Below, in pieces: positions 1 through 36,216 of a stretch of 36,216 nucleotides of DNA. How positions within the stretch are numbered: position 1 is the first letter of the stretch; every line of letters begins with the position of its first letter. Below the pieces are notes generated by a model. The model did not search any database. It worked only from the letters and a program-made list of their open reading frames with translations, and had not been told where the DNA came from. A program made the translations under genes and the position numbers. Source of the stretch: an uncultured Alphaproteobacteria bacterium (lineage in GTDB: Bacteria; Pseudomonadota; Alphaproteobacteria; CADEGL01); NCBI GenBank assembly GCA_902826885.1, contig CADEGL010000012.1:9315-45530 (forward strand), written 5' to 3'.

Positions 1-156
1 CCCATGTTCATCTGGCGCAATCTCGGCGTCGAACCGTTGGTCCAACTGATGTCGCGTCACAGCGGCAAAGATCGGCGGCCCGAGTCCGGCACGGAATTGT
101 CCAGCACCGAGCGTCCGCGCGGCGAGGAGAAGCCAGTCCCGGCCGAGCCGCGCTAG
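1..156 (+). CDS. C-terminal end of an unidentified protein (5' truncated)
   Basis: An open frame runs in from the left edge (frame 1) and stops at TAG 154-156, giving at least 51 residues. The visible part starts around PMFIWRNLGVEP and continues into a hydrophilic tail rich in Arg, Glu, Ser and Pro. Such a tail is typical of the cytoplasmic end of a membrane protein or of a disordered C-terminus. An internal ATG at 4 could make a 50-residue protein, but the composition looks like a tail and the true start is probably upstream of the window. I do not recognise the family. A strong hairpin at 213-252 follows. Confidence 0.45.
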   Translation, partial: PMFIWRNLGVEPLVQLMSRHSGKDRRPESGTELSSTERPRGEEKPVPAEPR

Positions 157-212
157 CCCCGCGCGCGTCCTGCCCACCTCGTGTTCATCGCCACGAGTTG
201 GGTGCGCGGGTT

Positions 213-252
213 CGCCCCCTCCCTCTTAGGTCCTCCCTGGAGGGAGGGGGCG
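213..252. repeat. 12-bp perfect inverted repeat (hairpin)
   Basis: CGCCCCCTCCCT at 213-224 pairs perfectly with AGGGAGGGGGCG at 241-252, across a 16-nt loop that contains a second CCTCC. It lies between the truncated gene ending at 156 and the candidate promoter at 254. It could be a transcription end for the upstream gene, although there is no T-run on the plus strand. It could equally be one unit of a dispersed intergenic repeat. Confidence 0.6.
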
Positions 253-253
253 C

Positions 254-283
254 TTGGCTTCCAGCAATCCCTCCCGCCATAAT
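254..283 (+). promoter_or_regulatory. Candidate sigma70-type promoter for the enolase-superfamily gene
   Basis: TTGGCT (254-259) and CATAAT (278-283) are separated by 18 nt. They match the sigma70 consensus at 4/6 and 5/6 positions. Transcription would start near 290, leaving a leader of about 30 nt before the ATG at 322. This comes from reading the sequence only. Confidence 0.4.
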
Positions 284-321
284 CCGCCGCCGCATATTCG
301 CGCGTTGGGGGATTCCGCATC

Positions 322-1491
322 ATGAAGATCGCTAAGGTCGAAGGCTTCCGGCTCTATCCGAAGGCCATCAAGGAAGCTTGGGTCGAGGACGAATATGTCT
401 GGCCGAGCCATCCGCCCTCCGTCCTGATGAAAGTCACGGCCGAGGACGGCACCTATGGCATCGGCGAGGCGTCGAGCCAGCAATGGTATCTCGGCGAGAC
501 CTCGGACCAGATCTTAGAGCTGGCGCGCATCTATGACGGCGCCTTGCGGCGCGTCGATCCCGGCAACTTCGCCCTCTGCAACCATCTGATGGAAGCGGCC
601 TATGGCGGCGGCATGCCCGGCGGGCGCTCGGCGCGCTCGGGCGTGGACATGGCGCTCTACGATCTGGTCGGCAAGAAACGCGGGCTACCGGTCCATGCGC
701 TTCTCGGCGGCGCCTACCGCACCGAATTCGAGATGCTGACAAACCTCTACCATAAGACGCCGGAGGCGATGGCCGAGGCGTGCCGCGATTTCGTGAAGCG
801 CGGCTTCCGCGGCCTCAAGATCAAAGTCGGCGACGTGGTGCTGGCCAAGGGCTGGGACCGCGACAACATGTTGTCCGAGCTGGCCAAGCTGGACGCCGCC
901 GTCGAGGCCACGCCGCGCCATGTCTATATCGACGCCGACGCCAACCAGGGTTGGGAAAGCGCGTCGTGGACGGTGACGGCGCTGCGCCGCTATGCCGGCC
1001 TCGACAACCTGTCCATCGAACAGCCTTTGCCCTATGCCGATCTCGACGGCCACGTGCATGTGCGCCGCCACGGCGGCGTGCCGGTGATCCTGGACGAATC
1101 GGTCTGGTCGGCGAAGCAGATGCTTCAGCTCGCGCGCATGCAGGCCTGCGACCGCATCGTGCTGAAGATGAACCGCCTGGGCGGCTTCCACGAATCGATG
1201 AAGACGGTGGCGATCTGCGAGAGCGCGAATATCGGCGTTTCGGTCGATACCAACCCCTACACGATGATCGGCGACACGGCCTGCTGCCACATGGCCGCCG
1301 CCATCCGCACCCACTACCCCGTGGACTGCGAAGGCCACGTCTCTTTTCTCGACTGGGGACCGCACAAGTTCGTCACCGGCGGCATCACCATCAAGGGCGG
1401 CACGGCCAAGCTGCCCGACGCGCCGGGTCTGGGCGTCGATATCGACTGGGCCTTACTGGCAAAGCATTCGAAGGAAGGCTACGACCGCTAA
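322..1491 (+). CDS. Mandelate racemase/muconate lactonizing enzyme family protein (enolase superfamily)
   Basis: The 389-residue length is normal for the family. Members are TIM-barrel enzymes that abstract a proton alpha to a carboxylate, with Mg2+ holding the enediolate. Visible signatures in order are an N-terminal capping domain, the KxK motif in GLKIKVG (general base), the metal ligands in DADANQGW, SIEQPL and LDES, and a second lysine in VLKMNRLGG. Lysines on both sides of the active site place it nearer the MLE/AEE-like subgroup than the true mandelate racemases, which use a His/Asp dyad. Subgroup members act as racemases, epimerases, cycloisomerases or dehydratases. Two proline-racemase-family genes lie nearby (one directly convergent), so a proline-betaine, hydroxyproline-betaine or 3-hydroxyproline substrate is an attractive guess but only an inference. 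The start at 322 gives the conventional N-terminus MKIAKVEGF. Confidence 0.88.
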   Translation: MKIAKVEGFRLYPKAIKEAWVEDEYVWPSHPPSVLMKVTAEDGTYGIGEASSQQWYLGETSDQILELARIYDGALRRVDPGNFALCNHLMEAAYGGGMPGGRSARSGVDMALYDLVGKKRGLPVHALLGGAYRTEFEMLTNLYHKTPEAMAEACRDFVKRGFRGLKIKVGDVVLAKGWDRDNMLSELAKLDAAVEATPRHVYIDADANQGWESASWTVTALRRYAGLDNLSIEQPLPYADLDGHVHVRRHGGVPVILDESVWSAKQMLQLARMQACDRIVLKMNRLGGFHESMKTVAICESANIGVSVDTNPYTMIGDTACCHMAAAIRTHYPVDCEGHVSFLDWGPHKFVTGGITIKGGTAKLPDAPGLGVDIDWALLAKHSKEGYDR

Positions 1492-1507
1492 ACGCCTATC
1501 AGTCGTC

Positions 1508-1604
1508 ACCCCGGGCGTAGACCCGGGGTCCAGTGAAGGTCTTGAGACCGACACAAGAGTCATCTCGGCGCGCTCCGCGCGGCTGGATCCCGGATCAAGT
1601 CCGG
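1508..1604. repeat. REP-like composite palindromic repeat
   Basis: ACCCCGGG (1508-1515) pairs with CCCGGGGT (1522-1529) around a 6-nt loop. CCGGA (1590-1594) pairs with TCCGG (1600-1604) around TCAAG. Between them are a GCGCG/CGCGC stem near 1570-1580 and a GGTCT/AGACC palindrome near 1538-1549. The block is framed by GTCA (1505-1508) and TGAC (1607-1610). Elements of this style, starting GTCACCCCGG and ending in CCGGAATGAC, are common intergenic repeats in alphaproteobacteria. It sits in the gap between two convergent genes. Confidence 0.6.
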
Positions 1605-1616
1605 AATGACAACGTC

Positions 1617-1652
1617 AAAGGCCCATGCCACGCATCGCGCCATGGGCCTTTT
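1617..1652. terminator. Intrinsic terminator between convergent genes
   Basis: AAAGGCCCATG (1617-1627) and CATGGGCCTTT (1641-1651) form an 11-bp perfect stem with a 13-nt loop. On the plus strand the stem runs into TTTT, so it can end transcription of the enolase-superfamily gene. On the minus strand it lies just past the stop of the proline-racemase-family gene and probably ends that transcript too, though its U-tract there is short. Confidence 0.65.
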
Positions 1653-1657
1653 CGTTG

Positions 1658-2716
1658 TCACTTCACCTTCTGCAGCTTCTTCACCGCGCTCTGCCAGGTG
1701 TCGGAAAGGGTGTAGCCCTCGGGCAAGGGATCGTCGGGGTCTAGCCCGTATTGGCCGATCGAGGTGATGTAGCCGCGGCCCGCCACCGTCGGAATGACGG
1801 CCGGCTTCTTGCCGACCTTCGCCGTGCCCACGATCTCGGCGTAAAAATGCGTGCCGATGATCGATTCGTGGTCGAAGGCCTGGCCCACCTTGATCTGCTT
1901 GCGCGCGTGCATGACCGCGAGGCGCGCCGAGGTGCCCGTGCCGCACGGGCTGCGATCCAAACGGCCGGGCGCCACGACGACCGTGTTCTTGGCCGTCAGC
2001 CCCTTGCCCTTCTGCTTCACCGGGCCGGTGAACTCGGTGATGGTGACGTGGCGGATGCCGGAGTTTTCCGGGTGTACGATGCCCTTCAACTGGTCCTGGC
2101 AGGCCGCGCGGATCTTCTCGCCCATGACGCAGATGTCGCGCGCCTCGTCGGGCGTGATGCGGAAACCGACCGAGGCCGCGTCGATCAGCGCGTAGTGCAT
2201 GCCGCCGTAAGCCACGTCCAGCTTGACCGTGCCGACGCCCTTCACCTCGACATGGGCGTCCAGCACCTGGACGAAGGACGGTACGTTCTTGAACTTGACC
2301 TGCAGGACCTTGCCCTTTTCGCAGCGGCAGGTCAGGTAGACCAAGCCCGCGGGCGTTTCGAGCGTGAGCTCCGTGACCGGCTCCTTCATCGGCAGGATGC
2401 CGGTCTCCAGGATCGCCGTGACGGTGCAGATCGTGTTGGAGCCCGACATCGGCGGGTATTCGGTCGACTCCATGATGACGTAGCCGGCCTGGGCCTTCGG
2501 GTTGTTCGAAGGCAGCACCAGGTTCGCGCTATGCACCGCCGCGCCGCGCGGTTCGAACAAAAGGAACTTGCGCAGACCATCGTCGTGGTCGCGCAGATGG
2601 ACCATCTTGTCGAACATGGTCTTGCCGGGCACGTCCACGACGCCGCCGGTGATGACCTTGCCGTACTCGCCCTCGGCATGGACGCCGACGACGGTCAAAG
2701 CGCGCTTCCAACGCAT
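1658..2716 (-). CDS. Proline racemase family protein, Ser/Cys type (hydroxyproline epimerase or trans-3-hydroxy-L-proline dehydratase)
   Basis: 352 residues, the usual size for the family. These enzymes use two residues on opposite faces of the substrate alpha-carbon. Here the first is Ser91 in PPMSGSNTIC, where proline racemase has Cys in MCGH. The second is Cys258 in DRSPCGTGTSA. Other family marks are the N-terminal HAEGE segment, VDVPGKTMFDK, and DVAYGGMHYALID. In the family, Cys/Cys pairs belong to proline racemases and 4-hydroxyproline 2-epimerases, Cys/Thr to trans-3-hydroxy-L-proline dehydratases, and Ser/Cys to epimerases and some dehydratases. The exact reaction is therefore open, but proline racemase itself is unlikely. 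The start ATG is preceded by GGGGAGA at good spacing. It converges on the enolase-superfamily gene. A Cys/Cys paralog lies at 10823-11866. Confidence 0.87.
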   Translation of the reverse strand: MRWKRALTVVGVHAEGEYGKVITGGVVDVPGKTMFDKMVHLRDHDDGLRKFLLFEPRGAAVHSANLVLPSNNPKAQAGYVIMESTEYPPMSGSNTICTVTAILETGILPMKEPVTELTLETPAGLVYLTCRCEKGKVLQVKFKNVPSFVQVLDAHVEVKGVGTVKLDVAYGGMHYALIDAASVGFRITPDEARDICVMGEKIRAACQDQLKGIVHPENSGIRHVTITEFTGPVKQKGKGLTAKNTVVVAPGRLDRSPCGTGTSARLAVMHARKQIKVGQAFDHESIIGTHFYAEIVGTAKVGKKPAVIPTVAGRGYITSIGQYGLDPDDPLPEGYTLSDTWQSAVKKLQKVK

Positions 2717-2774
2717 TCGGATTCTCCCCGGGGATCGCTATCGCCGCCCACGTTGCAGCGGCGCAAGGCGCCGG

Positions 2775-3164
2775 TCAATCGTCGACAGGCACCGTGCGTG
2801 GCTTGCGGTTCTCGTCGATCGCGACGTAGGTGAACTTGCCTTCGGTCACCAAGACCTTCGTGCCGTCGCCGCGCGTCGCCCACGCTTCCACCCAGACCGC
2901 GATCGAGGTCCGCCCGACCCGCTCGATCTTGCCGTGGCAAGTCAGCAGGTCACCCACGAAAACCGGCAGCTTGAAGACCATGGCGTCGACGGCGACCGTC
3001 GCGAGCCGACCCTTGGCGCGCACGCGGGCGACGATGCCGCCGGCGATATCCATCTGGCCCAGCACCCAGCCGCCGAAGATGTCGCCGGCCGGATTGGCGT
3101 CCGCCGGCATGGCCAAGGTGCGGATGGCGATCTCGCCATGGGGGTGCGCGGCTTCATCCGCCAT
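2775..3164 (-). CDS. Acyl-CoA thioesterase, YciA-like hotdog fold
   Basis: 129 residues from the chosen start. It hydrolyses acyl-CoA thioesters in the cytoplasm. The signature is ANPAGDIFGGWVLGQMDIAGG, which carries the Asn and Asp of the YciA/acyl-CoA hydrolase hotdog active site. It is followed by VDAMVFKLPVFVGDLL and VTEGKFTYVAID, typical of the central beta-sheet. I chose the ATG at 3164 because AGGAGG lies five bases upstream of it. A longer frame opens at 3209 but has no ribosome binding site. It is transcribed away from parE, with a 100-bp divergent region between them containing a perfect palindrome (3184-3199). Confidence 0.88.
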   Translation of the reverse strand: MADEAAHPHGEIAIRTLAMPADANPAGDIFGGWVLGQMDIAGGIVARVRAKGRLATVAVDAMVFKLPVFVGDLLTCHGKIERVGRTSIAVWVEAWATRGDGTKVLVTEGKFTYVAIDENRKPRTVPVDD

Positions 3165-3183
3165 ATCGGCCTCCTGCCCTAAA

Positions 3184-3199
3184 CCACTAGATTTAGTGG
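3184..3199. promoter_or_regulatory. Operator-like palindrome in the thioesterase/parE divergent region
   Basis: CCACTA (3184-3189) and TAGTGG (3194-3199) are perfect inverted repeats with a 4-nt centre, and partial outer symmetry continues (AAAC and GTTT). The site is 19 nt from the thioesterase start codon and about 65 nt from the parE start. A TATTAT/TATAAG stretch at 3230-3238 could be the parE -10 region. No regulator is identifiable. Confidence 0.35.
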
Positions 3200-3264
3200 A
3201 GTTTTGCATTTATTACCTACTTCAGGCAGTATTATAAGCCCGAACGCGACGGAGCGCACCGAGC

Positions 3265-5286
3265 ATGGCTCGCAAGGCCGCCAAGACGGCTGACCTTTTC
3301 GACGCCCCCGCCAAAGGCGGCAAGGGCGACAGCTATACCGCCAAGGACATCGAGGTGCTGGAGGGGCTGGAGCCCGTCCGCAAGCGTCCCGGCATGTATA
3401 TCGGCGGCACGGACGAGCCGGCGCTGCATCATCTGGTCGCCGAAGTCCTCGACAACTCGATGGACGAGGTGGTGGCCGGCCACGCCACGCGCATCGAGGT
3501 CGAGATGCTGGCCGACGGCTCGGTCACCATCACCGACAACGGGCGCGGCATCCCGGTCGATCCGCATCCGAAATTCAAGAACAAGTCAGCCCTCGAGGTC
3601 ATCCTCACCACGCTGCATTCGGGCGGCAAGTTTTCGGACTCGGTCTATAAGACCGCGGGCGGCCTGCACGGCGTCGGCATTTCGGTCGTCAACGCGCTGT
3701 CGGACCGGCTGACCGTCGAGGTCGCGCGCGACAAGAAGGCGTGGCGCCAAGCCTATAGCCGCGGCAAACCCGCGGGACCGTTGAAGAGCGTTGGTCCCGC
3801 GCCCAACAAGCGCGGCACCACCGTCAACTTCCATCCCGATCCCAAGATCTTCGGCGAGAACGCGCATCTGAAGCCCGCGCGCGTCTACCGCATGGTCCGC
3901 TCCAAGGCGTACCTGTTCAAGGGGGCGGAGATCCGCTGGTCTTGCGACCCCTCCCTCCTCGGCAAGGACGGCAAGGTGCCGGAGGAAGAGACGCTCCACT
4001 TCCCCAACGGCTTGCAGGACTTCTTGGCCGCGACGTTGGGCGACCGGCCCGTGCTGACCGCCAAGCCCTTCGCCGAGGAAGCGCCGCTGAACGGCGGCAG
4101 CAACGGCGGCCGCATCGAGTGGGCCGTGGCCTGGCCCGCCGACGAGGACGGCATGTTCAGCTCCTACGTCAACACCGTGCCCACGCCGCAAGGCGGCAGC
4201 CATGAGCAGGGCCTGCGCACGGCGTTGGGACGCAGCATGCGCGACTATGCCGATCTGGTCGGCAGCAAGCGCAGCAAGGAAATCACGGCCGAGGACGTGG
4301 TGGACGGCGCGGCCGTGATGCTGTCGCTGTTCATCCCCAACCCGCAGTTCCAGGGCCAGACCAAGGAGCGCCTGGGCATGCCCGAGGCCGTGCGCCTGGT
4401 CGAGAACGCGGTGAAGGACCGCTTCGACCATTGGCTGCACGCCGACACGACATCGGCCCGCGCGCTGCTCGAACGCGTGCTGGAGCGCGCGGACGAGCGC
4501 CTGCGCCGCCGCCAGGAACGCGAGATGCAGCGCAAGACGGCCACGCGCAAGCTGCGCCTGCCCGGCAAGCTGGCCGATTGCAGCCGCGATTCGCGCGAAG
4601 GCACCGAGATCTTCCTGGTCGAGGGCGATTCCGCCGGCGGCTCGGCCAAGACCGCGCGCAACCGCGAGACCCAGGCCATCCTGCCCTTGCGCGGCAAAGT
4701 GCTGAACGTGGCCAGCGCCACGGCCGAGAAGCTGCGCCAGAACCAGGAATTGACCGATCTGGTGCAGGCGCTCGGCGCGGGCCACGGCGACACCTACCGG
4801 CCCGAAGGGTTGCGCTATGAGCGCGTCATCATCATGACGGACGCCGACGTGGACGGCGCGCACATCGCCGCACTCTTGATGACGTTCTTCTATCGCGAGA
4901 TGCCGCAGCTCGTGGAGAGCGGCCACCTGTATCTGGCCATGCCGCCGCTCTACCGCATGACCCATGGCGCGACGTCGATCTACGCGCGCGACGACGCCCA
5001 CAAGGAGACGCTGCTCAAGACCACCTTCAAGGGCAAGTCCAACGTCGAGATCAGCCGCTTCAAGGGCCTGGGCGAGATGCCCGCCCAGCAGCTCAAGGAA
5101 ACGACGATGGACCCCAAGACGCGCACGCTGCTCAAGGTCCACATGCCCGACGCCAGCAAGGCCGAGGAAAAGAAGGACGCGGCCCAGACGGCGAAGCTGG
5201 TCGAAACGCTGATGGGCAAGAAGCCCGAGGCGCGCTTCGACTACATCCAGGAACACGCCAAGTTCGTGCAGGATTTGGACGTCTAG
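3265..5286 (+). CDS. parE: DNA topoisomerase IV subunit B
   Basis: 673 residues. It is the ATPase subunit of topoisomerase IV, which pairs with ParC to decatenate daughter chromosomes. The GHKL ATPase domain shows the Mg/ATP-binding DNSMDE, the DNGRGIPVD loop and GGLHGVGISVVNALS. The transducer domain holds the QTKERLG motif. The TOPRIM domain shows EGDSAGGSA from about residue 453 (catalytic Glu) and DADVDGAHI around 526-533 (metal-binding Asp residues). The length and the lack of an insertion in the C-terminal half favour ParE over GyrB. parC is not in the window. GGAG about 13 bases upstream of the ATG is a modest ribosome binding site. The dense antisense frames over this gene are GC-skew shadows. 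Confidence 0.95.
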   Translation: MARKAAKTADLFDAPAKGGKGDSYTAKDIEVLEGLEPVRKRPGMYIGGTDEPALHHLVAEVLDNSMDEVVAGHATRIEVEMLADGSVTITDNGRGIPVDPHPKFKNKSALEVILTTLHSGGKFSDSVYKTAGGLHGVGISVVNALSDRLTVEVARDKKAWRQAYSRGKPAGPLKSVGPAPNKRGTTVNFHPDPKIFGENAHLKPARVYRMVRSKAYLFKGAEIRWSCDPSLLGKDGKVPEEETLHFPNGLQDFLAATLGDRPVLTAKPFAEEAPLNGGSNGGRIEWAVAWPADEDGMFSSYVNTVPTPQGGSHEQGLRTALGRSMRDYADLVGSKRSKEITAEDVVDGAAVMLSLFIPNPQFQGQTKERLGMPEAVRLVENAVKDRFDHWLHADTTSARALLERVLERADERLRRRQEREMQRKTATRKLRLPGKLADCSRDSREGTEIFLVEGDSAGGSAKTARNRETQAILPLRGKVLNVASATAEKLRQNQELTDLVQALGAGHGDTYRPEGLRYERVIIMTDADVDGAHIAALLMTFFYREMPQLVESGHLYLAMPPLYRMTHGATSIYARDDAHKETLLKTTFKGKSNVEISRFKGLGEMPAQQLKETTMDPKTRTLLKVHMPDASKAEEKKDAAQTAKLVETLMGKKPEARFDYIQEHAKFVQDLDV

Positions 5287-5341
5287 CCGTTCACCGTTTC
5301 GTGATGACGTGCCGGGCGGGCGCCGGCGCTAGAATGGCGCC

Positions 5342-6073
5342 ATGCGCCGCTTCTTTGCCCTCGTCTGGCTTGCCCTCCTCTTCGCCCTAGCGCCGGCCTC
5401 AGCCGCCGAGCGCGCGCCGGTGGTGGTCGAGCTGTTCACCTCCGAAGGCTGTAGCTCTTGCCCGCCGGCCGACGCCTATCTGGGCGAGCTGGCCAAGCGG
5501 CCGGGCGTGATCGCCCTCTCCTTCCACGTCGATTACTGGAACCGGCTGGGCTGGACCGATCCCTTCTCTTCCGCCGCCGCGACCGCGCGCCAGAAGGGTT
5601 ATGCCGAATCGCTCAAGCAAAGCTACGTCTACACGCCCGAGATGGTGGTCGACGGCCGCGTCCACGAAGCCGGCTCGCGGCGCGAGAAGATGGAGACGCT
5701 GATCGACGCCGCGCGCGCCAATACCGTGTTCCCGGTCGTGCTGGCGCGCACACCCGGCGGCGGTATCGAGGCCGCGCTACCCACGGCGGGCGGCGCCACG
5801 ACGGACGCGACCGTGTGGCTGGTTCTCTACGACCGCAGCCAGACGGTCGCGGTGAAAAACGGCGAGAACGGCGGGCGCACGATCACCCACGCCAACGTGG
5901 TGCGCGAGATTCGGCGCGTCGGCGGCTGGAACGGACAGGCCGCGCGCCTGGTGCTGCCCATCGACGCCGCCACGGCGCGCGAACGCGGAGGCGCCGCGAT
6001 CATCGTGCAGGCGGGATCGTACGGAACGATCTTGGGCGCGGGTACGATCGCGCTGGACGGCCCGGGCGCCTGA
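5342..6073 (+). CDS. Exported DUF1223 thioredoxin-like protein
   Basis: 243 residues with an N-terminal signal peptide (hydrophobic about residues 4-18, then APASAAE). The mature part starts APVVVELFTSEGCSSCPPADAYL, which is the DUF1223 signature: a thioredoxin-fold strand followed by CSSC. The CxxC suggests a periplasmic redox role, but the family has no well-established reaction. The start has no Shine-Dalgarno sequence. TAGAAT at 5330-5335 is placed so that transcription would start at or beside the ATG, so the mRNA may be leaderless. It converges on the TPR protein with only six bases between the two stop codons. Confidence 0.85.
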   Translation: MRRFFALVWLALLFALAPASAAERAPVVVELFTSEGCSSCPPADAYLGELAKRPGVIALSFHVDYWNRLGWTDPFSSAAATARQKGYAESLKQSYVYTPEMVVDGRVHEAGSRREKMETLIDAARANTVFPVVLARTPGGGIEAALPTAGGATTDATVWLVLYDRSQTVAVKNGENGGRTITHANVVREIRRVGGWNGQAARLVLPIDAATARERGGAAIIVQAGSYGTILGAGTIALDGPGA

Positions 6074-6080
6074 GGCGCCC
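6064..6080. terminator. Hairpin holding both stop codons of a convergent pair
   Basis: GGGCGCC (6064-6070) and GGCGCCC (6074-6080) form a 7-bp perfect stem whose 3-nt loop TGA is the stop codon of the DUF1223 gene. The opposing TPR gene's stop codon (6080-6082) begins in the stem. There is no U-tract, so it may act as a mutual block or an mRNA 3' end stabiliser rather than a classical terminator. Confidence 0.4.
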
Positions 6081-7483
6081 TATTTGCCCTTGGCGATCTC
6101 GCCGTTGACGAAGTCGAGCGGCGGCTTGGCCAAAGGCGTGATCTCGGGATCGAGGCGGATGGCCTCTTCCAGATCGACCTTGGCTTCCTTGTACTGCTTC
6201 AGCGAGCCATAGGCGAAACCGCGCATGAAATAGGGGCGCGGGTCCTTCGGGTTGATCGAGATGGCCTTGGTGTAATCGGCGATCGCGCCCACCGCGTCCT
6301 GCTGCTCGTATTTGGCGCGTCCGCGCGTCAGATAGGCATAGGAGCTTTGCGGATTGAGCTCGATGACGAAGTTCAGGTCGGACGAGGCCTTCGCGTATTC
6401 GCGCTTGTTCATATAGCCCTCGGCGCGCAGCGCGTAGGACTGCACGACATCGGACGCCGTGCGGGTCGGCGCGCGCGCGATGGCCGAAGTGAAATCGGCG
6501 ATGGCGGCATCGAAGTTCTTTTTCTGAATCTGGGCGAAGCCCCGTTCGAAATAGATCTCGCTGGCCACCTCGCCATAGGACAGCTTGATACCCTGATCGA
6601 AGTCGGCGATCGCCTTATCCCATTCGCCTTTGTATTTGTAGATCAGGCCGCGATTCAGATAGGCCTCGCGGAAATTCGGGTCGAGCTTGATGGCCTGGTC
6701 GTAAAGCTTGAGCGCGTCGTCGATCTTGGCGCCCTCGAACGCCGTCAGCGCCTCGTGAAAGCGGCGCGACGACTCGTCCGGCGTGAAACTGGGCGACAGC
6801 ATGCGCTTTTCGACGAAGGCCTTCACCGGGGCCGCCATCGCGTAGTCCTTTTTCACCACCAGCGCGGCGGTGAATTCGGCCAGCGCCTCGGACGGGCTGT
6901 ACGCCGCGAACGCCGTGGGCAAGCCGGCTTCTCGGGCGGGCGCATCGTTCCCCTTGGCCACGAGATCGCCCAGCCGCTCTTGTTTCTGAGCGGCGGCGGC
7001 GCGCACCTTGTCGATCATCGGCTTGACCAAATCGACCCATTCCTTGGTGGCGGATGCCTTGTTCGCGGCGTCGGCCAGATGGGCCACGTCGCGGACCAGC
7101 ATGAAATACGGGTCCTGGATGCCGATGGCGCCGGGCGCCGCTGGCGCTTTGAAGAACCGGTCGGTGACGATGATGGCGTGGTCGGGACGGATCACGCCGG
7201 CGATGGTTTCGTCCAACCCCAGGCGCTCGGTGCGGTAGATGCGCACCGGCCGGTAGGCCACCGCGCGCTGGATCAGGCCGGGCGAGGATTTCTGCATGGT
7301 TTCCAGCATGCCCTTGACCGCGGCGCGCTCCGGGTCGGTCCACGGCTTGACCGCCAGCGGCGCCTCGGCGCTGGGCTGGCGCGTATCGATGAAGACGAAC
7401 TTGTCGAGCGGACCGGCCGCTTGGGCGGCACCCGTCACACACAGGATCGCGAGCGCGGCCAGCGCCAGGGAAAAACGCTTCAT
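6080..7483 (-). CDS. Exported tetratricopeptide-repeat protein
   Basis: 467 residues from the ATG at 7483, which opens a clean signal peptide (KRFSLALAALAILCVTGAAQA). Residues about 23-230 form an N-terminal domain I do not recognise, including the stretch RPDHAIIVTDRFF. About six TPR units follow, from roughly residue 240 to 440, each ending in the typical AI-x-LDP or AI-x-INP helix turn (for example DDALKLYDQAIKLDP and AVGAIADYTKAISINP). TPR arrays are protein-binding scaffolds, and the signal peptide puts this one in the periplasm. The reading frame is open far upstream (to 8362), but those codons run through the two genes behind it and lack family content. Envelope genes elsewhere in the window (EipB, SPOR lipoprotein) make an envelope-maintenance role possible, without direct evidence. 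Confidence 0.82.
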   Translation of the reverse strand: MKRFSLALAALAILCVTGAAQAAGPLDKFVFIDTRQPSAEAPLAVKPWTDPERAAVKGMLETMQKSSPGLIQRAVAYRPVRIYRTERLGLDETIAGVIRPDHAIIVTDRFFKAPAAPGAIGIQDPYFMLVRDVAHLADAANKASATKEWVDLVKPMIDKVRAAAAQKQERLGDLVAKGNDAPAREAGLPTAFAAYSPSEALAEFTAALVVKKDYAMAAPVKAFVEKRMLSPSFTPDESSRRFHEALTAFEGAKIDDALKLYDQAIKLDPNFREAYLNRGLIYKYKGEWDKAIADFDQGIKLSYGEVASEIYFERGFAQIQKKNFDAAIADFTSAIARAPTRTASDVVQSYALRAEGYMNKREYAKASSDLNFVIELNPQSSYAYLTRGRAKYEQQDAVGAIADYTKAISINPKDPRPYFMRGFAYGSLKQYKEAKVDLEEAIRLDPEITPLAKPPLDFVNGEIAKGK

Positions 7484-7518
7484 TCCGAAGATCCTCACGA
7501 GGGCATCACGCCGCACCG

Positions 7519-8223
7519 TCACGGACGCAGAAGCCAATAGCGCAGCAGTGCCGTTGCCGCTTGCGGCCTCTCCAGGGTCGGAAGATGGGCGCAATCTTCT
7601 ATCACGACGAGCGTCGCATTGGGAATGCCCCGGGCCATCTCCTCGCTCAGCTCCAGCGGGGTCAGGATGTCTTGCCGGCCACACATCACCAGCGTCGGAC
7701 AAGCGATTCGCGCGAGGTCCGGCCGGCTGTCGGGCCGCGCGGCATTGGCCGTCTGCTGGCGCACGAACGCCTCCGGCCCCACCCGTTCCGCCATCTCGGT
7801 GATGATGCGGGACAAGGCCTGATCGCTCAGCCGGGACGGATGAATGAAGCTCGGCAAAAGACGCGGCGTGACGCCCTTGAACTGGCCGACATGGGTCAGC
7901 CGTGTCAGATCGCGGCGGCGCTGGACCATCTCCGGCGGATCGGCCCGCGCGGACGTGTCGAACAGCGCGAGCCTGTCCACCCGCTCCGGCGCCTGCCGCA
8001 TGATCTCGAACGCGACGAAGCCGCCCATGGACAACCCGGCCAGCGCGAAACGCGGCGGCGCCGCGGCCAGGATCGCGCGCGCGATCTCCGCCATGGAATC
8101 GTGACGCGTGTGGTCGGCGACGGACACGTGCGCGACATCGCTCAGATGGTCGATCTGATGACGCCACAGCGCGGCGTCGCACAAGGTTCCAGGAATAAGA
8201 ACGAGTGGAATGTTCGCGCTCAT
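7519..8223 (-). CDS. Alpha/beta hydrolase
   Basis: 234 residues, a single alpha/beta-hydrolase domain. It shows the oxyanion segment LIPGTLCDAALW, the nucleophile elbow GLSMGG with Ser65, the acid Asp185 in CGRQDILTP, and His213 in EDCAHLPTLERP. The layout resembles the esterase/3-oxoadipate enol-lactonase group, but the substrate cannot be read from sequence. Its start codon overlaps the stop of the isochorismatase-like gene (ATGA), so the two are translationally coupled. They probably act on related carboxylate or amide substrates. No signal peptide, so cytoplasmic. Confidence 0.88.
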   Translation of the reverse strand: MSANIPLVLIPGTLCDAALWRHQIDHLSDVAHVSVADHTRHDSMAEIARAILAAAPPRFALAGLSMGGFVAFEIMRQAPERVDRLALFDTSARADPPEMVQRRRDLTRLTHVGQFKGVTPRLLPSFIHPSRLSDQALSRIITEMAERVGPEAFVRQQTANAARPDSRPDLARIACPTLVMCGRQDILTPLELSEEMARGIPNATLVVIEDCAHLPTLERPQAATALLRYWLLRP

Positions 8224-8762
8224 TTGATGAGACGCGACAGCTCCTTGAACTCCGGCGTACCGGCCTGCCGCAGCCACTCGAACAGGACCATTTCGGTCGT
8301 GGCGATCTCCACGCCCGCTTCGCGCAGGCGCGCCAGCGCGACATCCTTGCTGCCCGCGGCACGCGACGAGGTGGCGTCGGCCACCACGATGCAGCGCGTG
8401 CCCGCGGCCTTCAAATCGAGCGCGGTCTGCAGCACGCAGACATGGCTTTCCACCCCCACCACCAGCACCTGCTCGCGCTCGTAGGCGGCCAGCACGGCGG
8501 CGATGGTGGGGTCGGCGGCGCACGAGAAATGGAGCTTGGGCAGGACCGAGCCCGGCGGCGCCAGTTCGGCCAGGGGCGGCACCGTGTTGCCGAGGCCTTT
8601 CGGATATTGCTCCGACACGACGACGGGGATGCTCAGGCGTCCCGCCGCCTTCATCAGCACGGCGCAGTTTTCGACGACACGGTCCGGCTCGGCCATGGCG
8701 GGCATGAGCTTTTCCTGAACGTCGACGACAAGAAGGGCGGATTTGTTCGCGTCAATCAACAT
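8220..8762 (-). CDS. Isochorismatase-family cysteine hydrolase (YcaC-like)
   Basis: 180 residues. The family triad is present: Asp14 in LLVVDVQEKL, Lys76 in LPKLHFSC and the nucleophile Cys109 in VGVESHVCVLQTALDL, with the usual cis-peptide Val-Glu before it. Members hydrolyse amides or isochorismate. With the catalytic Cys in this context, an amidohydrolase of the YcaC/nicotinamidase-like group is likelier than a siderophore isochorismatase, because no siderophore genes are nearby. It is the first gene of a two-gene unit with the alpha/beta hydrolase (4-bp ATGA overlap). It is transcribed divergently from the DEAD-box helicase gene. Confidence 0.88.
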   Translation of the reverse strand: MLIDANKSALLVVDVQEKLMPAMAEPDRVVENCAVLMKAAGRLSIPVVVSEQYPKGLGNTVPPLAELAPPGSVLPKLHFSCAADPTIAAVLAAYEREQVLVVGVESHVCVLQTALDLKAAGTRCIVVADATSSRAAGSKDVALARLREAGVEIATTEMVLFEWLRQAGTPEFKELSRLIK

Positions 8763-8975
8763 GCGCGGCACCCTAGACGAAGGCGCCGCCACGGCCAAGC
8801 GGCGGGCGGCGGCGCGCCCAGCGCCCCGCGCAGGCCGGCCCCGCCATATTAAAGGTGGCGTGTGGCAGACCTTTGTCGTAAGGATAACCCGCCGTTCCGG
8901 CCCAGGCGCCCGCGCCACGCCGTCGAAGGGTGCGAATGCCGGCTGACGGCACCTCCTAACACAAATACAAATGGA

Positions 8976-10529
8976 ATGAGTTTCAACGATTTAGGCCTTA
9001 GCGCCGAGGTTCTCCGCGCGATTGGCGAGGCAGGCTTCACCGAGCCCACCCCGATCCAGCGCGAAGCCATCCCCCACGTCCTGACCGGCCGCGACATCCT
9101 GGCCCGTGCCCAAACCGGCACCGGCAAGACCGCCGCCTTCACCTTGCCGATGATCGACATCCTGGCCGCCGGCCGCGCCAAGGCGCGCATGCCGCGGGCC
9201 CTGATCCTGGAGCCCACGCGCGAGTTGGCCCAGCAGGTCGAAGACAATTTCAAGGTCTACGGCAAGCACAACAAGCTGTCCGCCGCCCTCGTCATCGGCG
9301 GCGCGTCGATGGCCCAGCAGGAAGCCGCGCTCAACCGCGGCGTCGACGTCCTGATCGCGACACCTGGACGCCTGATCGACCTGTTCGAGCGCGGCAAGGT
9401 GCTTCTGTCCCAAATCCGCGTCCTCGTCATCGACGAGGCCGACCGCATGATGGACATGGGCTTCATGCCGGACGTCGAGAAGATCGTCAGCCTCCTGCCC
9501 TTCACACGGCAGACGCTCCTGTTCTCGGCCACCATCCCCGACGAAATTCGCCGCCTGTCCGAACGTTTCCTGTCAAATCCGAAGGAAATCGAGATCCAGG
9601 CAACGTTCCTGACCGCCGACACGATCGAGGACGCGGTCGTGGTCGTGAACGAGGAAGACAAGCGCGAGGCGCTGCGCCAACTGGTCGCGCGCGAGGAGCA
9701 GTTGCAGAACGCGATCATCTTCTGCAACCGCAAGCGTGACGCCGATATCCTGTTCCGTTCGCTGAAGAAGCATGGTTTCAACGTCGGCGTCCTGCACGGC
9801 GACCTGGTGCAATCGGTGCGCGAGGAAACGCTGCAAGGTTTCCGCGACGGCAAGATCACGCTTCTGGTCGCCAGCGACGTGGCCGCGCGCGGCCTCGACA
9901 TCCGCGACCTGTCGCACGTCTTCAACTTCGACGTGCCGTTCAATGCCGAGGACTACGTCCACCGCATCGGCCGCACAGGCCGCGCCGGCAAGGCCGGCCG
10001 CGCCTTTACCTTGGCCACGCCCGACGATGCCAAGCTGCTGAGCGCCATCAAGCACCTGATCGGCCGCGAGATCCCGCGTATCGAACTGGAAAACCTGTCC
10101 GCCGCCGTGCCCGCGGGCGACGGCGAAGGCTCCCGCCGCGACGGCGGAAGGCGCGGCCGTGGCCGCGGGGGACGCGATCGCCGTCCGCGCCGCGACGGCG
10201 AGCATCGCCGTGAAGGCAACCGCGAAGAGCGCGCGCCGCGCGTGGAAGCCGAGCGCGCCCCGCACGCGGAAGCCGAACCGGCCCCCTATCCCGTCGATGC
10301 GCCCCAGCCGGAACCGGCCGCTCAGCCTGCTCCCGGGCCCGTGCGCCAGCACGACAAGCCGCGTCCCAAGCATCACCAGGGCGAACGCAAGCCGCGGCGC
10401 GACGATCAGGGCCGCCGGCATGAAGGCCGCCGCCACGAGCGGCGCGACGATGACGGGCCGACCGCACCCGGCCTGGGCGATCATGTCCCGGCCTTCCTGA
10501 TGCGTAAGCCGCGCCTGCCCACCGGCTGA
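8976..10529 (+). CDS. rhlE: DEAD-box ATP-dependent RNA helicase, RhlE-like
   Basis: 517 residues. The core shows all helicase motifs in order: the Q motif (FNDLGLSAEVLRAI...PTPIQ), Walker A AQTGTGKT, PTRELAQQ, the DEAD box in VIDEADRMMDMGF, SAT, and HRIGRTGRAG. The MMDMGF segment and core layout fit the RhlE group, which remodels rRNA and mRNA structure, often under cold or stress. From about residue 385 the protein becomes a low-complexity tail, first Arg/Gly-rich and then Glu/Pro/Arg/His-rich, typical of the RNA-binding disordered tails of this group. I chose the ATG at 8976 because it begins the Q-motif domain (MSFNDLGL). The frame is open to 8862, but that extension is not family sequence. 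The 213-bp divergent region upstream shows no clear promoter. Confidence 0.92.
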   Translation: MSFNDLGLSAEVLRAIGEAGFTEPTPIQREAIPHVLTGRDILARAQTGTGKTAAFTLPMIDILAAGRAKARMPRALILEPTRELAQQVEDNFKVYGKHNKLSAALVIGGASMAQQEAALNRGVDVLIATPGRLIDLFERGKVLLSQIRVLVIDEADRMMDMGFMPDVEKIVSLLPFTRQTLLFSATIPDEIRRLSERFLSNPKEIEIQATFLTADTIEDAVVVVNEEDKREALRQLVAREEQLQNAIIFCNRKRDADILFRSLKKHGFNVGVLHGDLVQSVREETLQGFRDGKITLLVASDVAARGLDIRDLSHVFNFDVPFNAEDYVHRIGRTGRAGKAGRAFTLATPDDAKLLSAIKHLIGREIPRIELENLSAAVPAGDGEGSRRDGGRRGRGRGGRDRRPRRDGEHRREGNREERAPRVEAERAPHAEAEPAPYPVDAPQPEPAAQPAPGPVRQHDKPRPKHHQGERKPRRDDQGRRHEGRRHERRDDDGPTAPGLGDHVPAFLMRKPRLPTG

Positions 10530-10536
10530 GCGCGCG

Positions 10537-10566
10537 TGGACAGGCCCGCGCCCGTCCGGCCATAAT
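10537..10566 (+). promoter_or_regulatory. Candidate promoter giving a leaderless transcript
   Basis: TGGACA (10537-10542) and CATAAT (10561-10566) are separated by 18 nt. Each matches the sigma70 consensus at 5 of 6 positions. The -10 element ends six bases before the ATG at 10573, so the first transcribed base would be the A of the start codon or its neighbour. No ribosome binding site is present in the gap. Confidence 0.45.
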
Positions 10567-10572
10567 CCTGGA

Positions 10573-10815
10573 ATGCAAACGATCTTCGTCATGGTGAAGT
10601 GCGACCTGGGGCGCGCCTATCAGGTCGCCGATCAGGCGGTCCAGAGCATCGAGCAGGTCTCCGAGGTCCATTCGACCTCGGGCCAGTACGACTTGCTGAT
10701 GAAATGCTATCTGGACGACAAGACCGACATCGGCCACTTCGTGAACGAAAGCATCCACGCGCTTCCGGGCGTGAAGGACACGTTCACCCTCATCGCTTTC
10801 AAGGCATTCTCTTAA
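10573..10815 (+). CDS. Stand-alone Lrp/AsnC effector-binding (RAM) domain protein
   Basis: 80 residues, the size of a single Lrp/AsnC C-terminal domain with no helix-turn-helix. The pattern is typical: IFVMVKCDLGRAYQVADQAV, then EVHSTSGQYDLLMKCYLDD (beta strand, Gly, Asp-Leu-Leu), then LPGVKDTFTLIAFK. In full-length Lrp proteins this domain binds amino acids and drives oligomerisation. Stand-alone versions are thought to bind amino acids or to join other Lrp subunits. It is surrounded by amino-acid genes (a proline-racemase-family gene next door and the LIV importer downstream), so an amino-acid-sensing role is plausible. The gene seems to have its own promoter and to be leaderless. Confidence 0.85.
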   Translation: MQTIFVMVKCDLGRAYQVADQAVQSIEQVSEVHSTSGQYDLLMKCYLDDKTDIGHFVNESIHALPGVKDTFTLIAFKAFS

Positions 10816-10822
10816 TCAACGC

Positions 10823-11866
10823 CTAGCGGCTGGGCGCAGGCACGTCGCGCGGCGGCGCGCCCAGGCGGAAGCCTTGGGGCAGCGGGTCCTCCGGGTCCAG
10901 GATGAACTGGTGGAAGCCGGTCAGATACGCGCGGCCGGCCACGCGCGGCCGGACATAGATGATGTCGCCGCGCTTCTCCGCCGATACGGGCGTGCCCGAG
11001 AAATATGTCCCCAGCACACCTTCGAACTTGAGCGTCTTGCCGAGCGGCAGCTTGCCTTCGGCGTGGAGCAACGCGACCCGCGCGCTGGTGCCGGTGCCGC
11101 AAGGGCTGCGATCGAGCGCGCCGGGTGGCGCCACGATGGTCTGCTTGCAGTCGCCCGTGGCGATCTTGGCCGAGGTGTAAAGCGTCTGATAGCAGCGGTT
11201 GATATCGGGCCGCTGCGGATGTTGGATCTTGAGCTGCGCGTTCACCGCCGGAATGATCCGGTTCGCCATGGCGACCAATGGCCCTTCATGGGCCGGGCCG
11301 AGCGTGAGGCCCAACGCATCGGCGTCGATGAAGGCGTAGAAATCGCCGCCATAAGCGACATCGATCATCATCTTGCCGACGCCTTCGACCTCGATCGGCG
11401 CGCGGTGGTGCAGCACGAAGCTTTCCACGTTGACGAAGCTGGCCGCGCCGACCTTGCCATCCTTCACGTCCACTTCACACACCACCATGCCGGCCGGCGT
11501 GTCCAGGCGGACCGTCGTCTTGGGTTCGACCACCTTCACCATGCCGGTCGCGACCACCGTGGTGGCCGTGCCGATGATGCAGTGGCCGCACATGGGCACA
11601 TATTCGTCCTGCTCCATGATGACGACGGAAAAATCGGCATCCGGCACGCAGGGTGGAATCAACAAGACCGAGCACATCATGCCGTGGCCGCGCGGCTCGA
11701 AATTGAGCATGCGCCTGAGCCCGTCATCGTGCTTCCAAAGCCATTCGCGCTTGTCGAGCAGGGTTTTGCCGGGCGGGATCGGATAGCCGCCCGTGATCAC
11801 GCGGGTCGAATTGCCCTCGGTGTGGGAATCGACCGTCTGGATGGTGCGCCGGAAACTGCTGCTCAT
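10823..11866 (-). CDS. Proline racemase family protein, Cys/Cys type (probable 4-hydroxyproline 2-epimerase)
   Basis: 347 residues. Both catalytic cysteines are present: Cys93 in YVPMCGHCIIG and Cys256 in DRSPCGTGTSARVALLHAEG. They act as the two-base pair that inverts the substrate alpha-carbon. The N-terminus (IQTVDSHTEGNSTRVITGG) and the length match 4-hydroxyproline 2-epimerases and proline racemases. The epimerase is more common in proteobacterial catabolic loci, but sequence alone does not settle it. The ATG at 11866 is supported by GGAGAAGGG just upstream. The frame is open to 12724, but that stretch is antisense to the SDR gene. It converges on the Lrp-domain gene, with stops 7 bp apart, and is divergent from the SDR at 11978. 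The residue pair differs from the paralog at 1658-2716 (Ser/Cys). Confidence 0.88.
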   Translation of the reverse strand: MSSSFRRTIQTVDSHTEGNSTRVITGGYPIPPGKTLLDKREWLWKHDDGLRRMLNFEPRGHGMMCSVLLIPPCVPDADFSVVIMEQDEYVPMCGHCIIGTATTVVATGMVKVVEPKTTVRLDTPAGMVVCEVDVKDGKVGAASFVNVESFVLHHRAPIEVEGVGKMMIDVAYGGDFYAFIDADALGLTLGPAHEGPLVAMANRIIPAVNAQLKIQHPQRPDINRCYQTLYTSAKIATGDCKQTIVAPPGALDRSPCGTGTSARVALLHAEGKLPLGKTLKFEGVLGTYFSGTPVSAEKRGDIIYVRPRVAGRAYLTGFHQFILDPEDPLPQGFRLGAPPRDVPAPSR

Positions 11867-11977
11867 GCCCTTCTCCCCAAGGAAAACTCGGCGTGGTGCG
11901 TCCCTGCCGGCTTGTGTAACCTTTCGGCACGCGCCGATCCAGCGCCTGAGGAAGCCGCCATCGGCGGAGGGGGAAAC

Positions 11978-12745
11978 GTGGCTAAATCCAAACAGAAGTT
12001 GAAATCCGTCCTGATCACGGGCTCGGGCAGCGGCATCGGCGCGGCCATCGCGCGGCGCCTGGCGGCGCCCGGCGTGGGCATGGTGATCCACGCCTACAAG
12101 AACCGGAAAGGCTGCGAGCGCGTGGCCGCCGAGGTCCGCGCGAAAGGCGCGCAAGCGGTCGTGAAGCTGGCCGACCTGTCGGACGCCAAGGCCGCGCGCG
12201 GACTGGTCGACGCCACGGCAAAGGAATTCGGCGGGCTCGACGTGCTGGTCGCCAACGCGGGCTTCCCGGACCTGCGGGTCTGGGGCGACCTGGACCGCAA
12301 GGGTCTGGACTACTGCTTCAAGGTCATCACGGGCGGCCTGTTCGAGATGGCCACCCGCGCCATGCCGCATCTGAAGAAGGCCGGCGCGCGCGGACGCGTC
12401 GTGACCATCAGCACGCTGAACGCCCACGTCTTCCGCGCGACCTATCCGATCTATCCCGGTTCGGCCGCGGCCAAGGCCGGGCTGGAAGCCTTGACCCATA
12501 CGTTCGCGGTGCAGATGGCGCCCCACAAGGTGACCGTCAATTGCGTGGCGCCGGGCATCATCGAGAAGGACGCCGACACGATCCAGTTCTACAGCGATGC
12601 GGGCTGGGCGCCCTTGATCGCCAACGTGCCGCTGAAGCGCCTGGGCAAACAGGACGAGGTGGCCGCGATGGTGGCGTTCCTGTGCGGCCCGGATGCGTCT
12701 TACGTCACCAATCAGGTGATCCACGTCAACGGCGGCATCTGCTGA
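11978..12745 (+). CDS. Short-chain dehydrogenase/reductase lacking the catalytic Tyr
   Basis: 255 residues, starting at a GTG preceded by GGAGGGGG. The Rossmann cofactor motif TGSGSGIG (14-21), VANAG (Asn93) and the C-terminal NQVIHVNGGIC are classical SDR features, and Ser145 is in place in VVTIST. Where the family has YxxxK, this protein reads YPGSAAAKAGL. Lys166 is conserved, but the position four residues before it is Ser162. Tyr156 and Tyr159 are nearby, and the loop after Ser145 is about four residues longer than in FabG. The protein may be a reductase with a shifted proton donor, or a non-catalytic homolog. It precedes the four DHA2 transporter genes by 50 bp on the same strand and may share their transcript. 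Confidence 0.85.
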   Translation: MAKSKQKLKSVLITGSGSGIGAAIARRLAAPGVGMVIHAYKNRKGCERVAAEVRAKGAQAVVKLADLSDAKAARGLVDATAKEFGGLDVLVANAGFPDLRVWGDLDRKGLDYCFKVITGGLFEMATRAMPHLKKAGARGRVVTISTLNAHVFRATYPIYPGSAAAKAGLEALTHTFAVQMAPHKVTVNCVAPGIIEKDADTIQFYSDAGWAPLIANVPLKRLGKQDEVAAMVAFLCGPDASYVTNQVIHVNGGIC

Positions 12746-12795
12746 ACGAAGCGTAAGACGTCCATGGCCGTTCGCCGCACCGGGCTTCGAAGTCG

Positions 12796-14331
12796 ATGAC
12801 GCAGGCTGCGGTCCCGGCGCCTCGCGCCTCGCTCCGCGGCATCGCCGTCATGGTGTCGGTGATCCTGGCCGGCACGGTCTACGAGATCAACATCACCATC
12901 GCCACGGTGGCCCTGCCGCATATGCAGGGCACCTTCGCCGCCACCCACGACCAGATCTCCTGGGTGGTCACCTCGTTCGTGCTGGGCATGACCATGGTGT
13001 TGGCCTGCTCGGGGTGGCTGGCCGACCGCTTCGGCCGCAAGCGCGTGTTCCTGGTCGGCACGATCGGCTTCACGCTGGCGTCCCTTCTGTGCGGCACGGC
13101 GACGTCGGTGGAGGAAGCCGTTCTGTGGCGCCTTCTACAGGGCGGCTTCGGCGCGCCTTTGATGCCGATCTCCCAGGCCATGACGCTGGACGCCTTCCCC
13201 AAGGAACAGCACGGCACGGCCAACACGATCTGGGGCATCGCCACCATGATCGGCCCGGCCATGGGACCCACCATCGGCGGCCTCTTGGTCGAACATCATT
13301 CCTGGCCTTGGACCTTCTATTTCGGCGTGCCGTTCGGCGCGGTCGCGGCCCTCGGCGTCTGGCTGCTGGTGCGGGAGGAGCCGCATCGCGCCGACCGGCC
13401 CATGGATTGGCTCGGATTCGCCACGCTGATCATCGTGGTGGGCATGCTTCAGTTCATCCTGAACCGCGGCGAGCGCCTCGATTGGTTCGAATCGACCGAG
13501 ATCGTCGTCGCGACGGCCCTGACCGCCGCGTCCCTCTATGTCTTCGTCGTCCACAGCACGCTGGCGCGGCACCCCTTCCTGGAACCGGCCATGTTTCGGG
13601 ACCGGAACTTCGCCATCGGGCTGTCCCTCACGTTCGTCTGGGGGTTCGTCCTGCACGGCAACATCGTGCTCGTTTCCTTGATGCTGCAAGAGCTGCGCGG
13701 CTTCCCCGTCGTCACGTTGGGAATGGTCATGTCGCCGCGCGGCATCGGCGTCATGGCCGGCATGGTGATCGGCAATTTCCTGCTCAAGCGCATGGACCCG
13801 CGCCTGATCCTGGCCGGCGGTTTCTCCATGATCGCCATGTCTTCCTGGGCCATGGCGGGCTGGACCAACGACGTCGAAGGGATAGACGTGCTGTGGACCG
13901 GCTTCCTGCAGGGCACGGGGACCGGCATGGGTTTCATTCCGCTCTTCGCCATGATGTTCGCGACGCTGGACGGACGGCATCGAACCGAGGGCATCACGAT
14001 GTTCAATCTGGTGCTGTTCACGGGCATCAGTTGCGGCATCGCGGTGGCGGTCAGCGTGCTAACCCGCAGCGCCAACATCAATCACGCCACCCTGGTCGAG
14101 CATATCTCGCGCTATAACGACGTGCTGAGCCAGCCGCGCGCGACCGGCGCATGGAACATGGTCACGCCGGGCGGCCTGGCCTCGATCGAGGCCGAGGTGA
14201 CGCGCCAGGCCACGATGATCGGCTATCTCAACAATTTCACCTTCATCGCCATCCTGGCCGCGATGGCGATCCCCTTCGTCCTTCTGTTCCGCCGCCCCCG
14301 CGACGGCGCGCCGTCTTCGGGAATGCACTGA
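12796..14331 (+). CDS. DHA2-family (EmrB/QacA-type) MFS transporter, copy 1 (type A)
   Basis: 511 residues with about 14 hydrophobic segments, as in DHA2 proton-coupled drug or anion exporters. TM1 ends INITIATVALPHMQGTF, with Asn32 where the family motif LDxTIVNVALP has Asp. Motif A is GWLADRFGRKRVF (Asp kept) and motif C in TM5 is GPAMGPTIGG. The stretch NRGERLDWFESTEI before the C-terminal half is shared by all four copies. Details such as HGTANTIWG and SWPWTFY group it with copy 4 rather than copies 2 and 3. The next gene starts three bases after its stop. No HlyD/EmrA adaptor gene is nearby, so its export route across the outer membrane, if any, is unknown. The ribosome binding site is weak. 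Confidence 0.92.
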   Translation: MTQAAVPAPRASLRGIAVMVSVILAGTVYEINITIATVALPHMQGTFAATHDQISWVVTSFVLGMTMVLACSGWLADRFGRKRVFLVGTIGFTLASLLCGTATSVEEAVLWRLLQGGFGAPLMPISQAMTLDAFPKEQHGTANTIWGIATMIGPAMGPTIGGLLVEHHSWPWTFYFGVPFGAVAALGVWLLVREEPHRADRPMDWLGFATLIIVVGMLQFILNRGERLDWFESTEIVVATALTAASLYVFVVHSTLARHPFLEPAMFRDRNFAIGLSLTFVWGFVLHGNIVLVSLMLQELRGFPVVTLGMVMSPRGIGVMAGMVIGNFLLKRMDPRLILAGGFSMIAMSSWAMAGWTNDVEGIDVLWTGFLQGTGTGMGFIPLFAMMFATLDGRHRTEGITMFNLVLFTGISCGIAVAVSVLTRSANINHATLVEHISRYNDVLSQPRATGAWNMVTPGGLASIEAEVTRQATMIGYLNNFTFIAILAAMAIPFVLLFRRPRDGAPSSGMH

Positions 14332-14334
14332 GCC

Positions 14335-15885
14335 ATGAGCATCGAGTCCATCAGGCTCAAGGGCGCGGCGCGGGGCGAATCGTTCCAACGCACGATGATC
14401 ATGGCCACCTGCATGCTGGCGGCCAGCATCTATTCGATGAACCTGACCATCGTCGCGATTTCCCTGCCGCACATGCAGGGCACGTTCTCGGCGACGCCGG
14501 ACCAGGTCTCCTGGGTCGTCACCGGCTTCATCCTGGGCCTGACCATGATGATCGCCTGTATCGGCTGGATCGCCGATCAGCTGGGGCGCAAGAAAGTCTA
14601 TCTGATCTGCTTGTGCGCGTTCATCTTCGCGTCCGTGATGTGCGGCAACGCGCATACGTTGGAAGAGGAGGTCTTGTGGCGCTTCCTGCAGGGCGTGTCG
14701 GGCGCGGGCATCCTGCCCCTGTCCCAATCGATCATTCTGGACGTCTATCCGCGCGAGCAGCACAGCCGCGTGCTGGGCATCTGGGGTTTGGGCAACATGG
14801 CGGGGCCGATCATCGCGCCGCCCATCGGCGGCATGATCACCGAGGCCTATAGCTGGCACAACGTCTTCGACATCAACATCCCCGCCGGCCTGATCGCGCT
14901 CCTAGGCGCGGTTCTTTTCGTCCCCTCGACGCCGCCGGCCCGGCGCGAACTGGACGTCGTGGGCGTCATCACGCTCGTCAGCGGATTGGGGCTGATCCAG
15001 CTCATGGTCAACCGCGGCGCGCGCCTGGACTGGTTCGAATCGACCGAAATCATCCTGGAACTGGTCGCGGGCTTGGCGCTGATCTACGTCTTCGTCATCC
15101 ATATCCTCACGACGCGGAAGCCGTTCCTGAACCCGGAGATCTTCCGCGACCGGAACTACGCTATCGGCATCATTCTGATCACCTCGTTCGGCGTCTTCTC
15201 GTTCCTGCCGGTCGTGATGCTGCCGCTGTTCATGCGCAACTTGATGGATTATCCCGTCCAGCTCATCGGCATCCTGCTGGTGCCGCGCGCGCTCGGTGTC
15301 GTGATCGGCAACCTGACGGTCTCGCGCCTGGTGCGCTATATCGACCCGCGCCACCTGATCACGCTGGGCCTCATCTGCACGATGTATTCCTCGTGGCACG
15401 TCTCGACCTGGACGCTGGATGTGAGCGTTTGGGAGATCGCGGTCAATGGCGTGTTCCAGGGCCTCGGCAACGGGCTGATCTATGTCACCGTCAACACGCT
15501 GACATTCTACGATCTGCCGCCCAAGCACCGCTCCCAGGCCGTGCCGCTGTTCTATTTGACGTTCAACATCGCGGCCAGCATCGGCATCGCGGGCTTCATC
15601 ACCTATTGGGTGCAGAGCACCCAAATCAATCACGCCGTTCTGACGGAACATATCTCGCCGTTCAACGAGCTGCTGCGCGACGGCTTCATGCCCAACGCCC
15701 GCGAACTGCACGCGGCGCGCGCGGCGGCTTTGAACCAGGAAATCACCCGCCAGGCGTCGTTGATCGGCTTCGAAATCTCTTTCCAGCTTGTCACCTTCGT
15801 CGCGTTGGCGACGATCCCGTTCGTGTATCTGATGCGCAACCCGTGGGCCAAGAAGCCGCTGGCCCCCAAGGCCAATACGGGATGA
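14335..15885 (+). CDS. DHA2-family MFS transporter, copy 2 (type B)
   Basis: 516 residues, about 14 TM segments. TM1 reads MNLTIVAISLPHMQGTF with Asn36 in the usual Asp position. Motif A is GWIADQLGRKKVY (Asp kept) and motif C is GPIIAPPIGG. The segment HTLEEEVLWRFLQGVSGAGILPLSQ and the periplasmic loop STQINHAVLTEHISPFN are very close to copy 3, so these two form subtype B. It starts three bases after copy 1 ends, and its TGA overlaps the ATG of copy 3 (ATGA). The substrate is unknown. DHA2 proteins export drugs, bile salts, siderophores or organic anions, usually with proton antiport. Confidence 0.92.
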   Translation: MSIESIRLKGAARGESFQRTMIMATCMLAASIYSMNLTIVAISLPHMQGTFSATPDQVSWVVTGFILGLTMMIACIGWIADQLGRKKVYLICLCAFIFASVMCGNAHTLEEEVLWRFLQGVSGAGILPLSQSIILDVYPREQHSRVLGIWGLGNMAGPIIAPPIGGMITEAYSWHNVFDINIPAGLIALLGAVLFVPSTPPARRELDVVGVITLVSGLGLIQLMVNRGARLDWFESTEIILELVAGLALIYVFVIHILTTRKPFLNPEIFRDRNYAIGIILITSFGVFSFLPVVMLPLFMRNLMDYPVQLIGILLVPRALGVVIGNLTVSRLVRYIDPRHLITLGLICTMYSSWHVSTWTLDVSVWEIAVNGVFQGLGNGLIYVTVNTLTFYDLPPKHRSQAVPLFYLTFNIAASIGIAGFITYWVQSTQINHAVLTEHISPFNELLRDGFMPNARELHAARAAALNQEITRQASLIGFEISFQLVTFVALATIPFVYLMRNPWAKKPLAPKANTG

Positions 15886-17390
15886 CCGCCGTCGCCGCCA
15901 ATACCGGGGGCGTCACGCGCCACCGCCCGGCGATCATGATGGTCACCATGATCGCGGCCAGCATCTACTCCTTGAATCTCACCATCGTCAGCATCTCCCT
16001 GCCGCATATGCAGGGCACCTTCTCGGCGACGCCCGACCAGATCGCCTGGGTCGTTACGGCCTTCATCGTCGGCATGACCACGATGATCGTCTGCACCGGC
16101 TGGCTCAGCGGGCGATTCGGACGGAAGCGGGTCTTCACCTTGTCGCTGACCGTCTTCACCGCGGCATCGCTGATGTGCGGCAACGTCCACACGCTTGAGG
16201 GCGAGGTGATGTGGCGCTTCCTGCAGGGCGTGGCGGGCGCCTCGATCATCCCCTTGTCCCAGGCCATCGCGGTCAGCGCCTACCCGGCCGATCAGCAGGG
16301 CAAGGCCATCGGCGTCTGGGGTATCGGCAACATGATCGGCCCCATCATCGCGCCGCCCATCGGCGGCTATCTGACGGAGCTCTACGGCTGGCCGACGGTG
16401 TTCTACATCAACCTGCCGCTCGGCCTCCTGGCCGTCGTGGGCGCGATCCTGTTCGTGCCCCACAGCGAGCCGGACCGCAGCCGCCGCTTCGACCTGGTGG
16501 GCTTCGCGGTCCTGGTCGTCTCGGTCGTCTCGCTCCAGCTCATGCTCAACCGCGGCACGCGGCTGGATTGGTTCGACGCCACCGAGATCATCGTCGAGGC
16601 CGCGCTGGCCGCGCTGTTCTTCTACATCTTCCTGGTCCACGCCTTCACCGCGCGGAATCCGATCCTGCGGCCCGAGATGTTCATGGATCGCAACTACGCG
16701 GGCTGCCTTATGGTCGCCTTCGGCTTCGGCATGCAGGTGTTCCTGCCCACGATCCTGCTGCCGCTGATGCTCAAGAATCTGCGCGGCTATCCCATCGAGA
16801 TGATCGGCCTTTTGCTCGCGCCGCGCGCGGTCGGCGTTCTGGCCGGCAACCTGGTTGCGGGCTATCTCACCTCGCGCTTCCAGCCGAAATACCTGGCCGT
16901 CATCGGCTTCATCGGCGTTGCGGGCTCATCCTGGTTTATGTCGCGCTGGACGTTGGACGTCGGACCGTGGGACGTGGCGTGGACCGGCATCATGCAGGGA
17001 TTTTTCTCATCCCTCATCTTCGTGCCGGTGGCGTCCCACGCTTTCTCGACCTTGTCCCTGCGCTACCGCGAGGAGGCCATCCCGGTCTTCTATCTGATCC
17101 TCAATTTGGGCGGCAGCCTGGGCATCGCGGGCATCATCACCTATTGGACGGCCAGCACCCAGTTCAACCACGCGGTCCTGTCCGAACACGTCTCGATCTT
17201 CAACCCCATGTACCGGTTCCTGCCGGACGCGTGGAGCCCCGAGCGCAGCCCCACCGCCGCCGCGCTCGACCTGGAGATCATGCGGCAGGCCTCGATGATC
17301 GCCTACAACGACTGCTTCACCATGATCATGTTCGTGACGCTCTTATCCGCGCCCGCTGCGCTGCTGATACGGCGCCGCGAGCGGAAATGA
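15882..17390 (+). CDS. DHA2-family MFS transporter, copy 3 (type B)
   Basis: 502 residues, the shortest of the four. I chose the ATG at 15882 because it overlaps the stop of copy 2 (ATGA) and yields a normal N-terminus just before TM1. The frame is open further back to 15393, inside copy 2, and that part is not transporter sequence. TM1 reads LNLTIVSISLPHMQGTF with Asn32 in the usual Asp position. Motif A is GWLSGRFGRKRVF, so the motif A Asp is Gly here. Motif C is GPIIAPPIGG, as in copy 2. It is followed by copy 4 with another ATGA overlap, so the array is translationally coupled from copy 2 to copy 4. Confidence 0.92.
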   Translation: MTAVAANTGGVTRHRPAIMMVTMIAASIYSLNLTIVSISLPHMQGTFSATPDQIAWVVTAFIVGMTTMIVCTGWLSGRFGRKRVFTLSLTVFTAASLMCGNVHTLEGEVMWRFLQGVAGASIIPLSQAIAVSAYPADQQGKAIGVWGIGNMIGPIIAPPIGGYLTELYGWPTVFYINLPLGLLAVVGAILFVPHSEPDRSRRFDLVGFAVLVVSVVSLQLMLNRGTRLDWFDATEIIVEAALAALFFYIFLVHAFTARNPILRPEMFMDRNYAGCLMVAFGFGMQVFLPTILLPLMLKNLRGYPIEMIGLLLAPRAVGVLAGNLVAGYLTSRFQPKYLAVIGFIGVAGSSWFMSRWTLDVGPWDVAWTGIMQGFFSSLIFVPVASHAFSTLSLRYREEAIPVFYLILNLGGSLGIAGIITYWTASTQFNHAVLSEHVSIFNPMYRFLPDAWSPERSPTAAALDLEIMRQASMIAYNDCFTMIMFVTLLSAPAALLIRRRERK

Positions 17391-18922
17391 GCAACCCGCT
17401 CCAAGCTCTCTACGCATCGCCGCTCAAGCGGTGGCTGGTCATCCTGTCCGTGATGATCCCGTCCGCCGTCTATGTTCTGGACCTGACTGTCGTGACCGTG
17501 GCCTTGCCGCATATGCAGGGCACCTTCTCCGCGACCTACGACCAGATCTCCTGGGTGGTCACCTCCTACATCGTGGGCGGCACGATCGTGACCGGCTGCT
17601 CGGGCTGGGCCAGCACGCGCTTCGGCCGCAAGGAAGTGTTCTTCGTCTCCTGCGCGGCCTTCACCGTGGCCTCGATCTTCTGCGGCATGGCGACGACGCT
17701 GGAATCCGAGGTTGCGTGGCGCGCGCTGCAAGGCTTCTTCGGCGCGCCGATCCTGCCGCTCTCGCAGTCCGTCATGCTCGACCTGTACCCGAAGGAACGG
17801 CACGGCACGGCCAACTCGATCTGGGGCATGGGCATCCTCTTGGGGCCCGTTCTAGGCCCCACCATCGGCGGCTACATGACCGAGGAATACAGCTGGCCCT
17901 GGGCATTCTACGTCAACGTGCCGTTCATGCTGCTGCCGTTGCTCGGCATCCTCCTGTTCGTGCCGCGCACGGCGCGCAACAGCGGACATGGGCTCGACTG
18001 GTTCGGCTTCATCGCGCTGTGCGTCGGCATGGGTGCCTTGCAGCTCATGCTCAACCGCGGCGAGCGGCAGGATTGGTTCGCCTCGCCCGAGATCATCCTC
18101 GAGGCCGTGCTGGCCGCGGTCGCGCTCTACATTTTCGTCGTGCATATCCTCACGGGGCGAAAGCCGTTCGTCCCACCGGCCATCTTCGCCAACTGGAACT
18201 ACAGTCTGGGGCTGCTCTTCGTGATCATCTTCGCCTTCGTGCTGCAATCGCCCATCGTGCTTCTGTCGCTGTTCTTCCAGGATTTGGGCGGCTATCCAGT
18301 GATGACGGTCGGTCTATTGCTGACGCCGCGCGGCCTCGGCGCCTTCACCTCGATGTTCCTGGGCGGCCTCCTGATCGCGCGCATGGATGCGCGGCTGGTC
18401 ATGGCGGCCGGCTTCGTATGCTTCGGGTTCTCGGCCTACCTCATCGCGGGCTGGACGACCGAGGTCAGTGCCTGGCAGGTGGCCTGGACCGGCATCCTGC
18501 AAGGCTTCGGGTCCGGCCTTGTGTGGGTGCCGATGGGCACCTTGGCCGTGGCCACACTCACCCCGCGCCTGCGCGACGAATCCCTGGCGTTCTTCCACAT
18601 GATGTTCAACGTCGGCGCCAGCTTGGGCATCATCACCATGATCAACCTCGCCCTGCGCACCTCGGTTTCGATGCACGCCTCGCTGACGGAATACGTCACC
18701 CGCTTCAACCAGGTCTTCAAGGGCGCCGTGCTGCCCAACCTGTGGAGCTTCAGCTCGCCCTCGGGCCTGGCGACCCTCAACCTGGAGATCACGCGGCAAT
18801 CCGGAATCGTGGGTTACAACAACTGCTTCTATGCCATCGCCGCCATCTCCTTGGCCGCGATTCCGCTGTGTTTTCTGCTGCGCCGCGGCGCTGGCGGCCA
18901 GGGGGTCGGGCACGTCGGCTAG
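17387..18922 (+). CDS. DHA2-family MFS transporter, copy 4 (type A)
   Basis: 511 residues, the same length as copy 1. TM1 reads LDLTVVTVALPHMQGTF, and Asp32 makes this the only one of the four with the canonical TM1 acid. Motif A is GWASTRFGRKEVF (Asp replaced by Thr) and motif C is GPVLGPTIGG. HGTANSIWG, YSWPWAFY and TYDQISWVVTS match copy 1 closely. The start is fixed by the 4-bp overlap with the stop of copy 3. The C-terminal tail is short and Gly/Arg-rich. The array ends here; a promoter-like element at 18925-18953 separates it from the aminotransferase gene. Confidence 0.92.
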   Translation: MSNPLQALYASPLKRWLVILSVMIPSAVYVLDLTVVTVALPHMQGTFSATYDQISWVVTSYIVGGTIVTGCSGWASTRFGRKEVFFVSCAAFTVASIFCGMATTLESEVAWRALQGFFGAPILPLSQSVMLDLYPKERHGTANSIWGMGILLGPVLGPTIGGYMTEEYSWPWAFYVNVPFMLLPLLGILLFVPRTARNSGHGLDWFGFIALCVGMGALQLMLNRGERQDWFASPEIILEAVLAAVALYIFVVHILTGRKPFVPPAIFANWNYSLGLLFVIIFAFVLQSPIVLLSLFFQDLGGYPVMTVGLLLTPRGLGAFTSMFLGGLLIARMDARLVMAAGFVCFGFSAYLIAGWTTEVSAWQVAWTGILQGFGSGLVWVPMGTLAVATLTPRLRDESLAFFHMMFNVGASLGIITMINLALRTSVSMHASLTEYVTRFNQVFKGAVLPNLWSFSSPSGLATLNLEITRQSGIVGYNNCFYAIAAISLAAIPLCFLLRRGAGGQGVGHVG

Positions 18923-18924
18923 TG

Positions 18925-18953
18925 TTGAGCGGGCCATCCGCCCGCCCTATGAT
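18925..18953 (+). promoter_or_regulatory. Candidate sigma70-type promoter for the aminotransferase gene
   Basis: TTGAGC (18925-18930) and TATGAT (18948-18953) are spaced by exactly 17 nt and match the consensus at 4/6 and 5/6. A GCGGGC/GCCCGC hairpin (18929-18934 with 18940-18945) overlaps the -35 end and spacer. It could terminate read-through from the transporter array or serve as a protein-binding site. Confidence 0.45.
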
Positions 18954-18991
18954 CGGCGCGTTTTCAGCCATCCATACGGGGGAAATGATCC

Positions 18992-19921
18992 GTGGCCCAG
19001 CTTTCCAACGAGCGTGTCGCCTACATCAACGGCAAGGTCGTGCCGGAGAGCCAAGCCTTGGTTTCGTTCCGGGACCGCAGTTTCACCTACGGCGATGCCG
19101 TGTTCGACACCACGCGCACCTTCGCCCACAAGATGTTCAAGGTGAAAGAGCATATCGACCGGCTCTACCGCTCGCTGCGTTATGTCCAGATCGACCCCGG
19201 CATTTCGCCGTCGGAGCTCGCGAAAATCAGCGAGGAGGTTTGCGAGCGCAACCTGCACCTGATCGGCAAGGACGAGGATTACTGGGTCACCCAGCGCATC
19301 TCGCGCGGCGTCGACGTGCCGGGCGATGAGTTCACCGCCCACTCCGGCCCGACCGTGATCGTGGAGTGCCGCCCCCTGCCCTTGAAGGCGCGCGCCAAGC
19401 TGTTCCGCGACGGCATTCGCATCGTGGTGCCTTCCGTGCGCCGCGCCCCCGCGCAATCGTTCAGCCCGCGTGCGAAGAGCCACAACTACCTGAACCTGAT
19501 CATGGCCGACCTCGAGGCCCGCTCGCAGGACAAGGAAGCCTGGGCCGTGCTGCTCGATCTCGACGGCAACGTGACCGAGGGCATGGGCAGCAACTACTTC
19601 ATGGTTCAGGACGGCCGCCTGATGACGCCGCGCGCGAAAAACGTGCTACCCGGCATCAGCCGCCAGACCGTGATCGACATGGCGGCCAAGCTGGGCATCC
19701 CGTTCGAAGAGAGGGACCTCGACCAGTACGACATGCTGACCGCGGACGAAGCGTTCCTGACCTCGACCAGCCTGTGCATTTGCCCCGTCTCCAGCGTCAA
19801 CGGCGCGAAGGTGGGCGACGGCAAGGTCCCCGGCCCGGTCACGCAGAAGCTCTGCAAGGCCTATTCGGAATTCGTGAACTTCGACTTCGTGGCCCAGTAT
19901 CTCAGGCACCTCAAGGCCTGA
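18992..19921 (+). CDS. Class IV PLP aminotransferase (branched-chain or D-amino-acid type)
   Basis: 309 residues from a GTG start, with GGGGGA upstream. The fold-type IV pattern is clear: RDRSFTYGDAVFDTTRTF near the N-terminus, the PLP Lys162 in SPRAKSHNYLNLI, NVTEGMGSNYFMV (the conserved Glu and the phosphate-cup region), LPGISRQTVIDMA, and FLTSTSLCICPV. Family members transfer amino groups between branched-chain amino acids, D-amino acids or amines and 2-oxo acids; 4-amino-4-deoxychorismate lyase is a further relative. The following LIV-type importer fits a branched-chain or other amino acid substrate. It lies 31 bp ahead of the binding-protein gene and probably shares its transcript. I give no gene symbol because ilvE and dat cannot be separated by eye. 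Confidence 0.88.
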   Translation: MAQLSNERVAYINGKVVPESQALVSFRDRSFTYGDAVFDTTRTFAHKMFKVKEHIDRLYRSLRYVQIDPGISPSELAKISEEVCERNLHLIGKDEDYWVTQRISRGVDVPGDEFTAHSGPTVIVECRPLPLKARAKLFRDGIRIVVPSVRRAPAQSFSPRAKSHNYLNLIMADLEARSQDKEAWAVLLDLDGNVTEGMGSNYFMVQDGRLMTPRAKNVLPGISRQTVIDMAAKLGIPFEERDLDQYDMLTADEAFLTSTSLCICPVSSVNGAKVGDGKVPGPVTQKLCKAYSEFVNFDFVAQYLRHLKA

Positions 19922-19952
19922 CCCGCGCACGCATCCGACCGAGGAGATTTTC

Positions 19953-21134
19953 GTGAAGGCACGCACCATCGCCCTGGCCGCCGCGTTCGCGCTGACGGCC
20001 ACCCTGTCCGCCCAAGCCGCCGACAAGGTCAAGATCGGCTATGTCACCACGCTGTCGAAAGGCCCCGCGGCCATCGGCAAGCAGATGCAGGACGCCGTCG
20101 AACTGGCCCTCGATCATCTGGGCAAGAAGATGGGCAATCTGCCGGTCGAGGTGGTCTATGTGGACGACGAGTTCGACCCGGAGATCGGCAAGTTGCGCTC
20201 CGAGGAGCTGGTGAAGAAGGACAAGGTGGACTTCGTCTCCGGCTTCATCTGGTCGAACGTTCTGCTCCAGGCGCGCCAGCCGGTCTTCAAGGCCAACACT
20301 TTCCTGATCAGCTCCAACGCGGGCCCGCACGAGCTGGCCGGCAAGGAATGCTCGCCCTGGTTCTTCTCGACCTCGTGGCAGAACGATCAGATGCCGGAGG
20401 CCATGGGCAAGTACATGACCGACGCCGGCATCAAGCGCGTCTATATCCTCTCGCCGAACTATCCGGCCGGGCGCGACATGGTGGCGGGCTTCAAGCGCAC
20501 CTACAAAGGCGAGATCGTCGGCGAGACGCTGACGCCCTGGCCGCAGCATGCCGACTGGTCGGCCGAGTTCGCCAAGATCCGCGCGGCCCAGCCCAAGCCG
20601 GACGCCATCTTCGTCTTCTATCCCGGCGGCGCGGGCGTGAACTTCGTGAAGCAGTACGCGCAATCGGGCCTGAAGGACACGATGCCGCTCTACAACGTCT
20701 TCACCACCGACAGCACGACCTTGAAGGCGCAGGGCGACGCGGCGCTCGGCCTGCTCTCGACCATGAGCTGGGGCCCGGATCTGCAGAACGACGCCAACAA
20801 GCGCTTCGTCGCGGACTTCAAGAAGAAGTACGGCTACATCCCATCCTTCTATGCCGCGCAGGCCTATGACTCGATCATGCTGATCGCGAGCGCGGTCAAG
20901 GCCGTGAACGGCAAGATCGAGGACAAGGAGGCCGTCCGCAAGGCGCTGAAGGCCAGCGACTTCGCCTCCGTGCGCGGGCAGGTGAAGTTCAACAACAACC
21001 ACTTCCCGATCGAGAATTTCTACATCCAGGAAGTGGTGAAGGATGCCGACGGCAACTACGACACCAGGATCAAGGGTACGGTGCTCTTGGCCCATGCCGA
21101 TGCGTATGGCGCCAAGGAATGCAAAATGAAGTAG
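19953..21134 (+). CDS. ABC transporter substrate-binding protein, LivJ/LivK (Peripla_BP_6) family
   Basis: 393 residues from a GTG start with GAGGAG five to six bases before it. The signal peptide (KARTIALAAAFALTATLSAQA) is followed by DKVKIGYVTTLSKGPAAIGKQMQDAVELAL, the usual opening of type I periplasmic binding proteins for branched-chain amino acids, amides, urea or aromatic acids. Further marks are VEVVYVDDEFDPEIGKLRSEELVKKDKVDFVSG and the late AAQAYDSIMLIASAVKAVNGK. It captures the ligand in the periplasm for the LivHM/LivGF complex encoded next. A strong terminator follows immediately, which would let this gene be expressed in excess of the permease genes. The ligand cannot be assigned. 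Confidence 0.92.
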   Translation: MKARTIALAAAFALTATLSAQAADKVKIGYVTTLSKGPAAIGKQMQDAVELALDHLGKKMGNLPVEVVYVDDEFDPEIGKLRSEELVKKDKVDFVSGFIWSNVLLQARQPVFKANTFLISSNAGPHELAGKECSPWFFSTSWQNDQMPEAMGKYMTDAGIKRVYILSPNYPAGRDMVAGFKRTYKGEIVGETLTPWPQHADWSAEFAKIRAAQPKPDAIFVFYPGGAGVNFVKQYAQSGLKDTMPLYNVFTTDSTTLKAQGDAALGLLSTMSWGPDLQNDANKRFVADFKKKYGYIPSFYAAQAYDSIMLIASAVKAVNGKIEDKEAVRKALKASDFASVRGQVKFNNNHFPIENFYIQEVVKDADGNYDTRIKGTVLLAHADAYGAKECKMK

Positions 21135-21151
21135 CCGCCAGGCTGGGAGAG

Positions 21152-21182
21152 ACGGGGGCGGGTTACACCCCGCCCCCGTTTT
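21152..21182 (+). terminator. Strong intrinsic terminator inside the LIV gene cluster
   Basis: ACGGGGGCGGG (21152-21162) and CCCGCCCCCGT (21169-21179) form an 11-bp GC-rich perfect stem with loop TTACAC, followed by TTTTCGTTT. It sits between the binding-protein gene and livH. Partial read-through at such sites is a known way to make more binding protein than permease. Confidence 0.85.
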
Positions 21183-21229
21183 CGTTTGTGGAACGGCCGC
21201 GCCCGCGCGCGCGGCGACGATCGTAGGGC

Positions 21230-22153
21230 ATGACCGCGCTTCTTCTCATCGAGCAGACTCTGAACGGGCTGCAGCTCGGCGTGATGCTGTTCTTGATGGC
21301 GGCCGGGCTCACGCTCGTCTTCGGCATCATGAACATGATCAACTTGGCGCACGGCTCGCTCTATATGGTGGGCGCCTATTGCGCCGCCCTGTTCCTGGAG
21401 TGGACGGGCAGCTTCGTCCTGGCCGCGCTCCTGGCCCTGCCCGCGACGCTTCTCGTCGGCCTCGTCGTCGAGATCGTCGTTCTGCGCACCCTCTACGAAC
21501 GCGATCATCTGGACCAAGTGCTGGCCACCTTCGGCCTGATCCTCTTCTTCAACGAAGCCGTTCATCTGGTCGGCGGCGCCGAGGCGCTGTATCTGGACCT
21601 GCCGACATTCCTCAAGGGGCAGGTCGAGATCATTCCGGGCTCGCCCTACCCGCTCTACCGCCTGGTCGTGATCGCCGTCGGCCTGGCCGTGGCGCTTGGC
21701 CTCTACCTCTTGGTCACGCGCACGCGCACGGGCATGCTGATCCGCGCGGGCGCCTCCAACCGCGCCATGCTCTCGGCGCTCGGCGTCAACGTGCGCCTGC
21801 TGTTCACCGCCGTCTTCGGCCTGGGCGCCATGCTGGCCGGCCTCGGCGGCGTCATGGCCGGGCCGACCGTCTCGGTCCAATCCGGCATGGGCGAGAACGT
21901 CCTGATCCTGGCCTTCGTCGTCATCGTCATCGGCGGTATCGGCTCGATCCGCGGCGCCTTCGTCGCGGCGCTTCTTATCGGCCTAATCGACACGATGGGG
22001 CGCGCCTTCATGGCCGACATCATGGGCCTCGTCATGTCGCACGCCGCGGCGCAGACGGCGGGTCCGACCGTGGCGTCGATGCTGATCTATCTCCTGATGG
22101 CCGGTGTGCTGTTCTTCCGGCCCCAGGGGCTTTTCCCACCGAGGGGGCGGTGA
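21230..22153 (+). CDS. livH: Branched-chain amino acid ABC transporter permease LivH
   Basis: 307 residues, hydrophobic throughout, about eight TM helices. The N-terminus (LLIEQTLNGLQLGVMLFLMAAGLTLVFGIMNMINLAHGSLYMVGAY) is the hallmark of LivH permeases. GIGSIRGAFVAALLIGLIDTMGRAF near the end is the cytoplasmic coupling region that contacts the ATPases. It forms the membrane channel with LivM. The ribosome binding site is weak and the gene follows a terminator, so its expression probably depends on read-through or an unseen promoter. Its stop overlaps the livM start by one base (TGATG). Confidence 0.92.
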   Translation: MTALLLIEQTLNGLQLGVMLFLMAAGLTLVFGIMNMINLAHGSLYMVGAYCAALFLEWTGSFVLAALLALPATLLVGLVVEIVVLRTLYERDHLDQVLATFGLILFFNEAVHLVGGAEALYLDLPTFLKGQVEIIPGSPYPLYRLVVIAVGLAVALGLYLLVTRTRTGMLIRAGASNRAMLSALGVNVRLLFTAVFGLGAMLAGLGGVMAGPTVSVQSGMGENVLILAFVVIVIGGIGSIRGAFVAALLIGLIDTMGRAFMADIMGLVMSHAAAQTAGPTVASMLIYLLMAGVLFFRPQGLFPPRGR

Positions 22154-23094
22154 TGGAGCGCGTCGCCACTTTCTTCGTCCTGGTCGCGCTGGCGGCCGTG
22201 CCCGTGCTGACGGCCATCTTCGATGCGCCCTTCTATCTCGACCTGTTCGGCCGGGTGATGATCTATGCCATCGCCGCGCTCAGCCTGAATCTGGTGATGG
22301 GCTATGGCGGCATGGTCAGCTTCGGCCACGCGGCGTTCCTCGGCCTCGGCGGCTACGCCGTCGGCATCCTGGCCAAGGAAGGGATCGACAGCGGCTTCGT
22401 GCAATGGCCGCTGGCCGTGGGTTCCTGCGCCCTGTTCGCCTTCCTGACCGGCTTGGTCGTGCTGCGCACCAGCGGCGCCTACTTCATCATGATCACCCTG
22501 GCCTTCGCCCAGATGCTGTTCTTCCTGTTCACCAGCCTGGCCGAATACGGCGGCGACGACGGGTTGACGATCTGGACGCGCAGCGAGTTCTCGGGGTTGA
22601 TCGATCTAAACGACGGCGCCAGCTTCTACTATCTGGTCTTCGTCCTGCTGCTGCTTTGCCTCGGCATCTCGGCGCGCCTGGTCGATTCGCGTTTCGGCAT
22701 GGTGCTGCGCGGTGCGAAGGCCAACGAACGGCGGATGCGCGCCATCGGCTTCCCCACCTTCCGCTACAAGCTGGCGGCCTACACGATCTCGGGCGCCATG
22801 TGCGGCCTGGCAGGCGCGCTTCTGGCCAACCAGGCCGAGTTCGTGGGGCCGAGCGTGCTGCATTGGTCTCGCTCGGGCGAAATCCTGGTCATGGTCGTCC
22901 TGGGTGGGATGGGCGGCGTGGCCGGTCCCGTGCTGGGCGCCGCCGCCTATCTGCTGCTCAGTTATTTCCTGGCGGACCTGACCAAGCATTGGGCCATCAT
23001 CATGGGTCCCCTTCTCATCCTGGTGGTGCTCTATGCGCGCGGCGGCCTGCTCGGGCTTCTGGGCGGGCGGCGCGCCAAGGCAGATTCGCCATGA
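22153..23094 (+). CDS. livM: Branched-chain amino acid ABC transporter permease LivM
   Basis: 313 residues with eight or more TM segments. LivM features are LSLNLVMGYGGMVSFGHAAFLGLGGYAVG in the first third, RTSGAYFIMITLAFAQM, then SRFGMVLRGAKANERRMRAIGFPTFRYKLAAYTISGAMCGLAGAL, the coupling loop of this permease type. I chose the ATG at 22153 for its one-base overlap with the livH stop and the normal N-terminus. It is shorter than E. coli LivM, which carries extra N-terminal sequence, but normal for alphaproteobacterial homologs. The end overlaps livG by 4 bp. Confidence 0.92.
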   Translation: MERVATFFVLVALAAVPVLTAIFDAPFYLDLFGRVMIYAIAALSLNLVMGYGGMVSFGHAAFLGLGGYAVGILAKEGIDSGFVQWPLAVGSCALFAFLTGLVVLRTSGAYFIMITLAFAQMLFFLFTSLAEYGGDDGLTIWTRSEFSGLIDLNDGASFYYLVFVLLLLCLGISARLVDSRFGMVLRGAKANERRMRAIGFPTFRYKLAAYTISGAMCGLAGALLANQAEFVGPSVLHWSRSGEILVMVVLGGMGGVAGPVLGAAAYLLLSYFLADLTKHWAIIMGPLLILVVLYARGGLLGLLGGRRAKADSP

Positions 23095-23846
23095 GCGAAA
23101 TCCTCCTGCGCGCCGAAGGCATCACCAAACGCTATGGCGGCATCCTGGCCTGCGACGGCGTGAACATCGAACTGCGCGCGGGCGAGACGCATGCGGTGAT
23201 CGGCCCCAACGGCGCGGGCAAGACGACGCTTCTGGCGCAGCTCGGCGGCGAGATCACACCCGACGTCGGCCGCATCCATCTTGGCGAGCGCGACGTCACG
23301 GGCCTGCGCGCGCCCGAGCGTGCCGCGCTCGGCCTCGGCCGCTCGTTCCAGATCACCAGCGTCTTCCGCGAATTCACAGCGTTGCAGAATGTCGCATTGG
23401 CCGTGCAGGCCCATGACGGGCACAGCTTCCGCTTTTGGCGAAAGGCGCGTACCGACGCCGCGCTGGTCGAGCCCGCGCGCGCCATGCTGGACCGCCTCGG
23501 TCTCGCCGGCCGTGCCGCCGTACCGGCTGCTCTTCTGTCCCACGGCGAGCAGCGCCAGCTGGAGTTGGCCATGGCGTTGGCCACGAAGCCGCGCGTGCTT
23601 CTGCTCGACGAGCCGATGGCCGGGATGGGTGCTTCGGATTCCGAGCGTATGACCCGGCTTCTGACCACGCTCAAGCGCGAGTCCGCGCTGTTGTTGGTCG
23701 AGCACGATATGGATGCGGTCTTCGCCTTGGCCGACCGGATCACCGTGATGACCTACGGGCGCGTGATCGCGACCGGCACGCCCGCGGAGATCCGCGCGAA
23801 CCAGACCGTGCGCGACGCCTATCTCGGCACCGACGAGGCGGCTTGA
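23091..23846 (+). CDS. livG: Branched-chain amino acid ABC transporter ATP-binding protein LivG
   Basis: 251 residues. Walker A is GPNGAGKTT (38-46), the signature is LSHGEQRQLELAMAL, Walker B is RVLLLDEPMAGM, and the switch His is in LLVEHDMDAVFALADRITVM. LivG-type features are TKRYGGILACDGV, GLGRSFQITSVFREFTALQNV and the C-terminal YLGTDEAA. It pairs with LivF on the cytoplasmic face. The start at 23091 overlaps the livM stop (ATGA). Its own stop overlaps the livF start by one base (TGATG), so the four genes from livH to livF are translationally linked. Confidence 0.92.
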   Translation: MSEILLRAEGITKRYGGILACDGVNIELRAGETHAVIGPNGAGKTTLLAQLGGEITPDVGRIHLGERDVTGLRAPERAALGLGRSFQITSVFREFTALQNVALAVQAHDGHSFRFWRKARTDAALVEPARAMLDRLGLAGRAAVPAALLSHGEQRQLELAMALATKPRVLLLDEPMAGMGASDSERMTRLLTTLKRESALLLVEHDMDAVFALADRITVMTYGRVIATGTPAEIRANQTVRDAYLGTDEAA

Positions 23847-24553
23847 TGGCGCTGCTTTCTCTCGAAGGGATCGAGACGGCCTATGGCGACAGCCAAGTGC
23901 TGTTCGGCCTCAGCCTGGACGTCGCCGCCGGCCAGGTCGCCACGCTTCTCGGCCGCAACGGCATGGGCAAGACGACATCCATACGCTCGATCATGGGGCT
24001 TTCGCGCATCCGCGCGGGCGCCATCCGCTTCGAGGGCAAGCCGATCCATGGCCTGGCGCCGTACGAGATCGCGCAGGCTGGAATCGGCCTGGTGCCGGAA
24101 GGCCGCCAGATCTTCCCCAACCTCAGCGTGCGCGAAAATCTGGTCGCTACGGCCGCCAACCGGCGGAACGCGGCGACGCCCTGGACGGCTTCGCGTGTCC
24201 TCGAACTTTTCCCGCCGCTGGCCGCGCGGCGCACATCGCTCGGCGGACTTCTTTCGGGCGGCGAACAGCAGATGCTGGCCATCGGCCGCGCGCTGATGAC
24301 CAATCCGCGACTCTTGATCCTGGACGAGGCGACCGAAGGGCTCGCGCCGCTGGTGCGAAGCGAGATTTGGGACTGCCTCGCGCTTCTGAAGGCCGAGGGC
24401 CAGTCGATCCTGGTGATCGACAAGAACATCGATGCGCTGCTGCGCCTGGCCGACCGCCATCACGTCATCGAGAAAGGCCGCATCGTCTGGACCGGCGACT
24501 CCGCCGCCTTGGCCGCCGACGAGGCGCTCCAGCACCGCTACCTAGGCGTATAG
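23846..24553 (+). CDS. livF: Branched-chain amino acid ABC transporter ATP-binding protein LivF
   Basis: 235 residues. Walker A is GRNGMGKTT (36-44), the LivF marker GLVPEGRQIFPNLSVRENL is present, the signature is LSGGEQQMLAIGRALM, and Walker B is RLLILDEATEGLAP. After Walker B, where LivF proteins commonly read LLVEQN, this one reads LVIDKNIDALLRLADRHHVIEKG, a modest departure at the switch position. The protein ends HRYLGV, as is usual. It is the last gene of the importer unit; short hairpins follow at 24564-24582 and 24605-24619. Confidence 0.92.
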   Translation: MALLSLEGIETAYGDSQVLFGLSLDVAAGQVATLLGRNGMGKTTSIRSIMGLSRIRAGAIRFEGKPIHGLAPYEIAQAGIGLVPEGRQIFPNLSVRENLVATAANRRNAATPWTASRVLELFPPLAARRTSLGGLLSGGEQQMLAIGRALMTNPRLLILDEATEGLAPLVRSEIWDCLALLKAEGQSILVIDKNIDALLRLADRHHVIEKGRIVWTGDSAALAADEALQHRYLGV

Positions 24554-24563
24554 GGCTTGAACC

Positions 24564-24619
24564 GAGCCAAGCTCGATGGCTCCGTTCGCGTTCCCCGATT
24601 CCCTGCCGTCATCGACGGC
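24564..24619. other. Two short hairpins after livF
   Basis: GAGCCA (24564-24569) pairs with TGGCTC (24577-24582). GCCGTC (24605-24610) pairs with GACGGC (24614-24619) around ATC. Neither has a clear T-run. They lie in the gap between the convergent livF and methyltransferase genes and may help end both transcripts. Confidence 0.3.
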
Positions 24620-24654
24620 ACGCCGGGGCGATGGCGGGGCAAGCGGAAGTAAGG

Positions 24655-25344
24655 TCAGGCGTACGCAACCCAGCCACGGAACGCGAAGCCGACATAGAAA
24701 AGGCTGATCCCGCTGAAACCAGCGTCACGCAATAGCTTCTCATCGTCCTCGGGGCTGAGAATCGGCAAACGGGCTGCAATCATGGACCGTGCCTTCTCCG
24801 CCTGTAACGGCTCGACGCCGGAGGCCGCCGCGAAGGCGGCATACCGTGCGAGCCACAGGTCACGATCGCCAGCCTCCTGTGGAAAGCTGAAGTGGGCGAC
24901 AGCGAAGGGCGCGCCGGGCTTTAGACGCCGCCGGACCTCTCTGAGCGTGCGCAGGCGCTCCTCACGCTCAACGAAGTGCAAGGTCAGAATACATGTCGCG
25001 GCATCGAACGGACCTTCCGGCGCGATGTCGATGAGCCCGTGGTGCAATCGTGTGCGGGCGGCAAGGGACCCAAGGGTCACTTGTGCGAGGTTCATCATCT
25101 CGATGGATGGATCGACCCCATCGAATCGCCATCCGGGCCTAGCCTCGGCAAACGCCTTGATCTCCAGGCCGCCACCCGCGCCAAGAACCAGCACCCGTGC
25201 ATCGTCCGGCGCGCGCTCCGCGAGGAGCAGCATGACCATGCGTTGCAGGTCAGCGAAGCCGGGCACAAGACGCGGCGGCCCTTCGGCATAGCGTGCGACT
25301 GCCTGCGGATCGGAGAACGCGTCCATATTTGGAGGGTTGTCCAT
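24655..25344 (-). CDS. Class I SAM-dependent methyltransferase
   Basis: 229 residues from the ATG at 25344; a TTG two codons earlier is also possible. SAM-binding motif I is RVLVLGAGGGLEIKAFAEARP, followed by FDGVDPSIEMMNLAQ (motif II with the ribose-binding Asp), then FDAATCILTLHFVER and LREVRRRLKPGAPFAVAHFS. The fold is the common small-molecule methyltransferase type (UbiE/Tam-like). The substrate cannot be deduced. It is a single gene, convergent with livF and on the same strand as the racemase-like gene behind it. Codon choice looks slightly less GC-biased than its neighbours, which could mean a separate acquisition, but this is only an impression. Confidence 0.85.
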   Translation of the reverse strand: MDNPPNMDAFSDPQAVARYAEGPPRLVPGFADLQRMVMLLLAERAPDDARVLVLGAGGGLEIKAFAEARPGWRFDGVDPSIEMMNLAQVTLGSLAARTRLHHGLIDIAPEGPFDAATCILTLHFVEREERLRTLREVRRRLKPGAPFAVAHFSFPQEAGDRDLWLARYAAFAAASGVEPLQAEKARSMIAARLPILSPEDDEKLLRDAGFSGISLFYVGFAFRGWVAYA

Positions 25345-25418
25345 ATCCAAAGCCTATGCGTGAGCGTCCGCGTTGGGTCGAACGCTACCACCCGCCGCCG
25401 GGCTGATTGGGCTAGACC

Positions 25419-26072
25419 CTAGCCCAGCCGCTTCTTCAGCAACTCGACCGCCGTGTCGGGGCTGGTCAACACCGTGCGGCCCGGAACGGCGCGGATCAGG
25501 CGCGCGGCCGACGCGGTCGAATACTGGGCCAGCATCAGCGCGTCGCAATCCTCGAACTGCTCGGCCGCCTTGGCGACGATCTGGTCGTGTTCGTCCGCGC
25601 GCCCGGCTTCGAGCGCCGGCAATGCGGCCTCCGCCGCATGGGCGCGCAGTTGCAGCTTGATGCCGCGCTTGGCGGCCACGGCCTCGACCTCTTCCTTCAA
25701 CTCGGTCAAGGTCGGCGCGAAGGTGGACAGCGCGACGATACGCGGCCCCTTGTCCAGCGCGGCCTCGACCATGGCCTCGTAGGGCTTCAAGACCGGCACG
25801 TCCATCTGCGAACGCGCGGCCTCGATGGCCGGGCCGAAGGCCGAGCACGAGAACAGGATGAAGCGCGCGCCCGAATCGTAGCTGTGGTTGGCCAGCGCCG
25901 CGATGCGCGCATAGAGCGCCGGCGTCAGCTTCCCCGCCGCGCGCCGGTCCTGCAGGAGCGAATCGTCCAGCAGGTGCGTGCGCGGCGCCTTCGGCCAATG
26001 ACGGCCGAAGGCGGCTTCCAGCGGCTCAATGGACAGGCGCGTGGCGTGGACGATGCCGATACGGCCGTTCAT
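25419..26072 (-). CDS. Asp/Glu racemase superfamily protein with one catalytic Cys
   Basis: 217 residues. IGIVHATRLSIEPLEAAF at the N-terminus, DDSLLQDRRAAGKLTPALYARI and RFILFSCSAFGPAIEAAR (Cys76) match the aspartate/glutamate/hydantoin racemase superfamily. The second catalytic Cys, normally in a GCTHF-like motif, is replaced: the aligned segment reads ALMLAQYSTAS, with Gln183 at that position. With only one Cys, a two-base racemase mechanism is unlikely. Related one-Cys members include decarboxylases and isomerases. The ATG at 26072 has AGGA upstream; the open frame to 26153 runs into the REP-like repeat. It lies downstream of the MMSDH gene on the same strand, and the repeat lies between them. 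Confidence 0.8.
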   Translation of the reverse strand: MNGRIGIVHATRLSIEPLEAAFGRHWPKAPRTHLLDDSLLQDRRAAGKLTPALYARIAALANHSYDSGARFILFSCSAFGPAIEAARSQMDVPVLKPYEAMVEAALDKGPRIVALSTFAPTLTELKEEVEAVAAKRGIKLQLRAHAAEAALPALEAGRADEHDQIVAKAAEQFEDCDALMLAQYSTASAARLIRAVPGRTVLTSPDTAVELLKKRLG

Positions 26073-26095
26073 GCGATTACATCCTTCACAAATAA

Positions 26096-26157
26096 CCTCA
26101 TCCTGAACTCGTCGAAGGGTGAGGCGGACCTCACGGTTCGACGGGCTCACCATGAGG
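26096..26157. repeat. Pair of inverted REP-like units
   Basis: A 29-bp unit occurs twice in opposite orientation, at 26096-26124 and 26129-26157, with 23 of 29 positions identical after inversion. Each has CCTCA/TGAGG ends around a TTCGACG core. The first can fold into a 9-bp stem with one G-U pair. The layout is that of a two-unit bacterial interspersed mosaic element. It fills the gap between the racemase-like gene and mmsA. Confidence 0.7.
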
Positions 26158-26171
26158 ACTCTTTGTGAACG

Positions 26172-27665
26172 TCATTTCATCGTCGGCATGATGAACTCGG
26201 CGCCCGCGCGGATACCCGTGGGCCAGCGCGAGGTCACCGTCTTGGTCTTGGTGTAAAAGCGCACGCCTTCCGGTCCATAGGCGTTCATGTCGCCGAACAA
26301 GGAGCGCTTCCAGCCGCCGAAGCTGTGGAAGGCCACCGGCACGGGGATCGGCACGTTCACGCCCACCATGCCCACCTTGCACTGGGTGGAATAGGCACGC
26401 GCGGCGTCGCCGTCGCGGGTGAAGATGGCCGTGCCGTTGCCGTATTCGTGATCGTTGACGAGCTTCAGCGCCTGATTGAAATCGGGCACGCGCATGACCG
26501 ACAGAACGGGGCCGAAGATTTCCTCTTTGTAGATGCGCATCTCGGGCTTCACATCGTCGAACAGGCAGCCGCCGATGAAGAAGCCCTTCTCATAGCCCTG
26601 CATCTTGAAATCGCGCCCGTCGACGACCAGCTTGGCGCCTTCCTTGACGCCCACATCGACATAGCCGCGCACCTTGTCCAGGTGCGTTTTGGTCACCAGC
26701 GGCCCCATCTCGACCTCGGGGTCCGTGCCCGGCCCGATTTTCAGCGCGCGCACGCGCGGGACCAGGCGCTCCATCAGCGCATCGCCCGCCTTGCCGACCG
26801 CGACCGCGACCGAGATCGCCATGCAACGCTCGCCGGCCGAGCCATAGCCAGCACCCATCAGCGCGTCGGTGGCCTGATCCATGTCGGCGTCCGGCATGAT
26901 GACCATGTGGTTCTTGGCGCCGCCAAGCGCCTGCACGCGCTTATTGTGCGCGGCGCCCGTGTGATAGACGTACTCGGCGATCGGCGTGGAGCCCACGAAG
27001 CTCACGGCCTGGATGCGCGGGTCGGTCAGGATCGCATCCACCGACTCCTTGTCGCCATGAACGACGTTCAAGACGCCGTCCGGCAAACCGGCTTCCTTCG
27101 CCAATTCCGCGAGGCGCACGCTGCAGCTCGGATCGCGCTCGGACGGCTTCAGGACGAAGGTGTTGCCCGTGGCGATCGCGACCGGGAACATCCACATCGG
27201 CACCATGGCCGGGAAATTGAACGGGGTGATGCCCGCGCAGACGCCCAGCGGCTGGCGCATCGCCCAGCTGTCGACGTTGGTGCCCACGTTCTCGCTGAAC
27301 TCGCCCTTGAGCAGGTGGGGGATGCCGCAGACGAACTCAACCACTTCCAAGCCGCGGATCACCGAACCCTTGGCGTCGCTGAGAACCTTGCCGTGCTCGG
27401 CGGTGATGATGGCCGCCAGCTCGTCCATGTGCTGTTCGATCAGGGTCTTGAACTTGAACATGACCCGGGCGCGCACGAGCGGCGGTGTCGCGGCCCATTT
27501 CGGGAAAGCGGCCTCGGCGGCGGCCACGGCCTGGCCGACCTCTTCTTTATTGGCCAGGCTGACCTTCTTCGCCACCTCGCCCGTCGCCGGGTTGAAGACA
27601 TCGCCGTACCGGCCACTGCGCCCCTTCACGGTCTTGCCGTTGATGAAATGCTCGATAGTGCTCAT
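26172..27665 (-). CDS. mmsA: CoA-acylating methylmalonate-semialdehyde dehydrogenase
   Basis: 497 residues, the standard length. It oxidises methylmalonate or malonate semialdehyde to propionyl-CoA or acetyl-CoA with NAD+, in valine, beta-alanine or inositol breakdown. It shows the MMSDH N-terminus ([28 protein letters not shown]), [47 protein letters not shown], and the nucleophile Cys281 in [11 protein letters not shown]. MMSDHs replace the general-base Glu of hydrolytic ALDHs with Asn (here ALGGAKNH), which fits. The ATG is backed by GGAGGA. On the minus strand TATAAG (27733-27728) could be its -10 element. The nearby LIV importer and aminotransferase suit valine breakdown, but the same enzyme also serves other pathways. 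Confidence 0.93.
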
Positions 27666-27746
27666 GAGGTCCTCCGGGGCGCGGCAAATGGGCGGGCGGG
27701 GCGGCGAACGCCGCTCCGGTCCGGGCGCTTATAGCAAATCACGCGC

Positions 27747-27768
27747 GGCCGGGGAAACGACCCCGGCC
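27747..27768. other. 8-bp GC hairpin in the mmsA/dehydratase divergent region
   Basis: GGCCGGGG (27747-27754) and CCCCGGCC (27761-27768) form a perfect stem around AAACGA. The 210-bp divergent region also holds ATG 27789, which opens an upstream in-frame extension of the dehydratase. The hairpin may be an attenuator, an operator or a repeat remnant; the short TTTT at 27773 is too far away for a good terminator. Confidence 0.35.
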
Positions 27769-27875
27769 CCCATTTTCCGTGACGAGACATGAGCCACAAG
27801 CAGGGCTTCCGCCACGCATTGACGGCGCGCGGGCCTGCGCATAGGGATACGGAACACGATCCGGGGAACCTCGCC

Positions 27876-28856
27876 ATGACGCAAATTCCGACCTACGCGG
27901 ACGTCCAGGACGCCGCCAAGCAGCTGAAAGGCATGGCGGTGCGAACACCCCTGGTCGAGGCGCATGTCATGGGCGCGGCTTTGGGCTGCCGCCTGTTCGT
28001 GAAACCCGAGGTGCTGCAGCGCACGGGCTCGTTCAAGTTCCGCGGCGCCTACAACCGGATCAGCCGCCTGGACGGCGCCGAGCGCAAGCGCGGCGTGGTC
28101 GCCTACTCTTCCGGCAACCATGCCCAGGGCGTGGCCGCGGCGGCCACCCTCGTAGGCGCCCCCTCCGTCATCGTCATGCCGTCGGACGCCCCCGCCATCA
28201 AGGTCGCCAACACCAAGGCGCTGGGCGGCGAGGTGGTGCCGTACGACCGCTTCAAGGAAAACCGCGAGGAGATCGGCCAACGCATCGCTTCGGAGCGCGG
28301 ACTGACCCTGGTAAAGCCCTACGACGATCCGTATGTGATCGCGGGTCAGGGTACGGCTGGGCTGGAACTGGTCGAACAGGCGAAAGAGTTGGGCGCCGCT
28401 CCCGACATCGTCGTATCGCCCTGCGGCGGCGGCGGCCTGGTCGCCGGCTGCGCCTTGGCCGTGAAAGAGAATTTGCCCAACGCGACTGTCTATGGCGCGG
28501 AGCCGGCCGGGCTGGACGATACGGCGCGCTCCCTGTCCTTCGGCCAGCGGGTCGCCAACAACCCCAAGAACACCACCATCTGCGACGCGCTGATGGCGCC
28601 CATGCCCGGCGAGATCACGTTCGAGGTTAATCGCAAACTTCTAAAAGCCGCCATCGCGGTGACGGATGACGAAGTTCTATCGGCCATGAAGCGCGCCTTC
28701 CTCGACCTCAAGCTGGTCGTCGAGCCGGGCGGCGCGGTCGCACTGGCCGCCGTGCTGTCGGGCAAGATCGACGTGAAGGGCAAGACGGTGGCCGTGGTCT
28801 GCTCGGGCGGCAATGTCGATCCGGCCATGTTCGAACGCGCGCTCAAGGCACCCTGA
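27876..28856 (+). CDS. PLP-dependent threonine/serine dehydratase, short (no ACT domain)
   Basis: 326 residues. It is a fold-type II PLP enzyme that deaminates Thr or Ser to the 2-oxo acid; some close relatives are serine racemases or 3-hydroxyaspartate dehydratases. The PLP Lys54 is in GSFKFRGAYN, SSGNHAQG follows, the phosphate loop is PCGGGGLVAG (about 182-191), and the end reads VAVVCSGGNVDP. There is no regulatory ACT domain, so this is the short catabolic or eukaryotic serine-racemase-like form. I chose ATG 27876 because MTQIPTYADVQDA matches family N-termini; ATG 27789 would add 29 residues without family character. It lies five bases ahead of the deaminase gene and is probably co-transcribed with it. 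Confidence 0.9.
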   Translation: MTQIPTYADVQDAAKQLKGMAVRTPLVEAHVMGAALGCRLFVKPEVLQRTGSFKFRGAYNRISRLDGAERKRGVVAYSSGNHAQGVAAAATLVGAPSVIVMPSDAPAIKVANTKALGGEVVPYDRFKENREEIGQRIASERGLTLVKPYDDPYVIAGQGTAGLELVEQAKELGAAPDIVVSPCGGGGLVAGCALAVKENLPNATVYGAEPAGLDDTARSLSFGQRVANNPKNTTICDALMAPMPGEITFEVNRKLLKAAIAVTDDEVLSAMKRAFLDLKLVVEPGGAVALAAVLSGKIDVKGKTVAVVCSGGNVDPAMFERALKAP

Positions 28857-28861
28857 CCGCC

Positions 28862-30370
28862 ATGCTCCGCCGCATTGTCTTCGCCGCCGCGCTGGCGCTG
28901 GCGCTGGCGGGCGCCACGGGCGCTTATGCCGACCAAGCGCGCACAGCTCAGTATTTCGATGCCATCGCGGCCTCGCCGCCGCTGCGCACCGCGTTCCTGC
29001 GCGCCATGCCGAAAGGCGGCGAACTGCACGTTCATCTGACCGGCGCGATCTATGCCGAGAACTACATCCGCTGGGCCGTCGAAGATGGGCTGTGCGTGCA
29101 GCGGGCCGCGCCGGCTCTGGTCGCGCCGCCTTGCGATCCCGCGCAGGGCACCGAGCCCGCCGCGATCCTCGACACCGACCGCGCGTTGCGCAACGCGGTG
29201 ATCGACAGCCTGTCCATGCGCAACCATTCGGACACGCGAGATTCAGGCCACGATCATTTCTTCGCCACGTTCGGCAAATTCAACGCCCCCGCCCGGCTCC
29301 GCTTCGGCGACATGATCGCGGAATACGCCGCGCGCCTCGCGGCGGAGAACACCTTCTACCTGGAGGTGATGGCGTCGCCGGGCATGAACGAAGCGCGTGC
29401 GCTCGGCGCCCAAGCGGGCTGGAGCGAGGACTGGGACGCTTTGCGCACCCGGCTTTTGACACCCGCAATGGACAATTTGGTCACGCTCACGCGCAAGGCC
29501 GTGGACGACGCCGAGGCACGCAAGAACGCGATTCTGCGCTGCGGCACCCCGCAGGCCGATGCGGGATGCAAGGTAACCGTTCGATATTTGGCGCAGGTCA
29601 TCCGCACCTTTCCGCGCGAACAGGTCTTCGCGGAGATTTTGTTCGCCACGCTGCAGATCAAATCGGACCCGCGCGTCGTGGGCTTGAACCTGGTGGCGCC
29701 GGAGGACGACCCGATCTCCTTGCGCGACTACACCGCCCAGATGCGCATGGTCGGCTTCCTGACCGATACGGGCCGCGCGTCGAACGTGGCGCTGCACGCG
29801 GGCGAGGTCGTGATGGGTCTCGTGCCGCCCGAAGATCTGCGCTTTCACATCCGGCAGGCCGTCGAGCTGGCGGGCGCGAAACGCATCGGCCATGGCACCG
29901 GCATCGCCTGGGAAGACGATGCGGCGGGCCTCATGACCCAGATGGCGCAACGCAATGTCCTGGTCGAGATCAATCCGACCAGCAGCGAGCAAATCCTGGG
30001 CGTCAAGGGCAAGGACCATCCCTTTCCCGTTTATCGCCGCATGGGCGTGCCGGTCATGCTGTCGACCGACGACCCCGGCGTCTCGCGCATCGACCTGAGC
30101 CATGAATACCAGCGCATCGCCCGGGATTACGGTCTGGGCTATCGCGACCTCAAGACGCTGGCGCGCAACGCGCTGGAATACGCCTTTACGCCGGGCGCAA
30201 GCCTGTGGGCGGGCGGCCAGCGTGTCGGGCCGTGCGCCGCCGATTCGCCCGCGGGCACGCCCTCGGCTGCCTGCCGCGCTTTCCTCGATGGCAGCGAGAA
30301 GGCGCGCGAGCAATGGCGCCTGGAGGCCGCCTTCGCGCGCTTCGAAGCCACGCCCTGGCCGGCGCCCTGA
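28862..30370 (+). CDS. Exported adenosine-deaminase-family metal hydrolase
   Basis: 502 residues, longer than cytosolic adenosine deaminases (about 330-350), with a signal peptide (LRRIVFAAALALALAGATGAYAD). The amidohydrolase core is complete: zinc-binding ELHVHLTGA (His56, His58), LHAGE (His312, catalytic Glu), RIGHGTG, and STDDPG with the metal-binding Asp. The extra N-terminal segment and the export signal resemble secreted ADGF/CECR1-like deaminases. It would act on adenosine or another aminopurine-like nucleoside in the periplasm. The C-terminal part includes AADSPAGTPSAACRAFLDG, with two Cys that could pair. It follows the dehydratase by five bases, and an MFS carrier gene comes 46 bp later, perhaps for uptake of the product. 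Confidence 0.9.
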   Translation: MLRRIVFAAALALALAGATGAYADQARTAQYFDAIAASPPLRTAFLRAMPKGGELHVHLTGAIYAENYIRWAVEDGLCVQRAAPALVAPPCDPAQGTEPAAILDTDRALRNAVIDSLSMRNHSDTRDSGHDHFFATFGKFNAPARLRFGDMIAEYAARLAAENTFYLEVMASPGMNEARALGAQAGWSEDWDALRTRLLTPAMDNLVTLTRKAVDDAEARKNAILRCGTPQADAGCKVTVRYLAQVIRTFPREQVFAEILFATLQIKSDPRVVGLNLVAPEDDPISLRDYTAQMRMVGFLTDTGRASNVALHAGEVVMGLVPPEDLRFHIRQAVELAGAKRIGHGTGIAWEDDAAGLMTQMAQRNVLVEINPTSSEQILGVKGKDHPFPVYRRMGVPVMLSTDDPGVSRIDLSHEYQRIARDYGLGYRDLKTLARNALEYAFTPGASLWAGGQRVGPCAADSPAGTPSAACRAFLDGSEKAREQWRLEAAFARFEATPWPAP

Positions 30371-30416
30371 GAACGTAACCCCTCCCTTTGCGGCGGCGGA
30401 CGCGGTACCAACGCGC

Positions 30417-31595
30417 ATGACATCCGCCTCCAGCCACGGTCGGCTTGGTCTCGCGCTGCGTCTGTCCTTCTTTTACGCCGCGGTGTTCGGGACCGTGGGC
30501 GTCAACACGCCCTTCTTTCCGGTTTGGCTGTCCTCGCGTGGCATGGATGCCGCGCAGATCGGCATCTTGCTGGCCGCGGTTTCGTGGGTGCGCGTCGTGA
30601 CGACGCCGTGGCTCGGCGGCGTGGCCGAACGGATGGGCGAACGGCGCCGGCCCATGGCGGTGCTGGCCGCCGTCGCCCTCATGGCTTTCGCGAGCTACGG
30701 CCTGGCGGACGGATTCTGGGGCTATCTGTGCGTCGGCATCGTCGCGGGCGTGGCCCACGCGGCGGTCATGCCGCTCGGCGAGAACGTCACCATGTCCACC
30801 GCCCCCGCCGCACGCCTCGACTACGGGCATATGCGCCTGTGGGGTTCGTTCTCCTTCATTCTGGCTTCGGCGGGCGGCGGCTGGTTTCTCCAAGGACGTC
30901 CGGCCGACGCCATCCTGTGGCTTTTGGTCGGCACGGCCGCCTTGATGTTCATCGCTTGCTGCCTCTTGCCCGAACCGCGTTTACCGCGCGCGCATGCGCA
31001 TACGACGCCGGTCCGGCGCCTTCTGAGCAACCGGTTGTTCCTGCTGTTCGTGTTTTCCTGCGGATTGCTGCAGGCCAGCCATGCCGTGGTCTACGGTTTC
31101 GGTACTTTGCACTGGCGCGCATCGGGCCTCGATGACGCGACGATCGGCTGGCTGTGGGCCGAAGGCGTGCTGGCCGAAGTGGTTCTGTTCGCATTGGGCG
31201 CACGCGTGATGCGAACGCTGGGACCGTTGCGCCTGTTGATGCTGGCCGGCGGCGCGGGCGTGGTGCGCTGGCTGGTCACCGCCGCGACCGCGGACCTCGA
31301 CGTCCTGATCGCGGTCCAGCTTTTACACGGCTTCACCTTCGGCGCGGCCCACCTGGGCGCCATGTATTTCATCCAGCGCGCGGCGCCGCCCGGCCTGTCG
31401 GCCTCGGCGCAAAGCCTCTACTCCGCCGTCGGCACCGGCGTCGTGATGGGACTCGCGCTGTTGCTGGCGGGACCGCTCTACGGAGCGCTCGGCGGCGGCG
31501 CCTTCGCGGTGATGGCCCTGTTCTCGGCCGCCGGGATGGCCGGCGTTTGGACGCTGGGCCGCCGTTGGAAGGGCGGCGCGTTCTCGGCCGCCTAG
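30417..31595 (+). CDS. MFS transporter, 12-TM (LacY/HcaT-like MFS_1_like family)
   Basis: 392 residues with about 12 hydrophobic segments. The N-terminus LRLSFFYAAVFGTVGVNTPFFPVWLSSRGMDAAQIGILLA is typical of the phenylpropionate/nucleoside/lactose symporter branch. A motif A-like loop GGVAERMGERRRP and DYGHMRLWGSFSFILAS, also typical of this branch, follow. These are usually proton-coupled importers, unlike the DHA2 exporters upstream. The substrate is unknown; the preceding exported adenosine-deaminase-type gene suggests a nucleoside or purine. I chose ATG 30417. The frame is open to 30102, but that part is a shadow of the deaminase gene. Confidence 0.85.
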   Translation: MTSASSHGRLGLALRLSFFYAAVFGTVGVNTPFFPVWLSSRGMDAAQIGILLAAVSWVRVVTTPWLGGVAERMGERRRPMAVLAAVALMAFASYGLADGFWGYLCVGIVAGVAHAAVMPLGENVTMSTAPAARLDYGHMRLWGSFSFILASAGGGWFLQGRPADAILWLLVGTAALMFIACCLLPEPRLPRAHAHTTPVRRLLSNRLFLLFVFSCGLLQASHAVVYGFGTLHWRASGLDDATIGWLWAEGVLAEVVLFALGARVMRTLGPLRLLMLAGGAGVVRWLVTAATADLDVLIAVQLLHGFTFGAAHLGAMYFIQRAAPPGLSASAQSLYSAVGTGVVMGLALLLAGPLYGALGGGAFAVMALFSAAGMAGVWTLGRRWKGGAFSAA

Positions 31596-31599
31596 AGGC

Positions 31600-32409
31600 T
31601 TAGCACTTCGGCTTGGGCAACGGCTCGATCTCGGTCAGCACCGCGCGCATGCGGAAATCGCCGAAATCCATGATCTGGTCGCCCGCCACGCCGTTATCGA
31701 ACATGCGCATGCCCAGCTCATAGTGCGGCACGGCCTCTTTCGAGCCCAGGTCGAAGAAGGCCAGCCGCACGGGCCAAAAGGGCCGCGTGGTCAGGGCCTC
31801 GGCGTTTTCGCTCTGCGGCACGATGCCGCGCTTGCCGATGATGGCGCTGACCTCGGCCGCGCCTTCCTTGGTGGCGCCGTCGAAGACGGTGGCGGACAAG
31901 CGCTTCTTGCCGGTCTCCGCCGCGCGCAGCAGCGCCTCGCTATGCGCCATGGGGAACAATGTGCCCACCGGCAACTTCATCGTGCGCTTCTCCGGGATCG
32001 TGAAACGCGCCGTGCCGGTCCCGCCGCGGCTGTTGAGCTTGGCGTCACCGCCGAACTCCTCCGCCAGTTCCTCGTTGCGAAGCGTGCGCACGTTGAAGCG
32101 GAAGGTCAGCCCATCGGTCGATTCCCAACTCGTATAGCCGGTGTCGGTCACCAGCGCCTCGCCGTCGCCGTTGATCAGCTCCATGCGGATGCGCTGTTCC
32201 ACCGACCAGCCTTCGCAGGTTTGCCGCCATTCCGCCGTCATCGCGCCGCTGGCCTCGACGATGCCGCTGCCCGACGTGCCGCCGTCGTACTTGAGCACGT
32301 ACGCCGCGCGATAGGGCGCCAGGTCCGCCGCTTGGAGCGGGAGCGCCAGGAGCGAAACCATGGCGAGGGACAAAGCGGCCGACGCCGCGCGCGAAAAGAG
32401 GATTTTCAT
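31600..32409 (-). CDS. eipB: EipB-like periplasmic envelope-integrity protein (DUF1849)
   Basis: 269 residues with a signal peptide (KILFSRAASAALSLAMVSLLALPLQAAD). The sequence ADLAPYRAAYVLKYDGG, GIVEASGAMTAEWRQTCEGW, LPVGTLFPMAHSEALL and the C-terminal MRAVLTEIEPLPKPKC match the DUF1849/EipB family. EipB of Brucella folds as a closed beta-spiral in the periplasm and needs one disulfide joining a Cys near residue 69 to one at the C-terminus. Here Cys65 and the last residue Cys269 are the only cysteines, in matching places. Loss of EipB in Brucella causes envelope-stress sensitivity. It converges on the MFS gene with a 4-bp gap. Confidence 0.88.
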   Translation of the reverse strand: MKILFSRAASAALSLAMVSLLALPLQAADLAPYRAAYVLKYDGGTSGSGIVEASGAMTAEWRQTCEGWSVEQRIRMELINGDGEALVTDTGYTSWESTDGLTFRFNVRTLRNEELAEEFGGDAKLNSRGGTGTARFTIPEKRTMKLPVGTLFPMAHSEALLRAAETGKKRLSATVFDGATKEGAAEVSAIIGKRGIVPQSENAEALTTRPFWPVRLAFFDLGSKEAVPHYELGMRMFDNGVAGDQIMDFGDFRMRAVLTEIEPLPKPKC

Positions 32410-32513
32410 GGGGGCACAAGGTGGGTGCGAAATAGGCTCGAATTATGGCACGCAAGCAGGGGCGACGATAGAATGCGCGGCCTTCACGCCTTGTTCCCGG
32501 CCCCGGAGTCCCC

Positions 32514-33479
32514 ATGCCATCCAAGAAAACCGTCCTGGTCACGCGTAGGCTGACGCCATCCGTCGAAGCGCGCCTCGCGCGCGACTATGACGCGCGGCTG
32601 AACCCAGCCGACGAGATCTATGCGCCGGACAAGCTCGCCGCGGCGGCCCAGGGCGCCGATGCGCTGCTGGTCGCGGCCACCGACAATGTGGGTCCCGCCG
32701 TGATCGCGAAATTGCCGGACAGCGTGCGCGCCATCGCCACCTTCTCCGTCGGCTATAACCACATCGACATCGAGGGCTGCAAGAAGCGCGGCATCTGCGT
32801 CACCTACACGCCCGACGTGCTAACCGACGCGACCGCCGACTTGACCATGCTGTTGATCCTGGGTGCCGCGCGGCGCGCGGGCGAAGGCGAGCGCATGGTG
32901 CGCAATGGGGAATGGGCGGGATGGGCGCCGACGCAGCTTCTCGGCACGCACGTAACGGGCAAGACGCTGGGCATCCTCGGCATGGGCCGCATCGGCCGCG
33001 CGGTCGCCGACCGCGCGCGCGGCTTCGCCATGCGGATCCACTACAGCAATCGCAAGCGCCTGCCGGCCGACCAGGAAAAGGGCGCGGTATTCCACGCCGA
33101 CCCCGAGGCCATGCTGAAGCAGGCCGACATCCTGTCGATCAACTGCCCCGCCACGCCGGAGACGACGCGTTTTCTCGACGCACGCCGGATCGGGCTCATG
33201 AAGGATGGCGCCATCGTGGTCAATTCGGCGCGCGGCGCGGTCGTGGACGACCACGCGCTGATCGCGGCGCTGCGCGCGGGCAAGCTGGCGTCGGCGGGAT
33301 TGGACGTCTTCGACCGCGAGCCGGATCTGGAGCCGGCCTACCGGGGCCTGGCCAACACGTTTCTGCTGCCGCACCTGGGCAGCGCCACGATCGAGACGCG
33401 CGACGGCATGGGCAACAAATGCGTCGACAACCTGGACGCGTTCTTCGCCGGCCGGACGCCGCCCGACCGGCTGGTCTAG
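32514..33479 (+). CDS. D-2-hydroxyacid dehydrogenase (glyoxylate/hydroxypyruvate reductase type)
   Basis: 321 residues. It reduces 2-oxo acids such as glyoxylate or hydroxypyruvate with NAD(P)H. The NAD motif GMGRIG (156-161) is followed by Arg after the beta-strand (YSNRKRL), which suggests NADPH preference. The catalytic set is Arg240 in VNSARGAVVDD, Glu269 in DREPDLEPAY and His287 in LLPHLGSAT. SVGYNHIDIEGCKKRGI and TYTPDVLTDATADL are family marks. The pattern is closest to glyoxylate reductase (GyaR/GhrB-like). TAGAAT at 32469-32474 may be its -10 element, giving a leader of about 35 nt. It is divergent from eipB. Confidence 0.92.
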   Translation: MPSKKTVLVTRRLTPSVEARLARDYDARLNPADEIYAPDKLAAAAQGADALLVAATDNVGPAVIAKLPDSVRAIATFSVGYNHIDIEGCKKRGICVTYTPDVLTDATADLTMLLILGAARRAGEGERMVRNGEWAGWAPTQLLGTHVTGKTLGILGMGRIGRAVADRARGFAMRIHYSNRKRLPADQEKGAVFHADPEAMLKQADILSINCPATPETTRFLDARRIGLMKDGAIVVNSARGAVVDDHALIAALRAGKLASAGLDVFDREPDLEPAYRGLANTFLLPHLGSATIETRDGMGNKCVDNLDAFFAGRTPPDRLV

Positions 33480-33480
33480 C

Positions 33481-34236
33481 TCAGATCGGCAGCAGCCACG
33501 CCTTCTCGGAAACGTTGCGGCGCATGGCCTCGGCCTGCTGCGATTCGAACGGACCGGCCACCACGCGATACATCTTGCGGCCATCGACCGTGACCGCCAT
33601 CACGCGCGTGCCCTTGGACGACGCGGAAGCCGCGGCGGCACGCTCGGCGTCCTGAAAGCTGCCCACGACGACCAGCATCTTCTTGCCATTGCCGGCAGGC
33701 ACCGGGGCGGGCGCCAAGGAGGCCGTCCGCGCGTTGGCGGGCACCGTCGCTTTCGGCGGATTGGACGCGCGAATCGGCCGCGCGGATACCACCGGCTGCG
33801 TGGGCAAGGGTGCCGCCGGGGCAATGGCGGCGACTTGGGGCGCGGGTGCCGGAGCAGGCAGGCTTTCCGTAGCGACCTCGGCCTCGGGCGTTTTCTGCGG
33901 CGTGGGCGTAAGCGAGGCGCCGATCGGCGTCATCGCGGGCGGGGAGAATGCCAGGGCACCGTTGCCCGGGGCATAGACCACTTCGCGCGCGCCCGTTCCC
34001 TTCGGCTCGACGCAGACAGGCTTATCCTTGACGACGCGCCACACCGCGCAATCCTCGCCGGTGACAGCCGACAAGGCGTGGTCGTGCGGCGCCTTGCCGG
34101 TCGCCGTATAGCTCAGCCCGTCGAAACTCATGGAAGCGGCGGTAATTCCGACGGGAATGGCGACACAGCCGCCCAAGACGGCCACCATCAGGCCCGCGAA
34201 AGCCGCATCACGCGCGAATCTGGAATCCCTTTGCAC
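33481..34236 (-). CDS. SPOR-domain lipoprotein
   Basis: 251 residues from GTG 34236, which has GGGGAGG eight bases upstream; ATG 34269 has no ribosome binding site. A lipoprotein signal is visible (RDAAFAGLMVAVLGGC, lipobox LGGC around residue 24). The N-terminal domain of about 80 residues includes MSFDGLSYTATGKAPHDHALSAV and two Cys (GEDCAVW and DKPVCVEP). Many alphaproteobacteria have similar outer-membrane lipoproteins. A Pro/Ala-rich linker (about 110-175) leads to a C-terminal SPOR domain (MLVVVGSFQDAERA...YRVVAGPFES), which in the family binds denuded septal peptidoglycan. It therefore probably sits at the envelope near the division site. It is divergent from rnd, with a 263-bp shared regulatory region. 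Confidence 0.88.
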   Translation of the reverse strand: MQRDSRFARDAAFAGLMVAVLGGCVAIPVGITAASMSFDGLSYTATGKAPHDHALSAVTGEDCAVWRVVKDKPVCVEPKGTGAREVVYAPGNGALAFSPPAMTPIGASLTPTPQKTPEAEVATESLPAPAPAPQVAAIAPAAPLPTQPVVSARPIRASNPPKATVPANARTASLAPAPVPAGNGKKMLVVVGSFQDAERAAAASASSKGTRVMAVTVDGRKMYRVVAGPFESQQAEAMRRNVSEKAWLLPI

Positions 34237-34311
34237 CGGCGAAACCTCCCCTTGGCAGCCGCCCGGCATGGCCGGATATGACGTGGTAATCTGCCAAGGA
34301 TGAGAATCCTC

Positions 34312-34329
34312 TTTGACTCATGTGTCAAA
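34312..34329. promoter_or_regulatory. Palindromic operator candidate TTTGAC-N6-GTCAAA
   Basis: TTTGACTCATGTGTCAAA at 34312-34329 is symmetric at 16 of 18 positions. A third TTTGAC half-site follows at 34345-34350, inside the candidate rnd promoter. It lies between the SPOR lipoprotein and rnd genes in a visibly AT-rich patch. The regulator is unknown. Confidence 0.45.
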
Positions 34330-34345
34330 TATTTTGTGTACCTAT

Positions 34346-34373
34346 TTGACTTGGACGCAAAATCTTGTAGATT
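34346..34373 (+). promoter_or_regulatory. Candidate promoter for rnd
   Basis: TTGACT (34346-34351) and TAGATT (34368-34373) are spaced 16 nt apart, with 5/6 and 4/6 matches. The leader would be about 120 nt and would include TGTGGATAA at 34389-34397, a perfect DnaA box on the complementary strand (TTATCCACA). Confidence 0.4.
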
Positions 34374-34499
34374 TTTGAGATCAGCGCCTGTGGATAAGTC
34401 ATTGAAAAAGAGTCGCTTTTCGATTCCGCCGACGTGTTTTCGGCACCTGGGCGGCAACGAATCGTTGCGCGTCCCGCCGTGGCGATATAGGCCGGTGGC

Positions 34500-35684
34500 A
34501 TGACCCCAATTGCCGATCCCTCGACCGTCGAAGCCCTTTGCGACCGCCTGTCCAAGGCCCCCTACGTCACCGTCGACACCGAGTTCATGCGGGACAAGAC
34601 GTACTGGCCCCGCCTGTGCCTGATCCAGGTTGCGGGGCCGGACGAAGCCGCGGTGATCGACCCGCTGGCGCCCGGACTGGATCTGGCGCCCTTCCTGCGC
34701 CTGATGGCCGACCCCAAAGTGGTCAAGGTCTTCCACGCCGCGCGCCAGGACGTGGAGATCTTCTTCCATCTGACGGGCAAGGTGCCCGCCCCCCTGTTCG
34801 ACACCCAGATTGCCGCCATGGTGGCCGGCTTTGGCGAACAGGTGTCCTACGAAACACTGGTCGCGCATTTCGCCGGCGCGCGCATCGACAAGTCGTCGCG
34901 CTTCACCGACTGGTCGCATCGGCCGCTGTCGGAGCGCCAGCTCACCTACGCGCTGGCCGACGTCACCCATATGCGCAAGATCTATGAAGCGCTCCGAGCC
35001 CAATTGCAGAAAAACAAACGCGAATCCTGGTTGGCCGAGGAGCTGGCGACGCTGTCGGACCCCGCCACGTATCGCCTGGAACCGGAGGATGCGTGGCAAC
35101 GGCTGAAGCCGCGCGGCATGTCCCCGCGCAGCCTGGCGGTGCTGAAGGAGATCTCCGCCTGGCGCGAGCGCGAGGCACAGAAGCGCGACGTGCCGCGCAA
35201 CCGCATCGTGCGCGATGAGGCGCTGACGGAAATTGCCGCGGGCCGGCCTAAGAACGCCGATGAACTGGCGCGCGTGCGCGCCCTTTCCCGCGCCGTCGCC
35301 GATGGCCCTTTCGGGCGCGAGATCCTGGCCGCCGTGGCGCGGGCGGTGGCGCTGCCGGAAAAAGACCTGCCCCACCTTCCCGACAAACCACAGCTTCCGC
35401 GCGGCATCGGCCCCACCGTGGAACTGCTCAAGGTGCTGCTCAAGCTCAAGAGCGACCAGCAGCACGTGGCATCCAAGCTGATCGCCAATGTTTCCGACCT
35501 GGAGCGCATGGCGGCCGGTGAAACCGGCGTCCCCGCCTTGCACGGCTGGCGTCACGAAGTGTTCGGCGCGGACGCCACCGCCCTCATGGAAGGGCGCCTG
35601 GCGCTGGCGATTTCCGGCCGTCAGTTAGAAGTGGTGGAGCGGGTGGCGGATACCCCCGTGCGGCCAAAGGCGGCCCGGCGCTGA
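34500..35684 (+). CDS. rnd: Ribonuclease D
   Basis: 394 residues. It is a 3'-5' exonuclease of the DEDDy class that trims tRNA and other small RNA 3' ends. The metal-binding acids are visible: Asp26 and Glu28 in VTVDTEFM (ExoI), Asp84 in HAARQDVEIF (ExoII), and Tyr150 and Asp154 in YALADVTHM (ExoIII). C-terminal to these is an HRDC domain (KRDVPRNRIVRDEALTEIA...), followed by a second helical part, as in full-length RNase D. No Shine-Dalgarno sequence is seen; GATATAGG lies just upstream. It converges on the truncated SDR with a 1-bp gap between stops. Confidence 0.94.
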   Translation: MTPIADPSTVEALCDRLSKAPYVTVDTEFMRDKTYWPRLCLIQVAGPDEAAVIDPLAPGLDLAPFLRLMADPKVVKVFHAARQDVEIFFHLTGKVPAPLFDTQIAAMVAGFGEQVSYETLVAHFAGARIDKSSRFTDWSHRPLSERQLTYALADVTHMRKIYEALRAQLQKNKRESWLAEELATLSDPATYRLEPEDAWQRLKPRGMSPRSLAVLKEISAWREREAQKRDVPRNRIVRDEALTEIAAGRPKNADELARVRALSRAVADGPFGREILAAVARAVALPEKDLPHLPDKPQLPRGIGPTVELLKVLLKLKSDQQHVASKLIANVSDLERMAAGETGVPALHGWRHEVFGADATALMEGRLALAISGRQLEVVERVADTPVRPKAARR

Positions 35685-35685
35685 C

Positions 35686-36216
35686 CTAGAACGTGCCCGG
35701 GTAGGCGCCGCCGTCGAGCACCATGTTCTGTCCCGTGATGAAGCCGGCCTGGGCGCTGCACAGATAGGCGCAAGCGTCGCCGAACTCGGCCGCCGTGCCA
35801 AAGCGCTTGGCTGGGTTGGCTTCCATCCGCTCCGCCCGCACCGCGTCCACCGGCTTGCCGGTCTTCTTGGCCGTGGCCTCGAACAGGCCGCGCAGACGAT
35901 CGGTATCGAAGGGGCCCGGCAACAGATTGTTGATCGTCACGTTGTGACGCACCGTTTCGCGCGCGATGCCGGCGATAAAGCCCGTGAGACCCGCGCGCGC
36001 GCCGTTCGACAAGCCCAAGATCGGGATCGGCGCCTTCACCGAGGTCGAGGTGATGTTGACGATGCGGCCGAAGCGCCGCGCGATCATGCCGTCGACCACG
36101 GCGCGGATGAACAGGATGGGCGCGATCATGTTGGCGTCGGCCGCGGCCATCCATTGCTCGCGGCCCCAGTCGCGGAAATCGCCCGGCGGCGGGCCGCCGG
36201 CGTTGTTGACCAGGAT
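35686..36216 (-). CDS. Divergent SDR oxidoreductase, N-terminus beyond the window
   Basis: 176 residues are visible, entering from the right edge in frame with ILVNNAGGPPPGDF and ending GQNMVLDGGAYPGTF. The NNAG motif, RIVNITSTS (catalytic-position Ser) and the C-terminal GG are SDR features. The YxxxK position reads LSNGARAGLTGF, so Tyr is Ser and Lys is Arg. This is the pattern of the beta-ketoacyl-ACP-reductase-like SDR subgroup known to lack the normal tetrad. The reaction is unknown. The start codon and glycine-rich cofactor motif lie outside the window. It is unrelated in position to the other Tyr-less SDR at 11978-12745. Confidence 0.85.
   Translation of the reverse strand: MLVNNAGGPPPGDFRDWGREQWMAAADANMIAPILFIRAVVDGMIARRFGRIVNITSTSVKAPIPILGLSNGARAGLTGFIAGIARETVRHNVTINNLLPGPFDTDRLRGLFEATAKKTGKPVDAVRAERMEANPAKRFGTAAEFGDACAYLCSAQAGFITGQNMVLDGGAYPGTF

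Follow-up and report, generated by a model that had tools for sequence, protein, structure and literature searches.

Two transporters of the DHA2 family, EfpA of mycobacteria and QacA of staphylococci, have a fold of 14 transmembrane (TM) segments, work without an adaptor, and are encoded by single genes with studied substrates. EmrB of E. coli belongs instead to the EmrAB-TolC pump, which has been solved with a single copy of EmrB (TolC:EmrA:EmrB 3:6:1; PMC13139468). Within EmrB, R109 and Q112 are the partners of D29; either D29N or R109A abolishes resistance, and R406 helps close the cytoplasmic gate (PMC13139468). Pumps with D29N/D221N still gave antiport in vesicles (PMC13139468). There are also loci in other Alphaproteobacteria with more than one EmrB gene (L152:500-5468, L160:3541-8419 and L162:1698-6414), each with a single EmrA gene flanked by two intact EmrB genes, so that one adaptor may serve both.

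The array considered here lies in a stretch of 36,216 nucleotides (the window) from an uncultured alphaproteobacterium, whose genome, G000, comes to 3.9 Mb in 134 contigs. Positions 12796-18922 of the + strand hold four intact EmrB/DHA2 open reading frames, each with an ATG start: copy 1 (12796-14331, 511 aa), copy 2 (14335-15885, 516 aa), copy 3 (15882-17390, 502 aa), and copy 4 (17387-18922, 511 aa). A gap of 3 bp separates copy 1 from copy 2, and the junctions of copies 2 and 3 and of copies 3 and 4 are ATGA overlaps. The initial annotation had given the same coordinates, lengths, gap, and overlaps, and the reading frames bear it out. That the four genes are stoichiometrically coupled, as it also stated, is not supported: overlaps of the ATGA kind suggest that translation of the array genes is coupled, not that their products have a set stoichiometry. 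A scan for promoters and terminators found no excess over shuffled sequence.

Membership in the EmrB subfamily was judged by a profile search with NCBIfam TIGR00711, whose curated cut-off of 230.2 bits is exceeded by copies 1 to 4 with scores of 322.6, 319.8, 322.6, and 333.9 bits. Structural models of copy 2 (pLDDT 89.4) and copy 4 (pLDDT 86.7) predict the 14-TM DHA2 fold, which copies 1 and 3 probably share by homology. For both models the best match is EmrB itself (PDB 8zal/8zar; Z 42-43), the chain 8zal_J aligning with copy 2 over 487 residues at 2.6 A (Z 41.7) and with copy 4 over 488 residues at 2.0 A (Z 43.4). EfpA and QacA match at Z 36-42 but are only 18-23% identical to copies 2 and 4 in the structural alignments. 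The likeness to E. coli EmrB extends to R109, to Q112, to the DRG/NRG-DWF-EI element, and to a TM11-TM12 insert of PEHB length. The array differs in having no adjoining EmrA gene and in bringing four different copies together in one probable operon. The sequence motifs first quoted for the four copies are present as described, but two of them, LPHMQGTF and NRG-R-DWF---EI, are not specific to the array: E. coli EmrB reads DRGKELDWFSSQEI at these sites, and LPHMQG is also common to relatives in other taxa.

The genome collection contains four close relatives of G000, one in the same genus (G001) and three in the same family (G002-G004). Orthologs of copies 1, 2, 3, and 4 are found in the same order in G001, at identities of 88, 94, 94, and 96%, and in G002, representing a second genus, at 59, 67, 66, and 75%. 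Each array gene in these two genomes is most similar to its positional counterpart in G000, and the start/stop overlaps between copies 2 and 3 and between copies 3 and 4 are kept (ATGA/GTGA). Every copy forms a clade of its own with its G001 and G002 orthologs, with support of 98-100 in one tree and 100/99 or better in a second. An assembly artefact is ruled out by the common gene order in the assemblies of three genomes, and pseudogenes are ruled out by the open frames and by dN/dS ratios between G000 and G001 of 0.14, 0.08, 0.10, and 0.06 for copies 1 to 4, all of which are under purifying selection. Recent tandem amplification is likewise excluded, because ordered orthologs and a separate clade for each copy are found in two genera. 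The initial annotation had argued against recent, unselected amplification and had suggested a phylogeny containing all four copies, and on both points the outcome agrees with it: the nearest neighbors of the copies are their positional orthologs in G001 and G002, not each other, and the array is old and maintained by selection. The copies are most likely ancient paralogs that arose by expansion within a single uncultured family of Alphaproteobacteria.

It might be thought that the four are redundant exporters, kept for the amount of transporter they supply and not for different roles, as they share a fold, a family, and probably an operon. This is highly improbable. The copies are only 40-52% identical to one another, they differ in residues at key positions, and each lineage arose before the two genera separated.

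The four copies had been sorted at first into two types in the order A-B-B-A. The B half of that division stands, since copies 2 and 3 fall in a family-specific clade of 16 sequences with support of 100/100. A clean pair of A copies is not supported: copies 1 and 4 come together only as part of a group that includes other paralogs, with support of 80 in the first tree and 86/79 in the second. Because they sit in so weak a group and in such company, type A is probably a grade, retaining older forms of the motifs.

A gene for an SDR-family dehydrogenase of 255 aa (11978-12745, + strand, GTG start; Pfam adh_short_C2, 2.2e-49) ends 50 bp before copy 1. All five genomes of the family have an ortholog directly in front of the array (95, 82, 69, and 70% identical), and in G003 and in G004 two SDR genes stand there. 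No SDR gene adjoins any other DHA2 locus among those examined. I regard the SDR gene as the probable first gene of an operon with the four copies. It had been overlooked in the initial annotation, as had the other DHA2 arrays of the family and the loss of canonical EmrB residues, to both of which I return below.

The remaining neighbors are kept less widely. A class IV aminotransferase gene (18992-19921, + strand; Pfam Aminotran_4, 5.1e-49) flanks the array outside the core and, judged by synteny in the relatives, is kept downstream of it only in G001 and G002. Together with the downstream Liv-type ABC genes and an upstream gene of the proline-racemase family, it is conserved in G000-G002 only, and the core is therefore taken to be the SDR gene plus the array. 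An attempt to read function from gene context was rejected: the aminotransferase/Liv and proline-racemase genes are not kept in G003 and G004, and so no substrate is inferred from them. The window at large also holds two proline-racemase-family genes (1658-2716 and 10823-11866, both - strand), an enolase-superfamily gene (322-1491, + strand), and an aldehyde dehydrogenase (26172-27665, - strand), which along with the class IV aminotransferase and the Liv-type ABC system give it the look of a region for catabolism of amino acids or hydroxyproline. Inverted repeats of the CTTCGAC-GCTCAGG type, which resemble REP-like elements, separate the first array gene of G003 from the second (L053:11200-11370), and such repeats also follow a pair of DHA2 genes on contig C43 of G001 (L061:3636-3740).

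How unusual is the gene order? Among 80 loci taken from a search across the species genomes of bacteria and archaea, EmrB genes stand directly next to each other only in this alphaproteobacterial family; at four other loci two EmrB genes are separated by about 1.9 kb, within which an EmrA gene lies. Surveys that scored the top 5 or 9 candidates of each genome, and which may miss pairs of weaker homologs, list no directly adjacent strong matches among the best candidates of 60 other alphaproteobacterial genomes (E <= 1e-100) or of 48 other Pseudomonadota genomes (E <= 1e-80). An adjacent pair of weaker homologs does occur on contig C35 of one genome (G015), which means that adjacency of DHA2 genes is not in itself unique. 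With no direct adjacency among the strong matches of the surveyed genomes, the arrangement can be called rare and seems specific to this lineage. A search of the literature, subscription papers being outside its coverage, turned up nothing relevant on tandem MFS arrays.

Looking for adjacent DHA2 genes in other genomes, as had been suggested at the outset, brought to light the pair at G015 C35 and, within the family itself, further arrays: pairs at G000 C54/G001 C43 and at G003 C10/G004 C72, and a trio at G002 C107. These arrays of the family resemble the present one in having adjacent EmrB-like genes, no adaptor, and neither D221 nor R406, but they have fewer copies, and their junctions are longer gaps with no overlap of the ATGA type. 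The trio is found at L058:6216-10972 and the pairs at L057, L061, L059, and L060. One DHA2 gene on G001 C43 (L061:420-1965) is read in two frames (420-857 and 628-1965), through a frameshift or a sequencing error, and its G000 ortholog is intact. Two metagenome bins bear the names 'Rhizobium sp. Q54' (L090) and 'Bordetella parapertussis' (L118); L090 is the same as G002, and its label appears wrong.

The array is a real, conserved, lineage-specific variant of the EmrB type, a rare gene order in a well-known protein family. More interesting than the gene order are the changes in residues. In EmrB numbering, copies 1 and 3 have Asn29, Asn221, and Leu406, copy 2 has Asn29, Asn221, and Phe406, and copy 4 retains Asp29 along with Asn221 and Phe406. 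The equivalents of R109 and Q112 are kept in all four. Compared with E. coli EmrB, then, Asp221 and the gate residue Arg406 are replaced in every copy, and the Asp29/Arg109/Gln112 network is incomplete in three of them, where D29 is replaced by Asn. The pattern is the same in G000-G002 and is followed by the array members of G003 and G004, Asp29 occurring only in copy 4.

Across the five genomes of the family, D29, D221, and R406 are all kept in the adaptor-paired EmrBs (7 of 7), whereas neither D221 nor R406 is kept in any of the 48 other EmrB-like sequences, which have no adaptor. It is too much to make of this a general rule that D221 and R406 are lost wherever the adaptor is missing: outside the family, 14 of 17 homologs with no visible adaptor keep both. 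An independent-pairs test of adaptor absence against residue loss gave no significance and had no power. The contrast is phylogenetically clustered. Asn29 is absent from 74 homologs outside the family, where Thr, Ala, or Ser occur. As copies 1-3 are without D29 and all four are without D221 and R406, the sequences suggest that substrate range and coupling have probably been altered relative to canonical EmrB.

That the locus has no adaptor protein, as first noted, is true locally: neither the window nor the array locus of any of the four relatives contains an EmrA homolog. Elsewhere in G000, on contigs C1 and C3, EmrA homologs adjoin two other EmrBs. (What looks like a deletion in the C3 EmrB is a stretch of unknown bases.) EmrA-like genes are present in all five genomes of the family, as are outer-membrane channels (PF02321), and one might suppose that the copies dock in trans on EmrAs encoded elsewhere, forming interchangeable tripartite pumps with TolC-type channels. 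The PEHB region, which docks EmrA in EmrB, is of similar, normal length in copies 1-4, where the models give it just a short central helix, and that length may permit docking in trans. The extended TM11/TM12 bundle seen in both models speaks for the same idea, as does the single emrA between two emrB genes at L152, L160, and L162. At those loci D29, D221, and R406 are intact. Trans-docking is nonetheless unlikely, in my judgment: each close EmrA homolog already stands beside a canonical EmrB of its own, and D29N, the natural condition of copies 1-3, abolishes the resistance given by the tripartite pump of E. coli (PMC13139468).

The initial annotation had also raised a hetero-oligomeric exporter. 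At least two of the copies would then form one complex, in which copy 4, with its Asp29, might for instance be the coupled subunit. Two genera keep the gene order and the overlaps exactly, which would suit such a complex, as would the retention of Asp29 by copy 4 alone in every genome of the family, and dimers of the DHA2 protein EfpA have been seen, possibly as an effect of purification (PMC11961569). It is a third genus, that of G003 and G004, that tells against it. The array of G003 reads SDR-SDR-A-B-B-A, running to the end of its contig, and its third array gene is of type B but divergent and lacks a close ortholog. No ortholog of that gene was found in G004, a genome 87% complete in which the array is split over contigs; there the ortholog of the second G003 gene, a B copy, overlaps (ATGA) directly into the last A gene. 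The true ortholog of copy 2 stands alone on other contigs in both G003 and G004. The set of array genes is thus fixed in G000-G002 and different in G003 and G004, where membership is flexible, apparently with fewer members in G004 (the 87% complete genome with the split array), and this argues against an obligate complex of four subunits. Since the members of the array vary across the family and the EmrAB-TolC pump contains EmrB as a monomer (PMC13139468), a fixed heteromer is unlikely, and I would call a hetero-oligomer of two or more copies very unlikely. The more elaborate form of the idea, in which copy 4 with its TM1 carboxylate drives transport and copies 1-3, as natural D29N proteins, give substrate specificity, is harder still to credit.

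I propose that the array, accompanied by an SDR gene, encodes diverged EmrB-type transporters that are expressed together, act independently, and have no adaptor, which is the best reading of the evidence and a likely one. The SDR gene and the four genes for inner-membrane transporters would be carried on a single transcript, with the tight start/stop overlaps serving joint expression. Each transporter would act alone, as a monomeric secondary exporter, moving its substrate from the cytoplasm or inner leaflet to the periplasm without an EmrA of its own, and the copies would have specialised after duplication, with a change in coupling. Division of labor, the other possibility raised at first, fits this proposal, in that the copies represent separate lineages of long standing and differ among themselves at position 29. 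One point against independent exporters is that G000-G002 have exactly four copies in the same order, which independence does not strictly require.

The work on EmrAB-TolC left open the roles of D29, D221, and R406, in that D29N kills resistance while antiport persists in D29N/D221N (PMC13139468). This family supplies natural variants of the EmrB scaffold that have no adaptor and lack D29, D221, or R406. Copies 1-4 are thus a ready set for comparison, both for the roles of these residues and for the way EmrB-type proteins function when no adaptor is present.
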